This document shows positions 1 to 64,000 of a stretch of 64,000 nucleotides of DNA, in pieces (within the stretch, counting starts at the first letter, position 1; each line of letters starts with the position of its first letter). Source of the stretch: Nakaseomyces glabratus (Eukaryota; Ascomycota; Saccharomycetes; Saccharomycetales; Saccharomycetaceae); the NCBI RefSeq assembly GCF_010111755.1, contig NC_088959.1, positions 372,001 through 436,000 of the forward strand, written 5' to 3'. Under the pieces are notes generated by a model. It saw only the letters and a program-made list of their open reading frames with translations. It did not search any database and was not told where the DNA came from. The translations under genes were made by a program, and so were the position numbers.

Positions 1-2370
1 TCTATTTGCACCAATTAAATTGATACCACATCCACCAGCTTTAGAACTTAGTAAAAATATAAATTCTTGCCCCTCAGGATCATTGAATCGATCAACTAAT
101 TTCTGACGTTTATTTATAGACATCGTTCCATCCAATCTTACAGATGCGTAGTGACGATTTCTACACATTCTCTCAATTAAATCCAAAGTCTGAGTATAAT
201 TAGAAATTAATACAATTTTATCATCAGATTCTGTCTTAATTTTATGAAGAAAGCGCTCTAAAATTGCAAATTTACCAGAAAACTGTGTTTGAACATCCCT
301 ACTTTTCCCAGTCGGGATGCTATAATCGTCAGGAATATCCAAGTCGTTATAATTGTCTAACTCTTCATCTAATTTTATAAGGTCAGGATGATTACACAGT
401 TTTTTAAGAACACCAATCGCCTTTAGTGGCTGTGATCCACCATCCCCTTTAACAACCTTTTTAATATCCCTGGACTTAATCAACATATTATAAACTTGTT
501 TCTGGAAAGGCGTTAGATTTACAAATATCACATGCTCATATTTACATGGTAGATATTTGGACAAAATATCATTTGTTCTCCTGATAATAAACTTTGAAAC
601 AATGTTCGATAGTAATTGAAGCTTCTGTTCACCACTCTTCACATCATTATCCGTAGCATCGGCATCACGACTTCTGAGAATCGGTATCTCGAAATTTCTT
701 CTAAATTCATTTCTTGTGCCTAACAATCCCGGATTGGAAAAGTTTAAAAGAGCAAAATATTCTGATAAATCGTTCTGTATGGGTGTACCTGATAGAATGA
801 CTCTTCTAGGACAGTTTATACTATCAAGAGCTGTAAAGGTTAAAGAATCTCCATTCTTCAGACGATGACCTTCATCGGCTAGCAATAGACCAACTTCAGT
901 ATTTTGCAATTGTTTGACATTTCTCCTCAATGTATCATATGAAATTATAAGAACTGGTTTCACAATGTTTCTTCCTTGCGCCTGCGCCCAGTTTTTAATA
1001 GCCTCTGCCACACTAGTGGCACCAGAGGCTAAGGAAGATTTTTTTCCATCAACAGCCAAGGGTGAAAGTGTATTAGGACCTAGCCACTTTACTAATTCAT
1101 TAGCCCAGTTATTGACTAGAGAAGAAGGACATACAATAATACACTTACTGATCAATCGCTTTCCTTGAGGTCCCTGACGCAAAAGTGTCCACATCAAAGC
1201 AATACATTGTAGAGTTTTCCCTAGACCCATTTCATCAGCCATGATACAACCATAAGCACCTCTATTATTTGATTGCGACTTTTTTAATGCTTCCAAAAAG
1301 TCATTCTCACTTTGTTGTTTCTTAGTAATGGTCTTTTTCTGCTTTTTTGATTTAACGTTCTTTTTAGCGTTCTGTATAGCGTTACCTGCCTCATCATTAT
1401 TCGCTTCACTATTGTCATGGGCTCCACCGCCATCAATTGGTGATACTTCTTTGCTGCATACATCATCATCAGAGCATTCAAGAAAATTGATATTTGAACT
1501 TTGGCTAGCCAATTGCTGATCAAGAAAGTCTTTCATTACCAGCCCTGTCACACAACGATAAAGAAATTTGACACCTTCAACTTGATGTGGTCTTAAGATT
1601 TTTGCCAGCTTAGGGTCAATAACGACTGGAACATTAGCAAACTTCTTTTTCATAGATTCAGTTGGATTGAAAGGAGAGTTTCCTAAAAGCTCTTGCAATG
1701 TTTTATTTTTTACACCATTGGACAATATCTTAGGGTGCTTATATTTAGATTTTTCTGCCTCTGCTTCTTGGGCATTTTGATCTTCTGAGCTCTGTACATT
1801 CTGTACAGTCTCAGTATCATCCTGAATAATCATTTCCCCATCAACGGAGGGATCGTAAAGTACAATTGCAAATTCGTCTGTGGGATCATGCAACGGCCTA
1901 GGCTCAGGAATCACCTTCACTTTAGTGCCTAGCGTTAATGGCAGGCTGTGTCTCTGTACGTAGCCCTTAATCGGTACATGAAAGGACTTTTTTAATGTAA
2001 CCTCGATTGTGTCAAGTCTTGTTGGATCCTCCATTAATCTACGAGCGCTCAGAGCATCAACTCTTCTTTTTTTGATAACACGTTCTCCTAACTCATCGTA
2101 AATATTTTCTTTACCATCAACCTCATCCTTACTATCAACATCCAGTCCTGCATAGGAAACGGTTTGAGATCTTTGTCTCAGTTGCCGCTGCCGACTAAGA
2201 TCAGAATTAGCCGGAACTGTCTGACTCCTTTGTGACTTTACTGGGACTTTGAATGGCTTAGTTAGTTTTGATATTGACTCATCGACATTAATCGGCCTTG
2301 GCACAAGACGTGGTCTTTCTCCCGCACCAATACCATTAGGCGGTCTATCGGGTAACCTTCTTCTAGCCAT
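1..2370 (-). CDS. RAD54: Rad54 DNA translocase, N-terminal 790 residues (cut by window edge)
   Basis: Snf2-family dsDNA translocase that works with Rad51 in homologous recombination. The frame is open from the ATG at 2370 to the window edge and starts MARRRLPDRPPNGIGAGER, essentially identical to S. cerevisiae Rad54. Visible motifs are the Walker A segment DEMGLGKT (about residues 379-387), the DEGHRLKN Walker B/II segment (about 497-504), SGTPIQND (motif III) and the helicase C part up to GGCGINLIGANR at the very edge. About 110 C-terminal residues are expected to lie outside the window (the S. cerevisiae protein is 898 aa). The N-terminal 250 residues are basic and poorly conserved, as is usual in the family. 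The gene is transcribed away from SUT1, and the 4.9-kb region to its right holds both promoters. Confidence 0.97.
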   Translation of the reverse strand, partial: MARRRLPDRPPNGIGAGERPRLVPRPINVDESISKLTKPFKVPVKSQRSQTVPANSDLSRQRQLRQRSQTVSYAGLDVDSKDEVDGKENIYDELGERVIKKRRVDALSARRLMEDPTRLDTIEVTLKKSFHVPIKGYVQRHSLPLTLGTKVKVIPEPRPLHDPTDEFAIVLYDPSVDGEMIIQDDTETVQNVQSSEDQNAQEAEAEKSKYKHPKILSNGVKNKTLQELLGNSPFNPTESMKKKFANVPVVIDPKLAKILRPHQVEGVKFLYRCVTGLVMKDFLDQQLASQSSNINFLECSDDDVCSKEVSPIDGGGAHDNSEANNDEAGNAIQNAKKNVKSKKQKKTITKKQQSENDFLEALKKSQSNNRGAYGCIMADEMGLGKTLQCIALMWTLLRQGPQGKRLISKCIIVCPSSLVNNWANELVKWLGPNTLSPLAVDGKKSSLASGATSVAEAIKNWAQAQGRNIVKPVLIISYDTLRRNVKQLQNTEVGLLLADEGHRLKNGDSLTFTALDSINCPRRVILSGTPIQNDLSEYFALLNFSNPGLLGTRNEFRRNFEIPILRSRDADATDNDVKSGEQKLQLLSNIVSKFIIRRTNDILSKYLPCKYEHVIFVNLTPFQKQVYNMLIKSRDIKKVVKGDGGSQPLKAIGVLKKLCNHPDLIKLDEELDNYNDLDIPDDYSIPTGKSRDVQTQFSGKFAILERFLHKIKTESDDKIVLISNYTQTLDLIERMCRNRHYASVRLDGTMSINKRQKLVDRFNDPEGQEFIFLLSSKAGGCGINLIGANR

Positions 2371-5300
2371 CTGAAATTATGCCTTCTTTAATTCTATTAC
2401 CTTTGTATCCAAAGTCTTTGCGAATTATTTTTGCGAAGAGTATATTTGTTAAAAGCCTTTGCAGTGGCAAAGCTTCAAAGACTGAAGTGTGTATTCTTTG
2501 ATTAGTCGTCGTCCACTGCACTCAAGAAACGCAAGACTATTACTAAAGCAAATCTAGATTATAATCCTGTATGTAGGCTATACATTAATACTTTTTCAGT
2601 ATGCCATGGCAAATCGAGAGAATTTTCATATGTTTATAATTTACCCGATATTGATGTTATTGAGACACGAAAAAGGAAAATTTGGTTTCGTGTCGCACAT
2701 TAAAATAACATTCACATGATGAAAGGTTCTTGTCAAACACTTAGCAATTGGGATTATATAGCAACTAATAGGGCTTTATCTATTGTCTCGGTGAATCAGT
2801 TTTGCAGCACTACATACAAGACAGAAATATTATGTGAAGTTGTTCCCAATCTTGATTATTGAGTAAAGACAGTAGTAATACACAGCATATTAATCCATCA
2901 ACTAACTGAAACCCACCATTATCACATTGACGTCCTAAAAGTTTCACACACAATACAAAGCGTTGCACTATGCTCTTATGAAACAGACTTTTTTTATACA
3001 AGAAATATTTATAGACTAAGAAATATAGAACTATTAGTAGACATGTTTTAATTACCCGTTTTACTACAAGGATGTTTTGACATGCTAGCTAATCTCAGAA
3101 TTTACAATACAAAAAATATAAAGAACAAGCGGCTGCTAGGGTGTGCATTTATTCTAACCGGTGAAACATGAAGCGGTTCATAATCACATACCAGACTAAA
3201 GCAGCAACTCATACATCAGTATGCGATCTACCACGTCATATGTGCAGTAAACTACAATTTTAGCACATTATTATCACTCCAGTGAATACGGATAGGAATG
3301 CCTTTGTTGTCTTGTTTCCCATTTATTTGAAGTAATGTATATGCTTTAACTTGTTTACGGCTTTAACTTGAAACGTAGAAGAGAGAGATGCTGAATATTT
3401 CACACATACCATTATCTGGAAAAATATGGCCCCGCTATTGTTATATAGTCACTTCTTGGCTTAGTCCTGTGAGCAAATACATCTACGTGGTTAAAATGCA
3501 AGTAAGAAATGACTGAGTCAGTAGTACTATATGTGGCTACTTAACTATCTCAAATGATCAAAAAGAAGAAATGAAATGACATGATATAACCGTTGCTGAT
3601 ACGATAAGGGACAAATCTGTTTTATGTCCGCCTGTGTTCATCCGTTAGAGTGCAGCCATATTGCCGCTTTCTCTGTTTCAGAAAGAGGTGACAAGGGGGC
3701 GACTACAACATTATCTTCCGTGTGTACTCTCTGTTAGTCAAAGCAATCCGGCGTAGTTTTTATTTTTTTTTGGTAGTCTACTTCTAATCGTAGAAGTTAG
3801 ACTCCTGCGTAATGCGGAATTCGGCAGTTAAACATCTCCGGAATTGTATGTACTTGCTTCTCTCTCACATGTAACATATTGCCATCCTCCCACTCCTATT
3901 TACCAGTTGCGTTATACCATTTGGTTTTCACCCAGTTGACGAACATTTGCCGGAGCCAAACTAGGAAAGTGTCACAAAGCATCAAACAGTACTTTAGATG
4001 CCTATCTTAGTCCATTCCCTACTTTGTCTAACAGCCTACGAAGTTTTTCCGAAGTTAGATATTTTCGCAGAAAAGGGATCCACTGGGGGGAAGAAGTACA
4101 TGTGGTAACAATCAAGATCTCACAGAAAGCCTCTTACAAGGCACTTAATGGATCGCCCATACACGCACCCTTTTCTGCTTACCCTTCTGTGCAATTATCT
4201 CTCAGTGCTCGAAATTCCTTCGATAGATTTAGTGCACAGTAAACTAGTCCGGATAAATTCTTACCTCATCACATGCGACTTCCATCCTCCCTTCCCATTA
4301 TGCAAGTATCAGTGAAGTTCTACCGTGGAACACCAGTACAGGGTGTGGTGTTGCGCTACGGTGGCCTCTAAGTGTGTTATGAGCGTTGCGGGTTTTTTTG
4401 TAAATTTTTTTCTATCGCTGATCCGTCTGTGTGTTCTCAGGGACGGATTCTCGATCGAAGGGTCCGCTGCAACTATTTTCTCACAAGCCATTCCCCGAAT
4501 TTGAAACTTTTCTAAGCTCGGATTTATCTCCCTTACTCAATGAGTGGCTCCTGTGATTGAAATATGGTGGGGGAGAGATCAAGCTTAGAACTGAGCTATT
4601 TCAAACACCGAGTAAACAATAACGTCATTTGTGTAACGCTTGTTTCCATCGACCCATCCCGCAAAGGTAATCCCACCGTGACACGCTATTGTGTTGAAGA
4701 TATATAGCTATACGTAATCTTAAAATACCGTAGTCTAATACCTATACAATGCTCAGTTATACTGCTCTTAAAAGTAGGGAGACCAAGGAGACGCTATACA
4801 AGATGTTCTTATTTCTTACATTTTATGCCTCAGATACATTGGGCTCCTCCGTTCCTTGCTGAACTCCTTTTCGGAAGCAATACCGAGACTAAGATACAGG
4901 TACTAGTCTTAAAGTCAACCGAAGAGACTGTATTCGTTGTAGTCCATCCGGAAAACTTACACATCATTGTAATCACCTACAAACTTCATTTCCTGTGTCC
5001 TAAAGAGGACAACTCTCCTTACTTTTGTTTATTTTTTGCCACCAATCCATTTGTAATACCGAGCCTCCACCCATTCCATTAACCAATTGTAAGCCGAGAA
5101 GAATAAATGTTCTTGAGTGACGTTAAACTGGTAAAACTTTTGGCAAGCTATTCTTTCCATGGGAGGGAATAGCTAACTTCCCCAGAATACTACTGGGTCG
5201 CTAGGGTCTGAATCTAGGGACCAAGCTTGTACATAGCTTTTAGAGCAATCACATACATCCGAGAGAAAATGGTCTACGGAGTTTTCTGGTTTTACGAGAA

Positions 5301-7251
5301 ATAGGCAGTTAAAGAAACCTTCTCGTTATTGCGTCTACAATTTCTTTTTCAATAACAATTTCGGATTCAGTAGTGCAAAATCCGATGGCTATTTTAGTAG
5401 CCCCTGGTTCTCTGCGGCCGTGCCAGTGCGTCTCCTTTTTATTTTTAATTCTTATCATTCCTTCCCCTCCCCCATAACTCCATTGAGAAACGGACGCATG
5501 AAAGCCACACGACATGTAATGAGACATCAGCTGCACACGATTTGTGCAGGGTTCTCTTGTAATTGAAGTGTTGTGATTCTATAATCCCTCAATTTTCCGT
5601 TTCCATTTCCATAGCTGCTACGAGAGAAATCTCGGAGCACCAGTTATGAAAGACAATGAGGTGGACAGAATTCCTCAATCCTCCGCAGAGAAAAGGACCT
5701 TCGGATTTTTAACTGAGAGTAGCTCTACCTATTATTAATCAAACAATACGTTTTATTTTTTCCTTATGGTGGCACTCTTTGCCCTGCACAGAAAAAGGAA
5801 TCTAAGAATATTCTCAGCATGGAGCTTCTCCGCTGTTTCCCCTGTGGTAGGTAAAGGTGAAGAAAAAAGGATTTACCACCCGGCTCTTGTTCTTCCTAGA
5901 CAAAGCTGCATTGTCTAAACCCCCCCAGTCTAAGAGATCAAGATTAACTCCCGCACCGTTCAGAACAAGTCGTACAACTACTCCTGGATCTTGGTCCCAC
6001 TCTAATTTGCAGCTGATAGACCCTACGTCCAGAAAAAAAAAGAAATTTTGTCTGGCGCCTTCTGCTCTTCGGACCCCTCCTTCCAACTGCAACCCTTTAT
6101 CTCCTGTCTCCTTTTTCTGTTCCAGAGTTCCCGTGGACAGACTGGCGTACAGACGCGCGGAGAGACTGGTGGACATCCATTAGCAGACAAGGACAGATAA
6201 ACAATCAGAGCCCAGCGGGAGACACATCCACACAGAAATCTGGCAGGCCACCATGATTATGGAACACTGCCTTGAAGTGAACAAAAAGGAAAGGAAAACC
6301 GTCAATTAGATCGATTGACCCGACTCAGAACCACACGTACATCACCGGAATTAGATGTCTTTCTTGCGGGACGGATAGAACAGTTTGGTATTTCTATTGT
6401 CTTAGAGCTTCTTTTCTCTGCGTTAATTTCACTTGTTTCGGAATAAGAGCAAATTATGTGTATTGTGCACTTTCTTTTATCTCTCAATACTGACAAAGGA
6501 ATCGAAGGTTAGGGACCTTAGGGAAAGCCTCGAAAAATGAAATCCCAAGAAGAAAAACCATGGAAGCTTACATTCGGCCGTTGTTTCTTCGTGGGACCTT
6601 TATTTTTATCAAACAGAAAATAGAAAAAAACAAAAATCGAAGCTTACTATTTACTATACTATCCTGTCTCGAGGAATAAAGTTATTCCGTGAAGGCTATT
6701 CTCCAGGATTGCTATTATGAAATGAGGGACAAGACAGAAGACATCGAACTTGGAAAATGGAGCACAATGTGTGGAAATTTACTGAGAAAGAAATTGTAAA
6801 AACAAAATTCTGTAAAAGCACAATAAATTAATGTGGGATTTGATGGATCCATTAGGGATTATAGTTCCTTCCCCCACTATCCGGACAAGTGAGATATTTG
6901 GATAATCTCTCTTTCACATCTGTAAAAATTGTCATATATATACTAGTCTGCTTTTCATGAATTTTCCGTAAAATCTCAAAGCATAGGTAATATCCCTTTT
7001 TTTCCCGCTGACTTCTCAAACACACACTGTAAGATCAGCCTTCATTGAATAGTTTTATAACTCCTTTTGCCAAACTAAATATACTTACAGTTAATAACAC
7101 AGCCAATCAAGGATATCTTCCCCGTGCTACATTTCATTATTCCTATTTGGCAATCACAAGTACGAACAGGCAAAATAATTTTGCTATTTCCACATTCAGA
7201 AAAACTGCTAGAAGTATTGTAATCAAGTTTGATTTATTTCAATACAGCAAA
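2371..7251. other. 4.9-kb intergenic region between RAD54 and SUT1
   Basis: No convincing coding region: the longest open frames (for example the overlapping pair at 5814-6183 on opposite strands) resemble no protein I know. It is the divergent promoter region of RAD54 and SUT1. Visible elements are T/A homopolymer tracts near 3763, a CCCCT stress-element core at 5464-5468, a run of seven C at 5920-5926, a nested inverted repeat at 6661-6709 and a TATATATA box at 6935-6942, about 310 nt before the SUT1 ATG. Long upstream regions before transcription-factor genes are common in this clade. An unrecognised non-coding RNA cannot be excluded. Confidence 0.6.
6935..6942 (+). promoter_or_regulatory. 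SUT1 TATA box candidate
   Basis: TATATATA lies about 310 nt upstream of the SUT1 ATG, in the A/T-rich end of the long intergenic region. It is the clearest TATA element near the gene, so the mRNA leader would be roughly 200-260 nt. Start-site data are not available here. Confidence 0.4.
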
Positions 7252-8325
7252 ATGGCCTTATCAGCTAGCTTTACCATTATCAATCGCGATACATCGCTAC
7301 CTCCGCTATTACTTCCAAATGTCAACAGCTCTAACAACTTTAATAACCCAAATTACCACGATGGAGGCTACGAGAGCCAGAAGTTGATGGCATTACATGG
7401 CAATAACCAATTCCTATCGCCTCCAATGCCACCTCAACTCATTAAAAACGTTAACATTCACTCATCATCCAACTCCTTTACTGGTTTAACTGATCCCATC
7501 TCAAACTCCTCATCAGTGACTTCATTGTCACCTTCTCCTTCAATTTCTCCAAGTGGTTCTATATCTTTGCCAACCCCATCGAATGGTTCGGCATCAATCA
7601 ACTCAACATTAGATGACCTTGCATCTTTGGCCGCTAAGAATACAAGATCAGGACCTAAGTCCAAACGCTCCTCAAAGGGTAAGCTGACGAAGAACAACAG
7701 CCGCGGTAGAGGTAAGAATAACGCCGCCGCTCATCACATCGCCAAGAGACAAAGAGTTGGCCCAAGTTGTGACAAGTGTAGAGTAAAGAAGATAAAATGT
7801 AATGCTACCTCTAACATTCTAGTACAGGATTTAGACATTGTAAGCTTATTTTCTACTAAATTGCATTACGAATTTAGCCCCGAGGAGATTCTGAATGAAA
7901 ACTCTGAGGTTAATCAGTACATGAGGAGAAAGCATATTATAGATGCTCCAAGCATTCAGAATCTGAAAGAGTGCATACGGAAGAATCAAAACCCACAAAA
8001 TAAGACCTTAGTTAAACACATAGACAAACTGATAATCTTTCAACCATGCGACTCTTGCCAGAAGAAGAAGAACAATTTGCTCATAACAGCAAATTCTACA
8101 CCTATAGAGATAAGACAGAATCCTAAATTTCAGAAAACTCACGAATTGCTTATCTCTCATTGCAACTGTACATTTTCTAAGGGGTTTACAAGAAGTGATA
8201 TTAGCATATACACTAAAATAACATATCACCAGAAAAAGGGTAAGTCTATCGGTTTTATGCATGAGGATGCAGGATCTTCCATTTACAACATGACAACCGC
8301 GGACTACTTTGCTGCTTCTTTATAA
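7252..8325 (+). CDS. SUT1: Sut1-like Zn(II)2Cys6 transcription factor
   Basis: Predicted nuclear regulator of sterol uptake, hypoxic and morphogenetic genes, 357 aa. I start it at the ATG at 7252 (MALSASFTIINRDTSLPPLLLPN), which matches the family N-terminus. The frame is open further upstream to 7045, but only from a TTG. A Ser/Pro/Asn-rich region (about 20-130) is followed by a basic segment (about 140-170). The zinc cluster is split: C173-X2-C176-X6-C183, then about 82 residues, then C266-X2-C269 and C304/C306 before GFTRSDI. A long spacer between cluster halves is, as far as I recall, typical of Sut1/Sut2. It sits between RAD54 and YIP5 as in S. cerevisiae and has an unusually long upstream region. 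Confidence 0.9.
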   Translation: MALSASFTIINRDTSLPPLLLPNVNSSNNFNNPNYHDGGYESQKLMALHGNNQFLSPPMPPQLIKNVNIHSSSNSFTGLTDPISNSSSVTSLSPSPSISPSGSISLPTPSNGSASINSTLDDLASLAAKNTRSGPKSKRSSKGKLTKNNSRGRGKNNAAAHHIAKRQRVGPSCDKCRVKKIKCNATSNILVQDLDIVSLFSTKLHYEFSPEEILNENSEVNQYMRRKHIIDAPSIQNLKECIRKNQNPQNKTLVKHIDKLIIFQPCDSCQKKKNNLLITANSTPIEIRQNPKFQKTHELLISHCNCTFSKGFTRSDISIYTKITYHQKKGKSIGFMHEDAGSSIYNMTTADYFAASL

Positions 8326-8832
8326 TATCACAAGGCAATGCAACCTACAAGTTCATCTTGTAGTAGGTCAATAACCTTGTCATATCACGTCTTTCATTTA
8401 TTCATTTCCTAGTTCCTTTTTTTTTTATTTCAAATCTCTAGTCCAATCAGTTTAGCATTTTAGTGCATGCATTTAAAAGGGATTACTTCACAAGCAAGCA
8501 TACACAAGCATAACTATATTTGCCTTGTTTGATTTTTTTCAATCTTTTGTTTCAAATCCAGACTTTTTTTGGACTACTGGTTTATTATGCTAAGGAACAA
8601 TTACGACTTTTATTTATGCCTTCCTTTGATTTAGCAGATACTGCTTTGTCTTTGGTAACGCATTACATTCTTTTTTATTTTTAATTTTCAGTTTTGTATA
8701 TATGTTATAGAATTTTAATGAAATCTTATCTACGACTAATTGTTCCATATCACAAATTAAAATCACCACTTGTTTCAATAAGTCTAGCTCTAGTGAAATA
8801 GCATGTTCAACAGTATTTACAAATTCTACACA
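8326..8832. other. Convergent 3' region of SUT1 and YIP5
   Basis: A/T-rich, with several long T runs on the plus strand (around 8417 and 8536) as expected for yeast 3'-end formation signals. It must hold the terminators of both convergent genes. No gene seen. Confidence 0.5.
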
Positions 8833-9837
8833 CTATATGAGTATTAAGATCCCATAAATCAACCAAAATACAATAAGTAGAAACAAAACAACCACAAATG
8901 GTACTTTGTAAATCTCTTTAAAAAGTTCTGAAGTTGGAACGACCTTATTTTGTATCCTATACATGCTCTCTCTTAAAATGTAGAAAAAGACTGGAATCAA
9001 TCCCAAACCAAATATAATGAATTCCAACCATTTAGTAGATCTTGCAACTGGTTGACTGAACCCTTCTAAAACTCCTAATATGACACTAATAGAAACCCAT
9101 ATCAAATTCGAGTAACCATATATCGAGATGAGCTCATACCTCGACTTCATTTTCATACCATCGTAATGATTTTGAAACCCTCTGTAAATAAGCAAAGGAG
9201 AGATGAAAGTATGCGCATAGTACAACCAAATCGAGTGAATTAGGTTCACAAATTGTTTCTCCCAAAATGTGCTTGGAAGGTAGGATCCATCTTCGGCAGC
9301 TTGCCTGGGAACACCCAAGACCAAACCATCTTTAACTATTTCAACCAATGTAACCACCACAAATTTGGCCATGACCGCTGTCGCGGTAATCCACACGGGA
9401 CCATATAAGTCACTTAAAACACTGGCTTCATCCTCGTCCTCGTCATCGATTTCGAAGTTCTGCTCTTCTGGGTCTCTGCTGTCCTGGTAAAAAGATCTCG
9501 GGTACATAATTCTCTTCTTCAAACCTTCATTACTTAATTGAAAGTAACGTGAATAGTAATTGAGTAATCCAGGTGGTAACTTCCCTTGTGGAATAGATCC
9601 ATCTCTATCAGGTGCAACCCTTTGTGGTTCCAAAGCAATTGTGTTATCATATGCTGGGGGCAAGTCATTCACTGTTTTACCAGATTCATCGCCCATAATA
9701 TTGTCTCCTGTCCCAGAACCATATTTATTATGGCTCGTATTTGCATGCTCTTCGAAAGGATTAGGCTCTGAAATGAAGTCATCTACACCGTCCATACCAT
9801 CATCGATATCAAACAGTCGATCGCTATCACTCATCAT
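8833..9837 (-). CDS. YIP5: Yip5-like Rab-interacting Golgi membrane protein
   Basis: Yip1-domain protein of Golgi/ER vesicles that interacts with prenylated Rab GTPases such as Ypt1 and Ypt31, 334 aa. The N-terminus (DIDDGMDGVDDFISEPNPFEEH) matches the Yip5 family opening, with its acidic DIDD and EPNPF motifs. The conserved GLLNYYSRYFQ segment precedes an acidic stretch (about 122-140), and from about residue 145 there are five hydrophobic segments with the Yip1-domain core DLYGPVWI and SIYGYSNLIW. Two ATG codons in tandem (9837 and 9834) can start it; either gives the same protein bar one Met. It converges on SUT1 as in S. cerevisiae. Confidence 0.92.
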   Translation of the reverse strand: MMSDSDRLFDIDDGMDGVDDFISEPNPFEEHANTSHNKYGSGTGDNIMGDESGKTVNDLPPAYDNTIALEPQRVAPDRDGSIPQGKLPPGLLNYYSRYFQLSNEGLKKRIMYPRSFYQDSRDPEEQNFEIDDEDEDEASVLSDLYGPVWITATAVMAKFVVVTLVEIVKDGLVLGVPRQAAEDGSYLPSTFWEKQFVNLIHSIWLYYAHTFISPLLIYRGFQNHYDGMKMKSRYELISIYGYSNLIWVSISVILGVLEGFSQPVARSTKWLEFIIFGLGLIPVFFYILRESMYRIQNKVVPTSELFKEIYKVPFVVVLFLLIVFWLIYGILILI

Positions 9838-10527
9838 TAACTGTATTGGATATTCCCTTCTCCGTCTCTTTCTTTTGTAGTTACTCTACTTCGCATTATA
9901 TAAAGGGACAATTACTCTTAGAACTAGTAGTCCTTATAACAATTGTAGTTGTGAGGGTCGTGAATCCCCTTCTCACACAGAATGGCTTGCTACGCTTCCG
10001 TCCTCCAACAAATAACGTGCTAAGCTACAAGTACAGGTTAGATAGTTTACACTACATATTCCAACACTGCCATCATCAACATGTTCAGAGACAGTTGGTG
10101 ACATCAGAGCATAACAAGACGCTGATACCCAAACCTTACACCACACAAATATATAAGTTGATTTGGAACCAAGCTGTAAGTTACTATTACTATCTGAAAG
10201 AACTACCACTTCATTTTTCACAAGCTTACTGGGATTATAATCGCCTTTGATTACAGAAGGCTACGTACATCAGGATCCGAATATTTTTTCAGAAATTTCT
10301 GCAAAAATCCAAATTGGCAAGCTCATCGCACAAAGATAATCGATGAGGTCTGGAATTCTAATAGTAAGTTCGTGAAGTTACAAAGCAAGCCTGGGGTGTC
10401 TCATTGCTTACACTTTGAAATGACACCTATTTAATAAGATTAGTATTTTCTTTTAATTAAAAAAAGAGGTGAAACTCGCTGGATCATAATCTTGCATCAT
10501 TTTAGGTACAGGGATACATTCTCTTTT
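9838..10527. promoter_or_regulatory. Divergent promoter region of YIP5 and SUA5
   Basis: About 690 bp between two genes transcribed apart. A 134-codon open frame at 9846-10250 begins at TTG and has no recognisable protein features, so I treat the stretch as non-coding. An A-tract followed by a purine-rich segment at 10457-10470 precedes the SUA5 starts. Confidence 0.55.
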
Positions 10528-11796
10528 ATGACACTATTGCACAAGCTCAGTACGTTTTGCAAGATGTCACAGCCGTTGAGAACTGAGGTGCTGAAGGTGG
10601 ATGCTTTGTCAATAGTATTTCCTGAGAATGCGCATATCGACGGTAAATTGCCGGAGGTTAACGATGCGCCATCTAGAGATGCGCTGTTGAAAGCTGCACA
10701 TATTATAAGAGACACTGAGGAGACTGTGGCGTTTCCTACTGAGACTGTCTACGGTTTAGGTGGTTCTTCGCTGAATGACAACTCTGTTAGAAATATATAC
10801 AAAGCGAAGAACAGGCCCAGCGACAATCCTTTGATCACACATGTTTCATCCATTGATCAACTGAACAGGAAGATATATAACGACTATGAAGATGGAGATA
10901 TCCTTCGGAATATACCCAAAATTTACCACCCATTGATCGAAAAGCTCTGGCCGGGCCCTCTGACAATCTTACTGCCTATACCACCAGAGAGAAATGTATC
11001 ACTCTCCAAATTAACGACAGGGGACCAACCCACTTTTGCTGTTAGGATACCAGCAAACTCTATCGCTAGGGCTTTAATTGCCTTAGCCGATACTCCTATT
11101 GCAGCACCATCTGCAAATGCCTCTACTAGACCTTCTCCAACACTGGCATCACATGTCTATCATGATTTGAAAGGTCGGATACCGCTAATTATAGATGGCG
11201 GAGCCTGTAACGTTGGTGTCGAAAGCACAGTTGTAGATGGCTTGTGCTTGCCCCCAGCATTGCTGCGTCCTGGGGGTTTCACATACGAAGATATCCTGCA
11301 TCTTGGAGGAGAAAGTTGGAGGAACTGTAAGGTCGAGAATAAGAAAACCTTAAGCGAAGGTGAGAAGGTGAGGACGCCAGGTATGAAGTACAAGCACTAT
11401 GCCCCAAGTGCTAAAGTCATTGTTCTTCTACCGAATGACAGCGACACTCAAATGCAATTGATTGACAAAATGAAGGTGTTCTTGTCCAGTCATCAACCTG
11501 ACATAATTGATAAAAAAGTCGCTATAATGACCACTTTGAAACTAACTCCTATCTTGAACGAGATCAGCTTATTTGCTTCTAGTAACTACAAAGGAACCAA
11601 AACCGAGTTCTTAGTATCTGAATTGGGTGCTTCTGGGGAAGCTATCCAAGCCAACCTCTTTGCTGCACTAAGGAAAGCAGATGAAACTGATAATGTAGAT
11701 ACTATTATTGTTGAAGGCATATCGGAAACCAGTGAAGGTCTAGCCGTCATGAATCGTTTACGTAAAGCATCAGGAGGGAATATTGTTACGATATAA
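10528..11796 (+). CDS. SUA5: Sua5 threonylcarbamoyl-AMP synthase
   Basis: Makes threonylcarbamoyl-adenylate from Thr, bicarbonate and ATP, the first step of t6A formation at A37 of ANN-decoding tRNAs. The YrdC-type fold covers about residues 50-270 ([21 protein letters not shown] with the conserved K-x-[11 protein letters not shown] with S-x-N), followed by the linker with [12 protein letters not shown] and the Sua5-specific C-terminal domain. From the ATG at 10528 it is 422 aa. A second in-frame ATG at 10564 (MSQPLRTEV) gives a form 12 residues shorter. The first 12 residues ([12 protein letters not shown]) are basic and hydrophobic, like the S. cerevisiae leader MYLGRHFLA. The frame also extends upstream from a TTG at 10492, which I do not use. 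Confidence 0.95.
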
Positions 11797-12037
11797 TTAT
11801 CCCTTTTGCCATTTATATTCCCAACTTTGTAATTCTTATAGCATACCTCAATATATTTCATGTTTAATTGCCTCTCGTCGGAGAATAAAAAGTCTCATAG
11901 CTAAGTTAATAATGAGTTTTCTTAACTTCCTTAAATAAAGAAAAAATATAATGCTTATTATTGGTAATCCATACCAAAAAACTAAAATACAAATGTTTAT
12001 AAGTATATATAAGGACCTTTTAATCGTAAAACATTCA
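11797..12037. terminator. Convergent 3' region of SUA5 and PMR1
   Basis: About 240 bp of A/T-rich sequence, including an AATAAAG-AAAAAATATAATG stretch around 11933-11953 and TATATATAAGG at about 12003-12013, typical of yeast polyadenylation regions. No gene seen. Confidence 0.45.
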
Positions 12038-14893
12038 TTACACGATAGAGTAGCGTAAAGGATCCATATGTGAATTCTTCTTCACCCAGTATTTTCTAAT
12101 CTCATCGATAATGAAGACGCTGCTACTGATCATTGCCAAGAAAATCAAATCACTAAATGCAAGACTTTCTGTCTTAAAGATTGCTTGGAAGAATGGAATA
12201 TAAATGGCACACATTTGACCTAACAAAGAGAAACCCACCGCTAGGTTAAACATCTTATTTGTGAAAAAACCAATTTCAAAAATAGACTTCGTTGTGTGTC
12301 TGCAAGCTAAGGCATTAAACATGTCAAAGAAAACGAAGCAAGTGAATGTCATAGTTGTGTCTCTTGCAGTAACTTGCCCATCTTCTGCCATCTCTTTAAC
12401 GAAAACGTAAACAGTACCTAAAATGATACATGATGCTGTCCCAATCAACCTCTTTAGCAACTCTGCGGTCAATATTTTATCAGTACGCTTTCTTGGTGGT
12501 TTTTTCATAACTTCATGATCAACTGGTTCTACACCTAATGACTGTGCAGGTGGTCCATCCATTAAAATGTTAATCCATAAAATCTGCATTGCATTTAATG
12601 GATTTGGTAACATGAATGCTGTAGAAAGGGCAACCAAAGACAAGGCTGCAATAGAGGTTGATAATTGGAACGACAAAAAGTTTTGAATGTTGTTAAAAAT
12701 ACCTTTCCCCTCTTCTATAGCAGTCAGGATGGTGCTAAAATCATCATCTGTCAAAATCATATCAGAGGCTTCTTTTGCCACATCAGTTCCCATTCTACCC
12801 ATAGATACACCGATATCAGCTAATTTTAAGGCTGGTGCATCATTAACACCATCACCAGTCATAGCCACCACATCACCTCTTCTTCTTAGAGCACGAACAA
12901 TGTTCAATTTATGTTCTGGTGTAGCACGGGCAAAAATATTAACATGATCAATCACATTGGCCAATTGGTCATCAGTCATTTCATTCAATTTATCACCACT
13001 TAGAACGGAAAGCTTTGGATCGATTACTGGAATACCTATCTGTCTTGCAATGTTAACAGCTGTATTTTCAGAGTCACCAGTTATCATAATGATATGAATA
13101 CCACCTTGCAAAAATTGATCAATTGCAAATTTAACAGAAGATCTAGGAGGATCATTCATACCAATCAAACCAGTAAAAACCAAATCACTTATGTCATCTT
13201 CAACCAGTTTAGAACTTGAGTCCGTCATAGCTCTTTTTGCAAACGCCAAAACTCGTAGACCTTCAGAAGCCAATGTGTTGGCACAGTCAATAATGGTTTC
13301 CCTATGTCCTGCAGTCAGCTTCTCAATTTTTCCCTTTTCTGTAAGATAAGAAGAAGACTTGTCCAAAATTCTCTCGAAAGCACCTTTTATAAATAGAGTT
13401 GTCTTTTTCTCATTATCCTGGATTTTAGTTGCCATCATCTTTCTTTTTGAGTTGAAGGAAAGTTCTTTTACCTTGGTATATTCACTTCTTACATCAGCTA
13501 GTTCAAACTTTTGCAGCTGCTCTAATAAGGCCACGTCTGTTGGATTACCTAAATACTTTGCATGCTCTTGAGAATATGATGCATTGTTACACAAGTTACC
13601 ACAAAGTAAAGTGGTCTTGACATCATCAGTTAAGTAATTCTTCAAATTACCGCCTTTATTTTTATCAAGAGATAGAACATTTAATTTGTTAGCCATACTA
13701 CCCAAACACCATATCTTCGAAACAGTCATATGATTCGATGTTAAAGTACCCGTCTTATCAGAACAAATGACATTAACAGAGCCCAAGGTTTCAACACTAG
13801 GCAATCTCCTAACAATAGCTTTACGCTTAGCCATACGTAGTACACCTAGTGCTAAAGTGACAGTCACAATAATAGGTAAACCTTCAGGAATAGCGGCAAC
13901 AGCAAGTGAGACTGAAATTTGGAACATTTCTAACCAAGATCTGCCTTGGATGATACCGACAACACAAATAATACCAATTACAACAAAACTTGCTAATGAT
14001 AAATCTTTACCAAGCTTGTCCATGGTTAATTGTAGCGGGGTCTTAGGTTTTTCAATACTGCTCATCATTTCAAAAACGTTACCAAAAGATGTCTCTCTAC
14101 CAGTACCAACAACAATACCTCTACCATTACCTTCTTTTACCAACGTTCCCATGTATGCAATATTAGTACGCTCAGCCACTGGAACAATAGAATTTGGTTG
14201 ATCATTGTAACTGTCCCGGGAAAGAGCTTTATAACTTTTATGAACAGGATCAGTTTCACCGGTTAGGTTACTCTCATCAATAGTCAAATCATTACACTCT
14301 ATAATTCTTATATCGGCTGGGATACGGTCACCAATTCTAAAACGAACTAGATCACCAGGAACCAAATTTGTCGCCAGGACGTTCGATTCTCTACCGCCTC
14401 TGATCAAATGGCATTCTTGTGGAACCAATTTATTTAGGGCTTCCAACGATTTCTCAGATCTGTATTCTTGCACAAAACCGACAGTGACAACAATAACAAT
14501 GGCCATGGTGATACTGATAGCGTCATCAATGTTACCTAAGAAGACCGAAATAATAGCAGAACCCATTAACAACAATATTAGCCTGTCTTCAACAAAATTG
14601 GACAAGAACTTCTTTACCAAACTTTCATCGTCATCGACACTGATTTCATTTGGACCATAATATTGTCTTCTCTTGGTGGCTTCTTCTACAGAAGAAAGAC
14701 CTAGCTTGGCATCGGTATCCAATTTATGTAAAGTCTCTTCCACACTCAATGTACAGTATTCCAGAGAGGGGTTTGGCTTAGTAAGAGCGGCATTTGTGGC
14801 CTCCAGAATCTCCTTTTCCTGCGAGTTCAGAGAAGCACTACTTCCACCGGCATCTTTATCCTTATCATAGTAGGTAAACGGGTTATCACTCAT
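12038..14893 (-). CDS. PMR1: Pmr1 Golgi Ca2+/Mn2+ P-type ATPase
   Basis: P2A (SPCA) ATPase pumping Ca2+ and Mn2+ into the Golgi; it supports glycosyltransferases such as the mannosyltransferases encoded elsewhere in this window. 951 aa against 950 in S. cerevisiae. Order: cytosolic N-terminus, cation-ATPase N domain, TM1-2, the TGE actuator loop (NLTGETDPV), TM4 with the ion-site segment AAIPEGLP, phosphorylation site DKTGTLT (Asp near residue 379), hinge MTGDGVNDAPALK, and TM6 with NILMDGPPAQSLGVEP carrying the Asn and Asp ion ligands. The start ATG at 14893 matches the family (MSDNPF). It converges on SUA5, its neighbour in S. cerevisiae as well. Confidence 0.97.
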   Translation of the reverse strand: MSDNPFTYYDKDKDAGGSSASLNSQEKEILEATNAALTKPNPSLEYCTLSVEETLHKLDTDAKLGLSSVEEATKRRQYYGPNEISVDDDESLVKKFLSNFVEDRLILLLMGSAIISVFLGNIDDAISITMAIVIVVTVGFVQEYRSEKSLEALNKLVPQECHLIRGGRESNVLATNLVPGDLVRFRIGDRIPADIRIIECNDLTIDESNLTGETDPVHKSYKALSRDSYNDQPNSIVPVAERTNIAYMGTLVKEGNGRGIVVGTGRETSFGNVFEMMSSIEKPKTPLQLTMDKLGKDLSLASFVVIGIICVVGIIQGRSWLEMFQISVSLAVAAIPEGLPIIVTVTLALGVLRMAKRKAIVRRLPSVETLGSVNVICSDKTGTLTSNHMTVSKIWCLGSMANKLNVLSLDKNKGGNLKNYLTDDVKTTLLCGNLCNNASYSQEHAKYLGNPTDVALLEQLQKFELADVRSEYTKVKELSFNSKRKMMATKIQDNEKKTTLFIKGAFERILDKSSSYLTEKGKIEKLTAGHRETIIDCANTLASEGLRVLAFAKRAMTDSSSKLVEDDISDLVFTGLIGMNDPPRSSVKFAIDQFLQGGIHIIMITGDSENTAVNIARQIGIPVIDPKLSVLSGDKLNEMTDDQLANVIDHVNIFARATPEHKLNIVRALRRRGDVVAMTGDGVNDAPALKLADIGVSMGRMGTDVAKEASDMILTDDDFSTILTAIEEGKGIFNNIQNFLSFQLSTSIAALSLVALSTAFMLPNPLNAMQILWINILMDGPPAQSLGVEPVDHEVMKKPPRKRTDKILTAELLKRLIGTASCIILGTVYVFVKEMAEDGQVTARDTTMTFTCFVFFDMFNALACRHTTKSIFEIGFFTNKMFNLAVGFSLLGQMCAIYIPFFQAIFKTESLAFSDLIFLAMISSSVFIIDEIRKYWVKKNSHMDPLRYSIV

Positions 14894-16380
14894 GTTTATC
14901 CGTTATATTATATGCGAACTGTAGCAATTTGAGCCAATATAATAAATTTGTAATTGGTGAAAAAAAAAATCAACTTAAAATTGATCTCTAAGCTATGAAA
15001 TACAGCAAGTCAATAGGAATAACCTGGACAACTTCTTGGTTCGTATTTGCCTTCAATGAAACGAAATAGTATAAGTATTTCTCAAATCAATGCCAACAGT
15101 TTATTATTGCACAAAAATATCTATAGTATTTCTTTTCGTCTTAACCCAGTGTTTGAACTCGGTAAGAGAAAGTATTGCACCAGATAGAGATTAGGAATAA
15201 AAAAAAAATCTATTTTGATATTCACAATTCCGATGTCCTGGAATTATAGTTAATTACAACCACCAGTTATACACTCAATTGGCTATTAAGTATTGACCAG
15301 TGACACCAAAAAATCCACTCACGAACTTTTGTCGAGGCGAACTTTGTTGGTTTTTTTTAGCAAATTTGATGCCCAGATAACTCAGAATTACCCGGATTTA
15401 TATTTTATTGATAATAGCATAGCAACGTGTTATGATGAATGCCTTATATATAGAGAGATATACTGAGCTAATTCTTGGATGCAAGACAATACAATTTGCA
15501 AATTATATTTATTGGAATGTAGAGGCATATAGATACAATTACTACGTGCTAAGAGTCTACAATTGTTAATTCTCATATATCTGAAGCTTTGGTGGTAACC
15601 CATAAATTGTTGTAGATATCTGATTGTCAAATGCCAATTCTGGGACCATCATAATAATGTAAAAGGTGATGTGCAATCAACGATTTGCACTTTATGTTAA
15701 AATTCCAAACTATTCTGCCTTAACGTTTTGAGCCTGATGTCTAGTGATAGTTACAAGTAGGGCTCGTGATCAAAATCACTAGCTTAGTTATAATTCGCAA
15801 AGACATTTGACAGCTTTTGGCAAAGACATATATCCTTAGAATCGTACTTTAATGCCCGTTCCCCAAGTGTGACCTTTACGTTTTGCTTTTCTTATCAGCT
15901 AACTGATTTTCTAATTTGACGTATCTTGTACTGATGAACAGTATATGAACCACCCCCACACCGGGTTTATTGCGGGCCATAAATTAGACGGATTGTTTTT
16001 TTTACCAAGAGCAATGTTACAGCAGGAATCATCTATTGCATTTCTATAACAATATTCAACCGTTTAGTTTCCGGATTATTCCGAGTGTTATATCTATTAA
16101 CCCCCACTAACCTTTACTTTACTCTACTAAATTATATAATATCAAATTTACACAGTTTTTGATATTGGTGCACAGACTATTTCCATTTGTTCCTATGAGC
16201 ACCCCACATCATCCCCCATCAGTAACTTGTTATTAAAACATATATAAAGAAGAGCTCAAGTTATATAATCTCGGGTCTGTTAATAATTGAATCATCTTAC
16301 TATTCATAATCTTAAATAAAAGAACAAACTGCATCAGGCATTACCCATTTTAACAACACTTAAAGAATAATACTATCATA
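14894..16380. promoter_or_regulatory. Divergent region between PMR1 and the small MCO8-like gene
   Basis: About 1.5 kb with no convincing coding frame. It holds homopurine A runs near 14960 and 15199, a T run at 15350, pyrimidine-rich CCCCAC and CCCCCAT motifs at 16100-16220, and a TATATAAA box at 16241-16248 for the small gene to the right. It is a change-over point between YGL-like and YJL-like gene blocks. Confidence 0.5.
16241..16248 (+). promoter_or_regulatory. TATA box of the small MCO8-like gene
   Basis: TATATAAA, a full-consensus yeast TATA element, lies 133 nt upstream of the ATG at 16381. The distance suits a short leader, and the leader next to the ATG is A-rich, as in well-expressed yeast genes. 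It supports the reading that the short frame is a real gene. Confidence 0.55.
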
Positions 16381-16554
16381 ATGAACCAAACAAAGCTGAC
16401 TCAAACCGCTGCCCGTATCTTGAAGAATAGCAGTATCTTCAGAAAATCTCCTGGCAACTCTTTTGCTACATTCAAAGAATACAGAGAAACTGCCAAGACA
16501 TACGGTCCATTGAGTGCCTCTCTCGCTACAAAGAGAAACCTGACTAACAAATAG
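16381..16554 (+). CDS. 57-residue basic protein, probable Mco8/YJL133C-A relative
   Basis: A 57-codon frame, too short for most gene finders, beginning MNQTKLTQTAARILKNSS and ending NLTNK. It is strongly basic with only two acidic residues, has the look of a mitochondrial presequence at its N-terminus, and carries a segment FATFKEYRETAKTYGPLSASLA that looks constrained. Codon use (CAA, ACT, GCT, GCC, GGT) is biased like a well-expressed gene, and there is a good TATA box upstream. In S. cerevisiae the small mitochondrial gene MCO8 (YJL133C-A) lies convergent with LCB3; here this frame is convergent with the LCB3-like gene in the same relation. The name is inferred from position, not from sequence matching. 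Confidence 0.7.
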   Translation: MNQTKLTQTAARILKNSSIFRKSPGNSFATFKEYRETAKTYGPLSASLATKRNLTNK

Positions 16555-16785
16555 AGCAAATAATTAGTCTGTTATTTTTTCTTTGTGCTTTTATTTTTCT
16601 GGGTTATACATTTTATAGATTCATTCAAGGTACCTTTATATTTTTTACTTTCTGATCTTTCTAAATATTCAAATATGAAAAAAAAATAAACATTTTATCT
16701 TTCAACACAAACGTCTATTTCTAACAGTTAAACAAGCATGCAATGAATAAATCATATCAAATGTCTATAAATGTAATATGTAGAA

Positions 16786-18063
16786 TTATGGAGACCATTT
16801 TAAAATTAACGGACTTACCAACATCACTGATATCGGTATCCCAGCATATATGATGAATCTTCCAATAATATCTATATGTGCCACTCCAACGTACCGTATA
16901 CACTCTTCTCCTGAATTGGCAGTCAATTCTATCTTCAAATGCTGCTTTTCTTGTCTATCATCAGGCATTCTACATATTGTTTTCAAAAAAACGCTGTAGA
17001 CTAACGGTTTACTCAAAATATATTTCCAAAGCACTACCAATAGCACCCCAAATCCTAACCGAGAGGCCAATTGACCATATGTATATTCATTAGTAAATGC
17101 ATAAATCAATGATCTATCGTCAAAGAAATGCCTGATAACCCAATCACTTACTTCCAGCCCTGAAACGACACCCATAAATGCCACACTATCTTCAAAACAA
17201 GGACATTCATCTATAGGCTGAATATGCTTGAACAGTATAGTTAATCCCCAAACGACGCTTAAGACTGGGAACCACAACTCCTTCCCATAATCCCATTCAG
17301 ATAGTAACCAACTCGTTGCAACTCTCACAATGCAGCAAAAAACACCAACAGCTGTACCGCTAACGAGATCAAGAACACCGTGCATCCCGCAATATATTCT
17401 TCCCAGAACTAAAGTGAGATAATAAAACATTACCATTGCAAACAGAAATGCCTTTGAAAAGCCAGAGTAGCGTGTGCTCTGCATTAATGCTATGAGAAAT
17501 AACAAGCTGACTCCGGTTGCATTTGCTGTATGAGATGAAGGCGCTCCGTATTCCTTTGCTGTATAAGCGCTCAGTGTTATTCTATGTAGAGGCGGTGACC
17601 TTGGTCTTGGCAAACAACAGTAATCCTTCAGAAACCCGCTGAGGTAGATTGAGTAGCCCAATATATATACCATATCCCTTGTGAACTCGAAGTAACCAAA
17701 GTATACCGGCAGAGGCAAGAACAACACATAGAATGTGTGAGAGCCCATCAAGGACGTGTAACTGAAATATAAGTCCAAGAATTTACACCTCCATCGTGAC
17801 TGCCAGTAGTATAACGTCTCTGATTGATTATCCACATATTTTCGCAGCCATGACCTGACTTTGAACCTGATAGGGGACATAGCCTTATAATGCTCATCGG
17901 GATGGTTGCCTGGGTCATTTAGTACATTGAGCTCCTGATAATCGTTAGGGTTGGATAACGCACGACTTCTTGCCCTGATCCTGCTCTTCACATTATGTGA
18001 CACCAGCACATCTGTACTGTTACCATTCACATCATTCAAAGTAATCACTGGTTGGTGCTCCAT
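16786..18063 (-). CDS. LCB3: Dihydrosphingosine-1-phosphate phosphatase (Lcb3/Ysr3 family)
   Basis: ER membrane phosphatase that removes phosphate from long-chain base phosphates and feeds exogenous sphingoid bases into ceramide synthesis. 425 aa from the ATG at 18063; three codons more are open upstream but start at TTG. The PAP2 superfamily motifs are all present: K146...RPRSPP (C1), PSSHTANA at about 175-182 (C2) and GRIYCGMHGVLD at about 221-232 (C3, with the catalytic His). Several hydrophobic segments follow through to the C-terminus. S. cerevisiae has two copies, LCB3 and YSR3; position beside the MCO8-like gene and TIF favours LCB3 or the shared ancestor. Confidence 0.9.
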   Translation of the reverse strand: MEHQPVITLNDVNGNSTDVLVSHNVKSRIRARSRALSNPNDYQELNVLNDPGNHPDEHYKAMSPIRFKVRSWLRKYVDNQSETLYYWQSRWRCKFLDLYFSYTSLMGSHTFYVLFLPLPVYFGYFEFTRDMVYILGYSIYLSGFLKDYCCLPRPRSPPLHRITLSAYTAKEYGAPSSHTANATGVSLLFLIALMQSTRYSGFSKAFLFAMVMFYYLTLVLGRIYCGMHGVLDLVSGTAVGVFCCIVRVATSWLLSEWDYGKELWFPVLSVVWGLTILFKHIQPIDECPCFEDSVAFMGVVSGLEVSDWVIRHFFDDRSLIYAFTNEYTYGQLASRLGFGVLLVVLWKYILSKPLVYSVFLKTICRMPDDRQEKQHLKIELTANSGEECIRYVGVAHIDIIGRFIIYAGIPISVMLVSPLILKWSP

Positions 18064-18908
18064 TTCTAGCAAGCCTATGTGATGTAGCGATAATGCGATA
18101 CGCAGATTGATAGAAGACAGACGATCGTATTCACTTGCAACACCTTCAAGCCCAAAACTATTGCGCTCTAGTAACCCAAAAAGTACGGTACCTGTTTTAT
18201 ATGCAACGTATAGCCTTCGATCAATGCAATTTACGTATACAAACTTGAATTGACGTAAACTGCGCTATATGCGGATACTGAACTCTTAAGCTGTTGAAGC
18301 ACAGGAGTCACGTTCATTATACACAAACACGATTGTTAGATATTTGCATCACGTGTCTAATGTCATTGACTACGCGTCAACATCACATGATAAGAAAACG
18401 TACCAAAGTATATTTTATTTTATCGCCAGTCACAATGTATATGGGCAGTATATATTCGACTAACTAGCGCAGGGGTACATGTATGGCTACCATCCATATA
18501 GCCATATTTATGTGCATTTATGTTTTAAAATTCGGTAATTTGATATATTTAAGGAAATTCTCGAAGAACATAACAAATTCCCCATAACTATAGAAGAAGA
18601 CAGTAGCATAGTAGTGATGATATACTCACTAACGGTGTCATATGCCAACATCACTCAATACATACCCTCATCGCACAAACTTTGAAAAAAAAAAAATAAA
18701 AATTTTTTTTGGCACAACGATGGCCAACAATTTTCTCTTCATTGGGATGTTGCACAGGGAAGTTTTTACTTTACTATATTGATATAATGGTTATATTAAT
18801 AGTATTTCTTGTTCGAGTTGTAAATTTTAGTTATTTTATTTGTTACTACATATAGCCAAGCATTTTAGCGACGCGCGATAGATTAATAACCAAATACTAT
18901 AGCCCAAT
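18064..18908. promoter_or_regulatory. Divergent promoter region of LCB3 and the eIF4A gene
   Basis: The region contains a CACGTG box at 18350-18355 and an ACGCGT box at 18372-18377 close together. Two Rap1-like half sites lie at about 18478-18498 (complement of GCCATACAT, then ACCATCCATA). A long A tract followed by a T tract at about 18684-18711 should exclude nucleosomes. Rap1-like sites plus poly(dA:dT) suit a highly expressed translation-factor gene. Factor binding is inferred from motif resemblance only. Confidence 0.4.
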
Positions 18909-20099
18909 ATGTCTACTGATCAAATGACCCAACTGGATGAATCCCAGATCGAAACCAACTACGACAAGGTTGTCTACGAGTTCGATGACATGAACTTGAA
19001 TGAGAAGCTTTTGAGAGGTGTTTTCGGTTACGGTTTCAACAAGCCATCTGCCATTCAACAACGTGCTATCATGCCAATTATTGAAGGTAACGATGTCTTG
19101 GCTCAAGCTCAATCCGGTACTGGTAAGACTGGTACTTTCTCCATTGCTGCTTTGCAAAGAATTGACCCAGCTATCAAGGCTCCACAAGCTTTGATGTTGG
19201 CCCCAACCAGAGAATTGGCTTTGCAAATCCAAAAGGTCGTCATGGCTTTGGGTTTCCACATGGACATCAAGGTTCACGCCTGTATCGGTGGTACTTCCTT
19301 TGTTGAAGACGCTGAAGGTTTGAGAGATGCCCAAATTGTTGTCGGTACCCCAGGTCGTGTCTTCGACAACATCCAAAGACGTAAGTTCAAGGTCGACAAC
19401 ATCAAGATGTTCATCTTGGATGAAGCCGATGAAATGTTGTCCACTGGTTTCAAGGAACAAATCTACCAAATTTTCACCATGTTGCCACCAACCACCCAAG
19501 TCGTTCTATTGTCCGCTACCATGCCAAGAGACGTTCTAGAAGTCACTGCCAAGTTCATGCAAAACCCAGTTAGAATCTTGGTTAAGAAGGATGAATTGAC
19601 TTTGGAAGGTATCAAGCAATTCTACGTCAACGTCGAAGAAGAACAATTCAAGTACGATTGTTTGACCGATTTGTACGACTCCATCTCCGTTACTCAAGCT
19701 GTTATCTTCTGTAACACCAGACGTAAGGTCGAAGAATTGACTCAAAGATTGACCGCTGACAACTTCACCGTCTCCTCCATCTACTCCGACTTGCCACAAC
19801 AAGAAAGAGACACCATTATGAAGGAATTCAGATCTGGTTCTTCCAGAATTTTGATTTCCACCGATTTGTTGGCCAGAGGTATCGATGTCCAACAAGTTTC
19901 CTTGGTTATCAACTACGATTTGCCAACTAACAAGGAAAACTACATTCACAGAATTGGTAGAGGTGGTCGTTTCGGTAGAAAGGGTGTTGCCATCAACTTC
20001 ATTGTCAACGAGGACGTTCAAGCTTTGAGAGAATTGGAACAATTCTACTCCACTCAAATCGAAGAATTGCCAAGTGACATCGGTACTTTGTTCACTTAA
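18909..20099 (+). CDS. TIF2: eIF4A translation initiation DEAD-box helicase
   Basis: RNA helicase subunit of eIF4F that unwinds mRNA leaders during scanning. 396 aa (S. cerevisiae Tif1/Tif2 have 395). All DEAD-box motifs can be read: Q motif [17 protein letters not shown] (I), PTRELA (Ia), GTPGR (Ib), DEAD (II, about 171-174), SAT (III), ARGIDVQQ (V) and [11 protein letters not shown] (VI). Codon choice is extremely biased (TTG, AGA, GGT, GAA, CAA), marking it as one of the most highly expressed genes of the window. S. cerevisiae has identical TIF1 and TIF2; neighbours LCB3, YUR1 and RPB4 match the TIF2 (YJL138C) locus, hence the symbol. Confidence 0.97.
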
Positions 20100-21112
20100 G
20101 CGACATGCTTATAGAGAGACTATACCAAACTTTTTCTTACTTTTTAGGGTACTTTGAAGCCAACTCGAAAAGAAAAACCTCTTTCACTTTGCGAGGGAAC
20201 CATTACTTCAATAAGCTTGGCAACCCCTTGAGGTTAACTTATCTTTAAAATGTTGGTCTTCAGACCTTGTGTCTTTTAATTTTCTAACAAAATTTTTTTT
20301 CAACTTAGGATTTTTAATTAATACTAGTTGCAATGCTCAGCAGGAAATATACATTATCGTTGCAAACCAAAAAAAGGATCAGAATTGACCCTTTTTTCTT
20401 TCTAACGTTTTTTATACATTTATATATAAAAAAAAAACTGGAAACTTTTCACTTTAATCTTACCGATTTGTTTAAGATTCAACTACTATTTGCTCAACTT
20501 ATAGTTAAGTATATCTTGACCCAATAGAATAGTCTAGTAAATGCAAAAGAATATATTATTAGCAAAGGTGTTGGCACAGTTATATATTTGTGTTAGTCCT
20601 TCACAGGCATCATTGTGTGTTCAGATCAGTATGTCGCTATATATTTTCAAAGAAATTCACGTATAGAATCCCTGACAAATAATTCAAAAAAGAAAGAAAA
20701 TGGGTTTCCCAGATTATTAAGCAAGATCCCTGGTATGCTTGATCTATGACTGAGGAGGTGCCCTGCCAGTGTTTGTCTGCCCCAGAGCCTCTTGATTTTC
20801 CAAGTGCAGAAACAATGAAAATCCTTCTAAATCTTAGCGAAATCCAAGGGTTGGATTAACTAGATTCATTTGACTTCTAAGTAGCATTGACATTCTCTTC
20901 CTTTCATCCTTGCCTATCTATCATGGACAGAGTCGATACACAATTCAGTGGTATATTGATACTGAATTTTGCACTTTTAAGTATTGACAAGGAAACTGAC
21001 CGAGGTTCTCAATTGTGAATCACTATAATTATAGTCCTTTGAATCCTATAAATGCATATGGCTGCTGTAACTAAACTATTCTGTTAAACAATTTTTCAAT
21101 ATATTAGTTGTA
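20100..21112. other. Region between the eIF4A gene and YUR1
   Basis: About 1 kb with no gene seen; it holds the eIF4A 3' region and the YUR1 promoter. An inverted repeat AAAAAAGG (20370-20377) / CCTTTTTT (20390-20397) with a 12-nt loop lies about 270 nt past the stop codon. In S. cerevisiae the next gene leftwards is GLG2; no trace of it is visible here. Confidence 0.45.
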
Positions 21113-22387
21113 ATGCATGCGCATCAAGTCAATATTAAGGCCGTCATACTGCTCACTACATTAACCGTGCTGGTGTGGTTACCATCCTTTCGAGAATGGA
21201 ATCGTATCTTAAGTTTAAGAAGCAAAGATCAGCACTATTTAGACAAGTCAGCACTGATACGATCTAAATATCTACAGAAAACCAGAGATACTATTTATAA
21301 ACCTCTCAAAATGTCTTCACATACTGCTGCTGATAATAATAATCTCATAACTACATCTATGGATATTAATAACTTTGAGAAACAAAATGCAACATTTGTG
21401 ATGCTGGCTCGGAATAGCGATGTGAATGATGCAGTTGAGGCTATCAAATCTCTAGAGTCACGCTTCAATCACAAATACCATTACGATTGGGCTTTTTTCA
21501 ATGATGTACCCTTTGATGAAGATTTCATCAGGCGTACAACAGAAGTTGCCAGCGGCAAGACTCAATATGGACTGATACCGAAAGATAACTGGGATATACC
21601 GTCATGGATCAATAAAACAACGATGAACAATAATATGAATATCTTTAATGAAGAAAATATGCTGTATGGCTCATCTATATCATACAGAAATATGTGTCGG
21701 TACAATTCTGGATTTTTCTTTAGGCAGAAATTACTTGATGGCTATGATTATTATATGAGAGTGGACCCTGATGTACATTTTCTTTGCGATCTTCCTTACG
21801 ACCCTTTTGAAATGATGGTGGTTAACCATAAGAAATACGGATTTGTAATAACCATGCATGAAATAGGCAGCACAATCCCTACACTTTGGGATACTGTTAA
21901 AAAATTTATAAGTCAACACAGTGACCTAATCAACAAAAATAATCTACTTGGCTTTTTAACAGATAAGAATGATCTTGGAAAGAACAAATTTAAAGCACAC
22001 TTCCAAGACGATTACAATCTTTGCCATTTCTGGACTAATTTAGAAGTTGGTGATCTGAATTTTTTCAGGAGTGACAAATATTTGAAGTTTTTTGATTTCC
22101 TAGACGCCAACGGTGGGTTCTACTATGAAAGATGGGGTGACGCACCTATTCATTCCATTGCAGCAGCTTTGTTCTTAGATAAGGATGAAATTATTCATTT
22201 TGAAGAGATTGGGTATCACCATATGCCATATTACCATTGCCCTATGCCGAATGCATTTTGGGATTCTCACAAATGCGCCTGTTCTAGATCTGGTCAATTC
22301 AACGTTATAAATAATGAAATAAACTGCTTGCCTAGATATTGGAAACATAATGGTAAAACGTTTGTCAAAGAACCAGGGCATTTTTGA
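21113..22387 (+). CDS. YUR1: KTR-family alpha-1,2-mannosyltransferase (Yur1-like)
   Basis: Type II Golgi glycosyltransferase of family GT15 that adds alpha-1,2-mannose to N-glycans using GDP-mannose and Mn2+. 424 aa (Yur1 428, Ktr2 425). A short cytosolic tail is followed by a single hydrophobic anchor (about 9-26) and a stem. The catalytic region contains NATFVMLARNSDV, YDWAFFNDVPFDE, MCRYNSGFFFR, YMRVDPDVHFLCD and, near the end, FYYERWGDAPIHSIAAALF, with the conserved ERWGD catalytic segment. The adjacent RPB4 and eIF4A genes match YUR1 (YJL139C) rather than its ohnolog KTR2. Its donor-dependent Mn2+ supply depends on Pmr1, also in this window. Confidence 0.92.
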   Translation: MHAHQVNIKAVILLTTLTVLVWLPSFREWNRILSLRSKDQHYLDKSALIRSKYLQKTRDTIYKPLKMSSHTAADNNNLITTSMDINNFEKQNATFVMLARNSDVNDAVEAIKSLESRFNHKYHYDWAFFNDVPFDEDFIRRTTEVASGKTQYGLIPKDNWDIPSWINKTTMNNNMNIFNEENMLYGSSISYRNMCRYNSGFFFRQKLLDGYDYYMRVDPDVHFLCDLPYDPFEMMVVNHKKYGFVITMHEIGSTIPTLWDTVKKFISQHSDLINKNNLLGFLTDKNDLGKNKFKAHFQDDYNLCHFWTNLEVGDLNFFRSDKYLKFFDFLDANGGFYYERWGDAPIHSIAAALFLDKDEIIHFEEIGYHHMPYYHCPMPNAFWDSHKCACSRSGQFNVINNEINCLPRYWKHNGKTFVKEPGHF

Positions 22388-22622
22388 TATGCTGTCTGTA
22401 AATATATTTACGTTTCACCACAGTTAATCTAAAGTAAAAAATTATATATTCATTTATTTTTTATCTTGTTCCACTAGATTATTGGTATAGTAGATATTTT
22501 TGGAGTCACAAACTCTAATTTACATTCGCATTTGATAATGGAGAAGTATTTTATAAGGGTAGCAGTTTTTTAGTATACAGGCAATGATATATATAAGTAA
22601 CCCCGAGTAGATATATGATGCT
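22388..22622. terminator. Convergent 3' region of YUR1 and RPB4
   Basis: Contains a 14-bp perfect palindrome GTAAATATATTTAC at 22398-22411, eleven bases after the YUR1 stop, then A/T-rich sequence. The palindrome includes TGTAAATA on the mRNA strand, the Puf3 core. No gene seen. Confidence 0.45.
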
Positions 22623-23270
22623 CTAATACAAAGTTTCCAGATTTGAAAGCTCTTTTAGTATTCTTTCCAAATCATCATCTGATATCTTATTGGTTAAACT
22701 TGGAATTAATGTTTTAGCTTCGTCAGCGGTATCACATGCCAACGTTCCTAATTGAGCTACTTCAAATGGATGTAACCCTGTACTTTTCAGCAATTGCAAC
22801 ACAGCTGCAACCGTCTCCTGATCTCTAAATCTGGAAAAGTTAGTCAAGTACTCCATAGAGTTTTTTAGATCCTTGTTATTACCACCAGTGGTTTGCTCAA
22901 GCAATGCATCTATTGACTCCAACTCCTTTTCTCTTGTCTCAGTATGCATCAAAGCTTCATCATCATCATCATCTTCATCTTTGTCATCATCTTCAACTGC
23001 TGTACTGTCGTCATCGTTATTCCTTTGAGTCTTCTTCTTCTTGTTCATCTTTAAGTTCTTTCTATACGATTGTCTACGCCCTATCAGCGCTTCTTTAATA
23101 ATTAGTCTAGCTTCACTCAAATTCAAAGCAATAAGATCTTCTTCCTCTCCATGGTGATTGATCTGAGTCAATTGGAATTCTCTACCCAGTTGTAACGTCG
23201 CAGCATTTTCATCTTCTTCAACTTTCTTCAACCGCCTGTGAGGCTGTATTGTGGACGCGGAAATATTCAT
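22623..23270 (-). CDS. RPB4: RNA polymerase II subunit Rpb4
   Basis: Forms the Rpb4-Rpb7 stalk of RNA polymerase II, with roles in initiation, stress transcription and mRNA export and decay. 215 aa (S. cerevisiae 221). The N-terminus (RLKKVEEDENAATLQLG) and the C-terminal HRDC-like half (GGNNKDLKNSMEYLTNFSRF through ILKELSNLETLY) are near identical to yeast Rpb4. The central Lys- then Asp/Glu-rich linker (about 70-115) is the variable, yeast-specific insertion. The ATG at 23270 matches the family start MN(V/I)S. It lies next to YUR1 as in S. cerevisiae. Confidence 0.97.
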   Translation of the reverse strand: MNISASTIQPHRRLKKVEEDENAATLQLGREFQLTQINHHGEEEDLIALNLSEARLIIKEALIGRRQSYRKNLKMNKKKKTQRNNDDDSTAVEDDDKDEDDDDDEALMHTETREKELESIDALLEQTTGGNNKDLKNSMEYLTNFSRFRDQETVAAVLQLLKSTGLHPFEVAQLGTLACDTADEAKTLIPSLTNKISDDDLERILKELSNLETLY

Positions 23271-23842
23271 AGTACAATGTTCGAATTGATTACAATCTTC
23301 TTACTACAAAAACGTTGTATTCTCTTGGAATCTAACTGAAACAAAGCACTGTATACTCATTACAAATAATAAGCTTGTTAAGTTTAGTATAGCTTTCTGG
23401 TTAGGCCACTTCGTGAAGAAACAAGAGTTTTTACAAGACCCATTATATCGTGAAATACGAAATAGCAATGTTAGTACCCATGAAACATCAGCTGATATAC
23501 AATTTAGTTAACGGTAAGGTAGACATACAAAGCTAACAACATCATTGACCGGATTCAACTCTACAGAGACTTGAAATGGGACATCTATTGTATATATCTA
23601 TTGTTACTCTCAATGTTGATAGCTCTGTTGCACAGGCCATTAGAATTCCATCATAGTGGATACGTGTACAGCGACCATTTATGATCTGAGTAATAGTGTA
23701 AACATCAAATCGAAGGAAGTCCGGCATAAGTAAACTGAGCCTGCATATACTGGAAAGCATATACTAAAACAATTCTGGGTATTAACTTTCTTGATTTGCG
23801 CAGATTAAAACAATTAGTCCCAAGGTTTCTTGATTGTAGGGA
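23271..23842. promoter_or_regulatory. Divergent promoter region of RPB4 and KIN3
   Basis: About 570 bp without a credible gene. Nothing distinctive beyond A/T-rich tracts. It is the junction between a chromosome X-like block and a chromosome I-like block relative to S. cerevisiae. Confidence 0.45.
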
Positions 23843-25111
23843 ATGTACAAAAATCAGCCGCAACACTATGCCAGGTCAGATTACCAAGTGGTGAAAGAGA
23901 TAGGGCGTGGGTCCTTTGGATCAGTTCACAAAGTCATCCATGTACCGACCCAGCAAGTCTTGGTTAGGAAGGACATAAAATATGGACACATGAATAGTAA
24001 GGAAAGACAGCAGCTAATCGCTGAGTGCACTATCCTGTCGCAACTGAAGCACGAGAATATTGTAGAGTTTTATAGTTGGGATTTCAATGAACAACAAGAG
24101 GTGCTATATTTATACATGGAATATTGTTCGAGGGGTGATCTATCAGGTATGATTAAACATTACAAGCAAGAACACAAGTACATTCCTGAAAAAGTAGTGT
24201 GGGGTATTCTAGCACAGATGCTGACCGCGCTATATAAATGCCATTACGGTGAGGAATTGCCTTCATTAACTACAATCTATGATAGAATGAAGCCGCCATC
24301 CAAAGGAAGAAATATTGTTATACATAGAGACTTAAAGCCCGGTAATATCTTCCTAAGCTACGACGACAACTCCAGTGACTCTACAGATAAAGCTGATATA
24401 GCACAGAGTAATTGGTATCGCAAACCTAACAATAGAGGTGGAGATGAATCCAAACTTACTACCGATTATAGTCAAGTAGTGGTAAAGGTGGGGGACTTTG
24501 GACTGGCCAAATCTCTTGCTACCAGTGTCGATTTTGCTACAACTTATGTGGGAACACCTTATTACATGTCTCCAGAAGTGTTAATGGATCAACCTTACTC
24601 TCCATTGAGTGACATATGGTCTCTTGGATGTGTAATTTATGAAATGTGCTCTTTACATCCACCATTTCTGGCTAAAAACTATCTTGAGCTACAAACTAAA
24701 ATAAAGACAGGAAAATTTGATAATATCCCAGAGTACTACTCTAAAGGTTTAAATGCAATAATACATTCCATGATTGATGTCAACATGAAAACACGGCCTT
24801 CAACATTTGAACTTCTACAGGATATCCAAGTAAGAACTGCAAGAAAGTCGCTACAACTGGAGCGCTTTGAGAAAAACCTATTAGCATATGAGAATGAGCT
24901 TGTTAACATTGAAAAGATACTTGAGAAGCAGGCCATGGAATACGACAAAGAAGTATCACAGTTAAGAGAGCAATTTACGAAGGCTGTTGAAGAAAGGGCA
25001 AGAGAGATTATAAATGGTAAGAAAGGTCCAAGTATACCAGACTCTATAAATAATTATGCTGCTACAAGGATAGCTAAACCTGCATATCATTGGCAAACAC
25101 GGTACAGGTAA
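23843..25111 (+). CDS. KIN3: Kin3 NIMA-related protein kinase
   Basis: Ser/Thr kinase of the NEK family implicated in chromosome segregation and the DNA damage response. 422 aa. Kinase domain at about residues 15-325: GRGSFGSV glycine loop, RKDIKYG with the catalytic Lys, HRDLKPGN (about 161-168), DFGLAK (about 218) and GTPYYMSPE. There are about 50 residues between the catalytic loop and DFG, a Ser/Asp-rich insertion also present in S. cerevisiae Kin3. A predicted coiled coil (about 335-395, LERFEKNL through EERAREII) precedes the conserved C-terminus [12 protein letters not shown]. It converges on ADE1, its neighbour on S. cerevisiae chromosome I. Confidence 0.96.
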
Positions 25112-25272
25112 CAGTCATTACAACATATGGACATCTCCAACAACAAGTTCATAGTTACAATATCTGTTATTTAATTGTTATGATCTTTACATAATGTAGT
25201 CAATAATAAAAGTCATATTTTTTTTGCATTAACGTCCATACAGTACATTTAGTATTTCATTAGTTAGGAGGA

Positions 25273-26193
25273 TCATTGCCATTTCTCGCCTGTAAGGGCC
25301 TCAAAGGCCTCAACGTATTTTGCTCTTGTTCTAGTTACAATATCTTCTGGCATCTTTACGCCTGGCTTACCATTCAAGTCATTAGAAGTCAGCCAGTCCC
25401 TTAGGAATTGTTTATCATATGAGTCTTGTGATTTTCCAATAGCGTAGTTTTCACCATTCCAGAAACGGGAGCTGTCTGGGGTCAACACTTCATCGACTAG
25501 GATAATCTCGTCTGTCTTGTCATCGTAGCCGAATTCGAACTTTGTATCGGCGATTATGATACCTTTGGTCTTGGCGTACTCTTTGCATTTGGAGTACAGT
25601 CTGATTGCCAGCTGCTCGATTCTGTTCTTCAGATCTTCCCCAACCAGTTCTGCGGCTTGATCTGGAGAGATATTCTCGTCGTGTTCACCTTGTTCAGCCT
25701 TGGTCGATGGGGTGAAGATAGGCTGTGGAAACTCCTGAGACTCCTGAAGCCCCGCAGGCTGTGGAAGTGTGTGCACTGTACCCTTGGCCTTGTATTCCTT
25801 CCAAGCGGAGCCAGTGATAAACCCTCTCACAATAACTTCCAAGGGGATCAGCTTGTGCTTTCTCACAAGCAGCGCTCTGCCCTCCAGTTGCGATCTGTAC
25901 TTATCCTGGGACAGCGCCGCTGGCAACAAGTCGAAAACGGTCTTACCCTGAGGGATCGCAATCAAGTGGTTCCTGACCTCGTCCTTCAGAAATTCGAACC
26001 AGAACTCGGACAGCTTGGTCAACAACACACCTTTATCAGGGATAGTGTTCTCCATGATAACATCATAGGCAGATATCCTATCCGTGGCAACAAAAAGCAG
26101 CGTGTGCTCGTCTACTTCGTATATGTCACGGACTTTACCTCTAGCCACCAAGGGCAGCAACCCATCCAATTGTGTCTCACTTACCGTAACCAT
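25273..26193 (-). CDS. ADE1: SAICAR synthetase
   Basis: N-succinyl-5-aminoimidazole-4-carboxamide ribotide synthetase, the seventh step of de novo IMP synthesis, joining Asp to CAIR with ATP hydrolysis. 306 aa, the same length as S. cerevisiae Ade1. Visible family segments: ARGKVRDIYEVD (ATP-binding Gly/Lys region), ATDRISAYDVIMENTIPDKG, LIPLEVIVRGFITGSAWKEY, STKAEQGEHDENIS and LVDEVLTPDSSRFW. Loss of this enzyme gives red colonies in yeasts. The ATG at 26193 matches the family length. It is divergent from BUD14 and convergent with KIN3. Confidence 0.97.
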   Translation of the reverse strand: MVTVSETQLDGLLPLVARGKVRDIYEVDEHTLLFVATDRISAYDVIMENTIPDKGVLLTKLSEFWFEFLKDEVRNHLIAIPQGKTVFDLLPAALSQDKYRSQLEGRALLVRKHKLIPLEVIVRGFITGSAWKEYKAKGTVHTLPQPAGLQESQEFPQPIFTPSTKAEQGEHDENISPDQAAELVGEDLKNRIEQLAIRLYSKCKEYAKTKGIIIADTKFEFGYDDKTDEIILVDEVLTPDSSRFWNGENYAIGKSQDSYDKQFLRDWLTSNDLNGKPGVKMPEDIVTRTRAKYVEAFEALTGEKWQ

Positions 26194-26855
26194 TGCGCAC
26201 TCTGTAATCCTAATCCTACTCCCAGTCTTAGTCCTAGTCCAAGCTCTGGATCTAACAGCTCCAAAGCTCCAAGGTATAAGAAATCACCACATGTATATAA
26301 ATATATATATATTAAATTAAATTGCATGCTAATAAATTTGCGATGAGCCATCGAGTATGAATCACTTCTGTTTCTCGATATCTCCACAGAAACACCCGCA
26401 CGGACTACAAAGGACTTCAGGCAATGAAAGCAATTTCGGTGTGAATAAGATGAATTTCGAAACCTGACTTCTTTTAGGGCTTTAAGTGAAACCATAGAAA
26501 GTAGGGCTTTCCCATCCAAGAAGGGGTTACCCTCTCCCCCCCAAGCCAAAAGCCCTAAAAAGCCCTAAATATATCACCGAGCACGTACATGTATCACATG
26601 TATATGTACCAGACGACGAAGTACCTTTACATGAACTTCGCATTCTGCCAGCTGGGCTGATCGATGGGGCTGACGTGTCTGTACGGGGGTGTCTGTGGGG
26701 GGTGGGCCGAGTATCAACCATACTTTAATTTGAGCTTTTCTAATAGGAAAGTTTTTCGTGCTGGGAATTCCATTCATTGCTTGGCGATGAGTTTAAAATA
26801 AGACTTTGCAAATTATAGCTTGCCACCTGAGCAAAGGAGTAAAGGAGCCAACGTG
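26194..26855. promoter_or_regulatory. Divergent ADE1-BUD14 promoter with four Tbf1-like sites
   Basis: TAGGGCTTT occurs at 26475-26483 and 26502-26510, and its complement AAAGCCCTA at 26549-26557 and 26559-26567. Each contains GCCCTA, which fits the Tbf1 consensus RCCCTAA. Four copies in 93 bp, two per orientation, is well beyond chance. An imperfect Mcm1-like box (TTTTCTAATAGGAAAG) lies at about 26736-26751, and a C-rich run at 26535-26542. Binding is inferred. Confidence 0.55.
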
Positions 26856-29144
26856 ATGGAGTACGCGAAGCCGAGGTCCTTTGCTGCGAGCAGCGGGAAG
26901 CAACTGCCCCTGTTGCATGATCCGGAGCTGGTGGATGATTACAAGGACATACTGAAGCTGAAGCCCTATGCGCGGGAAGAAGACAGCGGGAGTAACATGG
27001 GCAGTGTTGTGGTGACGCCTACGGAGAGGACAGCTGAAATGCCGGCTGCTGCGGAATCACCCGCTGTGGAAGCACCCGCTGTGGACGCACCCGCTGTGGA
27101 GGTGGAGGAGGTAGAAGAGCTAGAAGAGGTTAAGGATACGGATATTGCACAGGAAGGTTTGGACAGTATACGGGCGTCGATGATCAGTGGCACGTCCAGC
27201 CGATATTCTGTTGGTAGCGAGATGCCGGCACGACACCTGCGGCAGTCAAGCGAGGAGCCCCTAGACGGGCTCACTGATCCCGCTTCCTATAGCGACGACG
27301 ACGATATTCACGGACATGGGCATGACTACGAGGGTGCACACGGAGGCACATACGATGATGAAAACGATAACACATACAACTACTCAGACTCTGATTTTGA
27401 AGACAACTTAGAACAACGGATGAAAGAAATAGATCATGAAGATGAGACTGATGCTGATGGTGCAGGTTCGCCAACAGCTCCTGCAACTAGCCGGTTCAGT
27501 CACAACAGCGACGATGACGAGGATGCTGAGAACAAGATAGATGGCTTGCATTTTGAATCTTCAGATGACTCTTCCTCAGACGATAACTTGCTATATGCAG
27601 AGGAAGATTTTGAAGAGGAAGAAGACTACACGCCATTGCCACCACCTAAGGAGCTAGACCCTGATAAACTATACGCCCTGTATCCTTTCCAAGGTCCTGA
27701 TTCTTCGCATTGCCAATTAGAACAAGACGAACCTTGTATACTGTTGAATGACCAGGATGCATATTGGTGGCTAGTTAAGAGATGTTCAGACAAGAAGATT
27801 GGCTTTGCACCCGCAGAAATACTGGAAACTTTCCCGGAGAGACTAGCAAGGTTAAACTGCTGGAAGAATGAAAATATGTCCACCCATTCGTTTATTAACA
27901 GTGATGGAACAATTGAACGGAGATATGATGTTATTGATGATGAGACAGATGAAAATTTAGAGAATAGAGACTCCGGCTTGAAGAATTACGGCAAAGGTAA
28001 TAAGTCAGTGAGTTTCAATAATGTTGTCGAATACGCAGAGAGAATTTTGGATGACGTATTCTCTGAATCTGATGAAGAATCTAATAGTGTAAAACATCAT
28101 GATGAATTTTCTGAGGGGAAACTTGGTCACAACGCATTATACACTAACGATAATATAATAGATGATGATGATGTTAGTGAAGTTGTCAGTGATGTATCCT
28201 TTGGTCAGAACAATATGGCACCACTAAACATTAAAAAAGTTCGCAAGCATACCGAAGATCAAACATTAGAAAAAACGACTGATTCAGGTGATGCACACTT
28301 AGAAAATAGCAGCATATCTAATGCTATGATGCGCAAGGATGGGTTAGGTAAAGGTGATTCAGATAAGGATTTTGAAGAACATGTTTCAACTAAGAGCGAC
28401 AATGTACCAAAACTGTCGGAAATGGACAGAGATGGAACTGGGGAAGATTTTAAAAATTCTAAATTTCAACTTCCTCATACTGAGATTTCTAATAACAACA
28501 AAAAGCATAAAGAGCTGGATAACAAATTAGATGCTAAATCACCATCAATTCGTGTAGATGATGTCTCAGAAGCCATTGAATCAATAGGGGAAGAAGACCA
28601 TATTGATGATGATTCCGAAGAAGATGAGGTTATGAAAGTATTTGAAGCTCCAATGGCCCCATTTGCTGGCAATAGCTCTTCACAAATGCCCAACTCTAAT
28701 TCTGACTATTCAATTTCAACTATAGGTGAATATTCACCTTCATCTGCTGAAAACGTGATTGACTCACCAAACCCACAATCCTTAGAAGATCAGACGCTAA
28801 TTCCTTCATCTAAAGCCGTTAGAGATATAACTCATTTGATGAAAAAGGAAGATGACGAAGATGATGAGCACATTCATATAGACCATACTGAAGAAGACAA
28901 CCGGGAACTGCTCTCAGTATCTTCGAGTGACGCAGAAAATGAATTTGCTACTGATGTAACTACTCATTGTCTCGGATCTTCAGCTAGTGTAAGCTCGGCA
29001 TTCTCTAAGAACCTTCCCAGTAGAAGTGGAAGCAGTATCACCTCAGAAAGCGGTAAACACCATCCTATGGTTGAAAAACTGTATGGTTCAATGTTTGAAA
29101 GAATGGATAGTTTATTCCAAAAATTAGATGAAGTCGTGCAGTAA
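26856..29144 (+). CDS. BUD14: Bud14 formin regulator and Glc7 targeting subunit
   Basis: Cortical protein that binds protein phosphatase Glc7, inhibits the formin Bnr1 and helps position dynein and bud sites. 762 aa from the ATG at 26856; 12 more codons are open upstream but start at TTG. The SH3 domain at about residues 268-335 (DKLYALYPFQ, DAYWWLVKR, IGFAPAEILETFPERLARLNCW) is almost identical to S. cerevisiae Bud14. KSVSFNNVVEYAERILDD provides a K-S-V-S-F site suited to Glc7 docking. The rest is acidic and low-complexity. A 15-bp unit is repeated three times at 27057-27101, giving a PAVEA/PAVDA/PAVEV run. The conserved C-terminus (MFERMDSLFQKLDEVVQ) is present. Confidence 0.95.
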   Translation: MEYAKPRSFAASSGKQLPLLHDPELVDDYKDILKLKPYAREEDSGSNMGSVVVTPTERTAEMPAAAESPAVEAPAVDAPAVEVEEVEELEEVKDTDIAQEGLDSIRASMISGTSSRYSVGSEMPARHLRQSSEEPLDGLTDPASYSDDDDIHGHGHDYEGAHGGTYDDENDNTYNYSDSDFEDNLEQRMKEIDHEDETDADGAGSPTAPATSRFSHNSDDDEDAENKIDGLHFESSDDSSSDDNLLYAEEDFEEEEDYTPLPPPKELDPDKLYALYPFQGPDSSHCQLEQDEPCILLNDQDAYWWLVKRCSDKKIGFAPAEILETFPERLARLNCWKNENMSTHSFINSDGTIERRYDVIDDETDENLENRDSGLKNYGKGNKSVSFNNVVEYAERILDDVFSESDEESNSVKHHDEFSEGKLGHNALYTNDNIIDDDDVSEVVSDVSFGQNNMAPLNIKKVRKHTEDQTLEKTTDSGDAHLENSSISNAMMRKDGLGKGDSDKDFEEHVSTKSDNVPKLSEMDRDGTGEDFKNSKFQLPHTEISNNNKKHKELDNKLDAKSPSIRVDDVSEAIESIGEEDHIDDDSEEDEVMKVFEAPMAPFAGNSSSQMPNSNSDYSISTIGEYSPSSAENVIDSPNPQSLEDQTLIPSSKAVRDITHLMKKEDDEDDEHIHIDHTEEDNRELLSVSSSDAENEFATDVTTHCLGSSASVSSAFSKNLPSRSGSSITSESGKHHPMVEKLYGSMFERMDSLFQKLDEVVQ
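27057..27101 (+). repeat. Three tandem 15-bp units inside BUD14
   Basis: Units begin at 27057, 27072 and 27087 and share the core CACCCGCTGTGGA, differing only at their first and last bases. They encode SPAVE, APAVD and APAVE in frame. Near-identity of the units indicates recent expansion in the poorly conserved N-terminal part of Bud14. Confidence 0.85.
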
Positions 29145-29643
29145 AAAAGTCAACTCTGAGTTTTTTATGGAATGGTATCAAAAATAAAATACATTACAAT
29201 AGTCATACAATACTCTACTCATTTGCATTTATATAATTTTAGCATTATTTTGATCCACATATCATTTAAGTTATCCCTTTCAGTAAATTTAAACGTTATT
29301 ATTTTGTTTGTTTATTTTTTTTTTTCATTTCAGCAACTATTTTTGGGGATTTTACAAGTACAGATAAGTAATTTAGACATATAAGCTTTTTATAGTGTAC
29401 CTAAACTTCATTATATATCATCTGGTAGCAAGTAGCTTTTCCTTATTTAAAAAATTGCATAACATTAAATATCAGAAAATCATCGCATTATTCAAAACTT
29501 GTGAGCGAGCGAAAAAAAAATTGGATCTTTATCAAAATGTCAAGCAAAAAAAGATGAAATAACCTTTAAGTACATATAGTAAACCATTGACTCAACTGGT
29601 AAAAGACAATAAATAAGAACATCTCAAAACAAAAGTAGTCAGG
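29145..29643. promoter_or_regulatory. BUD14 3' region and KAP104 promoter
   Basis: A/T-rich, with a T run at 29318-29326 and an A run at 29512-29520. No gene seen; both flanking genes run left to right. Confidence 0.45.
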
Positions 29644-32397
29644 ATGTCTAGTGGATGGAGGCCTGATGATGTTGCTGTTGTGCAGCTGGCAACACTACTG
29701 AAAAGTTGTATGTCACCTAACCATGATGAAAGAACTGTTGCCATGGATTCCTTACAACAGTTTCAACATCAGCCTGAATTCTTTAATTACCTTTGCTACA
29801 TACTGATTGAAGGTGAAGCAAGTGAAGTTTTAAAGAGCAACTTCAACGCTGCTGATTTACAGAATAACAGAGCTACCGCTGGTATGCTACTGAAGAATTC
29901 TATGCTTGAGAAAGGTGGTTTTGGTAAAGGTGATCATGATTTGGATTATGTTAAATCTAATATTGTACACGGTCTATATGACAACAATCTTCTGGTATCA
30001 AATGTGACAGGTATTGTCATAACTACTTTATTTTCAACTTATTACAGACAACACCGTGAAGATGAAACTGGTATAAATTTGCTATCCCAACTTCTAGAAT
30101 TAGTTTCAAATAATAATGAAGCGAGTGTTAAGGCGCTGTCAAAGATTATGGAAGATAGTGCCCAATTTTTTCAACTTGAATGGGCTGGTAATGTTAAGCC
30201 AATACAGTCATTGATAACAAGTTTCCTCGGCTTTATATCAGATGTTAATATGAGCAATACTATTAAGGCAGAATCCATTAAATGTATTAATACAATAATT
30301 CCACTACAAACTCAAAGTTTTACTGTAAAAATAGACGAGTTTTTGTCTTCAGTATTTCATCTGGCTCAAACAAATGAAGACGATGAGGTTAGAACCCAGA
30401 TTTGTATATCTTTCTCTAGTTTGTTAGAATTTAGACCTGACAAACTTGCTGATAATTTTAATGGAATTGTTCAATTCATGTTGCATATTATTGGGACTGT
30501 GCACGAAGAAAAAGTTGCCATTGAGGCATGTGAATTTTTGCATGCATTTGCTACAAATAACAATATTCCGGAACATCTTGTCCAACCTTTTGTTCCTGAC
30601 ATTGTACCTGTTCTTCTAGCTAAAATGGTATATAATGAGGACACTATCCTTTTACTTGAGAGTTCTAACGATGAAGATGCCAATGAAGATGACAAAGACG
30701 AAGACATAAAGCCAATTGCCCCAAGAATTGTGAAGAAAAATGACAAGACAGACTCACAAGGTAACAATGTTGCTGACGATGATGAGGAAGACGATGACGA
30801 TGATGGTGACGATGATGTGGATACACAATGGACACTCAGAAAATGTTCTGCGTCTACCCTTGATGTTTTAACAAATATTCTTCCGCACGCAGTATTAGAA
30901 ATTGCTTTTCCTTATCTGAAAGAGCACCTAACATCAGATAAATGGTATATCAGAGAGGCGACTGTATTGGCACTGGGGGCAATGGCTGATGGTGGTATGA
31001 ATTACTTTAATAATGAGCTACCAATTTTAATTCCCTTTTTAGTAGAACAACTGAAAGACCATTGGGCTCCTGTAAGAAAAATTACATGTTGGACATTGAG
31101 CAGATTTTCTCCATGGATCATTAAGGATAATGTACAGTTTTTGGTTCCTGTGATGGAACCAATTATTGTAACATTGATGGATCGAAAGAAGGATGTACAA
31201 GAAGCTGCAATTAGTAGTATTGCAACTTTCATTGAAAATTGTGATCCAGAGTTAATTGAAACCATCTTGTATACGGAATTGCTTGAGAACTTTGATAAAT
31301 GTTTTAGATTTTACAAAAAGAGGAACCTAATCATCCTATATGATGCTGTTGGAAGATTTGCTGATAAATGTGAATTGGATGATAGAGCGATGCAAATTAT
31401 CTTACCACATTTAATTCAAAAATGGGAATCTCTTGGCGATAGTGATAAAGAATTATGGCCATTGCTAGAGTGTTTATCTTGTGTTGCATCTTCATTAGGG
31501 GAAAAATTTGCACCAATGGCACCTGAAGTATACTCTAGGGCTTATAGAATTTTATTCAACTGTATCGATATCGAGAAGAGATCACAAAACGATCCCTCAA
31601 TTACAGTACCAGAAAAGGACTTCATCATCACATCTATAGATTTGATTGATGGTATAGTACAGGGTCTTGGTGAACATTCTCAAATGCTACTATTTCCAAA
31701 CGATGGACAATATCAACTACTTGATATAATGTTGGAATGTCTACAAGACGTAACCCACGAAGTGCGGCAGAGTACTTATGCCTTGCTTGGTGATATTGTC
31801 TATTTTTACAAGCCAGATATTGTCATATCTAAGCTTTCAGAATTTCTGAAATTGATTAATATGGAACTTGTTCTAAACTCTAGTGAAGAAGATACAAGTG
31901 GAATTCCTGCGTTAATAAATGCTATTTGGGCCTTGGGTCTGATTAGCGAGAGAATAGATTTGTCAAGTTGTATTGTTGAGATGTCGAAAGCTTTGCTTGA
32001 TTTATTCATTGGATCCAAAATTATTGATGAAGCTGTAATTGAAAATCTGGCAATTACAATTGGTAGGTTTGGTTTAACCCATCCTGAAGTGTTCTGTAAT
32101 TCAATGTTTGCTACCGATGAGGCATTGCGTAAGTGGTGTGAAATTTCCATGAAGATTGAGAACGATGAAGAGAAAAACTATGCTTACATGGGATTCACCA
32201 AAATCGTGAATATTTTAGATAATGGAAACTTGATGAGCCCTGCAACTGTACACAAATATATTAAGGGCTTGATGGTAAACGTTGACTTTCAACCGTTTGT
32301 CAATGATTTATTTGACTTCTTCATTAGACACTCAAATCAAATTAATAATTTACACTTGAAGGATGATGAAATAGCGTTTTTGAAACAATTCAGTTAA
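29644..32397 (+). CDS. KAP104: Karyopherin beta-2 / transportin Kap104
   Basis: Nuclear import receptor for PY-NLS cargo such as the mRNA-binding proteins Nab2 and Hrp1. 917 aa (S. cerevisiae 918). The start MSSGWRPDD and the segment ATAGMLLKNSM match transportin HEAT repeat 1-2. The protein is built of helical HEAT repeats throughout. The very acidic insertion at about residues 340-395 (runs of Asp/Glu, then DTQWTLRKCSA) is the H8 loop that releases cargo when RanGTP binds. C-terminal KYIKGLMVNVDFQPFVNDLFDFF is conserved. It sits next to a YBR016W-type gene and MNN2 as in S. cerevisiae. Confidence 0.97.
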   Translation: MSSGWRPDDVAVVQLATLLKSCMSPNHDERTVAMDSLQQFQHQPEFFNYLCYILIEGEASEVLKSNFNAADLQNNRATAGMLLKNSMLEKGGFGKGDHDLDYVKSNIVHGLYDNNLLVSNVTGIVITTLFSTYYRQHREDETGINLLSQLLELVSNNNEASVKALSKIMEDSAQFFQLEWAGNVKPIQSLITSFLGFISDVNMSNTIKAESIKCINTIIPLQTQSFTVKIDEFLSSVFHLAQTNEDDEVRTQICISFSSLLEFRPDKLADNFNGIVQFMLHIIGTVHEEKVAIEACEFLHAFATNNNIPEHLVQPFVPDIVPVLLAKMVYNEDTILLLESSNDEDANEDDKDEDIKPIAPRIVKKNDKTDSQGNNVADDDEEDDDDDGDDDVDTQWTLRKCSASTLDVLTNILPHAVLEIAFPYLKEHLTSDKWYIREATVLALGAMADGGMNYFNNELPILIPFLVEQLKDHWAPVRKITCWTLSRFSPWIIKDNVQFLVPVMEPIIVTLMDRKKDVQEAAISSIATFIENCDPELIETILYTELLENFDKCFRFYKKRNLIILYDAVGRFADKCELDDRAMQIILPHLIQKWESLGDSDKELWPLLECLSCVASSLGEKFAPMAPEVYSRAYRILFNCIDIEKRSQNDPSITVPEKDFIITSIDLIDGIVQGLGEHSQMLLFPNDGQYQLLDIMLECLQDVTHEVRQSTYALLGDIVYFYKPDIVISKLSEFLKLINMELVLNSSEEDTSGIPALINAIWALGLISERIDLSSCIVEMSKALLDLFIGSKIIDEAVIENLAITIGRFGLTHPEVFCNSMFATDEALRKWCEISMKIENDEEKNYAYMGFTKIVNILDNGNLMSPATVHKYIKGLMVNVDFQPFVNDLFDFFIRHSNQINNLHLKDDEIAFLKQFS

Positions 32398-32908
32398 AGA
32401 AAGTTTCTTTATTTAACCGTTTCATAATCCTCACTAATATCAATGGAAGGACTCTCCACATTGTTCCTACCTAATACAGCATATATTATATATAGATATA
32501 GATATATAATCTTCATGATACAAAACCCATCTATTAATAAAATTGCATCCAATACTAATGTGTCCTATTAAGTAGCTAAGATTGGAGATGGAATATCAAT
32601 TCAGAAGTTCATATTCACAATAGAATACATAATATACATAGATATACCATGAGCGACTCATTGTCAGTGATAAAAAAGTATTGGTTTGTTGATTAATTAT
32701 TAATACAGATTTTTTGTAGATAATATTGATACTAGTGGCTTCTTCTGACTTTCTTTCTTTTAGTTTTTTACTTTACCTTTGTCTTGTTTTTAGATAGAAT
32801 GGGATTATTTTTGAGTACACCAACACTAATAGTGTTAATTCTTTATTAAACCACATAAAATATGCACCTCACTATGCCTGGTGCCTTGTAGGTATCTGAA
32901 CTGATTGA
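32398..32908. terminator. Convergent 3' region of KAP104 and the CYSTM gene
   Basis: About 510 bp, with a TATATTATATATAGATATAGATATATAAT simple-sequence stretch around 32482-32510 that resembles the yeast TATATA efficiency element. No gene seen. Confidence 0.4.
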
Positions 32909-33406
32909 TTAGAATAACAAATCTAAAGTACAACAGATACATAGTGCAGCTAGACACGCTGTCATACAATCGTCATTACCTCTTTGAGGAGGTTGCTGCT
33001 GGACATAAATCGGTTGCTGACCGTGTTGACCTTGTTGTGGGTAACCCTGTTGCTGGTAGTATTGTTGCTGAGGTGGAGGACCTCCTTGATAATATTGCCC
33101 TTGTGGTGGTTGTTGTTGATATTGTGGAGCTTGAGGAGGAGCTTGGTAATAACCTCTTGAGCTATCTTTACCTTGCCCTTGCGATGGAGGAGGAGCTGTA
33201 GGACGTGAGTACTGTATGTTTTAGTTCTCAAAGTCATTGGCATTTGTCAAATAGGGTTATCATCAATAAATGAATGAATGCGTGATGAGGTAGAAGTTAG
33301 TAATACTATTATAAATCACAAAGAGGACAAAAAATATATTTTAATCGGAGTTACGTACCTGTTGCTTGCTATCACCAGCACCGTTGTAGTATTCCTGTGC
33401 CGACAT
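32909..33406 (-). CDS. Spliced CYSTM tail-anchored protein (YDL012C/YBR016W family)
   Basis: Two exons: 33359-33406 (16 codons, [16 protein letters not shown]) and 32909-33211 (100 codons plus stop), joined in phase 0 to give 116 aa. The intron (33212-33358, 147 nt) starts GTACGT, has TACTAAC at 33296-33302 and ends ACAG. The spliced protein reads on through [11 protein letters not shown], a Gln/Pro/Tyr/Gly-rich middle and [17 protein letters not shown] to a C-terminal Cys-rich membrane segment ([15 protein letters not shown]), the CYSTM module. It closely resembles S. cerevisiae YDL012C, which also has an intron, and YBR016W, which does not. Plasma-membrane location is expected; the function is not well known. 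The unspliced frames here encode nothing recognisable. Confidence 0.93.
33212..33358 (-). other. Spliceosomal intron of the CYSTM gene
   Basis: 5' splice site GTACGT (a common yeast variant of GTATGT) after exon-1 CAG, perfect branch site TACTAAC at 33296-33302, and 3' site CAG at 33212-33214. It is the first pyrimidine-AG that restores the family reading frame. Branch-to-acceptor distance is about 85 nt. Confidence 0.92.
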
Positions 33407-34342
33407 TTTCTTCTAGTCTGCTTTAAGTTTCTTAAAGTTGAGTTCTTATTTTGAAACCACGCTAAAACAGTAGTCTTGTTATATATAAATCACTACTAGA
33501 ACTAAGGCACTCCGGAAATAATAATTATTATGCTCATCAAATTAAAGCTCAGCCATTAATTTTTGCTCTTTGTTATGATTTTCCAGGGCTCATCTCATCC
33601 TTCAGGAGAGTGGCAGGACCCAAATGCCCCTTATTAGGTACAAGTGATATGAATCCCCGGACCCATAGTTCACTTGTCTATAGTGATGTTGCAAGTACTA
33701 AAGCAGTATACATGTAAAATTATGGATTACCACGGCATATATGCTAGCATGCCAATATAATAATCAGAGTCACTGTGTGCTACTCATCCAAGAATATAAA
33801 CAGAGGAATACATATTTGTTAGATGTAATATAGGCACACACAAACACCCCAAATATATAGTTAGAAAGATAAAAAAAATGGTTTAAGAAATATGTTTGCT
33901 ATTATACAAAGCCTAACTTATGATGGGTATTTGCAATCTTGTTATGTATAGTTATCAGTAGAGACTTAATGACTATTAACACTTTCCTTGTGTCCAGTAT
34001 GACTTCTGACTTCGAGAGCCCGAACGCGAAATCGCTTGCAGCCAAGTTGGCAAGAAAACAGAAAATTTTGTGCAAACGAGTAACGTGGTAAAAATGCGTA
34101 AAATAGTCAATCTTAATAAGAACTAAGAACGCCCAATTCTTGTATTGCCATACACACATCGGAACAATTTGCAATATTTATAACGAGAAGTTTAAAGGTG
34201 GACTTAGATTGTCTTGGAATAGTTATTATTAGGACGCTAATCCGGGTTGTGGAGGACTTTAATTTAACGAGCTGCAGAATTAACGTGATAGGACGGGCAT
34301 AAGCTTCTTGATCAAAATTATCCTACAGGATACACAGGACAA
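33407..34342. promoter_or_regulatory. Divergent promoter region of the CYSTM gene and MNN2
   Basis: About 940 bp without a credible gene. It contains a TATATAA element at 33481-33487, about 75 nt upstream of the CYSTM ATG on the minus strand, and an A run at 33871-33879. Nothing else distinctive. Confidence 0.45.
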
Positions 34343-36181
34343 ATGTTTAACAGAAGATTTGCCAAGCTAGTGAAGCTTGTTTTGATCACTGTCTCGATTG
34401 TTGGTGGACTATACTATTTATCTGGCTTCATCGATGGGGACACATCAACCGCTCTAGGGAACAGGTTGTCCCAAGAATACATGGATTCCTTTTGGAAAAC
34501 TTATGATAGTTCCAAGTCAAGTTATGGGTCTTCTCTTTTGGGTGGAAGTGGAGAGAAAGGAGAGACAGATTTCAGAAGTCCCGAAGCAAAACTGAAGATC
34601 AAAGATTTTTATAAGACTGTATTCGAGCACATCCTTGATTATTCACCAGCAGGCAAGACAGCCAGAGAGTTTGACGATAGTTGTTTTGATAGTGGTGACA
34701 TCAGCACTAGACCTGATTCTTACAAGAACTGGAAGAAGCTATCTTATCATCAATTGTCTCATTGTATGAAGATATCTCCAAGTGAAATTAATCATTTGAG
34801 AGGTAACCATAAGTCGTATGTTGACAAGATCAACGAACTCGTCCTTCCAAAGGGATCTTACAAAGGCGAAGGTATTGTTACTGTTGGTGGTGGTAAATTC
34901 ACATTAATGGCTTTGACTATGATAAAGGCCCTGAGAACACTGGGTACCACATTACCTGTTGAAGTTTTTATCCCACCTGATGAAGGTGAAAGTACATTCT
35001 GTGAATCTGTACTACCACAATATAATGCTAAATGTATTTATATTTCCGATATTTTGCCAGATGATATGATACAGAAATTTACTTTCAAAGGCTACCAGTT
35101 TAAATCATTGGCTATGATCACTTCAAGCTTTGAGAACTTATTACTACTAGATGCTGATAACATCCCAGTTAAGAAGATTGATCACATTTTTGAATCTCAG
35201 ATATTTAGGTCAGCTGGTTTGATTTTATGGCCAGATTTTTGGAGAAGAACTACAATGCCTGCATACTACGAGATTGCTAATCTACCTTATAACCAAAACA
35301 AGCGTGTACGTAATGCCTTTGATGACATTACTCCACCCGAAGTCTATACTAAACCCGATGGTGACCTATCTGAAGTTCCATTCCATGATATGGAAGGAAC
35401 TTTGCCTGACCCATCTACTGAATCTGGACAGTTGTTGATCAGTAAGGCCAAGCATTTACCTACACTATTATTATCTCTTTATTATAACGTTAATGGTCCA
35501 AATTGGTATTACCCTATCTTTTCTCAACGTACTGCTGGTGAAGGTGATAAAGAAACATTTATCTCAGCAGCCAGCTTTTATTCTTTGTCATACTATCAAG
35601 TGAAGACGAGTGTTGGTGTTGATGGTTACTTCCGTCATGATGGATCTGGTTACCGTGGTGTAGGAATGTTGCAACATGATTTCATTCAGGACTCTAAGCA
35701 ATATATGGAAGCTTTTGAATACAGCAATACAAAATACAATAATCTAAGGTCAGAAAAAGGTTCTATTTCTTATGACCCAAGCTATGATCCTAATGAATTC
35801 TTTGACAAATTTTTCTCCAGGAAGAAGCCTGATGGTGGTGATGAATCAAAAGCCGATGTTATGTTTGTCCATTGTAACCTACCTAAATTTGACCCATATG
35901 TTTCTTGGGATACTAATGATTTGGTTTATCAAACCAAACACTTCCGCTCATTTAATAATAAGAAGGTCATCGCCCAATTTGACATTGAGCTAGAGAACTT
36001 CAAATTTTTCAATGAAACTTTGTGTCCTTACGAGAATGGTAAAGGCAAATTCAAGTATCTGGACAATAAACTATCCGAGGAAAGATGGCCTCAGATGTGT
36101 GATTACATCAGTAAGCGTTTGCAATATCTGAAAGAATCTCATAACGAAGCCTTGGGCCTGGAAAAAGCTACAGAGGCTTGA
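34343..36181 (+). CDS. MNN2: Mnn2-type alpha-1,2-mannosyltransferase
   Basis: Golgi type II membrane enzyme that adds the first alpha-1,2-linked mannose branch to the N-glycan outer chain. 612 aa. A short basic cytosolic tail (FNRRFAKLVK) is followed by a hydrophobic anchor (about 10-27) and a Ser-rich stem. The GT71 catalytic region holds GEGIVTVGGGKFTLMAL, EVFIPPDEGE, ENLLLLDADNIPVKK (about residues 264-278, with the metal/nucleotide-sugar D-A-D) and LILWPDFWRRTT. Position between the YBR016W-type gene and GRX7 matches MNN2 (YBR015C) rather than its paralogue MNN5. Like Yur1 it depends on Mn2+ supplied by Pmr1. Confidence 0.93.
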   Translation: MFNRRFAKLVKLVLITVSIVGGLYYLSGFIDGDTSTALGNRLSQEYMDSFWKTYDSSKSSYGSSLLGGSGEKGETDFRSPEAKLKIKDFYKTVFEHILDYSPAGKTAREFDDSCFDSGDISTRPDSYKNWKKLSYHQLSHCMKISPSEINHLRGNHKSYVDKINELVLPKGSYKGEGIVTVGGGKFTLMALTMIKALRTLGTTLPVEVFIPPDEGESTFCESVLPQYNAKCIYISDILPDDMIQKFTFKGYQFKSLAMITSSFENLLLLDADNIPVKKIDHIFESQIFRSAGLILWPDFWRRTTMPAYYEIANLPYNQNKRVRNAFDDITPPEVYTKPDGDLSEVPFHDMEGTLPDPSTESGQLLISKAKHLPTLLLSLYYNVNGPNWYYPIFSQRTAGEGDKETFISAASFYSLSYYQVKTSVGVDGYFRHDGSGYRGVGMLQHDFIQDSKQYMEAFEYSNTKYNNLRSEKGSISYDPSYDPNEFFDKFFSRKKPDGGDESKADVMFVHCNLPKFDPYVSWDTNDLVYQTKHFRSFNNKKVIAQFDIELENFKFFNETLCPYENGKGKFKYLDNKLSEERWPQMCDYISKRLQYLKESHNEALGLEKATEA

Positions 36182-37434
36182 AACACTACGACTTGCATTT
36201 GTAACATGAATTTAATAAACTGGACAATTAATTTGCAAAATATTGCGTCTGAAAGATAGATGTTGCTGTTCATATTTTTTTTATCATATTTTATATAATA
36301 CTATAAATAAACTATCTAGAATGAAATCTCCAAGGGAACTCATGAAAAATATTATGCTTAGTTTAACGAATAGATAGAGATCGAGCTTCTACAATACAAG
36401 AAGACATTTGATTTGTTTATCTACAAGCATGTTTCCTCGCAAATCTAACTGGAATGTAATAATGAAAATCTAATAATATGGTCTTCTCGAGCATATTATA
36501 TTTTAATGTGTCTATGATTCCGTTTAATTGGTTGATTGAAAGTGCTATATATAACAATTTTAGGACGTGTGTAGGAGCAGCAGTTTCTGTCATGCGTGCG
36601 TAATTGTTACCGCATTAATTTTTGGTGACACGACACATCCCTTAGCTATATGACTTTGTAAAGTTAGCATAAGTAAGAAGCACTGTATTGGAGAAGAGAC
36701 CAAGAACAGCATAACGAGCATATTTTCTGTAAGTAATTAGAGAATTTGAATTGTGGCGTACTGTAACAAGTTTTTCTCCACATGAGCTAGTAAATCTAAT
36801 CCTGAGCATATCAGTGCATGTGTGCCAGTCACAACGCTGGCAAGAGTCATAAAGTGAAACAGATACATTTATTTATCTTGCGTCGTGCTAGCAACACATT
36901 GGTAACACACATCTGCAATGAAATGCTTGTAGTTACAGTGGTATACAATTGATATATTATAAAAAAGCATATAACGAGGTTATTTAATTAACGAAATACT
37001 ACTCACTGCTTACCTATTTGGTGCCATATCCCATGTGGATAAAGACTCTGAAATATGTTTGGCAGTGCGACCTTGGCCTTACAAAGCAGACAAATGGTGT
37101 AGAGCATCTTCTTTACAGTTTGTACACTTTGTGCATCCTACTGTTTATAATTGAGACGTCTCTACTGCCCCGTAGTCTCATTTACCAGTTTCATTCAAGG
37201 CTTGTAAGTCGTGCTCGCTGTGCCTTGATAGTTGTAACTCTAAAATCATTCACTGCAAATAAAAACAAAAACTACGTCATCTGTGTCCCAGTCGGAAGAA
37301 CTAAATACAATGTTTTCGTAGGCCTAGTGTTTGGTGGACAATTGGCTGATATATAAGAAGCTGATCGTAGATCAATGGCATAGTTGTAAGTTAAATATAC
37401 TACATCCAGGACGGCAGTTGAGTGGAAATTAGCA
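36182..37434. other. Region between MNN2 and GRX7
   Basis: About 1.25 kb. A 112-codon frame at 37018-37356 starts at TTG and has no recognisable features, so I do not call it. The stretch should contain the MNN2 terminator and the GRX7 promoter. No RNA gene signature was recognised. Confidence 0.45.
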
Positions 37435-38154
37435 ATGGCAATCATACTGAGTAAAAGGATTGGACGCCTGTTCATGCTGACGGGTGTCCTCTTCACAATT
37501 CTATATTTCCTATCGCATTTCAGCGGGCCCTCTAGTGCCGACTCAGCCTTTAGACAGGTTGGTCCTGGTAGTAGAAACTCTAAGGGTGGTGGTAACCTAG
37601 GGCCACCAATAATGGAGGCTGAGATGAATGGTAACACTAATAACATCGAAAAGGCTGAAGCTGGGAATAAAGCCATGGATACCACTAGTAACTCAGGTAC
37701 TTCTAATGAAAATGCTCAGCTACCTGGCAGCAAGGACCAAACCGATTCAAATTCAAATTCTCTTTCAAATAAGGAAGGACAAGAAGATGCCGAGGAAGCT
37801 GCTGATGCGGAGTACAGTCCCGCTAAGGAGTTCCAAAAGCTGGTTAAATCCGCACCAATAGTTATTTTTAGTAAGTCATATTGCCCATTCAGTAAGAATC
37901 TAAAGAAGCTACTCGATAAGAACTATAGACTTGATCCAGCTTACGTGGCTGTCGAAGTTGACCAACACCCTAACGGAGATAAGTTGTATAGCTATATCAA
38001 GAAACTAACGGGGAGAAATACTGTACCAAATTTGATTGCCAATGGTGATTCTAAAGGTGGTTTCGATGACATGTTAGCCTTGCATAACAGTAACGAACTA
38101 GAGTCAAAGTTGATAGAATGGGGAGTCGGAGAATTACAAGTTAGTAAGGTATAG
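37435..38154 (+). CDS. GRX7: Secretory-pathway monothiol glutaredoxin
   Basis: Glutathione-dependent oxidoreductase of the early secretory pathway, 239 aa. A signal anchor (about 10-28: LFMLTGVLFTILYFLSHF) is followed by a low-complexity Gly/Asn/Ser/Glu linker to about residue 125 and then the thioredoxin-fold domain. The active site is C150-P-F-S, with cis-Pro segment TVPN (about 198) and glutathione-binding GGFDDM. S. cerevisiae Grx7 has CPYS and Grx6 CSYS, so this is nearer Grx7, although the length is closer to Grx6 (231 aa) than Grx7 (203). Position beside MNN2 fits GRX7 (YBR014C); APC11 on the other side fits the GRX6 (YDL010W) ohnolog track. Confidence 0.9.
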   Translation: MAIILSKRIGRLFMLTGVLFTILYFLSHFSGPSSADSAFRQVGPGSRNSKGGGNLGPPIMEAEMNGNTNNIEKAEAGNKAMDTTSNSGTSNENAQLPGSKDQTDSNSNSLSNKEGQEDAEEAADAEYSPAKEFQKLVKSAPIVIFSKSYCPFSKNLKKLLDKNYRLDPAYVAVEVDQHPNGDKLYSYIKKLTGRNTVPNLIANGDSKGGFDDMLALHNSNELESKLIEWGVGELQVSKV

Positions 38155-38555
38155 GAGGAAAGGCTCCCTCCTAGAGATATCGTTAATGAAAAGAGAATCT
38201 ATTCTTGTGATAAAGACTGGTGGATGATTATAAATGATATATTTAAACGATAAGTAATGGCACTTGGTATGGTATCGAGCTATATTTATATACTGGTATT
38301 ATTAGCTATGATAAACGGACCATACCACTTCTACATAAACATCAACAAGTATATAGACATACTCGTGGGCCTTTGTATTGATAATTAGCATTTGTATGCT
38401 TTCTTCTCTACTGTATTTGGATTTGAATCAAGCTGATTTGTAAAGCACATATAACAACACAAAACAGAAATAAGAAATATTTCATACTTTTGTAAATATT
38501 TAAATTAGAGTATCAAATATAACTGAGATTGCACGCTGGATAGTCATTAAGAACA
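38155..38555. promoter_or_regulatory. GRX7 3' region and APC11 promoter
   Basis: About 400 bp, A/T-rich. TGTAAATA occurs at about 38490-38497, but that is nearer the APC11 ATG than the GRX7 stop, so it is unlikely to act as a 3'-UTR element. No gene seen. Confidence 0.4.
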
Positions 38556-39005
38556 ATGAGGATTGAGCTCACTGAAGTTCATGGAGTATTTAACTGGGTT
38601 TGGGATATCCCAAAGAATGAAGATAGATTGGATGAGTCTATGGCTGATGAGGATGAGGATGTTTGTGGTATATGTAGGGCTAGCTATCATGCACCATGCC
38701 CGAACTGCAGGTATCCAGGTGAATCATGTGCGATAGTATTGGGAAGGTGTGGCCATAATTTCCATGTTCATTGCATAAGTCGATGGGTAGATACACCTAC
38801 ATCAAAGGGCTTGTGCCCGATGTGTCGGCAGAAATTCCAACTACTGCAACGCACCAAAATTAATGAACCACATATACCACTATTCAAGGAGATTGAGATC
38901 AAAAGGTACAGACAGTTACAAGAAGAGATCGAGGCGGGAAACTACGATGCCTTAGAAGAGGCTAATATACCACCAAGGGAAGATGTTGAAATGGCTTCCG
39001 CTTGA
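38556..39005 (+). CDS. APC11: Anaphase-promoting complex RING subunit Apc11
   Basis: RING-H2 catalytic subunit of the APC/C ubiquitin ligase that, with Apc2, recruits E2 enzymes to drive securin and cyclin degradation. 149 aa (S. cerevisiae 165). The N-terminal VFNWVWDIP motif and zinc ligands can be followed: CGICRASYHAPCPNC, CAIVLGRCGHNFHVHCI, then WV...CPMCRQ. The extra Cys residues in the first loop (third zinc) are an Apc11 hallmark. The C-terminal tail is acidic. It is a YDL008W relative, consistent with this region merging two S. cerevisiae ohnolog tracks. Confidence 0.96.
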   Translation: MRIELTEVHGVFNWVWDIPKNEDRLDESMADEDEDVCGICRASYHAPCPNCRYPGESCAIVLGRCGHNFHVHCISRWVDTPTSKGLCPMCRQKFQLLQRTKINEPHIPLFKEIEIKRYRQLQEEIEAGNYDALEEANIPPREDVEMASA

Positions 39006-39549
39006 TGATTTATATTATATTCACATGTATCCATCGTTTACTTCCAACGGTAAGGGTTCATTGGTATCTTACTATATGTTATTTTGCACCCGTGGACCTT
39101 ATAATGGGAGTTCCTAAGAATAACTTATGTGGGTCATTTTATGAACTTCCCATATTCAATGGATTACCGGTTATACCCGGTTTTACTCTGAAGTTAAAGT
39201 CATACTAATTTGACTTATGTCAATATTCAGTGGCATTAAGTCATCTCTAACCATGCCATAGAATCATTACTTTACGTATTAAATCTATGAATAGGACTAA
39301 TTTACTATCTGCTAATCTATTCATCCATTTCGATATTGCTTTCCATGTATATTTTTTTAGCTTTAATTTCACGATCATTATGATTCTCAGAGGACATAAA
39401 CTTAATGAACCACATATAATTACAAAAAAAAAGATCTAAAGATTATAAGCTATATTATAAACTTTGTTAAAAAATAGGCTACTAGTACTGTCAACAGAAG
39501 CAGTTGATTCATTAGGAGATTGGCTATAATACAGCTTCAAGACACTGTA
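39006..39549. promoter_or_regulatory. APC11 3' region and TCM62 promoter
   Basis: About 540 bp; a 68-codon frame at 39002-39208 is not credible. An A run lies at 39424-39432. This is a junction between conserved blocks (YDL008 side to YBR044 side). Confidence 0.4.
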
Positions 39550-41247
39550 ATGACGACAATTGTGAGAATACTACGACGTGGGTTGAAGACTATCCACACA
39601 CCAGTTCATTCCCTCAATGATCAAAAAATTCGTCAGCAACTGATCTCTGGGATAGGCAGACTAAATCAGATTTTGGAGAGCAGTTATAACCATCGAAATA
39701 TACTTCATAAGGGCAAATACAAGACATACCCACAATTTGTTTCATCAAAAGATAATGTTAGGTTTCAGAAGGTTATTAGGGATTATTTGGATTCATCTGC
39801 AGTCAATGAGATAAAAAGTGGTAATACTGGTAAAGATTTTGATTCTAAGTTAGCAACCATAGGGCTGAATCTTTTTATGGATGTAAATGGTGCCAATATA
39901 AATCCACTTGCAAGTTTGTTAACTTATGAAATGTTGAGTCATTATAACAAATATCCCGAGAAAGAAACCATTGAGGGGTTTGAGCTGGCTATCAATACAG
40001 TTAGACAATTCCTAAGAGAGAATAAGATACCTGTCACTTCTCCAGATGATATACTAACTTTAGTGGGAAGACTAGTGCACGATGTAAGAGAGTTTGAAAC
40101 CTCCAAAGAAATATTAGAGGCGTTAAACTATAATCTAAATTCAGATGATATTGTTAGGGTAGTAAAAGGGAATAAAACTTTTGATGAGGTTGAATTCAGT
40201 AAAGGATGTAGATTGAGCTCTGGTGTTATCGATAAGAATGAACTCTATTTACGCTCTCTTGATCTTCCACAGAAAAAGTTAGTGTCCATTGATCAGCAAA
40301 TGTGTGTTCTAGTATATGATGGAACATTAAGGGAAGCTAATAAAATTTTACCCACATTGCATTACTTACAAAAAATGGACAAGAAGCTTCTTCTTTTAGT
40401 GACTGGTGAATGTGTAGGTGATGCTTTAACAGCAATAACTATCCATAATAATAAATGCAAAAGGCAACAAAAGAATCACAGAACGATCATAATAAATTAT
40501 TATTCAAAGGACTACGGCAACAAATCAATTCAAGAAAATACAGATTTGCAGGAATTTTTGAAGCTTCCTGAAGGCATTGACAGCATATATTCACCCCATT
40601 TCAGTAATGAAATTCCCAGTAAGATATGCGCTGATAAATATTACGGTTCGATAGAATCATTAAAAGCTACCACTGGTGAATCATATTTGTATAATGATGA
40701 TTTGCCCGAGTCATTGAGAGATAAGGAATCACAATTTTTGAAGCAAACGGTGACATTGCATGTTGGTGGCTACAATGAGTTTGAAATTGAGCAAAGAAGA
40801 AATCAGATGGACAATTTATTCAACAATTTTCTTTGCCGCGCTATTGCGGATGGGTTTATTCCCAATAATGGCTCTGCCCTCTGTAAGTCCATTCCTCACT
40901 TGGCAGAACTAACCAAATCGTCAAGCAGTGAATCATTATTAACCAAATCTGCAGTTTCAGCCATAATGTCAATTATACGTCAATATTCGGAGAGATCAAT
41001 TATAAACCAAGAAGGCTTGTCAAAGTTTGAGGCTGGGGATATTATCAGCGAGATAACGAATTTGACAGACTTTAAATTGGTCAAAACAAGCATTCAGGAA
41101 AAACCTAAAGATTGTAGCGCCATTGGACTTGTTGAACCTTGGATAACCACTGATTTGACTTTGAGAAATGCCTTAAACTACACCAGATTACTTGCCAGTT
41201 GTAACACAGCTATTTCTCTTATCTTGGAAAAGCCAAAAAAGAAATAG
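39550..41247 (+). CDS. TCM62: Tcm62 mitochondrial chaperonin-like protein
   Basis: Divergent Hsp60-type chaperone of the mitochondrial matrix needed for assembly of succinate dehydrogenase. 565 aa from the ATG at 39550 (S. cerevisiae 572); ten further codons are open upstream but begin at TTG. The first 20 residues (MTTIVRILRRGLKTIHTPVH) are basic and lack acidic residues, a good matrix presequence. Conserved family segments include SSDDIVRVVKGNKTFDEVE, LRSLDLPQKKLVSIDQQM, VYDGTLREANKILP and CADKYYGSIESLKATTGE. It is adjacent to CST26 as YBR044C/YBR042C are. Confidence 0.94.
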   Translation: MTTIVRILRRGLKTIHTPVHSLNDQKIRQQLISGIGRLNQILESSYNHRNILHKGKYKTYPQFVSSKDNVRFQKVIRDYLDSSAVNEIKSGNTGKDFDSKLATIGLNLFMDVNGANINPLASLLTYEMLSHYNKYPEKETIEGFELAINTVRQFLRENKIPVTSPDDILTLVGRLVHDVREFETSKEILEALNYNLNSDDIVRVVKGNKTFDEVEFSKGCRLSSGVIDKNELYLRSLDLPQKKLVSIDQQMCVLVYDGTLREANKILPTLHYLQKMDKKLLLLVTGECVGDALTAITIHNNKCKRQQKNHRTIIINYYSKDYGNKSIQENTDLQEFLKLPEGIDSIYSPHFSNEIPSKICADKYYGSIESLKATTGESYLYNDDLPESLRDKESQFLKQTVTLHVGGYNEFEIEQRRNQMDNLFNNFLCRAIADGFIPNNGSALCKSIPHLAELTKSSSSESLLTKSAVSAIMSIIRQYSERSIINQEGLSKFEAGDIISEITNLTDFKLVKTSIQEKPKDCSAIGLVEPWITTDLTLRNALNYTRLLASCNTAISLILEKPKKK

Positions 41248-41690
41248 CATTGGTCATCATAAGCGTTGTATTTATCCCGCAATTTTATTTACTTGCATAC
41301 TTGTTGATATTATAAACTTCTTGTGTATAAGACATAAAAACTATCAATATATTAATCTAATTGAAAGTAGTCATTATTCTGATAGAATATAATGGATTGC
41401 TAATTGTTTTCGATACGCACTACATCGTAAGACTATTATATAACTTCAACACTCATAATCGTCTTATATGACTGGTCTTTATTATATGATTAAGGGGAAT
41501 AATATTCGAAGCATCGAAGATTTACAAAGGGCACTGTCTAGCAATAAATTTTGATACCAACCATAAAGTATAGAAAAAACTATAGAAATTTGGTATTTTA
41601 TTAACAGCTTTCACAAAATATATTTTAAATTTTGCAACAATAGTAACCTAAATCTCATATATCTGATAGTTCTACAAAAACAAACACTGA
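41248..41690. promoter_or_regulatory. TCM62 3' region and CST26 promoter
   Basis: About 440 bp, A/T-rich, no gene or striking motif seen. Confidence 0.4.
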
Positions 41691-42884
41691 ATGAGGAAAG
41701 AACAAGGTCAAACTGGGTTCGCTAGGCGGACAATTGTGCCAGTGGTATCAGTGGTTTCGTTTCTCAGTTGTTGTGTAGTGTTGCTAGTAATACAAGTCAC
41801 TGCGAAGTTGAGATTTAGTCAAAATAAGACCAGACTAACACATGTTTATAATTACACAAAGAAACAGTTTATTGTATTACTTACATCCATATTGAGGATT
41901 GTTGCACCCTGTGAGATACGTGTTACTACTGATAATGGCTCTATTCCCAAGGGTACATTCTACCAAGATAGTTCTTCTGGGCGATTAAGAGCCAATTTGT
42001 TGGAAAGATCCATAACTATTTCAAATCATCAAATATACACTGATTGGGTGTTCCTATGGTGGTTAGCCTATGCAGGTGACAAGGCTGGTAATGTCTTTAT
42101 TATGCTTAAGAAGTCCTTGAGAAAGATCCCTGTCTTGGGATATGGTATGGAAAATTTCAACTTTATTTTCATGAATAGGAAATGGGCGTACGACAGAGTA
42201 AATATGAGTAATCATTTAAGCGCAATTGAGGCTGATTCATTGGGATGTGGACCTATATCGGGTAACAAACCTGTTAAGGTTAATTCTGATGGTGAGGAGG
42301 TTTGGGACATGAAATCTTCTGCCCAAAGAAATATTAAATGGCCTTATAATTTGATTTTATTCCCAGAAGGGACCAATTTGAGTGCACATACCAGAAAAGT
42401 GAATGAAGCTTATGCGGAAAAAATTGGAAGAGTCCCATATCGCCATGTATTGTTACCAAGGGCCACTGGTCTAAGATTTTGTTTGCAAAAATTAAGAAAT
42501 AGTGTGGATGTAGTTTATGATACTACAATTGGTTACTCTGGTATATTATCTACTGAATATGGACAAGATGCTTACTCTTTGAAAAATATATTTTTTAGAG
42601 GAAAATACCCAAAGTTGGTTGATATCCATGTTAGATCATTCAAATTATCTGATATTCCAATTGATGATGAAATTGATTTTATTGAATGGTTGTTTAAAGT
42701 ATGGGAGGAGAAGGACAAGATGATGGAATACTTCTATGAACATGGTACTTTTGAAAACATGACAGATAATCAAGAATCTGTATTGGTAGATTGTAGTATT
42801 AAGAATTATGAATTTTTCCCTGTATTTATAATTCCTTTCTGCTTTGTATTATTGACGTACTGGATAGTCAGATCTATTTTTTAG
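41691..42884 (+). CDS. CST26: Cst26-like lysophospholipid acyltransferase
   Basis: ER acyltransferase of the LPLAT/PlsC family; S. cerevisiae Cst26 (Psi1) puts stearoyl chains at sn-1 of phosphatidylinositol. 397 aa. N-terminal hydrophobic segment (about 13-36), catalytic N-H-X4-D motif SNHQIYTDW (about 110-118), and the EGT motif in FPEGTNLSAHTRK (about 224-236), plus LLPRATGLRFCL. A C-terminal hydrophobic segment (FPVFIIPFCFVLLTYWIV) anchors the end. It converges on FAT1 as in S. cerevisiae. Confidence 0.93.
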   Translation: MRKEQGQTGFARRTIVPVVSVVSFLSCCVVLLVIQVTAKLRFSQNKTRLTHVYNYTKKQFIVLLTSILRIVAPCEIRVTTDNGSIPKGTFYQDSSSGRLRANLLERSITISNHQIYTDWVFLWWLAYAGDKAGNVFIMLKKSLRKIPVLGYGMENFNFIFMNRKWAYDRVNMSNHLSAIEADSLGCGPISGNKPVKVNSDGEEVWDMKSSAQRNIKWPYNLILFPEGTNLSAHTRKVNEAYAEKIGRVPYRHVLLPRATGLRFCLQKLRNSVDVVYDTTIGYSGILSTEYGQDAYSLKNIFFRGKYPKLVDIHVRSFKLSDIPIDDEIDFIEWLFKVWEEKDKMMEYFYEHGTFENMTDNQESVLVDCSIKNYEFFPVFIIPFCFVLLTYWIVRSIF

Positions 42885-43167
42885 TTCGCACAAAATTTTA
42901 ATTTAGCCTAATATATTTGATATTCATTACTGTATTGTCACTCCTGGATTACCAACGTATTATCATTTCCATAATTTAGTATGAAAGTTTGGAACTACAT
43001 TAGTTTTGACTTGATGTGATGTTTTGATAGCATAATCATTTACAGAGGCATTCTATTTTTACTTCCGTAAATGTAATTGCATATGTATTATGTAAATTTA
43101 ATATGAGTTCATAAAATAATCTCAAATATAAGAACAGAATATGGCTTCAGATGGTATAGATTTGAAA

Positions 43168-45186
43168 CTAAAGTTTTGCAACATTATTCTCAATGTCTTT
43201 CCAATCCTCATTTGTTAGAAGTTTGTATTCATTATAATTTTTTAGCCAAAAAATTTCATCCTTTCCGTCTAAACCGTGTGGAAGTTTTTGATCCCTATAA
43301 TCTTTCTTCGAGATTTTATGATTATCCGTCATTCTAATCTCTCTTACAAATTTAACAAACAATGGTAGTGCATACTTGGGTAAGGTCTTATTCAAGGTTG
43401 ATAACCAGTTATTGAGTAGTTTTATTTTCTCACTGGAATCATAATCATGGTTCTTCAATTTTAGTACAGCAAAACCAGCCCGACCTTCATATTTTGGAAC
43501 TTTAATACCAACAACAACAACTTGCGTTATCTCATTTTTGCTTGCAGTAGTTAGTTGATCTTCAACTTCCATAGTAGAGACATTTTCAGATTTCCACCTA
43601 AAAGTGTCACCCATTCTATCAAGGAAATACCATTGACCGTATTTGTCTGCCTTTAGGAGATCACCGCATCTATACCAAGCATCGCCTTTTCTGAAAACAT
43701 CTCGTAAAACCTTGGATTTTGTAGCTTTTTCATTCCCTAGATAGCCTTGGAAAGAAGTCTCAGGTTTTCTTGGAAAAAAGATTCTCATAAGCATTTCACC
43801 TGGTTCTCCAACATCAGGCACTTCACACAGGCCTTTTGAATTTCTATAAATAATGGAGTCATCATTTGGATCCATCTTAACAAGGGTTTGCTGATATTGC
43901 AAGAACCAGTTGATAATTGTACCATAACTTCTGCACGCGCCAACCCCAAAATCTCCTCTTTGAAATGTGGTTGTTGCAAATGGGGCCTCGGTTGCCGCAT
44001 AAAATTCACCAATAACTTCGAGATTAAATCTTTTCCTGAAATCTTGCCAAATATCGGGTCTTAAACCGTTACCATACGCAATCTTAGCAGTATGCATATG
44101 CTCATATTTACTCTCAGGGCTGTGTAATAAATATCTACAGATTTCACCAACATATTGGACATGAGTTGCTTGAGTTAGATAAACTTGTTTCCAGAAGTTT
44201 GTAGCAGAAAATTTGTTGGAAATTGCAAGACAGCCACCTTTGGATAAAATAGCACAAGCACCTAATAAAGCTGCTGTTGAGTGGAACAAAGGCATTGCAG
44301 TGAAAACTGTACTTGTGTTATCCATATGTAAAACATGGCCAAATAATTGACAGCCAACATGCGCTTTTCTCCAAGACATAATTGCAGATTTTGGTAAACC
44401 AGTAGTACCGGATGTGTAAATCAACATAGCAGGCTTGAAGTCTGTTAGACCTTCTGGAGATCTTATTATAGGATCTTGTAAGAATTGCGGAGAATTCACA
44501 TCGTTCAAGATGGCCATTAGTTCTTGTTCCTGTAGATAATTTAACTGAATACCTGGGATTGCATTTAAAATTTCTTCTTCAGTTTGTTTGATAGGTTTAC
44601 TAGCATCAGGATCTATGAAAACCTTACTTATATTCGAAATTTTTAATGAGTGAACCAAAGGACTACCAATGGTGTTATAGTTTAGGAATGCAGGAATAGC
44701 GCCCAGGTTCCAACTTGCCAACCATAGGAACATAAATAATGGTTTGTTGGTACAGTCAATGCCGATGTAGTCACCAGCGTTAACCTTATAACTGTTTTTC
44801 ATGACATAAGAAAGTCTCAAAACAATATCGTAGGTTTCCTTGTAGCTATAAGTTTGTAATTCATATTCACCTTTCTCAGCCAGTGGTTTTGGGTATGAAA
44901 TCAAAGGACGATGGCCATTAGTTCTGACTTGTTCTTCAAATTGATACCAGCACTGAAATCTATGCTTCCTGACCGACCAAATATATTGAAAGACAGCTTT
45001 GAAAAAATATGGGATGATGTAAATATCTTCCCTGATGTGATTTTCAGCATCAAGTCTATTAAACCAATCACCTAAGGACCATGACAGTAATTCCTTGATG
45101 GGATAGAGGATGATTTTAACAAGCTTAAACAGCACCCAAAATATTCTGCCAATTAGGAAGATAATAATTTTGAAAGGAGCAGGCAT
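43168..45186 (-). CDS. FAT1: Fat1 very-long-chain acyl-CoA synthetase / fatty acid transporter
   Basis: Activates very-long-chain fatty acids and takes part in fatty acid import. 672 aa (S. cerevisiae 669). N-terminal hydrophobic segment (about 5-30), AMP-binding P-loop MLIYTSGTTGLPKSAI, the FATP/VLACS region EFYAATEAPFATTTF, and the adenylate domain motif YRCGDLLKADKYGQWYFLDRMGDTFRWKSENVST. The last three residues are AKL, which fits the PTS1 peroxisomal signal pattern. The start MPAPFKIIIFL at 45186 matches family length. It is divergent from nothing on its right: FIG1 lies upstream in the same orientation. Confidence 0.95.
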   Translation of the reverse strand: MPAPFKIIIFLIGRIFWVLFKLVKIILYPIKELLSWSLGDWFNRLDAENHIREDIYIIPYFFKAVFQYIWSVRKHRFQCWYQFEEQVRTNGHRPLISYPKPLAEKGEYELQTYSYKETYDIVLRLSYVMKNSYKVNAGDYIGIDCTNKPLFMFLWLASWNLGAIPAFLNYNTIGSPLVHSLKISNISKVFIDPDASKPIKQTEEEILNAIPGIQLNYLQEQELMAILNDVNSPQFLQDPIIRSPEGLTDFKPAMLIYTSGTTGLPKSAIMSWRKAHVGCQLFGHVLHMDNTSTVFTAMPLFHSTAALLGACAILSKGGCLAISNKFSATNFWKQVYLTQATHVQYVGEICRYLLHSPESKYEHMHTAKIAYGNGLRPDIWQDFRKRFNLEVIGEFYAATEAPFATTTFQRGDFGVGACRSYGTIINWFLQYQQTLVKMDPNDDSIIYRNSKGLCEVPDVGEPGEMLMRIFFPRKPETSFQGYLGNEKATKSKVLRDVFRKGDAWYRCGDLLKADKYGQWYFLDRMGDTFRWKSENVSTMEVEDQLTTASKNEITQVVVVGIKVPKYEGRAGFAVLKLKNHDYDSSEKIKLLNNWLSTLNKTLPKYALPLFVKFVREIRMTDNHKISKKDYRDQKLPHGLDGKDEIFWLKNYNEYKLLTNEDWKDIENNVAKL

Positions 45187-45783
45187 GTCTTATGTGCAAA
45201 AAAATAATGATGTTGACAATCGTCTTGCAAATTAACTATAAACAGAAAGATCTTGCAAAAAAATCCAATAAGCGTGTAATATAACAGGAAAACCAGAAAA
45301 AAAAGGTAAATCTATCAAACAAAAAAGTTATCGACCTGAACTCTCGTTAGGATGCTCCAAGTGGATGGTAGAAGATTCAAAAATTCAATCAATACTCGAA
45401 GCCAAGTCTAGCTGTTATAAATTTCTTTAGCTACTTCCCCAGTAAACAATATTCTATTCTCTTTATGAGAAATGTAATAGAGATAAAAAAAAATTTCAAA
45501 AACAGGTGTATGTTTATAGCACTTCAATTTATGTCAAACTTATGAATTTTGTCAGACCTGTTTATATAAAAGGCACATTTTTCAATAACAACTTTAGATT
45601 GAGAAGACTCGCGTTATTTTTTGTTTCTGTCCGAATTTCTCGAGTTTCCTACGCTCTTCCTTCCAGAATGGTTAACGACAATGGTTAAAAATCCTACTTA
45701 CATTTGAAGAAAAATGTATACAATCAATTCAATTGCAACAGTATATCTAGAATAGGGGCCTTGTATATTTTACAAATGAAAGT
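45187..45783. promoter_or_regulatory. FAT1 promoter and FIG1 3' region
   Basis: About 600 bp, with A/T tracts near 45296 and 45486. A 60-codon frame at 45506-45688 is not credible. No other feature seen. Confidence 0.4.
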
Positions 45784-46665
45784 TTAAGTCTTTTCTGTCA
45801 TTGAACTATTAGTAGAAAAATTATAGTTCAAATCTAGGTCCAAATCACTGACCTCACTTTTGCGGTCTCTAATATATAGAAACCATAAAAGAATTGTATT
45901 GATCAATTGGAAGGAAAAGATAAGCCACGCCATAGATGCTGCTTTTCTTCCTCTATGTGATTTTATTATCCCAAGGCTTGCTGGAGGTATAAGCTTTGCA
46001 GTGGCTCTTGTTGCGACATGCTCCCACATAACACCAATAGTCCAAAGCAATAACAACAAACTAGCCAAAACAATATTATAGATGTTTATCCAGTTTTTAA
46101 ATGGCAATAATGGGATCAAATAATATGTCATTCCGATAAACTCAAGCACAGTGAAGGCAACAGTAGCTATCAAAAGATGCGGATGTACAACTTTTGCTGC
46201 GGTAATCTGCGCTAATTCCAGCAGATTGAGTGTTACTGGTGTTGATGTTGTAGTATTTGAACTTTGTGACGATTTTGGAACATTGAACAATTGCAATGTA
46301 ATATCACTATAAATGCTTTCATTCTCGATTGTTTTACCAGAATAGCATTTTGTAGCAATAGAGTTATTATCCATATTATAAACTCTTGGGACTTTGTCAA
46401 TACAGGTACGTAAATATCCAACTTTAACCACGACATTCTCAAATCCAGTCGTCTTTGCGTTGTGAGTAAAAGATTGTTTAATCATAGGATACAATGTCGA
46501 ATCAGAAGCAAATGTGAACCGACTAAGATATGTATTGATGTGGGAAGGGCTATAGCACCCGACCAATAAGAAAACCAATAGAAATATATTAATAAATGTT
46601 AGGAGGAGTACAATCATTCGAGGCATACGCTTTGCAATGAAAAATAATGCTGATAGAGTTATCAT
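45784..46665 (-). CDS. FIG1: Fig1 mating-induced membrane protein
   Basis: Claudin-like plasma-membrane protein required for the low-affinity Ca2+ uptake and membrane fusion steps of mating. 293 aa (S. cerevisiae 298). Four hydrophobic segments: about 16-38, 162-184, 195-215 and 243-264. The first is followed by an extracellular loop with the family motif VGYLRTC...C (Fig1 motif Gly-X3-Cys...Cys) and possible N-glycosylation sites. The C-terminal tail is Asp- and Ser/Thr-rich. An in-frame ATG at 46626 would give a form 13 residues shorter. Three pheromone-response-like elements lie upstream. It sits between FAT1 and ATP3 as YBR040W does. Confidence 0.92.
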   Translation of the reverse strand: MITLSALFFIAKRMPRMIVLLLTFINIFLLVFLLVGCYSPSHINTYLSRFTFASDSTLYPMIKQSFTHNAKTTGFENVVVKVGYLRTCIDKVPRVYNMDNNSIATKCYSGKTIENESIYSDITLQLFNVPKSSQSSNTTTSTPVTLNLLELAQITAAKVVHPHLLIATVAFTVLEFIGMTYYLIPLLPFKNWINIYNIVLASLLLLLWTIGVMWEHVATRATAKLIPPASLGIIKSHRGRKAASMAWLIFSFQLINTILLWFLYIRDRKSEVSDLDLDLNYNFSTNSSMTEKT

Positions 46666-47226
46666 TGTTACTATTATGTTTGTTTGGTTTCTTACTCAAT
46701 TTCTTTTATAGTGTTAATTGAACCACAGTTTGTAATATGATGAATACATAATAGCATAATGGTACTTGAGAACTAGTTTTGTGAATACCTTTCTTTTTAT
46801 ATGATATATTATCTATTTGACTTATTCAAAGACTGGTAAGTTTCAAGTATGTAACTTATGAATAACATGCCCTTACCCTATGTTATGAATCATGATAATA
46901 AAGAAATGGCGGTTACGGAAGTGTAACACTTCTGAAACCGGATATTTGCTTCAAAAGATTTGAATATTGATAAGATTACTTTTTATTCAATTTCTTCAGT
47001 ATTTAGAATATACATGTAGTTTTAAGTATTGGGTGTATTTTTGTATTCTGGCTTATGAAACAAGTTCCTTTAAGAATATGTGTCATATATTGTTTCTATA
47101 ACCTGACTTGCTTAAAAAAAACCCTCGAATGAGAAATGAAAGTATTTGCAGAATATATTTTCATAGTGTTGTTTTTCAACAAATTTTTTGATGACAATAG
47201 ATTTGACTATAATAAATTTACAGCAC
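46666..47226 (-). promoter_or_regulatory. FIG1 promoter with pheromone response elements
   Basis: ATGAAACA, an exact Ste12 pheromone response element, lies at 47055-47062. Near-matches TGAAACC (46933-46939) and TGTTTCT (47091-47097) flank it. All are within about 430 bp of the FIG1 ATG. The far end of the stretch holds the ATP3 3' region. Binding is inferred from the motif and from FIG1's known pheromone induction in S. cerevisiae. Confidence 0.6.
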
Positions 47227-48117
47227 TTACTCCAAAGATGAAGCACCAGTAATAATATCCACCAATTCGTTGGTAATAACAGCTTGTCTAGTTCTGTTGT
47301 ATAGAATGGAGTACCTGTTGATCATATCACCAGCATTCTTAGAAGCGTTATCCATAGCATTTCTTCTGGCTGAAATCTCAGCAGCATAACCCTCGGCCAT
47401 TGCGGTCATAATTTGGTTAGCCAAAGTGTATTCAAAAAGGTCACGGGATACCTTGTTGTCAGCATCAATTTCAAACTTGCTGTATGATGGGGATTGTTCA
47501 ATTGTTTCTGGATTGAAAACTGGCTTGCTAGTAGGTTCAAATGACAAAGAACTTATTGGATCATTGTAGTAGATAGAGATCTTTGGATAAATACCAGCAT
47601 TCAATTCGGTCAAGATTTTGTCAGCAATCAAACTAGATTCCTCAAAAGTTGGGGCTTCTTTACCAACACCATTGATTGAGAACTTCAAATTATCTGGATT
47701 GCTTCTCAATAGTTGGGTCTTTATTTTATCACCAATAGTAACGACATCAGCTTGTGGAGCTTCAGCTAAATGTCTTCTGACTGCTTTGGCCAATTGTGAG
47801 TGAATAGCACCACATAGACCCTTGTCCGAAGTGATGGCAATGACCAATTCTTTAGGAGTTTCACCCTCTGCTTCCAAAGGTTTTGTCTCGGCGTTGTTGT
47901 AAAATTGTTTGTCAGCAGCATCCATCTTCTTTGCAGCTAGTTTGGCTTTCTCAGCTTTACTCAATCTAGTAGAAGCGACAATTTTCATGGTCTTTGTAAT
48001 CTTTTCGATGTTTTTAATGGACTTCAATCTAGTTTCAACTTCTTTCAAAGTGGCATAGTTTCTGGTCGATGCCCAGGCAATCGACCTACTACCATTGATA
48101 ATATTTCTAGACAACAT
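47227..48117 (-). CDS. ATP3: Mitochondrial F1-ATP synthase gamma subunit
   Basis: Central rotating shaft of the F1Fo ATP synthase. 296 aa. The N-terminal about 20 residues (MLSRNIINGSRSIAWASTRNYA) are a basic presequence. The mature start ATLKEVETRLKSIKNIEKITKTMKIVASTRLSKAEKA, the central ITSDKGLCGAIHSQLAK and the C-terminal signature EISARRNAMDNASKNAGDMINRYSILYNRTRQAVITNELVDIITGA are unmistakable. The start at 48117 matches the family. HAP and Cbf1 sites lie upstream, as expected for a respiratory gene. Confidence 0.98.
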   Translation of the reverse strand: MLSRNIINGSRSIAWASTRNYATLKEVETRLKSIKNIEKITKTMKIVASTRLSKAEKAKLAAKKMDAADKQFYNNAETKPLEAEGETPKELVIAITSDKGLCGAIHSQLAKAVRRHLAEAPQADVVTIGDKIKTQLLRSNPDNLKFSINGVGKEAPTFEESSLIADKILTELNAGIYPKISIYYNDPISSLSFEPTSKPVFNPETIEQSPSYSKFEIDADNKVSRDLFEYTLANQIMTAMAEGYAAEISARRNAMDNASKNAGDMINRYSILYNRTRQAVITNELVDIITGASSLE

Positions 48118-48879
48118 TCTGAATTCACAAATGATACAGCTTCCTCACTTTGTCTCAAAACTTCTTCCTTAGGCACCCTATACAGTTATATCAAGCAGTA
48201 TATTGCAAGTTTCTATTCTAACTCTCTTTAATAAAGGGCAGATAAAACTTTCAATAAGAAACAAATTCAAAAGAGACACTTGATGGTCACCGATAATATA
48301 ACCACTCTGAAGTCAACAAACTATGATGGCTAAATATTATTGAAGCTTAAGGTAGGATTATTTGTTTAAGAAACATTTACTAGTGTCACGGATGAGACTA
48401 TTCATTCTATTTTGCCATTCCCCCAATTGCTATTGGAAGAAAACATGAGTTACAGAGTACACACTGCAGATAGCTTGACGTTGAGAATGATGTTCTTCGT
48501 TTTTCCGATCTTCGAAGAAGAAGGGACGTTCAGGTGTCTTTACTACGACCCTTTCACTCAGAAGTGCATGTACTTATATATGATTGGTTAAATGTCACGT
48601 GACTAAAGTTGTTTACAGCTATCTATTTCAGTTGCAGTACCGCGCATAATGTTTGCGGTACTATAATGAAATTGATAATCCCAAAACCACATTGTATTGC
48701 GCACACAAGAAATATCTCTAAGATAACAAGACGTAGACGGCCAACATTGTTTTCTCTAAATTTTGTAGATTATTGGTTCTGAAAGTCCTATAGTCATGGA
48801 ATTATTTTACGTTTTTAAGAGTTTTTGTGTGTCTTTCAACTACTACCTTATATTTCGAGATTAAAGAGTAGTGCGAGAA
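48118..48879 (-). promoter_or_regulatory. ATP3 promoter with HAP and Cbf1 sites; TLC1 terminator region
   Basis: On the minus strand ACCAATCA (48581-48588) fits the HAP2/3/4/5 consensus ACCAATNA exactly, and the palindrome GTCACGTGAC (48594-48603) contains a Cbf1 core 6 bp away. Both lie about 465-485 bp upstream of ATP3. The stretch also receives transcription from the telomerase RNA gene, which runs in the same direction. Binding is inferred. Confidence 0.55.
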
Positions 48880-48889
48880 ATTGAATTTT

Positions 48890-48898
48890 CCAAAAATT
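48890..48898 (-). other. Sm-binding site at the 3' end of telomerase RNA
   Basis: AATTTTTGG on the minus strand, identical to the Sm site of S. cerevisiae TLC1. The mature 3' end should lie within about 5-20 nt beyond it. It is 1.7 kb from the template, against about 0.7 kb in S. cerevisiae. Confidence 0.85.
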
Positions 48899-49851
48899 GT
48901 AAGCAGAATTGATTTGAAAGTATAACAACAGGAAATGATGGCTTTAGTAGATGAATCCAAAAAGCGTTAACATTTACCTATGATTGTTTCTCATGCAAAC
49001 TTCCAATATACCGCTAAATGGATATTACCGAATGTGAAGACACTGGTTAATTATCCAAAAAAAAAGTGTTTGTAGATTTTGTGAAACACAGTCAAATATC
49101 AAGTGAATGAGTTTTCTTGCCATTCCTGTATTCACATGTAAGAATACATTAACGGATCGTATCAAAACCCAATAAACACATACGATTGAGGGTCAGAAGG
49201 ATATAACATTTTCAAAAATGAAAATAAATATTCTATCCTCCTGTAGTGATGCCAGTCACCAACTAACATAAAATACCTGAAGTTAATCATCATTATAAGT
49301 AGCGAACAGCCGAACACGAGTCAAATAGTAAACATTCGAAATTGTGTTCAGTTACCAAGAATAGATCTACTAGTTTTCTCATCACAGGATATTACAGCCA
49401 AAGTTATTGATCTATGCTGTGATATAATCAGAATAGCACAACATTAATTCCACTGGAAATAGTTAATTAGTCTCATTAGATCGACATTAGAGAAGGGGTA
49501 TACCGGAAATATTATACATTGCAATTGGATGTTCCAAATAATTACAATCATCAAAATGAAAATTGTTAAATGTATATGCAAAAGCAATGTTCCTCACTCC
49601 TAACTCTGAGCGCGCGCTCTCTCATATGGCAGAGTTGTTGCTCCTTGTGCAAGTCGATTATTTCCAAAGACTGCTATTGATGATTTAGAGATGTTGATCT
49701 GACGAAAAAAGCTAATAGATATCCATTGGTATCAACCCTAAAATAGTATTAGAATCTCGAGTACACCTCGCTCATTAAAACACTACATAGTGTTTACAGC
49801 CCGCATACATTATAATGAATATTGATTATGTCATCACAATTAAAACTGCTA

Positions 49852-50034
49852 TCTAAGAAACCTCGTGTGAGACCAAAAAAGATAAACAATCGCTGTTCCT
49901 ACGCACCTGTAGTCAACAAAACCACAGACACTAAGAAACAGACGTACTGATATAGCGTTTTTGAGCTCGTTAAGATTATAGACCTATCATGAAAGAACTA
50001 GTCTTCTAAGAAAGCACCGCACGAGACAAAAAAA
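49852..50034 (-). repeat. Imperfect direct repeat inside telomerase RNA
   Basis: TCTAAGAAA-CTCGTGTGAGAC-A(n) at 49852-49880 resembles TCTAAGAAAGCACCGCACGAGAC-A(n) at 50005-50034, 153 nt away. ACTAAGAAACAGAC at 49928-49941 is a weaker third copy. All are given on the plus strand. They may reflect internal duplication that lengthened the RNA. Confidence 0.5.
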
Positions 50035-50597
50035 TCGCATGCAGCATTTTATCAGTGAAAAACGAAAAAAGCAGGAATGCGAAAATCATTCTTCAATAGA
50101 TATTGCTTCTCAGATGCTCTCCCATGAAAGTTGCGATGTCATTGTGATGGACCACTCCAGCGTATCTGGTCATACCAGAGTATTGTTGTAGAAAATAAGA
50201 GCCTTCATCATTCAAGCTATACAAAGGACTATGAAAAGAGTAGTTGACGCTAAACCCATAATCAGATCTATGCATTAACTAGTAAAAACCCATGGTAACC
50301 AAAGTACAGCGTTGGATAGTTATTAGTAGTTCCATTTATCAATCAACAATGCTCCGGAATATTGCAAATGTTTCTCATAATAAACTCAAAGTTATAGGAC
50401 CTATGTTTTGAACTCATAAAAGAGGAACATAAGAAGACCTAATCTGATGGTGACATGGCATACAAAGCATGATCTATCTCTGATAGGTTTTCCTGAATTA
50501 CTTTTTGTTTTGCATGCATTAGATCAAGAACAAACTCCACCAATGCTCACAGAAGATTCAGGTTAGCCAATAATCAGATATTACAGATCTATGGGTA

Positions 50598-50616
50598 CTG
50601 TGGGGTCTGGGTGCTG
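50598..50616 (-). other. Telomerase template
   Basis: The RNA reads CAGCACCCAGACCCCACAG: one full 16-nt repeat plus a 3-nt CAG repeated at both ends for realignment. A template of just over one repeat explains homogeneous rather than degenerate telomeres. Confidence 0.92.
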
Positions 50617-50628
50617 ACTGGTAAATCC

Positions 50629-50642
50629 CTCCCTCCTGGGAG
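50629..50642 (-). other. Hairpin 5' of the telomerase template
   Basis: Plus-strand CTCCC-TCCT-GGGAG folds into a 5-bp GC-rich stem with a 4-nt loop. In the RNA it lies 12 nt upstream of the template, the place where yeast telomerase RNAs keep the template boundary helix. The role is inferred. Confidence 0.5.
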
Positions 50643-51177
50643 TTTCCTTACAACATAGATGTTAAGCATAAAATTGAAGTCCTAGGTGCTTAAAAACCTC
50701 TTTGGAATTTTCAACTCTTTACTTGCGTCCTGTGCATAGCTCATCATCTTTTATATGAGTGCCTACACTCTGCAATGGAAGCCCAGGAGTGAAAGAATGT
50801 CAAACCATGGCTTGATATTGACTGTGTTTCCAAAGATACATGATATGGTATATTATGCCAGAAATGGGAGTGTGACGAAAGAAACCACGAGGACATGCGT
50901 ATGCACCTGTGATCCGCATAAACACCAATCACTTTCTAACATTATACAACCACATGCAACTTACACACGTCTCTAAACGCGATAGCGGTTAATACAAAAC
51001 CCTACTTAAAATTGGTAACCAATGGTACCTGTCGTTAAAAAGCTACGTTATGGTTCATGATGGTGAGATACTGTCAGTTCGATTGAACAAAACACGACAA
51101 CCAACTCGAATTTGATATGTGTGAATTGAATGCCTTTTTGTCACGAGAAAAATTTTTCATGATGATGTTTTGCTAAC

Positions 51178-51183
51178 TATATA
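51178..51183 (-). promoter_or_regulatory. TATA box candidate of telomerase RNA gene
   Basis: TATATA in a TTTATATAG context on the minus strand. A start 40-120 nt downstream would put about 450-530 nt between the RNA 5' end and the template, close to the S. cerevisiae value of about 468. Confidence 0.5.
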
Positions 51184-52145
51184 AATTGCTGAAAAATACT
51201 GAATACATAAGATGAAATAATAATAATTCAGGTCAATGAAATAAGCAAATTTATTCAGTTCGATTTAAATTCTTACATAGCCTCTCGAGGAAAGCTATTT
51301 CCAACCAGAATTTTATTATAACATTGAGGTTTTAGTGGTAGATAGTTAGGCTAAAGTTGTTATTGAATGAAAAGGATTTCTGAAGAACTTCAGTCTGATT
51401 GATCTTACCGATTATGTCTATTCCTATCGTAAGCATATCGATTATCCAGTATCATTGGCTGTCTGCATTTAACCTACTTGCAAACGGTCTCTCTAAGCTG
51501 GAAGAATAAGTCCATGCATCATAAATTTTAGTGGTGTGTTGGCGAGAAGCTTCAAGTTCAGTGATTTATATCTGATACATCTCTTGATGTATCATACTCT
51601 ATGATTTTCTTCACTCTACAGCTTTTCAGACATGTATATTTTGAATCTATCTATAATAGTCATCTTGCCCGTCCCACTTAGATCAAGTTACCTAAAATTG
51701 CGAGTCTTGATCATGGGCATGCCCAAGTAGCAAATACTTTATTAAATGGTAAAGGATTAACCATTAGCTGTAGGCCTTTTTAAATAAGGAACTTTTTTGA
51801 AGACTATCAAGTGTTGTAAGTTATAACTGGTTCGTCAGTCAAAACGGAGTCAAATTAGCGTCTCGGGTGCCCTGTTAAGACGTAATTCGCTCAATGTGCT
51901 TAATTGCAAATTGTCACTGCTGAAAATCGGATGTGAATTGAAGGGGCCAGGGTGTCTCAGCGATGAGTAATATCAATTTTGTTATGTTGAGGAATAGACC
52001 ATTGCAGATGCAGATATATAAATCAATCTGTAAAAACATCTATTTTTTTAGTGGAAGGCAGGTTTCATTAAAGAAATTAAACTTTCGTTTTATTTCTTAT
52101 TGTTTGCAGAAAAATAACTATAAAATTAAGCATATTACATCAAAA
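51184..52145. promoter_or_regulatory. Divergent region between TLC1 and the PDX3 core start, with strong hairpins
   Basis: No protein gene is seen to about 51962. A perfect 9-bp stem with 4-nt loop lies at 51573-51594 (TGATACATC-TCTT-GATGTATCA). A second nested inverted repeat lies at 51664-51727: CTTGCCC outer arm, GATCAAG (51681-51687) / CTTGATC (51706-51712) inner stem, and the palindrome TGGGCATGCCCA at 51714-51725. The end from 51963 is in frame with PDX3 and may be translated. I recall an H/ACA snoRNA (snR161) at this location in S. cerevisiae, but no clear H and ACA boxes were confirmed. Confidence 0.35.
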
Positions 52146-52829
52146 ATGTCTGAGAAGGAGACCACGCAGCAACCAATTATATTTGCACCAGAAACTTATC
52201 AATATGATAAGTACTCGCTGAATGAGGGTCAACTGAAAGATGACCCAATTGATCAATTTGTTGAATGGTTTGATGACGCTAAGAATGACCCCAGAGAGAC
52301 ACTACCAGAGGCAATCACATTTTCTTCTGCCGAACTTCCCAGTGGAAGAGTCTCATCTCGTGTGTTATTGTTCAAAGAATTGGACCACAGAGGTTTTACC
52401 ATCTATTCTAACTGGAAAACAAGTGGTAAAGCACATGACATTGCCACAAATCCAAACGTTGCTATTAATTTCTTTTGGAGAGATTTGCAAAGGCAAATCC
52501 GTATTGAAGGTTTCTCAGAGCATGTTAATCGCGAGACATCAGAAAGGTATTTTCAAACTAGGCCTCGTGGTTCGAAGATAGGTGCTTGGTCTAGTCCTCA
52601 ATCCACTGTATTGAAAGATAGAAATGAGTTGGAACATATTGTCCAAGAAAATGAGAATAGATTTAAAGGTGTCGAAGATGTGCCATGTCCTGACTACTGG
52701 GGTGGTTTGAGAGTAGTCCCTTTGCGTATTGAGTTTTGGCAAGGAAGGCCAAGCCGTCTACATGATAGGTTCGTATATGAAAGGAAAACAGAGCATGACC
52801 CATGGGAACTACATAGAATCGCTCCATGA
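51963..52829 (+). CDS. PDX3: Pyridoxamine-5'-phosphate oxidase, possible long mitochondrial form
   Basis: FMN enzyme that oxidises pyridoxine or pyridoxamine 5'-phosphate to pyridoxal phosphate with O2. The conserved protein starts at the ATG at 52146 (MSEKETTQQPIIFAPETYQYDKY) and is 227 aa, as in S. cerevisiae (228). Core segments: SSAELPSGRVSSRVLLFKELDHRGF, FFWRDLQRQIRIEG, RPRGSKIGAWSS, and the PNPOx signature (PDYWGGLRVVPLRIEFWQGRPSRLHDR). The frame stays open to an ATG at 51963, adding 61 residues with no Asp or Glu, many Lys/Arg and aromatic residues, like a mitochondrial presequence. I give the long frame; the start at 52146 is certain to encode the catalytic protein and is the more probable main start. 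Confidence 0.95.
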   Translation: MSNINFVMLRNRPLQMQIYKSICKNIYFFSGRQVSLKKLNFRFISYCLQKNNYKIKHITSKMSEKETTQQPIIFAPETYQYDKYSLNEGQLKDDPIDQFVEWFDDAKNDPRETLPEAITFSSAELPSGRVSSRVLLFKELDHRGFTIYSNWKTSGKAHDIATNPNVAINFFWRDLQRQIRIEGFSEHVNRETSERYFQTRPRGSKIGAWSSPQSTVLKDRNELEHIVQENENRFKGVEDVPCPDYWGGLRVVPLRIEFWQGRPSRLHDRFVYERKTEHDPWELHRIAP

Positions 52830-53341
52830 AATGTAATCATGAATCTACACATAAAAGGTATCACATCACAAGTTTTTGTTTTAACTTGCTCTTTTATTCC
52901 ATGTAATATATAATGGCATTTTCTTTCTATGTATTTGAATAAAATATGGTTACATCACGAACAACTAGTATCAAAATCGGTAAAGTTAATATCCTCTTAC
53001 AGTTTAGTGATAATGAATGGGTTTCACTGCGTTTGTACTTTCTGATTTGCATTGCTCAACGCTTTCTTGTTCTCAAAATCTTTAAATTCATCACTCCTCC
53101 CCCTACCCCCTCCTTCACAGAACTCCCGAAGCTCACAATGGAAAATTTTTTCTTTCAGATTGTCAAAGCTCATCGCATTCCTAGGTAGTATATTAATGAG
53201 ACATTTCAGCAAAGAATAGTCAAGAGAAATATGGTTACTCTTTCCAATCTTTTCAATTTATATCTTAAGTTGCTTATCTGTACTTTTGACCACAAATCGA
53301 GTCTTTGTTCATAAAAGATCAAGAAATAATTCAGACAAACT
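52830..53341. promoter_or_regulatory. PDX3 3' region and HMT1 promoter
   Basis: About 510 bp. A pyrimidine-rich CTCCTCCCCCTACCCCCTCCTTC stretch lies at about 53096-53118. No gene seen. Confidence 0.4.
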
Positions 53342-54388
53342 ATGAGTAAGACTACAGTCGCTGAGTCTGCAACAGACAAGCAGAACTTGAACCAATATGA
53401 GCAGCATTATTTCACTTCCTATGATCACTACGGTATTCATGAAGAAATGTTGCAAGATACCGTTCGTACTTTATCCTATCGTAACGCTATAATTCAAAAC
53501 AAGGACATGTTTAAGGATAAGGTTGTCCTAGATGTCGGTTGTGGTACTGGTATTCTATCCATGTTCGCCGCTAAAAACGGTGCTAAACATGTTATTGGTG
53601 TTGATATGTCTAGTATTATTGAAATGGCTAGAAATTTGGTTGAACTGAACGGGTTCTCCGACAAGATTACTTTACTACGTGGTAAGTTGGAAGATGTTGA
53701 ATTACCTTTCCCAAAGGTTGATATAATCATCTCCGAGTGGATGGGTTATTTCCTTCTATATGAGTCTATGTTAGACACAGTTCTATATGCAAGAGACCGT
53801 TACCTTGTTGAAGGCGGTTTAATCTTCCCGGACAAATGTTCTATCCATGTTGCCGGTTTGGAAGATGCTCAGTATAAGGACGAAAAGATTAACTACTGGC
53901 ATGATGTATATGGATTTGATTACTCTCCATTCATTCCTTTAATTATGAAGGAGCCAATTGTTGACACTGTTGAAAGAAATGCTGTCAACACTACGAGAAG
54001 TCAATTAATTGAATTCGATCTAAACACAGTAACAATCGCCGATCTTGCATTCAAATCGAAGTTTAAAGTTCAAGCCAAGAGGCAGGATGTCATTAGTGGT
54101 CTAATCTCATGGTTTGACATTGAATTTCCTGCACCAAAGGGTCAAAAGCCGGTAACTTTTTCCACTGGTGCTCATGCTCCATACACTCACTGGAAACAAA
54201 CTGTCTTCTACTTTCCAGATGACCTAGAGTGTGAAACTAACGATGTTCTTGAAGGTGAGTTAGTTTGTGCACCAAACAAGCAAAATAACAGAGATTTGGA
54301 CGTCAAAATCAGTTACAACTTCAAGCCGGTTGGTATTGACGCCAGTTCAAGAACTAAGAAGAATGAGGCTACCTTCATCATGCATTAG
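53342..54388 (+). CDS. HMT1: Hmt1 protein arginine methyltransferase
   Basis: Type I (asymmetric) arginine methyltransferase that modifies nuclear RNA-binding proteins such as Npl3. 348 aa, identical in length to S. cerevisiae Hmt1. AdoMet-binding motif I VVLDVGCGTGILS (about 60-72), post-I GVDMS, the double-E loop SEWMGYFLLYE (about 131-141) and the THW loop (YTHWKQTVFYF, about 281) are all present. The start MSKTTVAESAT matches the family. It follows PDX3 in the same orientation as YBR034C/YBR035C. Confidence 0.97.
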   Translation: MSKTTVAESATDKQNLNQYEQHYFTSYDHYGIHEEMLQDTVRTLSYRNAIIQNKDMFKDKVVLDVGCGTGILSMFAAKNGAKHVIGVDMSSIIEMARNLVELNGFSDKITLLRGKLEDVELPFPKVDIIISEWMGYFLLYESMLDTVLYARDRYLVEGGLIFPDKCSIHVAGLEDAQYKDEKINYWHDVYGFDYSPFIPLIMKEPIVDTVERNAVNTTRSQLIEFDLNTVTIADLAFKSKFKVQAKRQDVISGLISWFDIEFPAPKGQKPVTFSTGAHAPYTHWKQTVFYFPDDLECETNDVLEGELVCAPNKQNNRDLDVKISYNFKPVGIDASSRTKKNEATFIMH

Positions 54389-55151
54389 GATACTCCAAGC
54401 ATGCAAATTTTCTTTTTTCTTTATATTAAATGTCAATCGTAAAATTAGAGTATTTCCTGCTTGCATTGAAGTCATTCGCGACATAGGAAAACCAATTAGC
54501 ATAATTCTTCACCAACATATTCTTTCTATTTTTTTCCCTGATTTGTACAATAGCTTAAAACAATAACATTAAACTATCAAACGATCCAAAATGATATCCT
54601 CGGGCAATAGTCGGCAGACATGATCATTGTCGGGAGGATACAATATTTATAAGTCTGATTCACAAAATACTATGATGTTCAAGTGCTCTTCTGAACAGTG
54701 TTGTAATAATAGTGTATAATAGTAATAAATCATATATGCGTGTACATGATAATTTCATTTTATCTCATTATAGCCGAAGCTCATCGCAATTTTTGATTAA
54801 TTCTGATTTTTCCATATAGAAGACGTGAATTTTTAAAGGAAATCAATGCCGTGTGTACGGTACTTTCTCAGATCATCGCCCAAACTATGAATTGATTTCA
54901 AGAAAAAAAAACATTGAAAATTTCCAAATCCACTTCACTTCACATGGAAATTTTGCAAAAAGTTGCAAAAAAACAAAGAAGTACCATAATGATGTAGTTA
55001 GACATCATGCATATTTAATTTAGGTATATACATATTAAAAATCATTAGAGATTGAACTTGAAGACTAGGTTATTCATATATCTTCTTTGTAAGGTGAACT
55101 TCCTAAATCTCTGACTATTCCATTTGCATTCAAAGAGGGAAGTGTTCTAAG
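54389..55151. promoter_or_regulatory. HMT1 3' region and CDS1 promoter
   Basis: About 760 bp with no gene seen. An A run lies at 54904-54911 and another A-rich stretch near 54966-54976. S. cerevisiae has RKM3, RPL4A and EDS1 between these two genes; none is present here. Confidence 0.45.
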
Positions 55152-56447
55152 ATGGCAAAGAAGAGTAACGCTAAAAGGCTGGCTACCAAGAAAGCCAATG
55201 CAGCTACTGTTGCAAGTAATGCTGCCACAGACGCCACTGAAAAGAAACCAGAAAGTAGAAAGTATAACTTTCTAATAAGAACGATATGGACATTCATTAT
55301 GATCGGAGGATTTTTTGCCGTTTTGGCATCAGGCCACATCTGGTGTGTAATGCTGATTTTGTTATGTCAAATTGCTATATTTATGGAATGTATAGCTGTG
55401 ACAAGTGGATCAAGCCGTGAAAGAGATTTACCATTAACAAAGACTCTAAACTGGTACTTCTTAATTACTACCATTTATTACTTGGAAGGCTCTTCCCTTT
55501 TCAGATTCTTGGAACCAGCATTCTACAAATACACTTTATTAAGAATGGTTGTTGAACATCACAAGTTTATTTGTTACTGTTTCTACGTGTTTGGTGTGGT
55601 ATTATTCGTTTGCAGTTTAAGAAAGGGTCACTTGAAATTTCAATTTGCCTCCCTTTGTATCACGCACATGGTTATGCTATTTGTTGTTGCTCAAGCTTAC
55701 TTAGTTACTAAAAATGTATTAAATGGTTTATTTTGGTTCCTATTGCCATGCGGATTGGTTATTGTAAATGATATATTTGCATACCTTTGTGGGATTACTT
55801 TGGGACGTACTAAATTAATTGCCATATCTCCAAAAAAGACCTTAGAAGGTTTCCTAGGTGCTTGGTTTTTCACTGCGCTTGCAAGTATCATCTTAACAAG
55901 ATTGTTGTCACCATACATGTACCTGACATGTCCAGTGCAAGATTTGCACACCAACTTCTTCTCCAACCTGACTTGTGATTTGAATCCAGTATTTTTGAAG
56001 CAAGACTATAAGACACCTCCATTTATCGCTGAGAAGTACGGTATCAACGTCATTACCGTTAAGCCAATTTATTTCCACGCCTTGAATTTGGCTACTTTTG
56101 CTTCTCTGGTCGCTCCATTTGGTGGTTTCTTTGCTTCAGGTTTGAAGAGAGCTTTCAAGGTCAAGGACTTTGGTCATTCCATTCCAGGACATGGTGGTAT
56201 TACCGACAGAGTTGATTGTCAAATTTTGATGGGATCTTTCACGTACCTTTACTACACTACATTTATCAATGAGCGCGGCATCACAATTGAAAGCATCATA
56301 TCCACTATATTAATAAACTTCAACGAAAAGCAAATCATCGAAATCGTACTCAGACTCAATAAAAAACTACTTGAAAGTGGTCTGTTAGAAAAGAAGGAAT
56401 TTAAATCTATTGGACAGATATATTCCAAATGTGCTGACAGGTTATAA
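55152..56447 (+). CDS. CDS1: CDP-diacylglycerol synthase
   Basis: ER integral membrane enzyme that makes CDP-DAG from CTP and phosphatidic acid, the branch point to PI, PS and cardiolipin. 431 aa (S. cerevisiae 457). A basic, Ala/Lys-rich N-terminus is followed by several hydrophobic segments. ISPKKTLEGFLGAWFFT and the family signature around SGLKRAFKVKDFG...PGHGGITDRVDC are complete. Context is lipid-rich only by chance: CST26, FAT1 and CSG2 are nearby but independently transcribed. Confidence 0.97.
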   Translation: MAKKSNAKRLATKKANAATVASNAATDATEKKPESRKYNFLIRTIWTFIMIGGFFAVLASGHIWCVMLILLCQIAIFMECIAVTSGSSRERDLPLTKTLNWYFLITTIYYLEGSSLFRFLEPAFYKYTLLRMVVEHHKFICYCFYVFGVVLFVCSLRKGHLKFQFASLCITHMVMLFVVAQAYLVTKNVLNGLFWFLLPCGLVIVNDIFAYLCGITLGRTKLIAISPKKTLEGFLGAWFFTALASIILTRLLSPYMYLTCPVQDLHTNFFSNLTCDLNPVFLKQDYKTPPFIAEKYGINVITVKPIYFHALNLATFASLVAPFGGFFASGLKRAFKVKDFGHSIPGHGGITDRVDCQILMGSFTYLYYTTFINERGITIESIISTILINFNEKQIIEIVLRLNKKLLESGLLEKKEFKSIGQIYSKCADRL

Positions 56448-57128
56448 ATGAAAAACCGTAGAATATATATGAACTCGTGATTATATAGCGCTTGACTTTT
56501 GCTATTTGAGCGATTCTTTTTTTTTTCCCCTGTTAGGTGAAAAGATATGACACTAAGTAAATATTTATAAAACTACACTGTATAATAATGAAAATGCTAA
56601 TAAATAGGCAAAAAGCTATCCAGGTAGAATTATGCATTTTGATAATGAAAGAGTATTTTTTTAATTGATATCATAACAATCGCGAATGAGAAATATATAG
56701 TAAAAAAAGTATATTTATAATAACAATGGTTCATAACGGAATAAAAAAAGTGAATAAAAAAGGTTATTGCCCATTTACTTTCTCGGCACAGATCACGGAG
56801 GATAACATGTAATAGAAATGTGATGCAAATTTAGATATAAAAGGAATGAACGTGAATCTGAAATTTCAAAAGATAATAAATGTTTTTGGAATCAATGAAC
56901 AACCTGGTCATAGATAGAAATATATGGCCATTGAGGTTGAGCAGTCCAGCAAGGCATCATAACATGAGTATTGTTTTAGAATTGAAAGCAAATAAAATGG
57001 AGGTGTTTTGTCAACATCACATATTAATCTTTTAGAATGTTGTCCTGTTAGATAATATGGGAATCTGGGTAGGGTTTCAAGTTATATCAGTAAAAATAGT
57101 TAAACAAAAGTTTGTTTATCCCATAAAT
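56448..57128. terminator. Convergent 3' region of CDS1 and CSG2
   Basis: About 680 bp, A/T-rich, with a T run at 56517-56526. No gene seen. It is one boundary of the rearranged CSG2-SCO1-CHS2 segment. Confidence 0.4.
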
Positions 57129-58400
57129 TTAATGCTGCATTTTTTTCTCATTAAATGTAAAGCTCAGGATTAAACAGCAAATGGTCAAAATAATGTATCC
57201 GATCACTTCCCATCTTATGATGGTTGTTTGAGTTGGTTCACTAATCCAGTCGCTAATACCCATAAAGATAATTGCACCCAAGTTGCATGTGGTCAAGTAC
57301 TCAGGAGAGGCATTTCTATTCAACAATAATAGGGATAATAAGCATGGGATTACACCAAATACAATACCAACCATAGCTGATAGCCAGAATGTTCTATCGC
57401 TGTAAAGAAAAGATACAGTTTCGCTTGACGTTGGAATGGCAGGCAGGAATGGAAATAAGACAATCATACCGACCAAACCAATGAAAGATAGATGAGTACA
57501 TTGTTTGACAAAACTGTTGACAGCATTTCTGGCCTTGATGTGTTCCAACAGCGAATGTGAAACAGAAGATTGTGGCAAAGTTTTTGTGAGCACACTCGAG
57601 CTGCGAGAGCGGCCACCAAACCAACGGTTCCAAAGCACTGCGAATGGACCAATAGTCAAAGCACCCAGACCACATAGCAAGGAACTCTTTAATCTGTCAA
57701 ATAAGAAAGGATCAGATAGTTCGCCTGTATCTTTGTTAATAGATAATTTACCAGATAGCATATCGCAGGTGGCTTTGGTGTATGATATGATCAGAATACC
57801 AATCAGAGCAGTAAGCATGATAATGAAGTTTCTGAAGACGTTTTGTCTCCTTGCCAAACCGCAGACACCATACAACAAAGTAACTATTTCAAAGATCGAA
57901 GTGTTTTGGATCAGAGCCACGTCAAAAGCTGGTGACATGGACAGGGCCAAGTTATAAGTGACCAGAGCTATGATCAGTAAAGCGGTCAATACTATCAGCT
58001 TCAAAAAATAGGTGAAGTTTCTCCACGACACTATTTGGTTGTTCTTGTTAGCCTGGCGTTGGTAGTATTGCAACAGCATTCTATTCGTGTTTCTGTGTTC
58101 AGGATCCTCGTCCCCTTCGACAATGGGCACCAGGTCTGCCTGATCAGGCTCGGTACTCTGTTTGAACTCTTTCCACATTTTAGCTATAGGCATCAAGAAA
58201 GTCCATGATGCGAAATATATGAATGTCAGGTACAGCGTGAGTATATACGTACCGCTTGAAGTGTTACCTGTATCCACGCCTGCTGCATCCTGTTCCGACG
58301 CGCTCGTAGCAACAACTTGCCTCGACTGTATAGTCGATATACATTTAGTCTGTATCACGTAACCGATCACACCGGTAAACCATAGTAAAGAGTTTGACAT
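57129..58400 (-). CDS. CSG2: Csg2 ER protein, MIPC synthase regulatory subunit
   Basis: Multi-spanning ER membrane protein that partners the mannosyltransferases Csg1/Csh1 to make mannosyl-inositolphosphoceramide; loss causes Ca2+ sensitivity. 423 aa (S. cerevisiae 410). The start MSNSLLWFTGVIGYVIQTKC is close to Csg2 (M-S-T-T-L-L-W-F-S). Conserved stretches include NLALSMSPAFDVALIQNTSIFEIVTLLYGVCG, IGILIISYTKATCDMLSGKLS, DPFLFDRLKSSLLCGLGAL and LTTCNLGAIIFMGISDW. About nine or ten hydrophobic segments show drug/metabolite-transporter-like topology. I first thought of the YML018C/THI74 family, but these segments are specific to Csg2. Confidence 0.94.
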   Translation of the reverse strand: MSNSLLWFTGVIGYVIQTKCISTIQSRQVVATSASEQDAAGVDTGNTSSGTYILTLYLTFIYFASWTFLMPIAKMWKEFKQSTEPDQADLVPIVEGDEDPEHRNTNRMLLQYYQRQANKNNQIVSWRNFTYFLKLIVLTALLIIALVTYNLALSMSPAFDVALIQNTSIFEIVTLLYGVCGLARRQNVFRNFIIMLTALIGILIISYTKATCDMLSGKLSINKDTGELSDPFLFDRLKSSLLCGLGALTIGPFAVLWNRWFGGRSRSSSVLTKTLPQSSVSHSLLEHIKARNAVNSFVKQCTHLSFIGLVGMIVLFPFLPAIPTSSETVSFLYSDRTFWLSAMVGIVFGVIPCLLSLLLLNRNASPEYLTTCNLGAIIFMGISDWISEPTQTTIIRWEVIGYIILTICCLILSFTFNEKKMQH

Positions 58401-59021
58401 TATGTGAGCTATCAGATACCACGCTTTCTAGCTCAGCTTCGAAATTCCCTGTAACTTAGCAAATGATTTCAAGGAAATGAAAGAAAAACAATGCCTATCT
58501 ATATAGTCAAAGAGCCAAATAAAAAAATTTATCTCTCGCCTAGAAAATATCTATCCTTATATCAAAGCAATAAATATACGCTGGAAGACAAAGAAAATGC
58601 TAATGCAACTTCCCTCCCCCAACAATGTTATAGCTATCAATCTTCCCTTTCAAGCAATGGGCTTAAAAAACAATCAAATAAAAGAAATGGCGAAATTTGC
58701 TGTTAAGAGAAGATCACTATTAAGGACGAAGTGACATTTGAGAAATTGTATCGTGAAGTACGTGGGCTAAGAAATTCGCTCTTTCTTCTGCACTTCCATC
58801 TGCCCCCTTCCCCCCGCCTCCCCCGTTCTTTCTCTCCCAACAGTCGAGGCTACTAGACTATCCGTACGTCATATAGCTACGTTATTTCTTTTTGACTATT
58901 CTCAGAGTTGCAGGATGTATGGGCGTTTCTTAGTTGCACACGGTTTCCACTAAAAAAACTGTGCACAAGATGCCAGAGATCTCTCCTAGATTATCTTATC
59001 TGCAGTAGAGAGTGCAATCCG

Positions 59022-59052
59022 CCCCCCCCCCCACATACTGAGCCGGGGGGGG
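59022..59052. repeat. Homopolymer inverted repeat C11...G8
   Basis: Eleven C (59022-59032), then ACATACTGAGCC, then eight G (59045-59052). The arms can form an 8-bp all-GC hairpin with a 12-nt loop in either strand. Such a structure is unusual in this A/T-rich genome. Confidence 0.8.
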
Positions 59053-59260
59053 AAAGGGAGAGGGAAGCAAGAGATTTCAAGAAATACATTCTCTTGTTTC
59101 TTTTTTTACTGTGATGTGCGACATTATTTTGGAGATATTCCCGGGGAGCTAAAACATAGTGGGGTGCGGTATGTTCTGAGTATTTTCTATTATATGTTTA
59201 TTTCGTGTCATTTCTTTCTTTTTGTTGTCAAAGGGCAGATGGAAGTTTGTGTGGGATAGC

Positions 59261-59301
59261 GGATAAGGCGGGTAAGGCGGATAAGGCGGATACGCGGATG
59301 G
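59261..59301 (+). repeat. 9-bp tandem repeat
   Basis: Units GGATAAGGC (59261), GGGTAAGGC (59270), GGATAAGGC (59279), then the degenerate GGATACGC and GGATGG. Most units contain GATAAG, the GATA-factor core. It lies between CSG2 and SCO1. Confidence 0.8.
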
Positions 59302-59447
59302 CCGTTGGGACTCTTCTCAGCCTTCTATCCCCGTGTAGGCGTTGAATAGATTGATCATGTGACCCCTTTTTGAATTGTGATCTGTTGCTTGGACGTTTTT
59401 GACTTGCATATTGTTTATATTATTAATGGAAATGAGTTGCTATAATC

Positions 59448-59455
59448 TATTTACA
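59448..59455 (-). promoter_or_regulatory. Puf3-binding site in the SCO1 3' UTR
   Basis: On the minus strand the SCO1 mRNA reads CATGTAAATA about 20 nt after the stop. This is TGTAAATA with C two bases before it, the full Puf3 preference. Puf3 marks mRNAs of nuclear-encoded mitochondrial proteins for decay or for localised translation. Confidence 0.7.
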
Positions 59456-59474
59456 TGGATTTCGTATATCTCTT

Positions 59475-60359
59475 TTATTTATTCAAGAACGACAGCCACG
59501 AGTTCTTGGCTTTGTTGCGCTCTGACTCAGGCTGGTATGCCCTCACCTGTTGTACTATCTTGTCTACCCCAGTGGTCTCATCGTAGTTTCTACCTAGTGC
59601 TTCGACGAAGTTACCTTCTGGGTCCATTAGATAGAAGAATATGGAGTGGTCGACCAGGTAGTCCTGCCCTGGTTTCACATTTGGTGGTGTAGAAAAGTAC
59701 ACTCTGTATTGCTTGCACGCGTGCTTCACTTGGTCGTATGTACCTGTTAATCCGATTATACCGTCATGGAAATCGCTCAGGTACTGCTTCAACACCTCAG
59801 GTGAGTCTCTAGCTGGATCACACGTGATAAATATGGGCTGTAAATGTATATCGTGCTTCTTATCCAAAACATCTAGCCATTCACCTAATTTATCTAGTTC
59901 GTCGGGACAAATATCGGGGCAATGGCTGAACCCGAAATAGACGATGCTGAACTTGCCACGCAGATTCTTCTCAGTAAACTCTTTACCTTCCGTGTCGACA
60001 AGTGTGAAAGGACCCCCTAATGAGGGCTTGCCGTAGCCGCGATTGGCCTCAGCTTCCTTACGAGCTTCCAGCTTTTTCTTCTCATTGGTAAAAACATAGT
60101 AAGAAACACCACCCACAACTAGAAATAATGCAATGGCTTTACCAGTTGAAAACTCAATGGAGTTAGACGTCTCAATACCATGCTCCGGTTCAGAACCCTT
60201 GGGCCTGCCTGTCAATGGTACCCTACTCAGCTTCTTCTCCCTAACGACAGCGCTATTACAGAAAGTCCTAGTAGCAGCTAAAATTGGTCTCGCAGGCTGT
60301 TGCATGACTCGTCTCGTTAGGAGTCTGGTCCTTGCAATATTAGTTACGTTCCTTATCAT
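59475..60359 (-). CDS. SCO1: Sco1 copper chaperone for cytochrome c oxidase
   Basis: Inner-membrane protein that passes copper to the CuA site of Cox2. 294 aa (S. cerevisiae Sco1 295, Sco2 301). The N-terminal presequence is basic (IRNVTNIARTRLLTRRV), with one membrane segment at about 73-91 and a thioredoxin-like domain facing the intermembrane space. Copper ligands: C147-X3-C151 in SHCPDICPDE and H238 in DYLVDHSIFFY. SCO1 and SCO2 are ohnologs; position beside CSG2 and CHS2 favours SCO1 (YBR037C). A Puf3 site follows in the 3' UTR and a CACGTG box lies upstream. Confidence 0.94.
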   Translation of the reverse strand: MIRNVTNIARTRLLTRRVMQQPARPILAATRTFCNSAVVREKKLSRVPLTGRPKGSEPEHGIETSNSIEFSTGKAIALFLVVGGVSYYVFTNEKKKLEARKEAEANRGYGKPSLGGPFTLVDTEGKEFTEKNLRGKFSIVYFGFSHCPDICPDELDKLGEWLDVLDKKHDIHLQPIFITCDPARDSPEVLKQYLSDFHDGIIGLTGTYDQVKHACKQYRVYFSTPPNVKPGQDYLVDHSIFFYLMDPEGNFVEALGRNYDETTGVDKIVQQVRAYQPESERNKAKNSWLSFLNK

Positions 60360-61527
60360 TTTTATTCTTTATTATTTCGTTATAGCGCTTCTAATATCGT
60401 GGTCTATCAATGGCAACTATATGGTAGTTCTGACTCTAACTTTATGAGTTACTCACAATTTATGTTTCACAATAAACAGAGTTATTTAGATAGGAATTGA
60501 AAACGATATTAATGCGTAAGACTTACAAGTTACCCAAGATTAATATGGTGCGATATGGTAACCTCAGGTTATATGTGCTCACTAAACCATTTGCTCGATT
60601 GGGGGCCTCCCGCAAAAATTATGATCCCCTTTGTGCCAGGATGTCTCTGCTCGAGAAGTCGCACACATATCAACGAGCAAATATCTGTCTCAAAGAACAA
60701 TTGCCCGTCGTATAGGATATGTATATGCGCATATATATATCACGTGGTCATAAAGGCAGATAGCAAGAGTTTACATTGCCCATATGAGTTTCAAATCTAT
60801 GTGTTGGAATAAGTTAATAGTAGTATCCCAGGACTGTAAGGATGAAGGCCAAATACTGCCAGCATTAAAGATTTGCCAGGCCTACCGTACTGTTTCATAG
60901 TATGGCGAGAAGAATTTCCTCGTGTCTTTTGAAGGTCTTTGATAAGTCCTTTGCAGATAATGGGCATATTGGCTTACTATTAATTCCAAAAACGGTTAAT
61001 TAAAAATATTAGAATAAATATAGTCTTCACCACTGCTGCTCTCAAACAGTGTGTCTGCTTTACCAAGAAAATCATGTTTTCTTTTCCCTACTGAATAGAC
61101 AAAATAATAAAATAAGTGACTAACTACGGGATATTCTGTGAGTATGTTTACAGTTTACCCAATTAGGAAGTTTCTTTAATTTTGATAATGCTATACAGAT
61201 ACTTTAAGCTCATCCTTGCTATTCTAGTATTATAATATGGTATTCAGCTGGATTGATGAATAAATGATTTCATATTATTCATAAGAAAGTTGAAAAAATT
61301 GGATTTCAGGTTTTATAATTCTTCTTCTTTAAATCAAAAGGGCTTTAGTACGTGGCCAACTGATCTACTATTTAAATATCCTTCAAAGTATAGTTATATT
61401 CACAACAAAACCCTGGCAGTCGCTATCAATACCAGGTAAAGCAACTTAAAGTGATATTAGTCAGAGTTAGCTATAACATTGTTAATAAGGTGAGCTGTTG
61501 ATTCAATTCGCAAGGTAGCTTACACCC
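60360..61527. promoter_or_regulatory. Divergent promoter region of SCO1 and CHS2
   Basis: CACGTG at 60741-60746, about 385 bp before SCO1, fits Cbf1. An Mcm1-Fkh composite lies at 61145-61170 for CHS2. Frames at 60497-60812 have no recognisable features. Confidence 0.5.
61145..61170 (-). promoter_or_regulatory. Mcm1-Fkh composite element upstream of CHS2
   Basis: On the minus strand it reads CTTCCTAATTGGGTAAAC then TGTAAACA. The CArG-like Mcm1 core is CCTAATTGGG (61158-61167), followed directly by GTAAAC (61153-61158) and again by GTAAAC (61146-61151), both Forkhead cores. This arrangement defines the S. cerevisiae CLB2 (G2/M) cluster, to which CHS2 belongs. It is about 360-380 bp from the ATG. 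Confidence 0.65.
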
Positions 61528-64000
61528 ATGACTCGGAACCCATTCATGGTAGACTCCTCTCCTCAGAGGTTGACCAGATTCCACACCAACAATAGCACAG
61601 ATGAATTATATGATTCTCAAAGTTTCCAGGGGCTACCGCAATCACCCTCCAGAGCAGCTTTGAGATACTCTCCTGAAAGACGTAACAGACAGCAGTTTTA
61701 CCGTGATTCTAATCACAACTCTCCAGCAGTTGATAGATACACTTCAAATTTACAACAATCACCTCATAGGCCGACGGAAACAGTCATTCCAATGAGGCCA
61801 TATGAGAATACTTATATGTCGCCAACAAGATTCCCTTCTCAAAGTTCAAAATATACCGCTTCTACTGCTACAGCTTTATCGTTTCATGACGAGTTCAAGG
61901 ACAAAGATGATGTATCAAGCTATGCTTACGACGATCAATCCACGATTTATACTTCGAACACCTTTAATGAAACCAAGTTTGAATTAAACCATCCTACTCG
62001 CCAGCCATATGTTCGTCGTGCTAACTCAGAAATGAAAAAACGTAACCATGAAGTTCCTCTAGCAAAGTCAAAAGCAATTTTGAAATTGGATAATCCAATT
62101 CCTAAGGATTTACTTGATACTTTGCCAAGAAGGGATTCCCCAGAATTCACTGAAATGAGATACACCGCTTGTACTGTAGAGCCGGATGATTTCTTAGCCG
62201 AAGGTTATGGATTGAGATTTGCTGAAATGAATCGTGAATGTCAGATAGCAATCTGTATTACAATGTACAATGAAGACAAATTCGCTCTTGCTAGAACCAT
62301 TCATTCAATCATGAAAAATGTTGCACATCTATGTAGCAGAGAGAGATCGTCAGTTTGGGGACCTAATGGTTGGAAGAAAGTTTCGGTCATATTGATCAGT
62401 GACGGTCGTGCTAAAGTAAACCAAGGTTCGTTGGATTATTTGGCAGCTATTGGTTTATACCAGGAGGACATGGCAAAGGCCTCTGTCAACGGAGATCCTG
62501 TCAAAGCACATATCTTCGAATTGACTACACAGGTTTCCATAAACGCTGATCTCGATTATGAATCACAGGGGATTGTTCCTGTTCAAATGGTTTTCTGTTT
62601 AAAGGAAGAAAACAAAAAGAAAATTAATTCGCATAGATGGTTGTTCAATGCATTCTGCCCGGTATTGCAACCTAACGTAGTCACATTAGTGGATGTTGGT
62701 ACCCGATTGAACACAACTGCAGTTTACCATTTGTGGAAGGTCTTCGACATGGACTCTAACGTTGCTGGTGCGGCAGGCCAAATTAAGACAATGAAGGGTA
62801 AATGGGGTTTGAAACTTCTAAACCCATTGGTTGCTTCTCAAAATTTTGAGTACAAAATTTCGAATATCATGGATAAACCTTTAGAAAGTGTATTTGGCTA
62901 TATTACTGTGTTACCTGGTGCACTTTCAGCATACAGATATAGAGCACTGGAAAATCATAGTGATGGTACTGGTCCATTGAATTCCTACTTTTTAGGGGAA
63001 TCACAAGAAGGTTCAAGTTATGATGTATTCACTGCTAATATGTACTTGGCAGAGGATAGAATTTTATGCTGGGAATTGATAGCTAAAAGAGATGCCAATT
63101 GGGTATTAAAGTATGTTAAAGAAGCAACCGGTGAAACAGATGTTCCTGAAGATATACCCGAGTTTATTTCTCAGAGAAGGCGTTGGTTAAACGGTGCTAT
63201 GTTTGCAGCCCTTTATGCTCATTTGCATTTCTTTCAAATATGGAAAACAAAACACTCATTTTTAAGAAAATTCTTCCTGCATATTGAGTTTTTCTATCAA
63301 TTTGTGCAAATGACGTTCTCATGGTTCTCCATTGCTAATTTTGTTCTGACATTTTACTATTTAGCTGGTTCTATGAATAGAGTTATCAAGCATGGAGAGG
63401 CATTGTTCATATTCTTTAAATACCTGATTTTCTGTGATCTGGCAAGTTTATTCATTATTTCCATGGGTAATAGACCTCAGGGTGCTAAGGTGCTGTTTAT
63501 ATTGTCCATGATACTTCTTACAATATGTGCAGCCTATTCGTTAATATGTGGTTTTGTTTTTGCAATCATTGCATTGAAATCGCAATCAGAACCACATCAT
63601 ATCTTCGTGAATGTAGTCATTTCATTACTTTCGACTTATGGTGCATACGCATTTTGTTCATTCATGTACTTGGATCCATGGCATGTGTTCAGTTCATCGA
63701 TACAATACTTCCTAACTCTACCAGCTTTTACTTGCACATTGCAAATCTTTGCATTCTGTAACACACACGATGTTTCATGGGGTACAAAGGGTTCTACACA
63801 AGAATCAAAGCAGCTTTCTAAAGCTATTGTTGTTCAAGGACCTGATGGCACTCAAATTGTGGAAACTGATTGGCCTCAGGAAGTTGACAAGAAATTCTTG
63901 GAGATAAAGAGCAGATTGAAAGAAGTCGAGTATGAGGATGTTCATGTTGATGAATCGCAGAAGAGAAATGATTATTATAGGGATATCAGAACGCGTATCG
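61528..64000 (+). CDS. CHS2: Chitin synthase 2, first 824 residues (cut by window edge)
   Basis: Processive family-2 glycosyltransferase that lays the primary septum at cytokinesis. The start [15 protein letters not shown] matches S. cerevisiae Chs2. The N-terminal about 190 residues are Ser/Pro-rich with several S/T-P sites ([17 protein letters not shown]), consistent with the Cdk1-controlled ER retention known for Chs2. The catalytic domain contains [29 protein letters not shown] (about 390), AEDRILCWE (about 508) and QRRRWLNG (about 549-556). Membrane segments start at about 590. S. cerevisiae Chs2 has 963 aa, so about 140 residues lie beyond the edge. The frame is open to the edge. Confidence 0.97.

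Follow-up and report, generated by a model that had tools for sequence, protein, structure and literature searches.

The window, i.e., the whole stretch of 64,000 nucleotides of Candida glabrata DNA that was analysed, contains a 3.8-kb gap bordered by ATP3 and PDX3, with FIG1, an arginine methyltransferase, a CDP-diglyceride synthase type protein, and CSG2 lying further outward as identified by Pfam (Table 1). A preliminary description of this DNA had called the gap empty of protein-coding genes and had proposed that it hides a telomerase RNA gene. In terms of coding potential the description of the gap stands, as no ATG frame of at least 150 aa is fully contained in 48118-51962, and the longest frame in the gap apart from the PDX3 frame measures 73 aa. 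However, the gap also holds the H/ACA snoRNA snR161, which occupies a single place in the genome and is divergent from the telomerase RNA gene TLC1 in the same gap. The neighbour on which the proposal had drawn, PDX3, is indeed found by Pfam beside the gap, and PDX3 presumably adjoins TLC1 in S. cerevisiae as well, whose RNA likewise has a template and an Sm site. CSG2, which likewise adjoins TLC1 in S. cerevisiae, is located some 7 kb from TLC1 in the window, past PDX3 plus two more genes; measured against the S. cerevisiae neighbourhood, this position may reflect a local rearrangement.

Table 1. Features in and around the gap between ATP3 and PDX3. Positions refer to the window, except for the RNase MRP RNA, which is given on its own contig (C13).
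Feature	Position	Strand	Basis
ATP3	47227-48117	minus	Pfam PF00231
TLC1 RNA, published extent	48878-50834	minus	PMC6115765 Table 1, shifted; 5' end approximate
Sm site AATTTTTGG	48890-48898	minus	motif; equals published 419,206-419,214
Proposed P3-like (Pop-binding) domain with 3'-bulged proximal stem, candidate Est1/Pop arm	49453-49667	minus	13-mer, helix search, folds
13-mer CTTGCACAAGGAG, CS2a-like, common to MRP P3	49641-49653	minus	two places in the genome
Predicted three-way-junction arm	49984-50130	minus	52 pairs; folds and shuffles
Published Est1-binding region	50341-50536	minus	PMC6115765 Table 1
Proposed 9-bp alignment region	50592-50600	minus	RNA CAGUACCCA with telomeric 3' end TGGGTGCTG, one G-U
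Template, 19 nt	50598-50616	minus	RNA CAGCACCCAGACCCCACAG; equals published 420,914-420,932
Possible template-boundary hairpin, weak, 4 nt from template	50621-50651	minus	fold
Putative Ku-binding hairpin, published	50691-50765	minus	PMC6115765 Table 1
snR161, H/ACA snoRNA (RF01237)	51432-51635	plus	67.6 bits against a gathering threshold of 50
PDX3	52146-52829	plus	Pfam PF01243, PF10590
CSG2	57129-58400	minus	Pfam
RNase MRP RNA (RF00030)	C13:710509-710848		74.6 bits; P3 placed by cmscan alignment

The TLC1 gene of C. glabrata was reportedly published by Kachouri-Lafond et al. in 2009, and judging from its sequence the stretch on the minus strand of the gap is almost certainly this already known gene. 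The C. glabrata row in Table 1 of PMC6115765 (Waldl et al. 2018), which refers to the minus strand of NC_006032.2 and credits Kachouri-Lafond et al. 2009, lists the RNA at 419,194-421,150 (with the 5' ends in the table termed approximate), the template at 420,914-420,932, the Sm site at 419,206-419,214, the Ku site at 421,007-421,081, and the Est1 site at 420,657-420,852. When these entries are moved into the window by one constant offset (minus 370,316), the listed template falls at 50598-50616 and the listed Sm site at 48890-48898, both base-exact against the window sequence. As template and Sm site match the published coordinates to the base, the locus is the known TLC1: the two elements, their strand, and their spacing are identical, and the length from template to Sm site shows no difference. 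The proposal of a telomerase RNA gene thus agrees with the published listing, and so does the accompanying suspicion that the gene might not be new. The gene being already known, its identification in itself adds little.

The permuted telomere repeat that had led to the proposal is perfect: on the plus strand, 50598-50616 reads CTGTGGGGTCTGGGTGCTG, which is one permuted 16-nt telomere unit plus 3 nt. A search of the window for the template allowing up to 3 mismatches gave 2 matches where 0.02 were expected, the second of them with 3 mismatches, and in the whole genome (12.7 Mb, 13 contigs) TLC1 is single-copy, with one match. The template is matched by the telomeres of this genome, as the unit CTGGGTGCTGTGGGGT occurs 622 times in forward and 584 times in reverse orientation and stands in 28-66 exact copies at each of the 26 contig ends; a telomere repeat of another kind, which the preliminary description had named as the finding that would speak against it, is not what these ends carry. 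The genome search also retrieved one TERT RNA-binding domain (PF12009, 97.7 bits, in an 851-aa frame) for an Est2-type partner and one EST1 domain (PF10374, 90.3 bits, in a 1032-aa frame) for an Est1-type partner. Est2 would reverse-transcribe the TLC1 template into the 16-nt telomere unit. In S. cerevisiae, by contrast, the telomeres are degenerate TG1-3 rather than built from a regular unit.

Telomere-like fragments are present at internal positions of yeast genomes, and one could therefore read the match at 50598 as an interstitial telomeric fragment belonging to no gene. The Rfam scans are compatible with such a reading, as no telomerase RNA family was retrieved from the window at the gathering threshold, nor from 48118-52200 at up to E 10, where four weak chance matches were obtained besides snR161. 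It is nevertheless very nearly out of the question: the published coordinates agree exactly, including those of the Sm site 1.7 kb away, 50598-50616 is the only perfect match within the window, and a published deletion phenotype already refutes it, with a passage in PMC8305976 citing from the 2009 paper senescence after loss of C. glabrata telomerase, along with the transcription and telomere shortening reported there. A match to an Rfam family is a detection aid for telomerase RNA and not a defining trait, and yeast telomerase RNAs of this kind are stated in PMC6115765 to evade homology search. A large TLC1 and its template are also mentioned for the glabrata group in PMC3847288.

The Sm site was said to lie 1.7 kb downstream of the template in the RNA sense, and it is present there, coinciding with the published site. 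The motif alone is near chance and is weak evidence, with AATTTTTGG occurring 3 times in the window against about 1.2 expected and AATTTTTG 12 times against 11.05 expected. The Sm site call is credible because the template-to-Sm spacing agrees exactly with the published spacing.

Two of the four supports given in the preliminary description, the TATA box and the RNA length of about 2.2 kb, fail as stated. The coordinates in PMC6115765 yield an RNA of 1,957 nt, whereas a passage in PMC3603654 gives about 2,030 nt, and PMC5499181 speaks of more than 2 kb; S. cerevisiae TLC1, in contrast, measures about 1.16 kb. The suggested length thus exceeds the published values of 1,957 and about 2,030 nt by 150-300 nt, and the suggested 5' end at 51110 compares with 50834 from the published extent, or with a position near 50908 if the length from PMC3603654 is used. 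An RNA of about 2.2 kb starting near 51110, beneath a TATA element at 51178-51185, is unlikely even if TATA elements can be almost palindromic and even if the 5' end is termed approximate in the published table, as the minus-strand reading of the element departs from TATAWAWR and both lengths in print are shorter. On the plus strand, where the consensus is fitted, the element reads TATATAAA and faces snR161 from some 250 bp upstream, and snR161 is its likelier owner. From the template to the PDX3 frame, the minus strand has a single TATAWAWR, at 50748-50755 inside the published RNA. Given that 90 such words occur in the window, the element at 51178-51185 is weak evidence either way. The gene is known and confirmed, and the claims on its promoter and length are corrected.

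With the identity of the locus established, we turned to two of its parts for which our reading differs from the existing annotation, namely the region on which the telomere end realigns, which we propose to be longer, and the Pop/Est1 arm, which we would place elsewhere. According to a passage in PMC8211666, the C. glabrata template is short for its unit, with a ratio of 1.19 (19 nt per 16-nt unit). The annotated repeat of the template spans 3 nt (CTG); we infer a longer one, of 9 bp including one G-U. After each addition of 16 nt, the DNA end TGGGTGCTG would move back and pair with the nine RNA bases CAGUACCCA, i.e., with nine bases including one G-U, beyond the trinucleotide CAG. In the RNA, a U follows the copied region on its 3' side, opposite a telomeric G position, and would serve purely as an anchor that is never copied. 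With RNA/RNA energies as a stand-in, the nine pairs amount to -14.0 kcal/mol and the three pairs to -0.1 kcal/mol. The chance of six further bases pairing with at most one G-U is about 0.0017, assuming equal base use, and the nine-base pairing had been noticed by eye prior to this calculation.

The telomere tracts of the genome assembly (26 tracts, 21,538 nt; those of C12R and C13R are the same, leaving 25 distinct) bear on what is copied. Because GGGTACTG and GTGCTGA are absent from the 26 tracts (0 each, as opposed to 1,307 occurrences of GGGTGCTG) and TGGGTACTGTGGGG has a single occurrence in the genome, inside TLC1, the U appears not to be copied and copying to end at the annotated boundary. 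The tracts also bear on a simpler alternative, in which the DNA end realigns on the three bases CAG alone and the register is set by Est2 rather than by base pairing. This is possible, although we lean away from it. Other telomerases are said in PMC8211666 to need as few as two annealing bases, and recombination or assembly polishing may homogenise the arrays and so hide rare errors. It would, however, leave the pairing of the six further bases to the chance given above, and a second CTG within the template (50607-50609) would allow three identical pairs, but realignment on it has left no trace: its product GTGCTGGGTGCTG was found 0 times in the 25 distinct tracts and the correct GTGCTGTGGGGT 1,189 times. 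In the same tracts the base after GGGTGCTG is T in 1,277 cases and G in 2. The nine-base anchor explains this choice of register; an Est2 constraint, telomere recombination, or assembly polishing could explain it too. If the G-U-containing alignment region is real, it would explain how near-perfect repeats arise from a template that seems too short for them.

The telomere tracts at the 26 contig ends show some variation of their own. Their commonest variant carries GGG instead of GGGG (57 versus 1,197 occurrences), and five G runs of 12-29 G are also present; either slippage on the template CCCC or sequencing error would account for both. The terminal tracts of the right ends of C12 and C13 are identical over 451 nt, which points to recent exchange or to one end having been assembled twice. 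Six of the 26 ends (C5L, C6L, C11L, C12L, C4R, and C9R) terminate in a ATCTCTCT-type sequence suggestive of long-read adapter left untrimmed, with a likeness to the PacBio hairpin adapter. Toward the subtelomere side, the inner ends of the C1L, C7L, C1R, C7R, and C10R tracts repeatedly show degenerate CTGGGTGGAGTGTGGT-type units.

For the second part, the Est1 arm, telomerase RNAs evolve too fast for functional arms to be found by ordinary homology. The Est1 arm of S. cerevisiae is described in PMC6049500 as having a P3-like domain that binds Pop1/6/7, like the P3 of RNase P/MRP, and according to PMC6115765 no Est1 site could be located in the C. glabrata group despite an earlier published one. 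As the arm is P3-like in S. cerevisiae and the Est1 site had gone unfound in the C. glabrata group, the P3 of the RNase MRP RNA from the same genome was used as a probe. A further P3 source was sought in RNase P RNA (RF00009), which gave no match at E <= 1. The best P3 match over the whole TLC1 RNA is the 13-mer CTTGCACAAGGAG from the P3 5' loop region of the MRP RNA, which occurs genome-wide only there and in TLC1. A match of at least 13 nt to the 36-nt P3 piece was reached in 1 of 2,000 dinucleotide shuffles of the TLC1 RNA, and one to the whole MRP RNA in 42 of 2,000; the next best match between the two RNAs is a 12-mer from outside P3. A 9-mer of the P3 3' loop, TTCACAAAA, has a match in TLC1 at 49077-49085, which was dropped as it forms no helix to the 13-mer.

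Around the 13-mer, a candidate P3-like domain can be drawn. Its P3a would pair AUCGAC (49658-49653) with GUCGAU (49485-49480) and carry the loop UUGCACA, its P3b would pair AGGAG with CUUCU, and a proximal stem of UUGGAAAUA (49667-49659) with UAUUUCCAG (49461-49453) would be flush on the 5' side and have an 18-nt bulge on the 3' side. P3a and P3b without the bulged stem are not significant (0.185, 200 shuffles). With the bulged stem included, the score was reached by 1 of 400 shuffles and by 1 of 235 other anchor points, in an architecture search whose bulge limit (20 nt) was chosen after the proximal stem had been seen. In six fold contexts of up to 2.2 kb, 5 of the 6 pairs of P3a have a probability of 0.96-0.98; the pairs of the proximal stem have one of 0.14-0.29 in five of these contexts and of up to 0.29 in the sixth, rising to 0.41-0.63 in a 241-nt context, and those of P3b one of about 0 in free folds. 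Forcing P3a, P3b, and the proximal stem together costs 4.7 kcal/mol, and shuffled versions of 49560-49720 are on average more stable than the stretch itself (z +1.27). The likeness to the MRP P3 of the same genome lies in the 13-mer at the P3 5' loop and in a closing helix flush with it; in contrast to the compact MRP P3, the apical part of the TLC1 candidate would measure about 145 nt and its P3b is weak. The Est1 bulge of S. cerevisiae is 5 nt according to PMC7619062, as opposed to the 18 nt of the candidate arm, and the distance from the Est1 arm to the Sm site is 480 nt in S. cerevisiae versus the 554 nt obtained here.

On this evidence, the Est1/Pop arm could be situated some 0.9 kb away from the template rather than at the published site, a placement newly proposed here. 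That the arm is instead where it was published, with the 13-mer common to the MRP RNA being a coincidence, is a serious possibility. The published site stands 61 nt from the template, near the 72-180 nt of ten other species as transcribed from the table in PMC6115765, and in the relative C. castellii the Est1 arm is found at 72 nt; the proposed site stands 930 nt away, and its P3b, as noted, is not predicted to form. On the other hand, the authors of PMC6115765 report being unable to find the Est1 site in the C. glabrata group, the published region does not differ in stability from its shuffled versions (z 0.10), the RNA as a whole has its best P3 match elsewhere (49641-49653), and the published site lies 1,442 nt from the Sm site, outside the 202-641 nt of the same ten species, a range into which the proposed site fits. 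Spacing does not decide the matter, as each site is normal on one side only and the extra length must sit on one of the two sides. Should the proposed placement hold, the Pop- and Est1-binding arm would be the P3-like domain, recognisable by a loop 13-mer identical to the MRP RNA of the species itself, and the extra length of this giant RNA would sit mainly between the template and the arm.

Between the two, the fold analysis predicted a three-way-junction arm (Table 1) with a z of -4.48, a stability reached by 0 of 200 shuffles, and with a mean pair probability of 0.93-0.95 across five contexts, one of them the full RNA. When 2,128 segments of 160 nt over both strands of the window were scored with 16 shuffles apiece, the arm came 13th. 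Rfam retrieved from 49970-50150 alone one chance match and nothing else. A three-way junction near the 3' end is reported absent from C. glabrata in PMC6115765, and the predicted one sits 1.1 kb from the Sm site; it holds AAUA, a tetranucleotide named in PMC6115765, which is a common word. According to PMC7619062, the Est1 arm of S. cerevisiae also includes a three-way junction, and by analogy the predicted one could belong to an expanded Est1 arm. It may thus represent either the missing stem-terminus element or an Est1-arm junction of the S. cerevisiae type.

Taken as one reading, a Pop/Est1 arm at 49453-49667, an insertion of about 0.8 kb that includes the three-way junction, and a nine-base alignment with a G-U pair giving exact repeats have in our estimate a probability of about 0.5. 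A literature search, with Kachouri-Lafond 2009 and Brown et al. 2007 outside its scope, returned no paper describing a P3 arm or wobble alignment for C. glabrata. If the reading is correct, telomerase tolerates a distance of about 0.9 kb between its recruitment arm and the template, and the size of the giant RNA comes mainly from the insert of some 0.8 kb between template and Est1 arm. With the candidate, the Est1/P3 arm that has long been missing from the C. glabrata group can be tested directly, and the simple device of locating the Pop-binding loop through the RNase MRP RNA of the same species could be extended to other yeasts.

The remaining structural signals of the RNA are weaker. The published Ku hairpin is not unusually stable (z +1.18). 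A hairpin next to the template, attractive in isolation as a template boundary, had a z of -1.17 alone, one of +0.24 with more flank, and a pair probability of 0.0 in three full-length folds, and is kept only as a weak prediction. A minus-strand signal at 51810 was discarded, its z going from -4.9 with 40 shuffles to -1.87 with 200. The mean structure z of the minus strand is hardly better inside TLC1 than outside (-0.46 versus -0.39). Among the 2,128 segments, the minus strand of TLC1 supplies 3 of the 20 most stable (p 0.003), an excess that is weaker at other cut-offs (p 0.02 for 40, 0.06 for 60 and 100, and 0.03 for 200).
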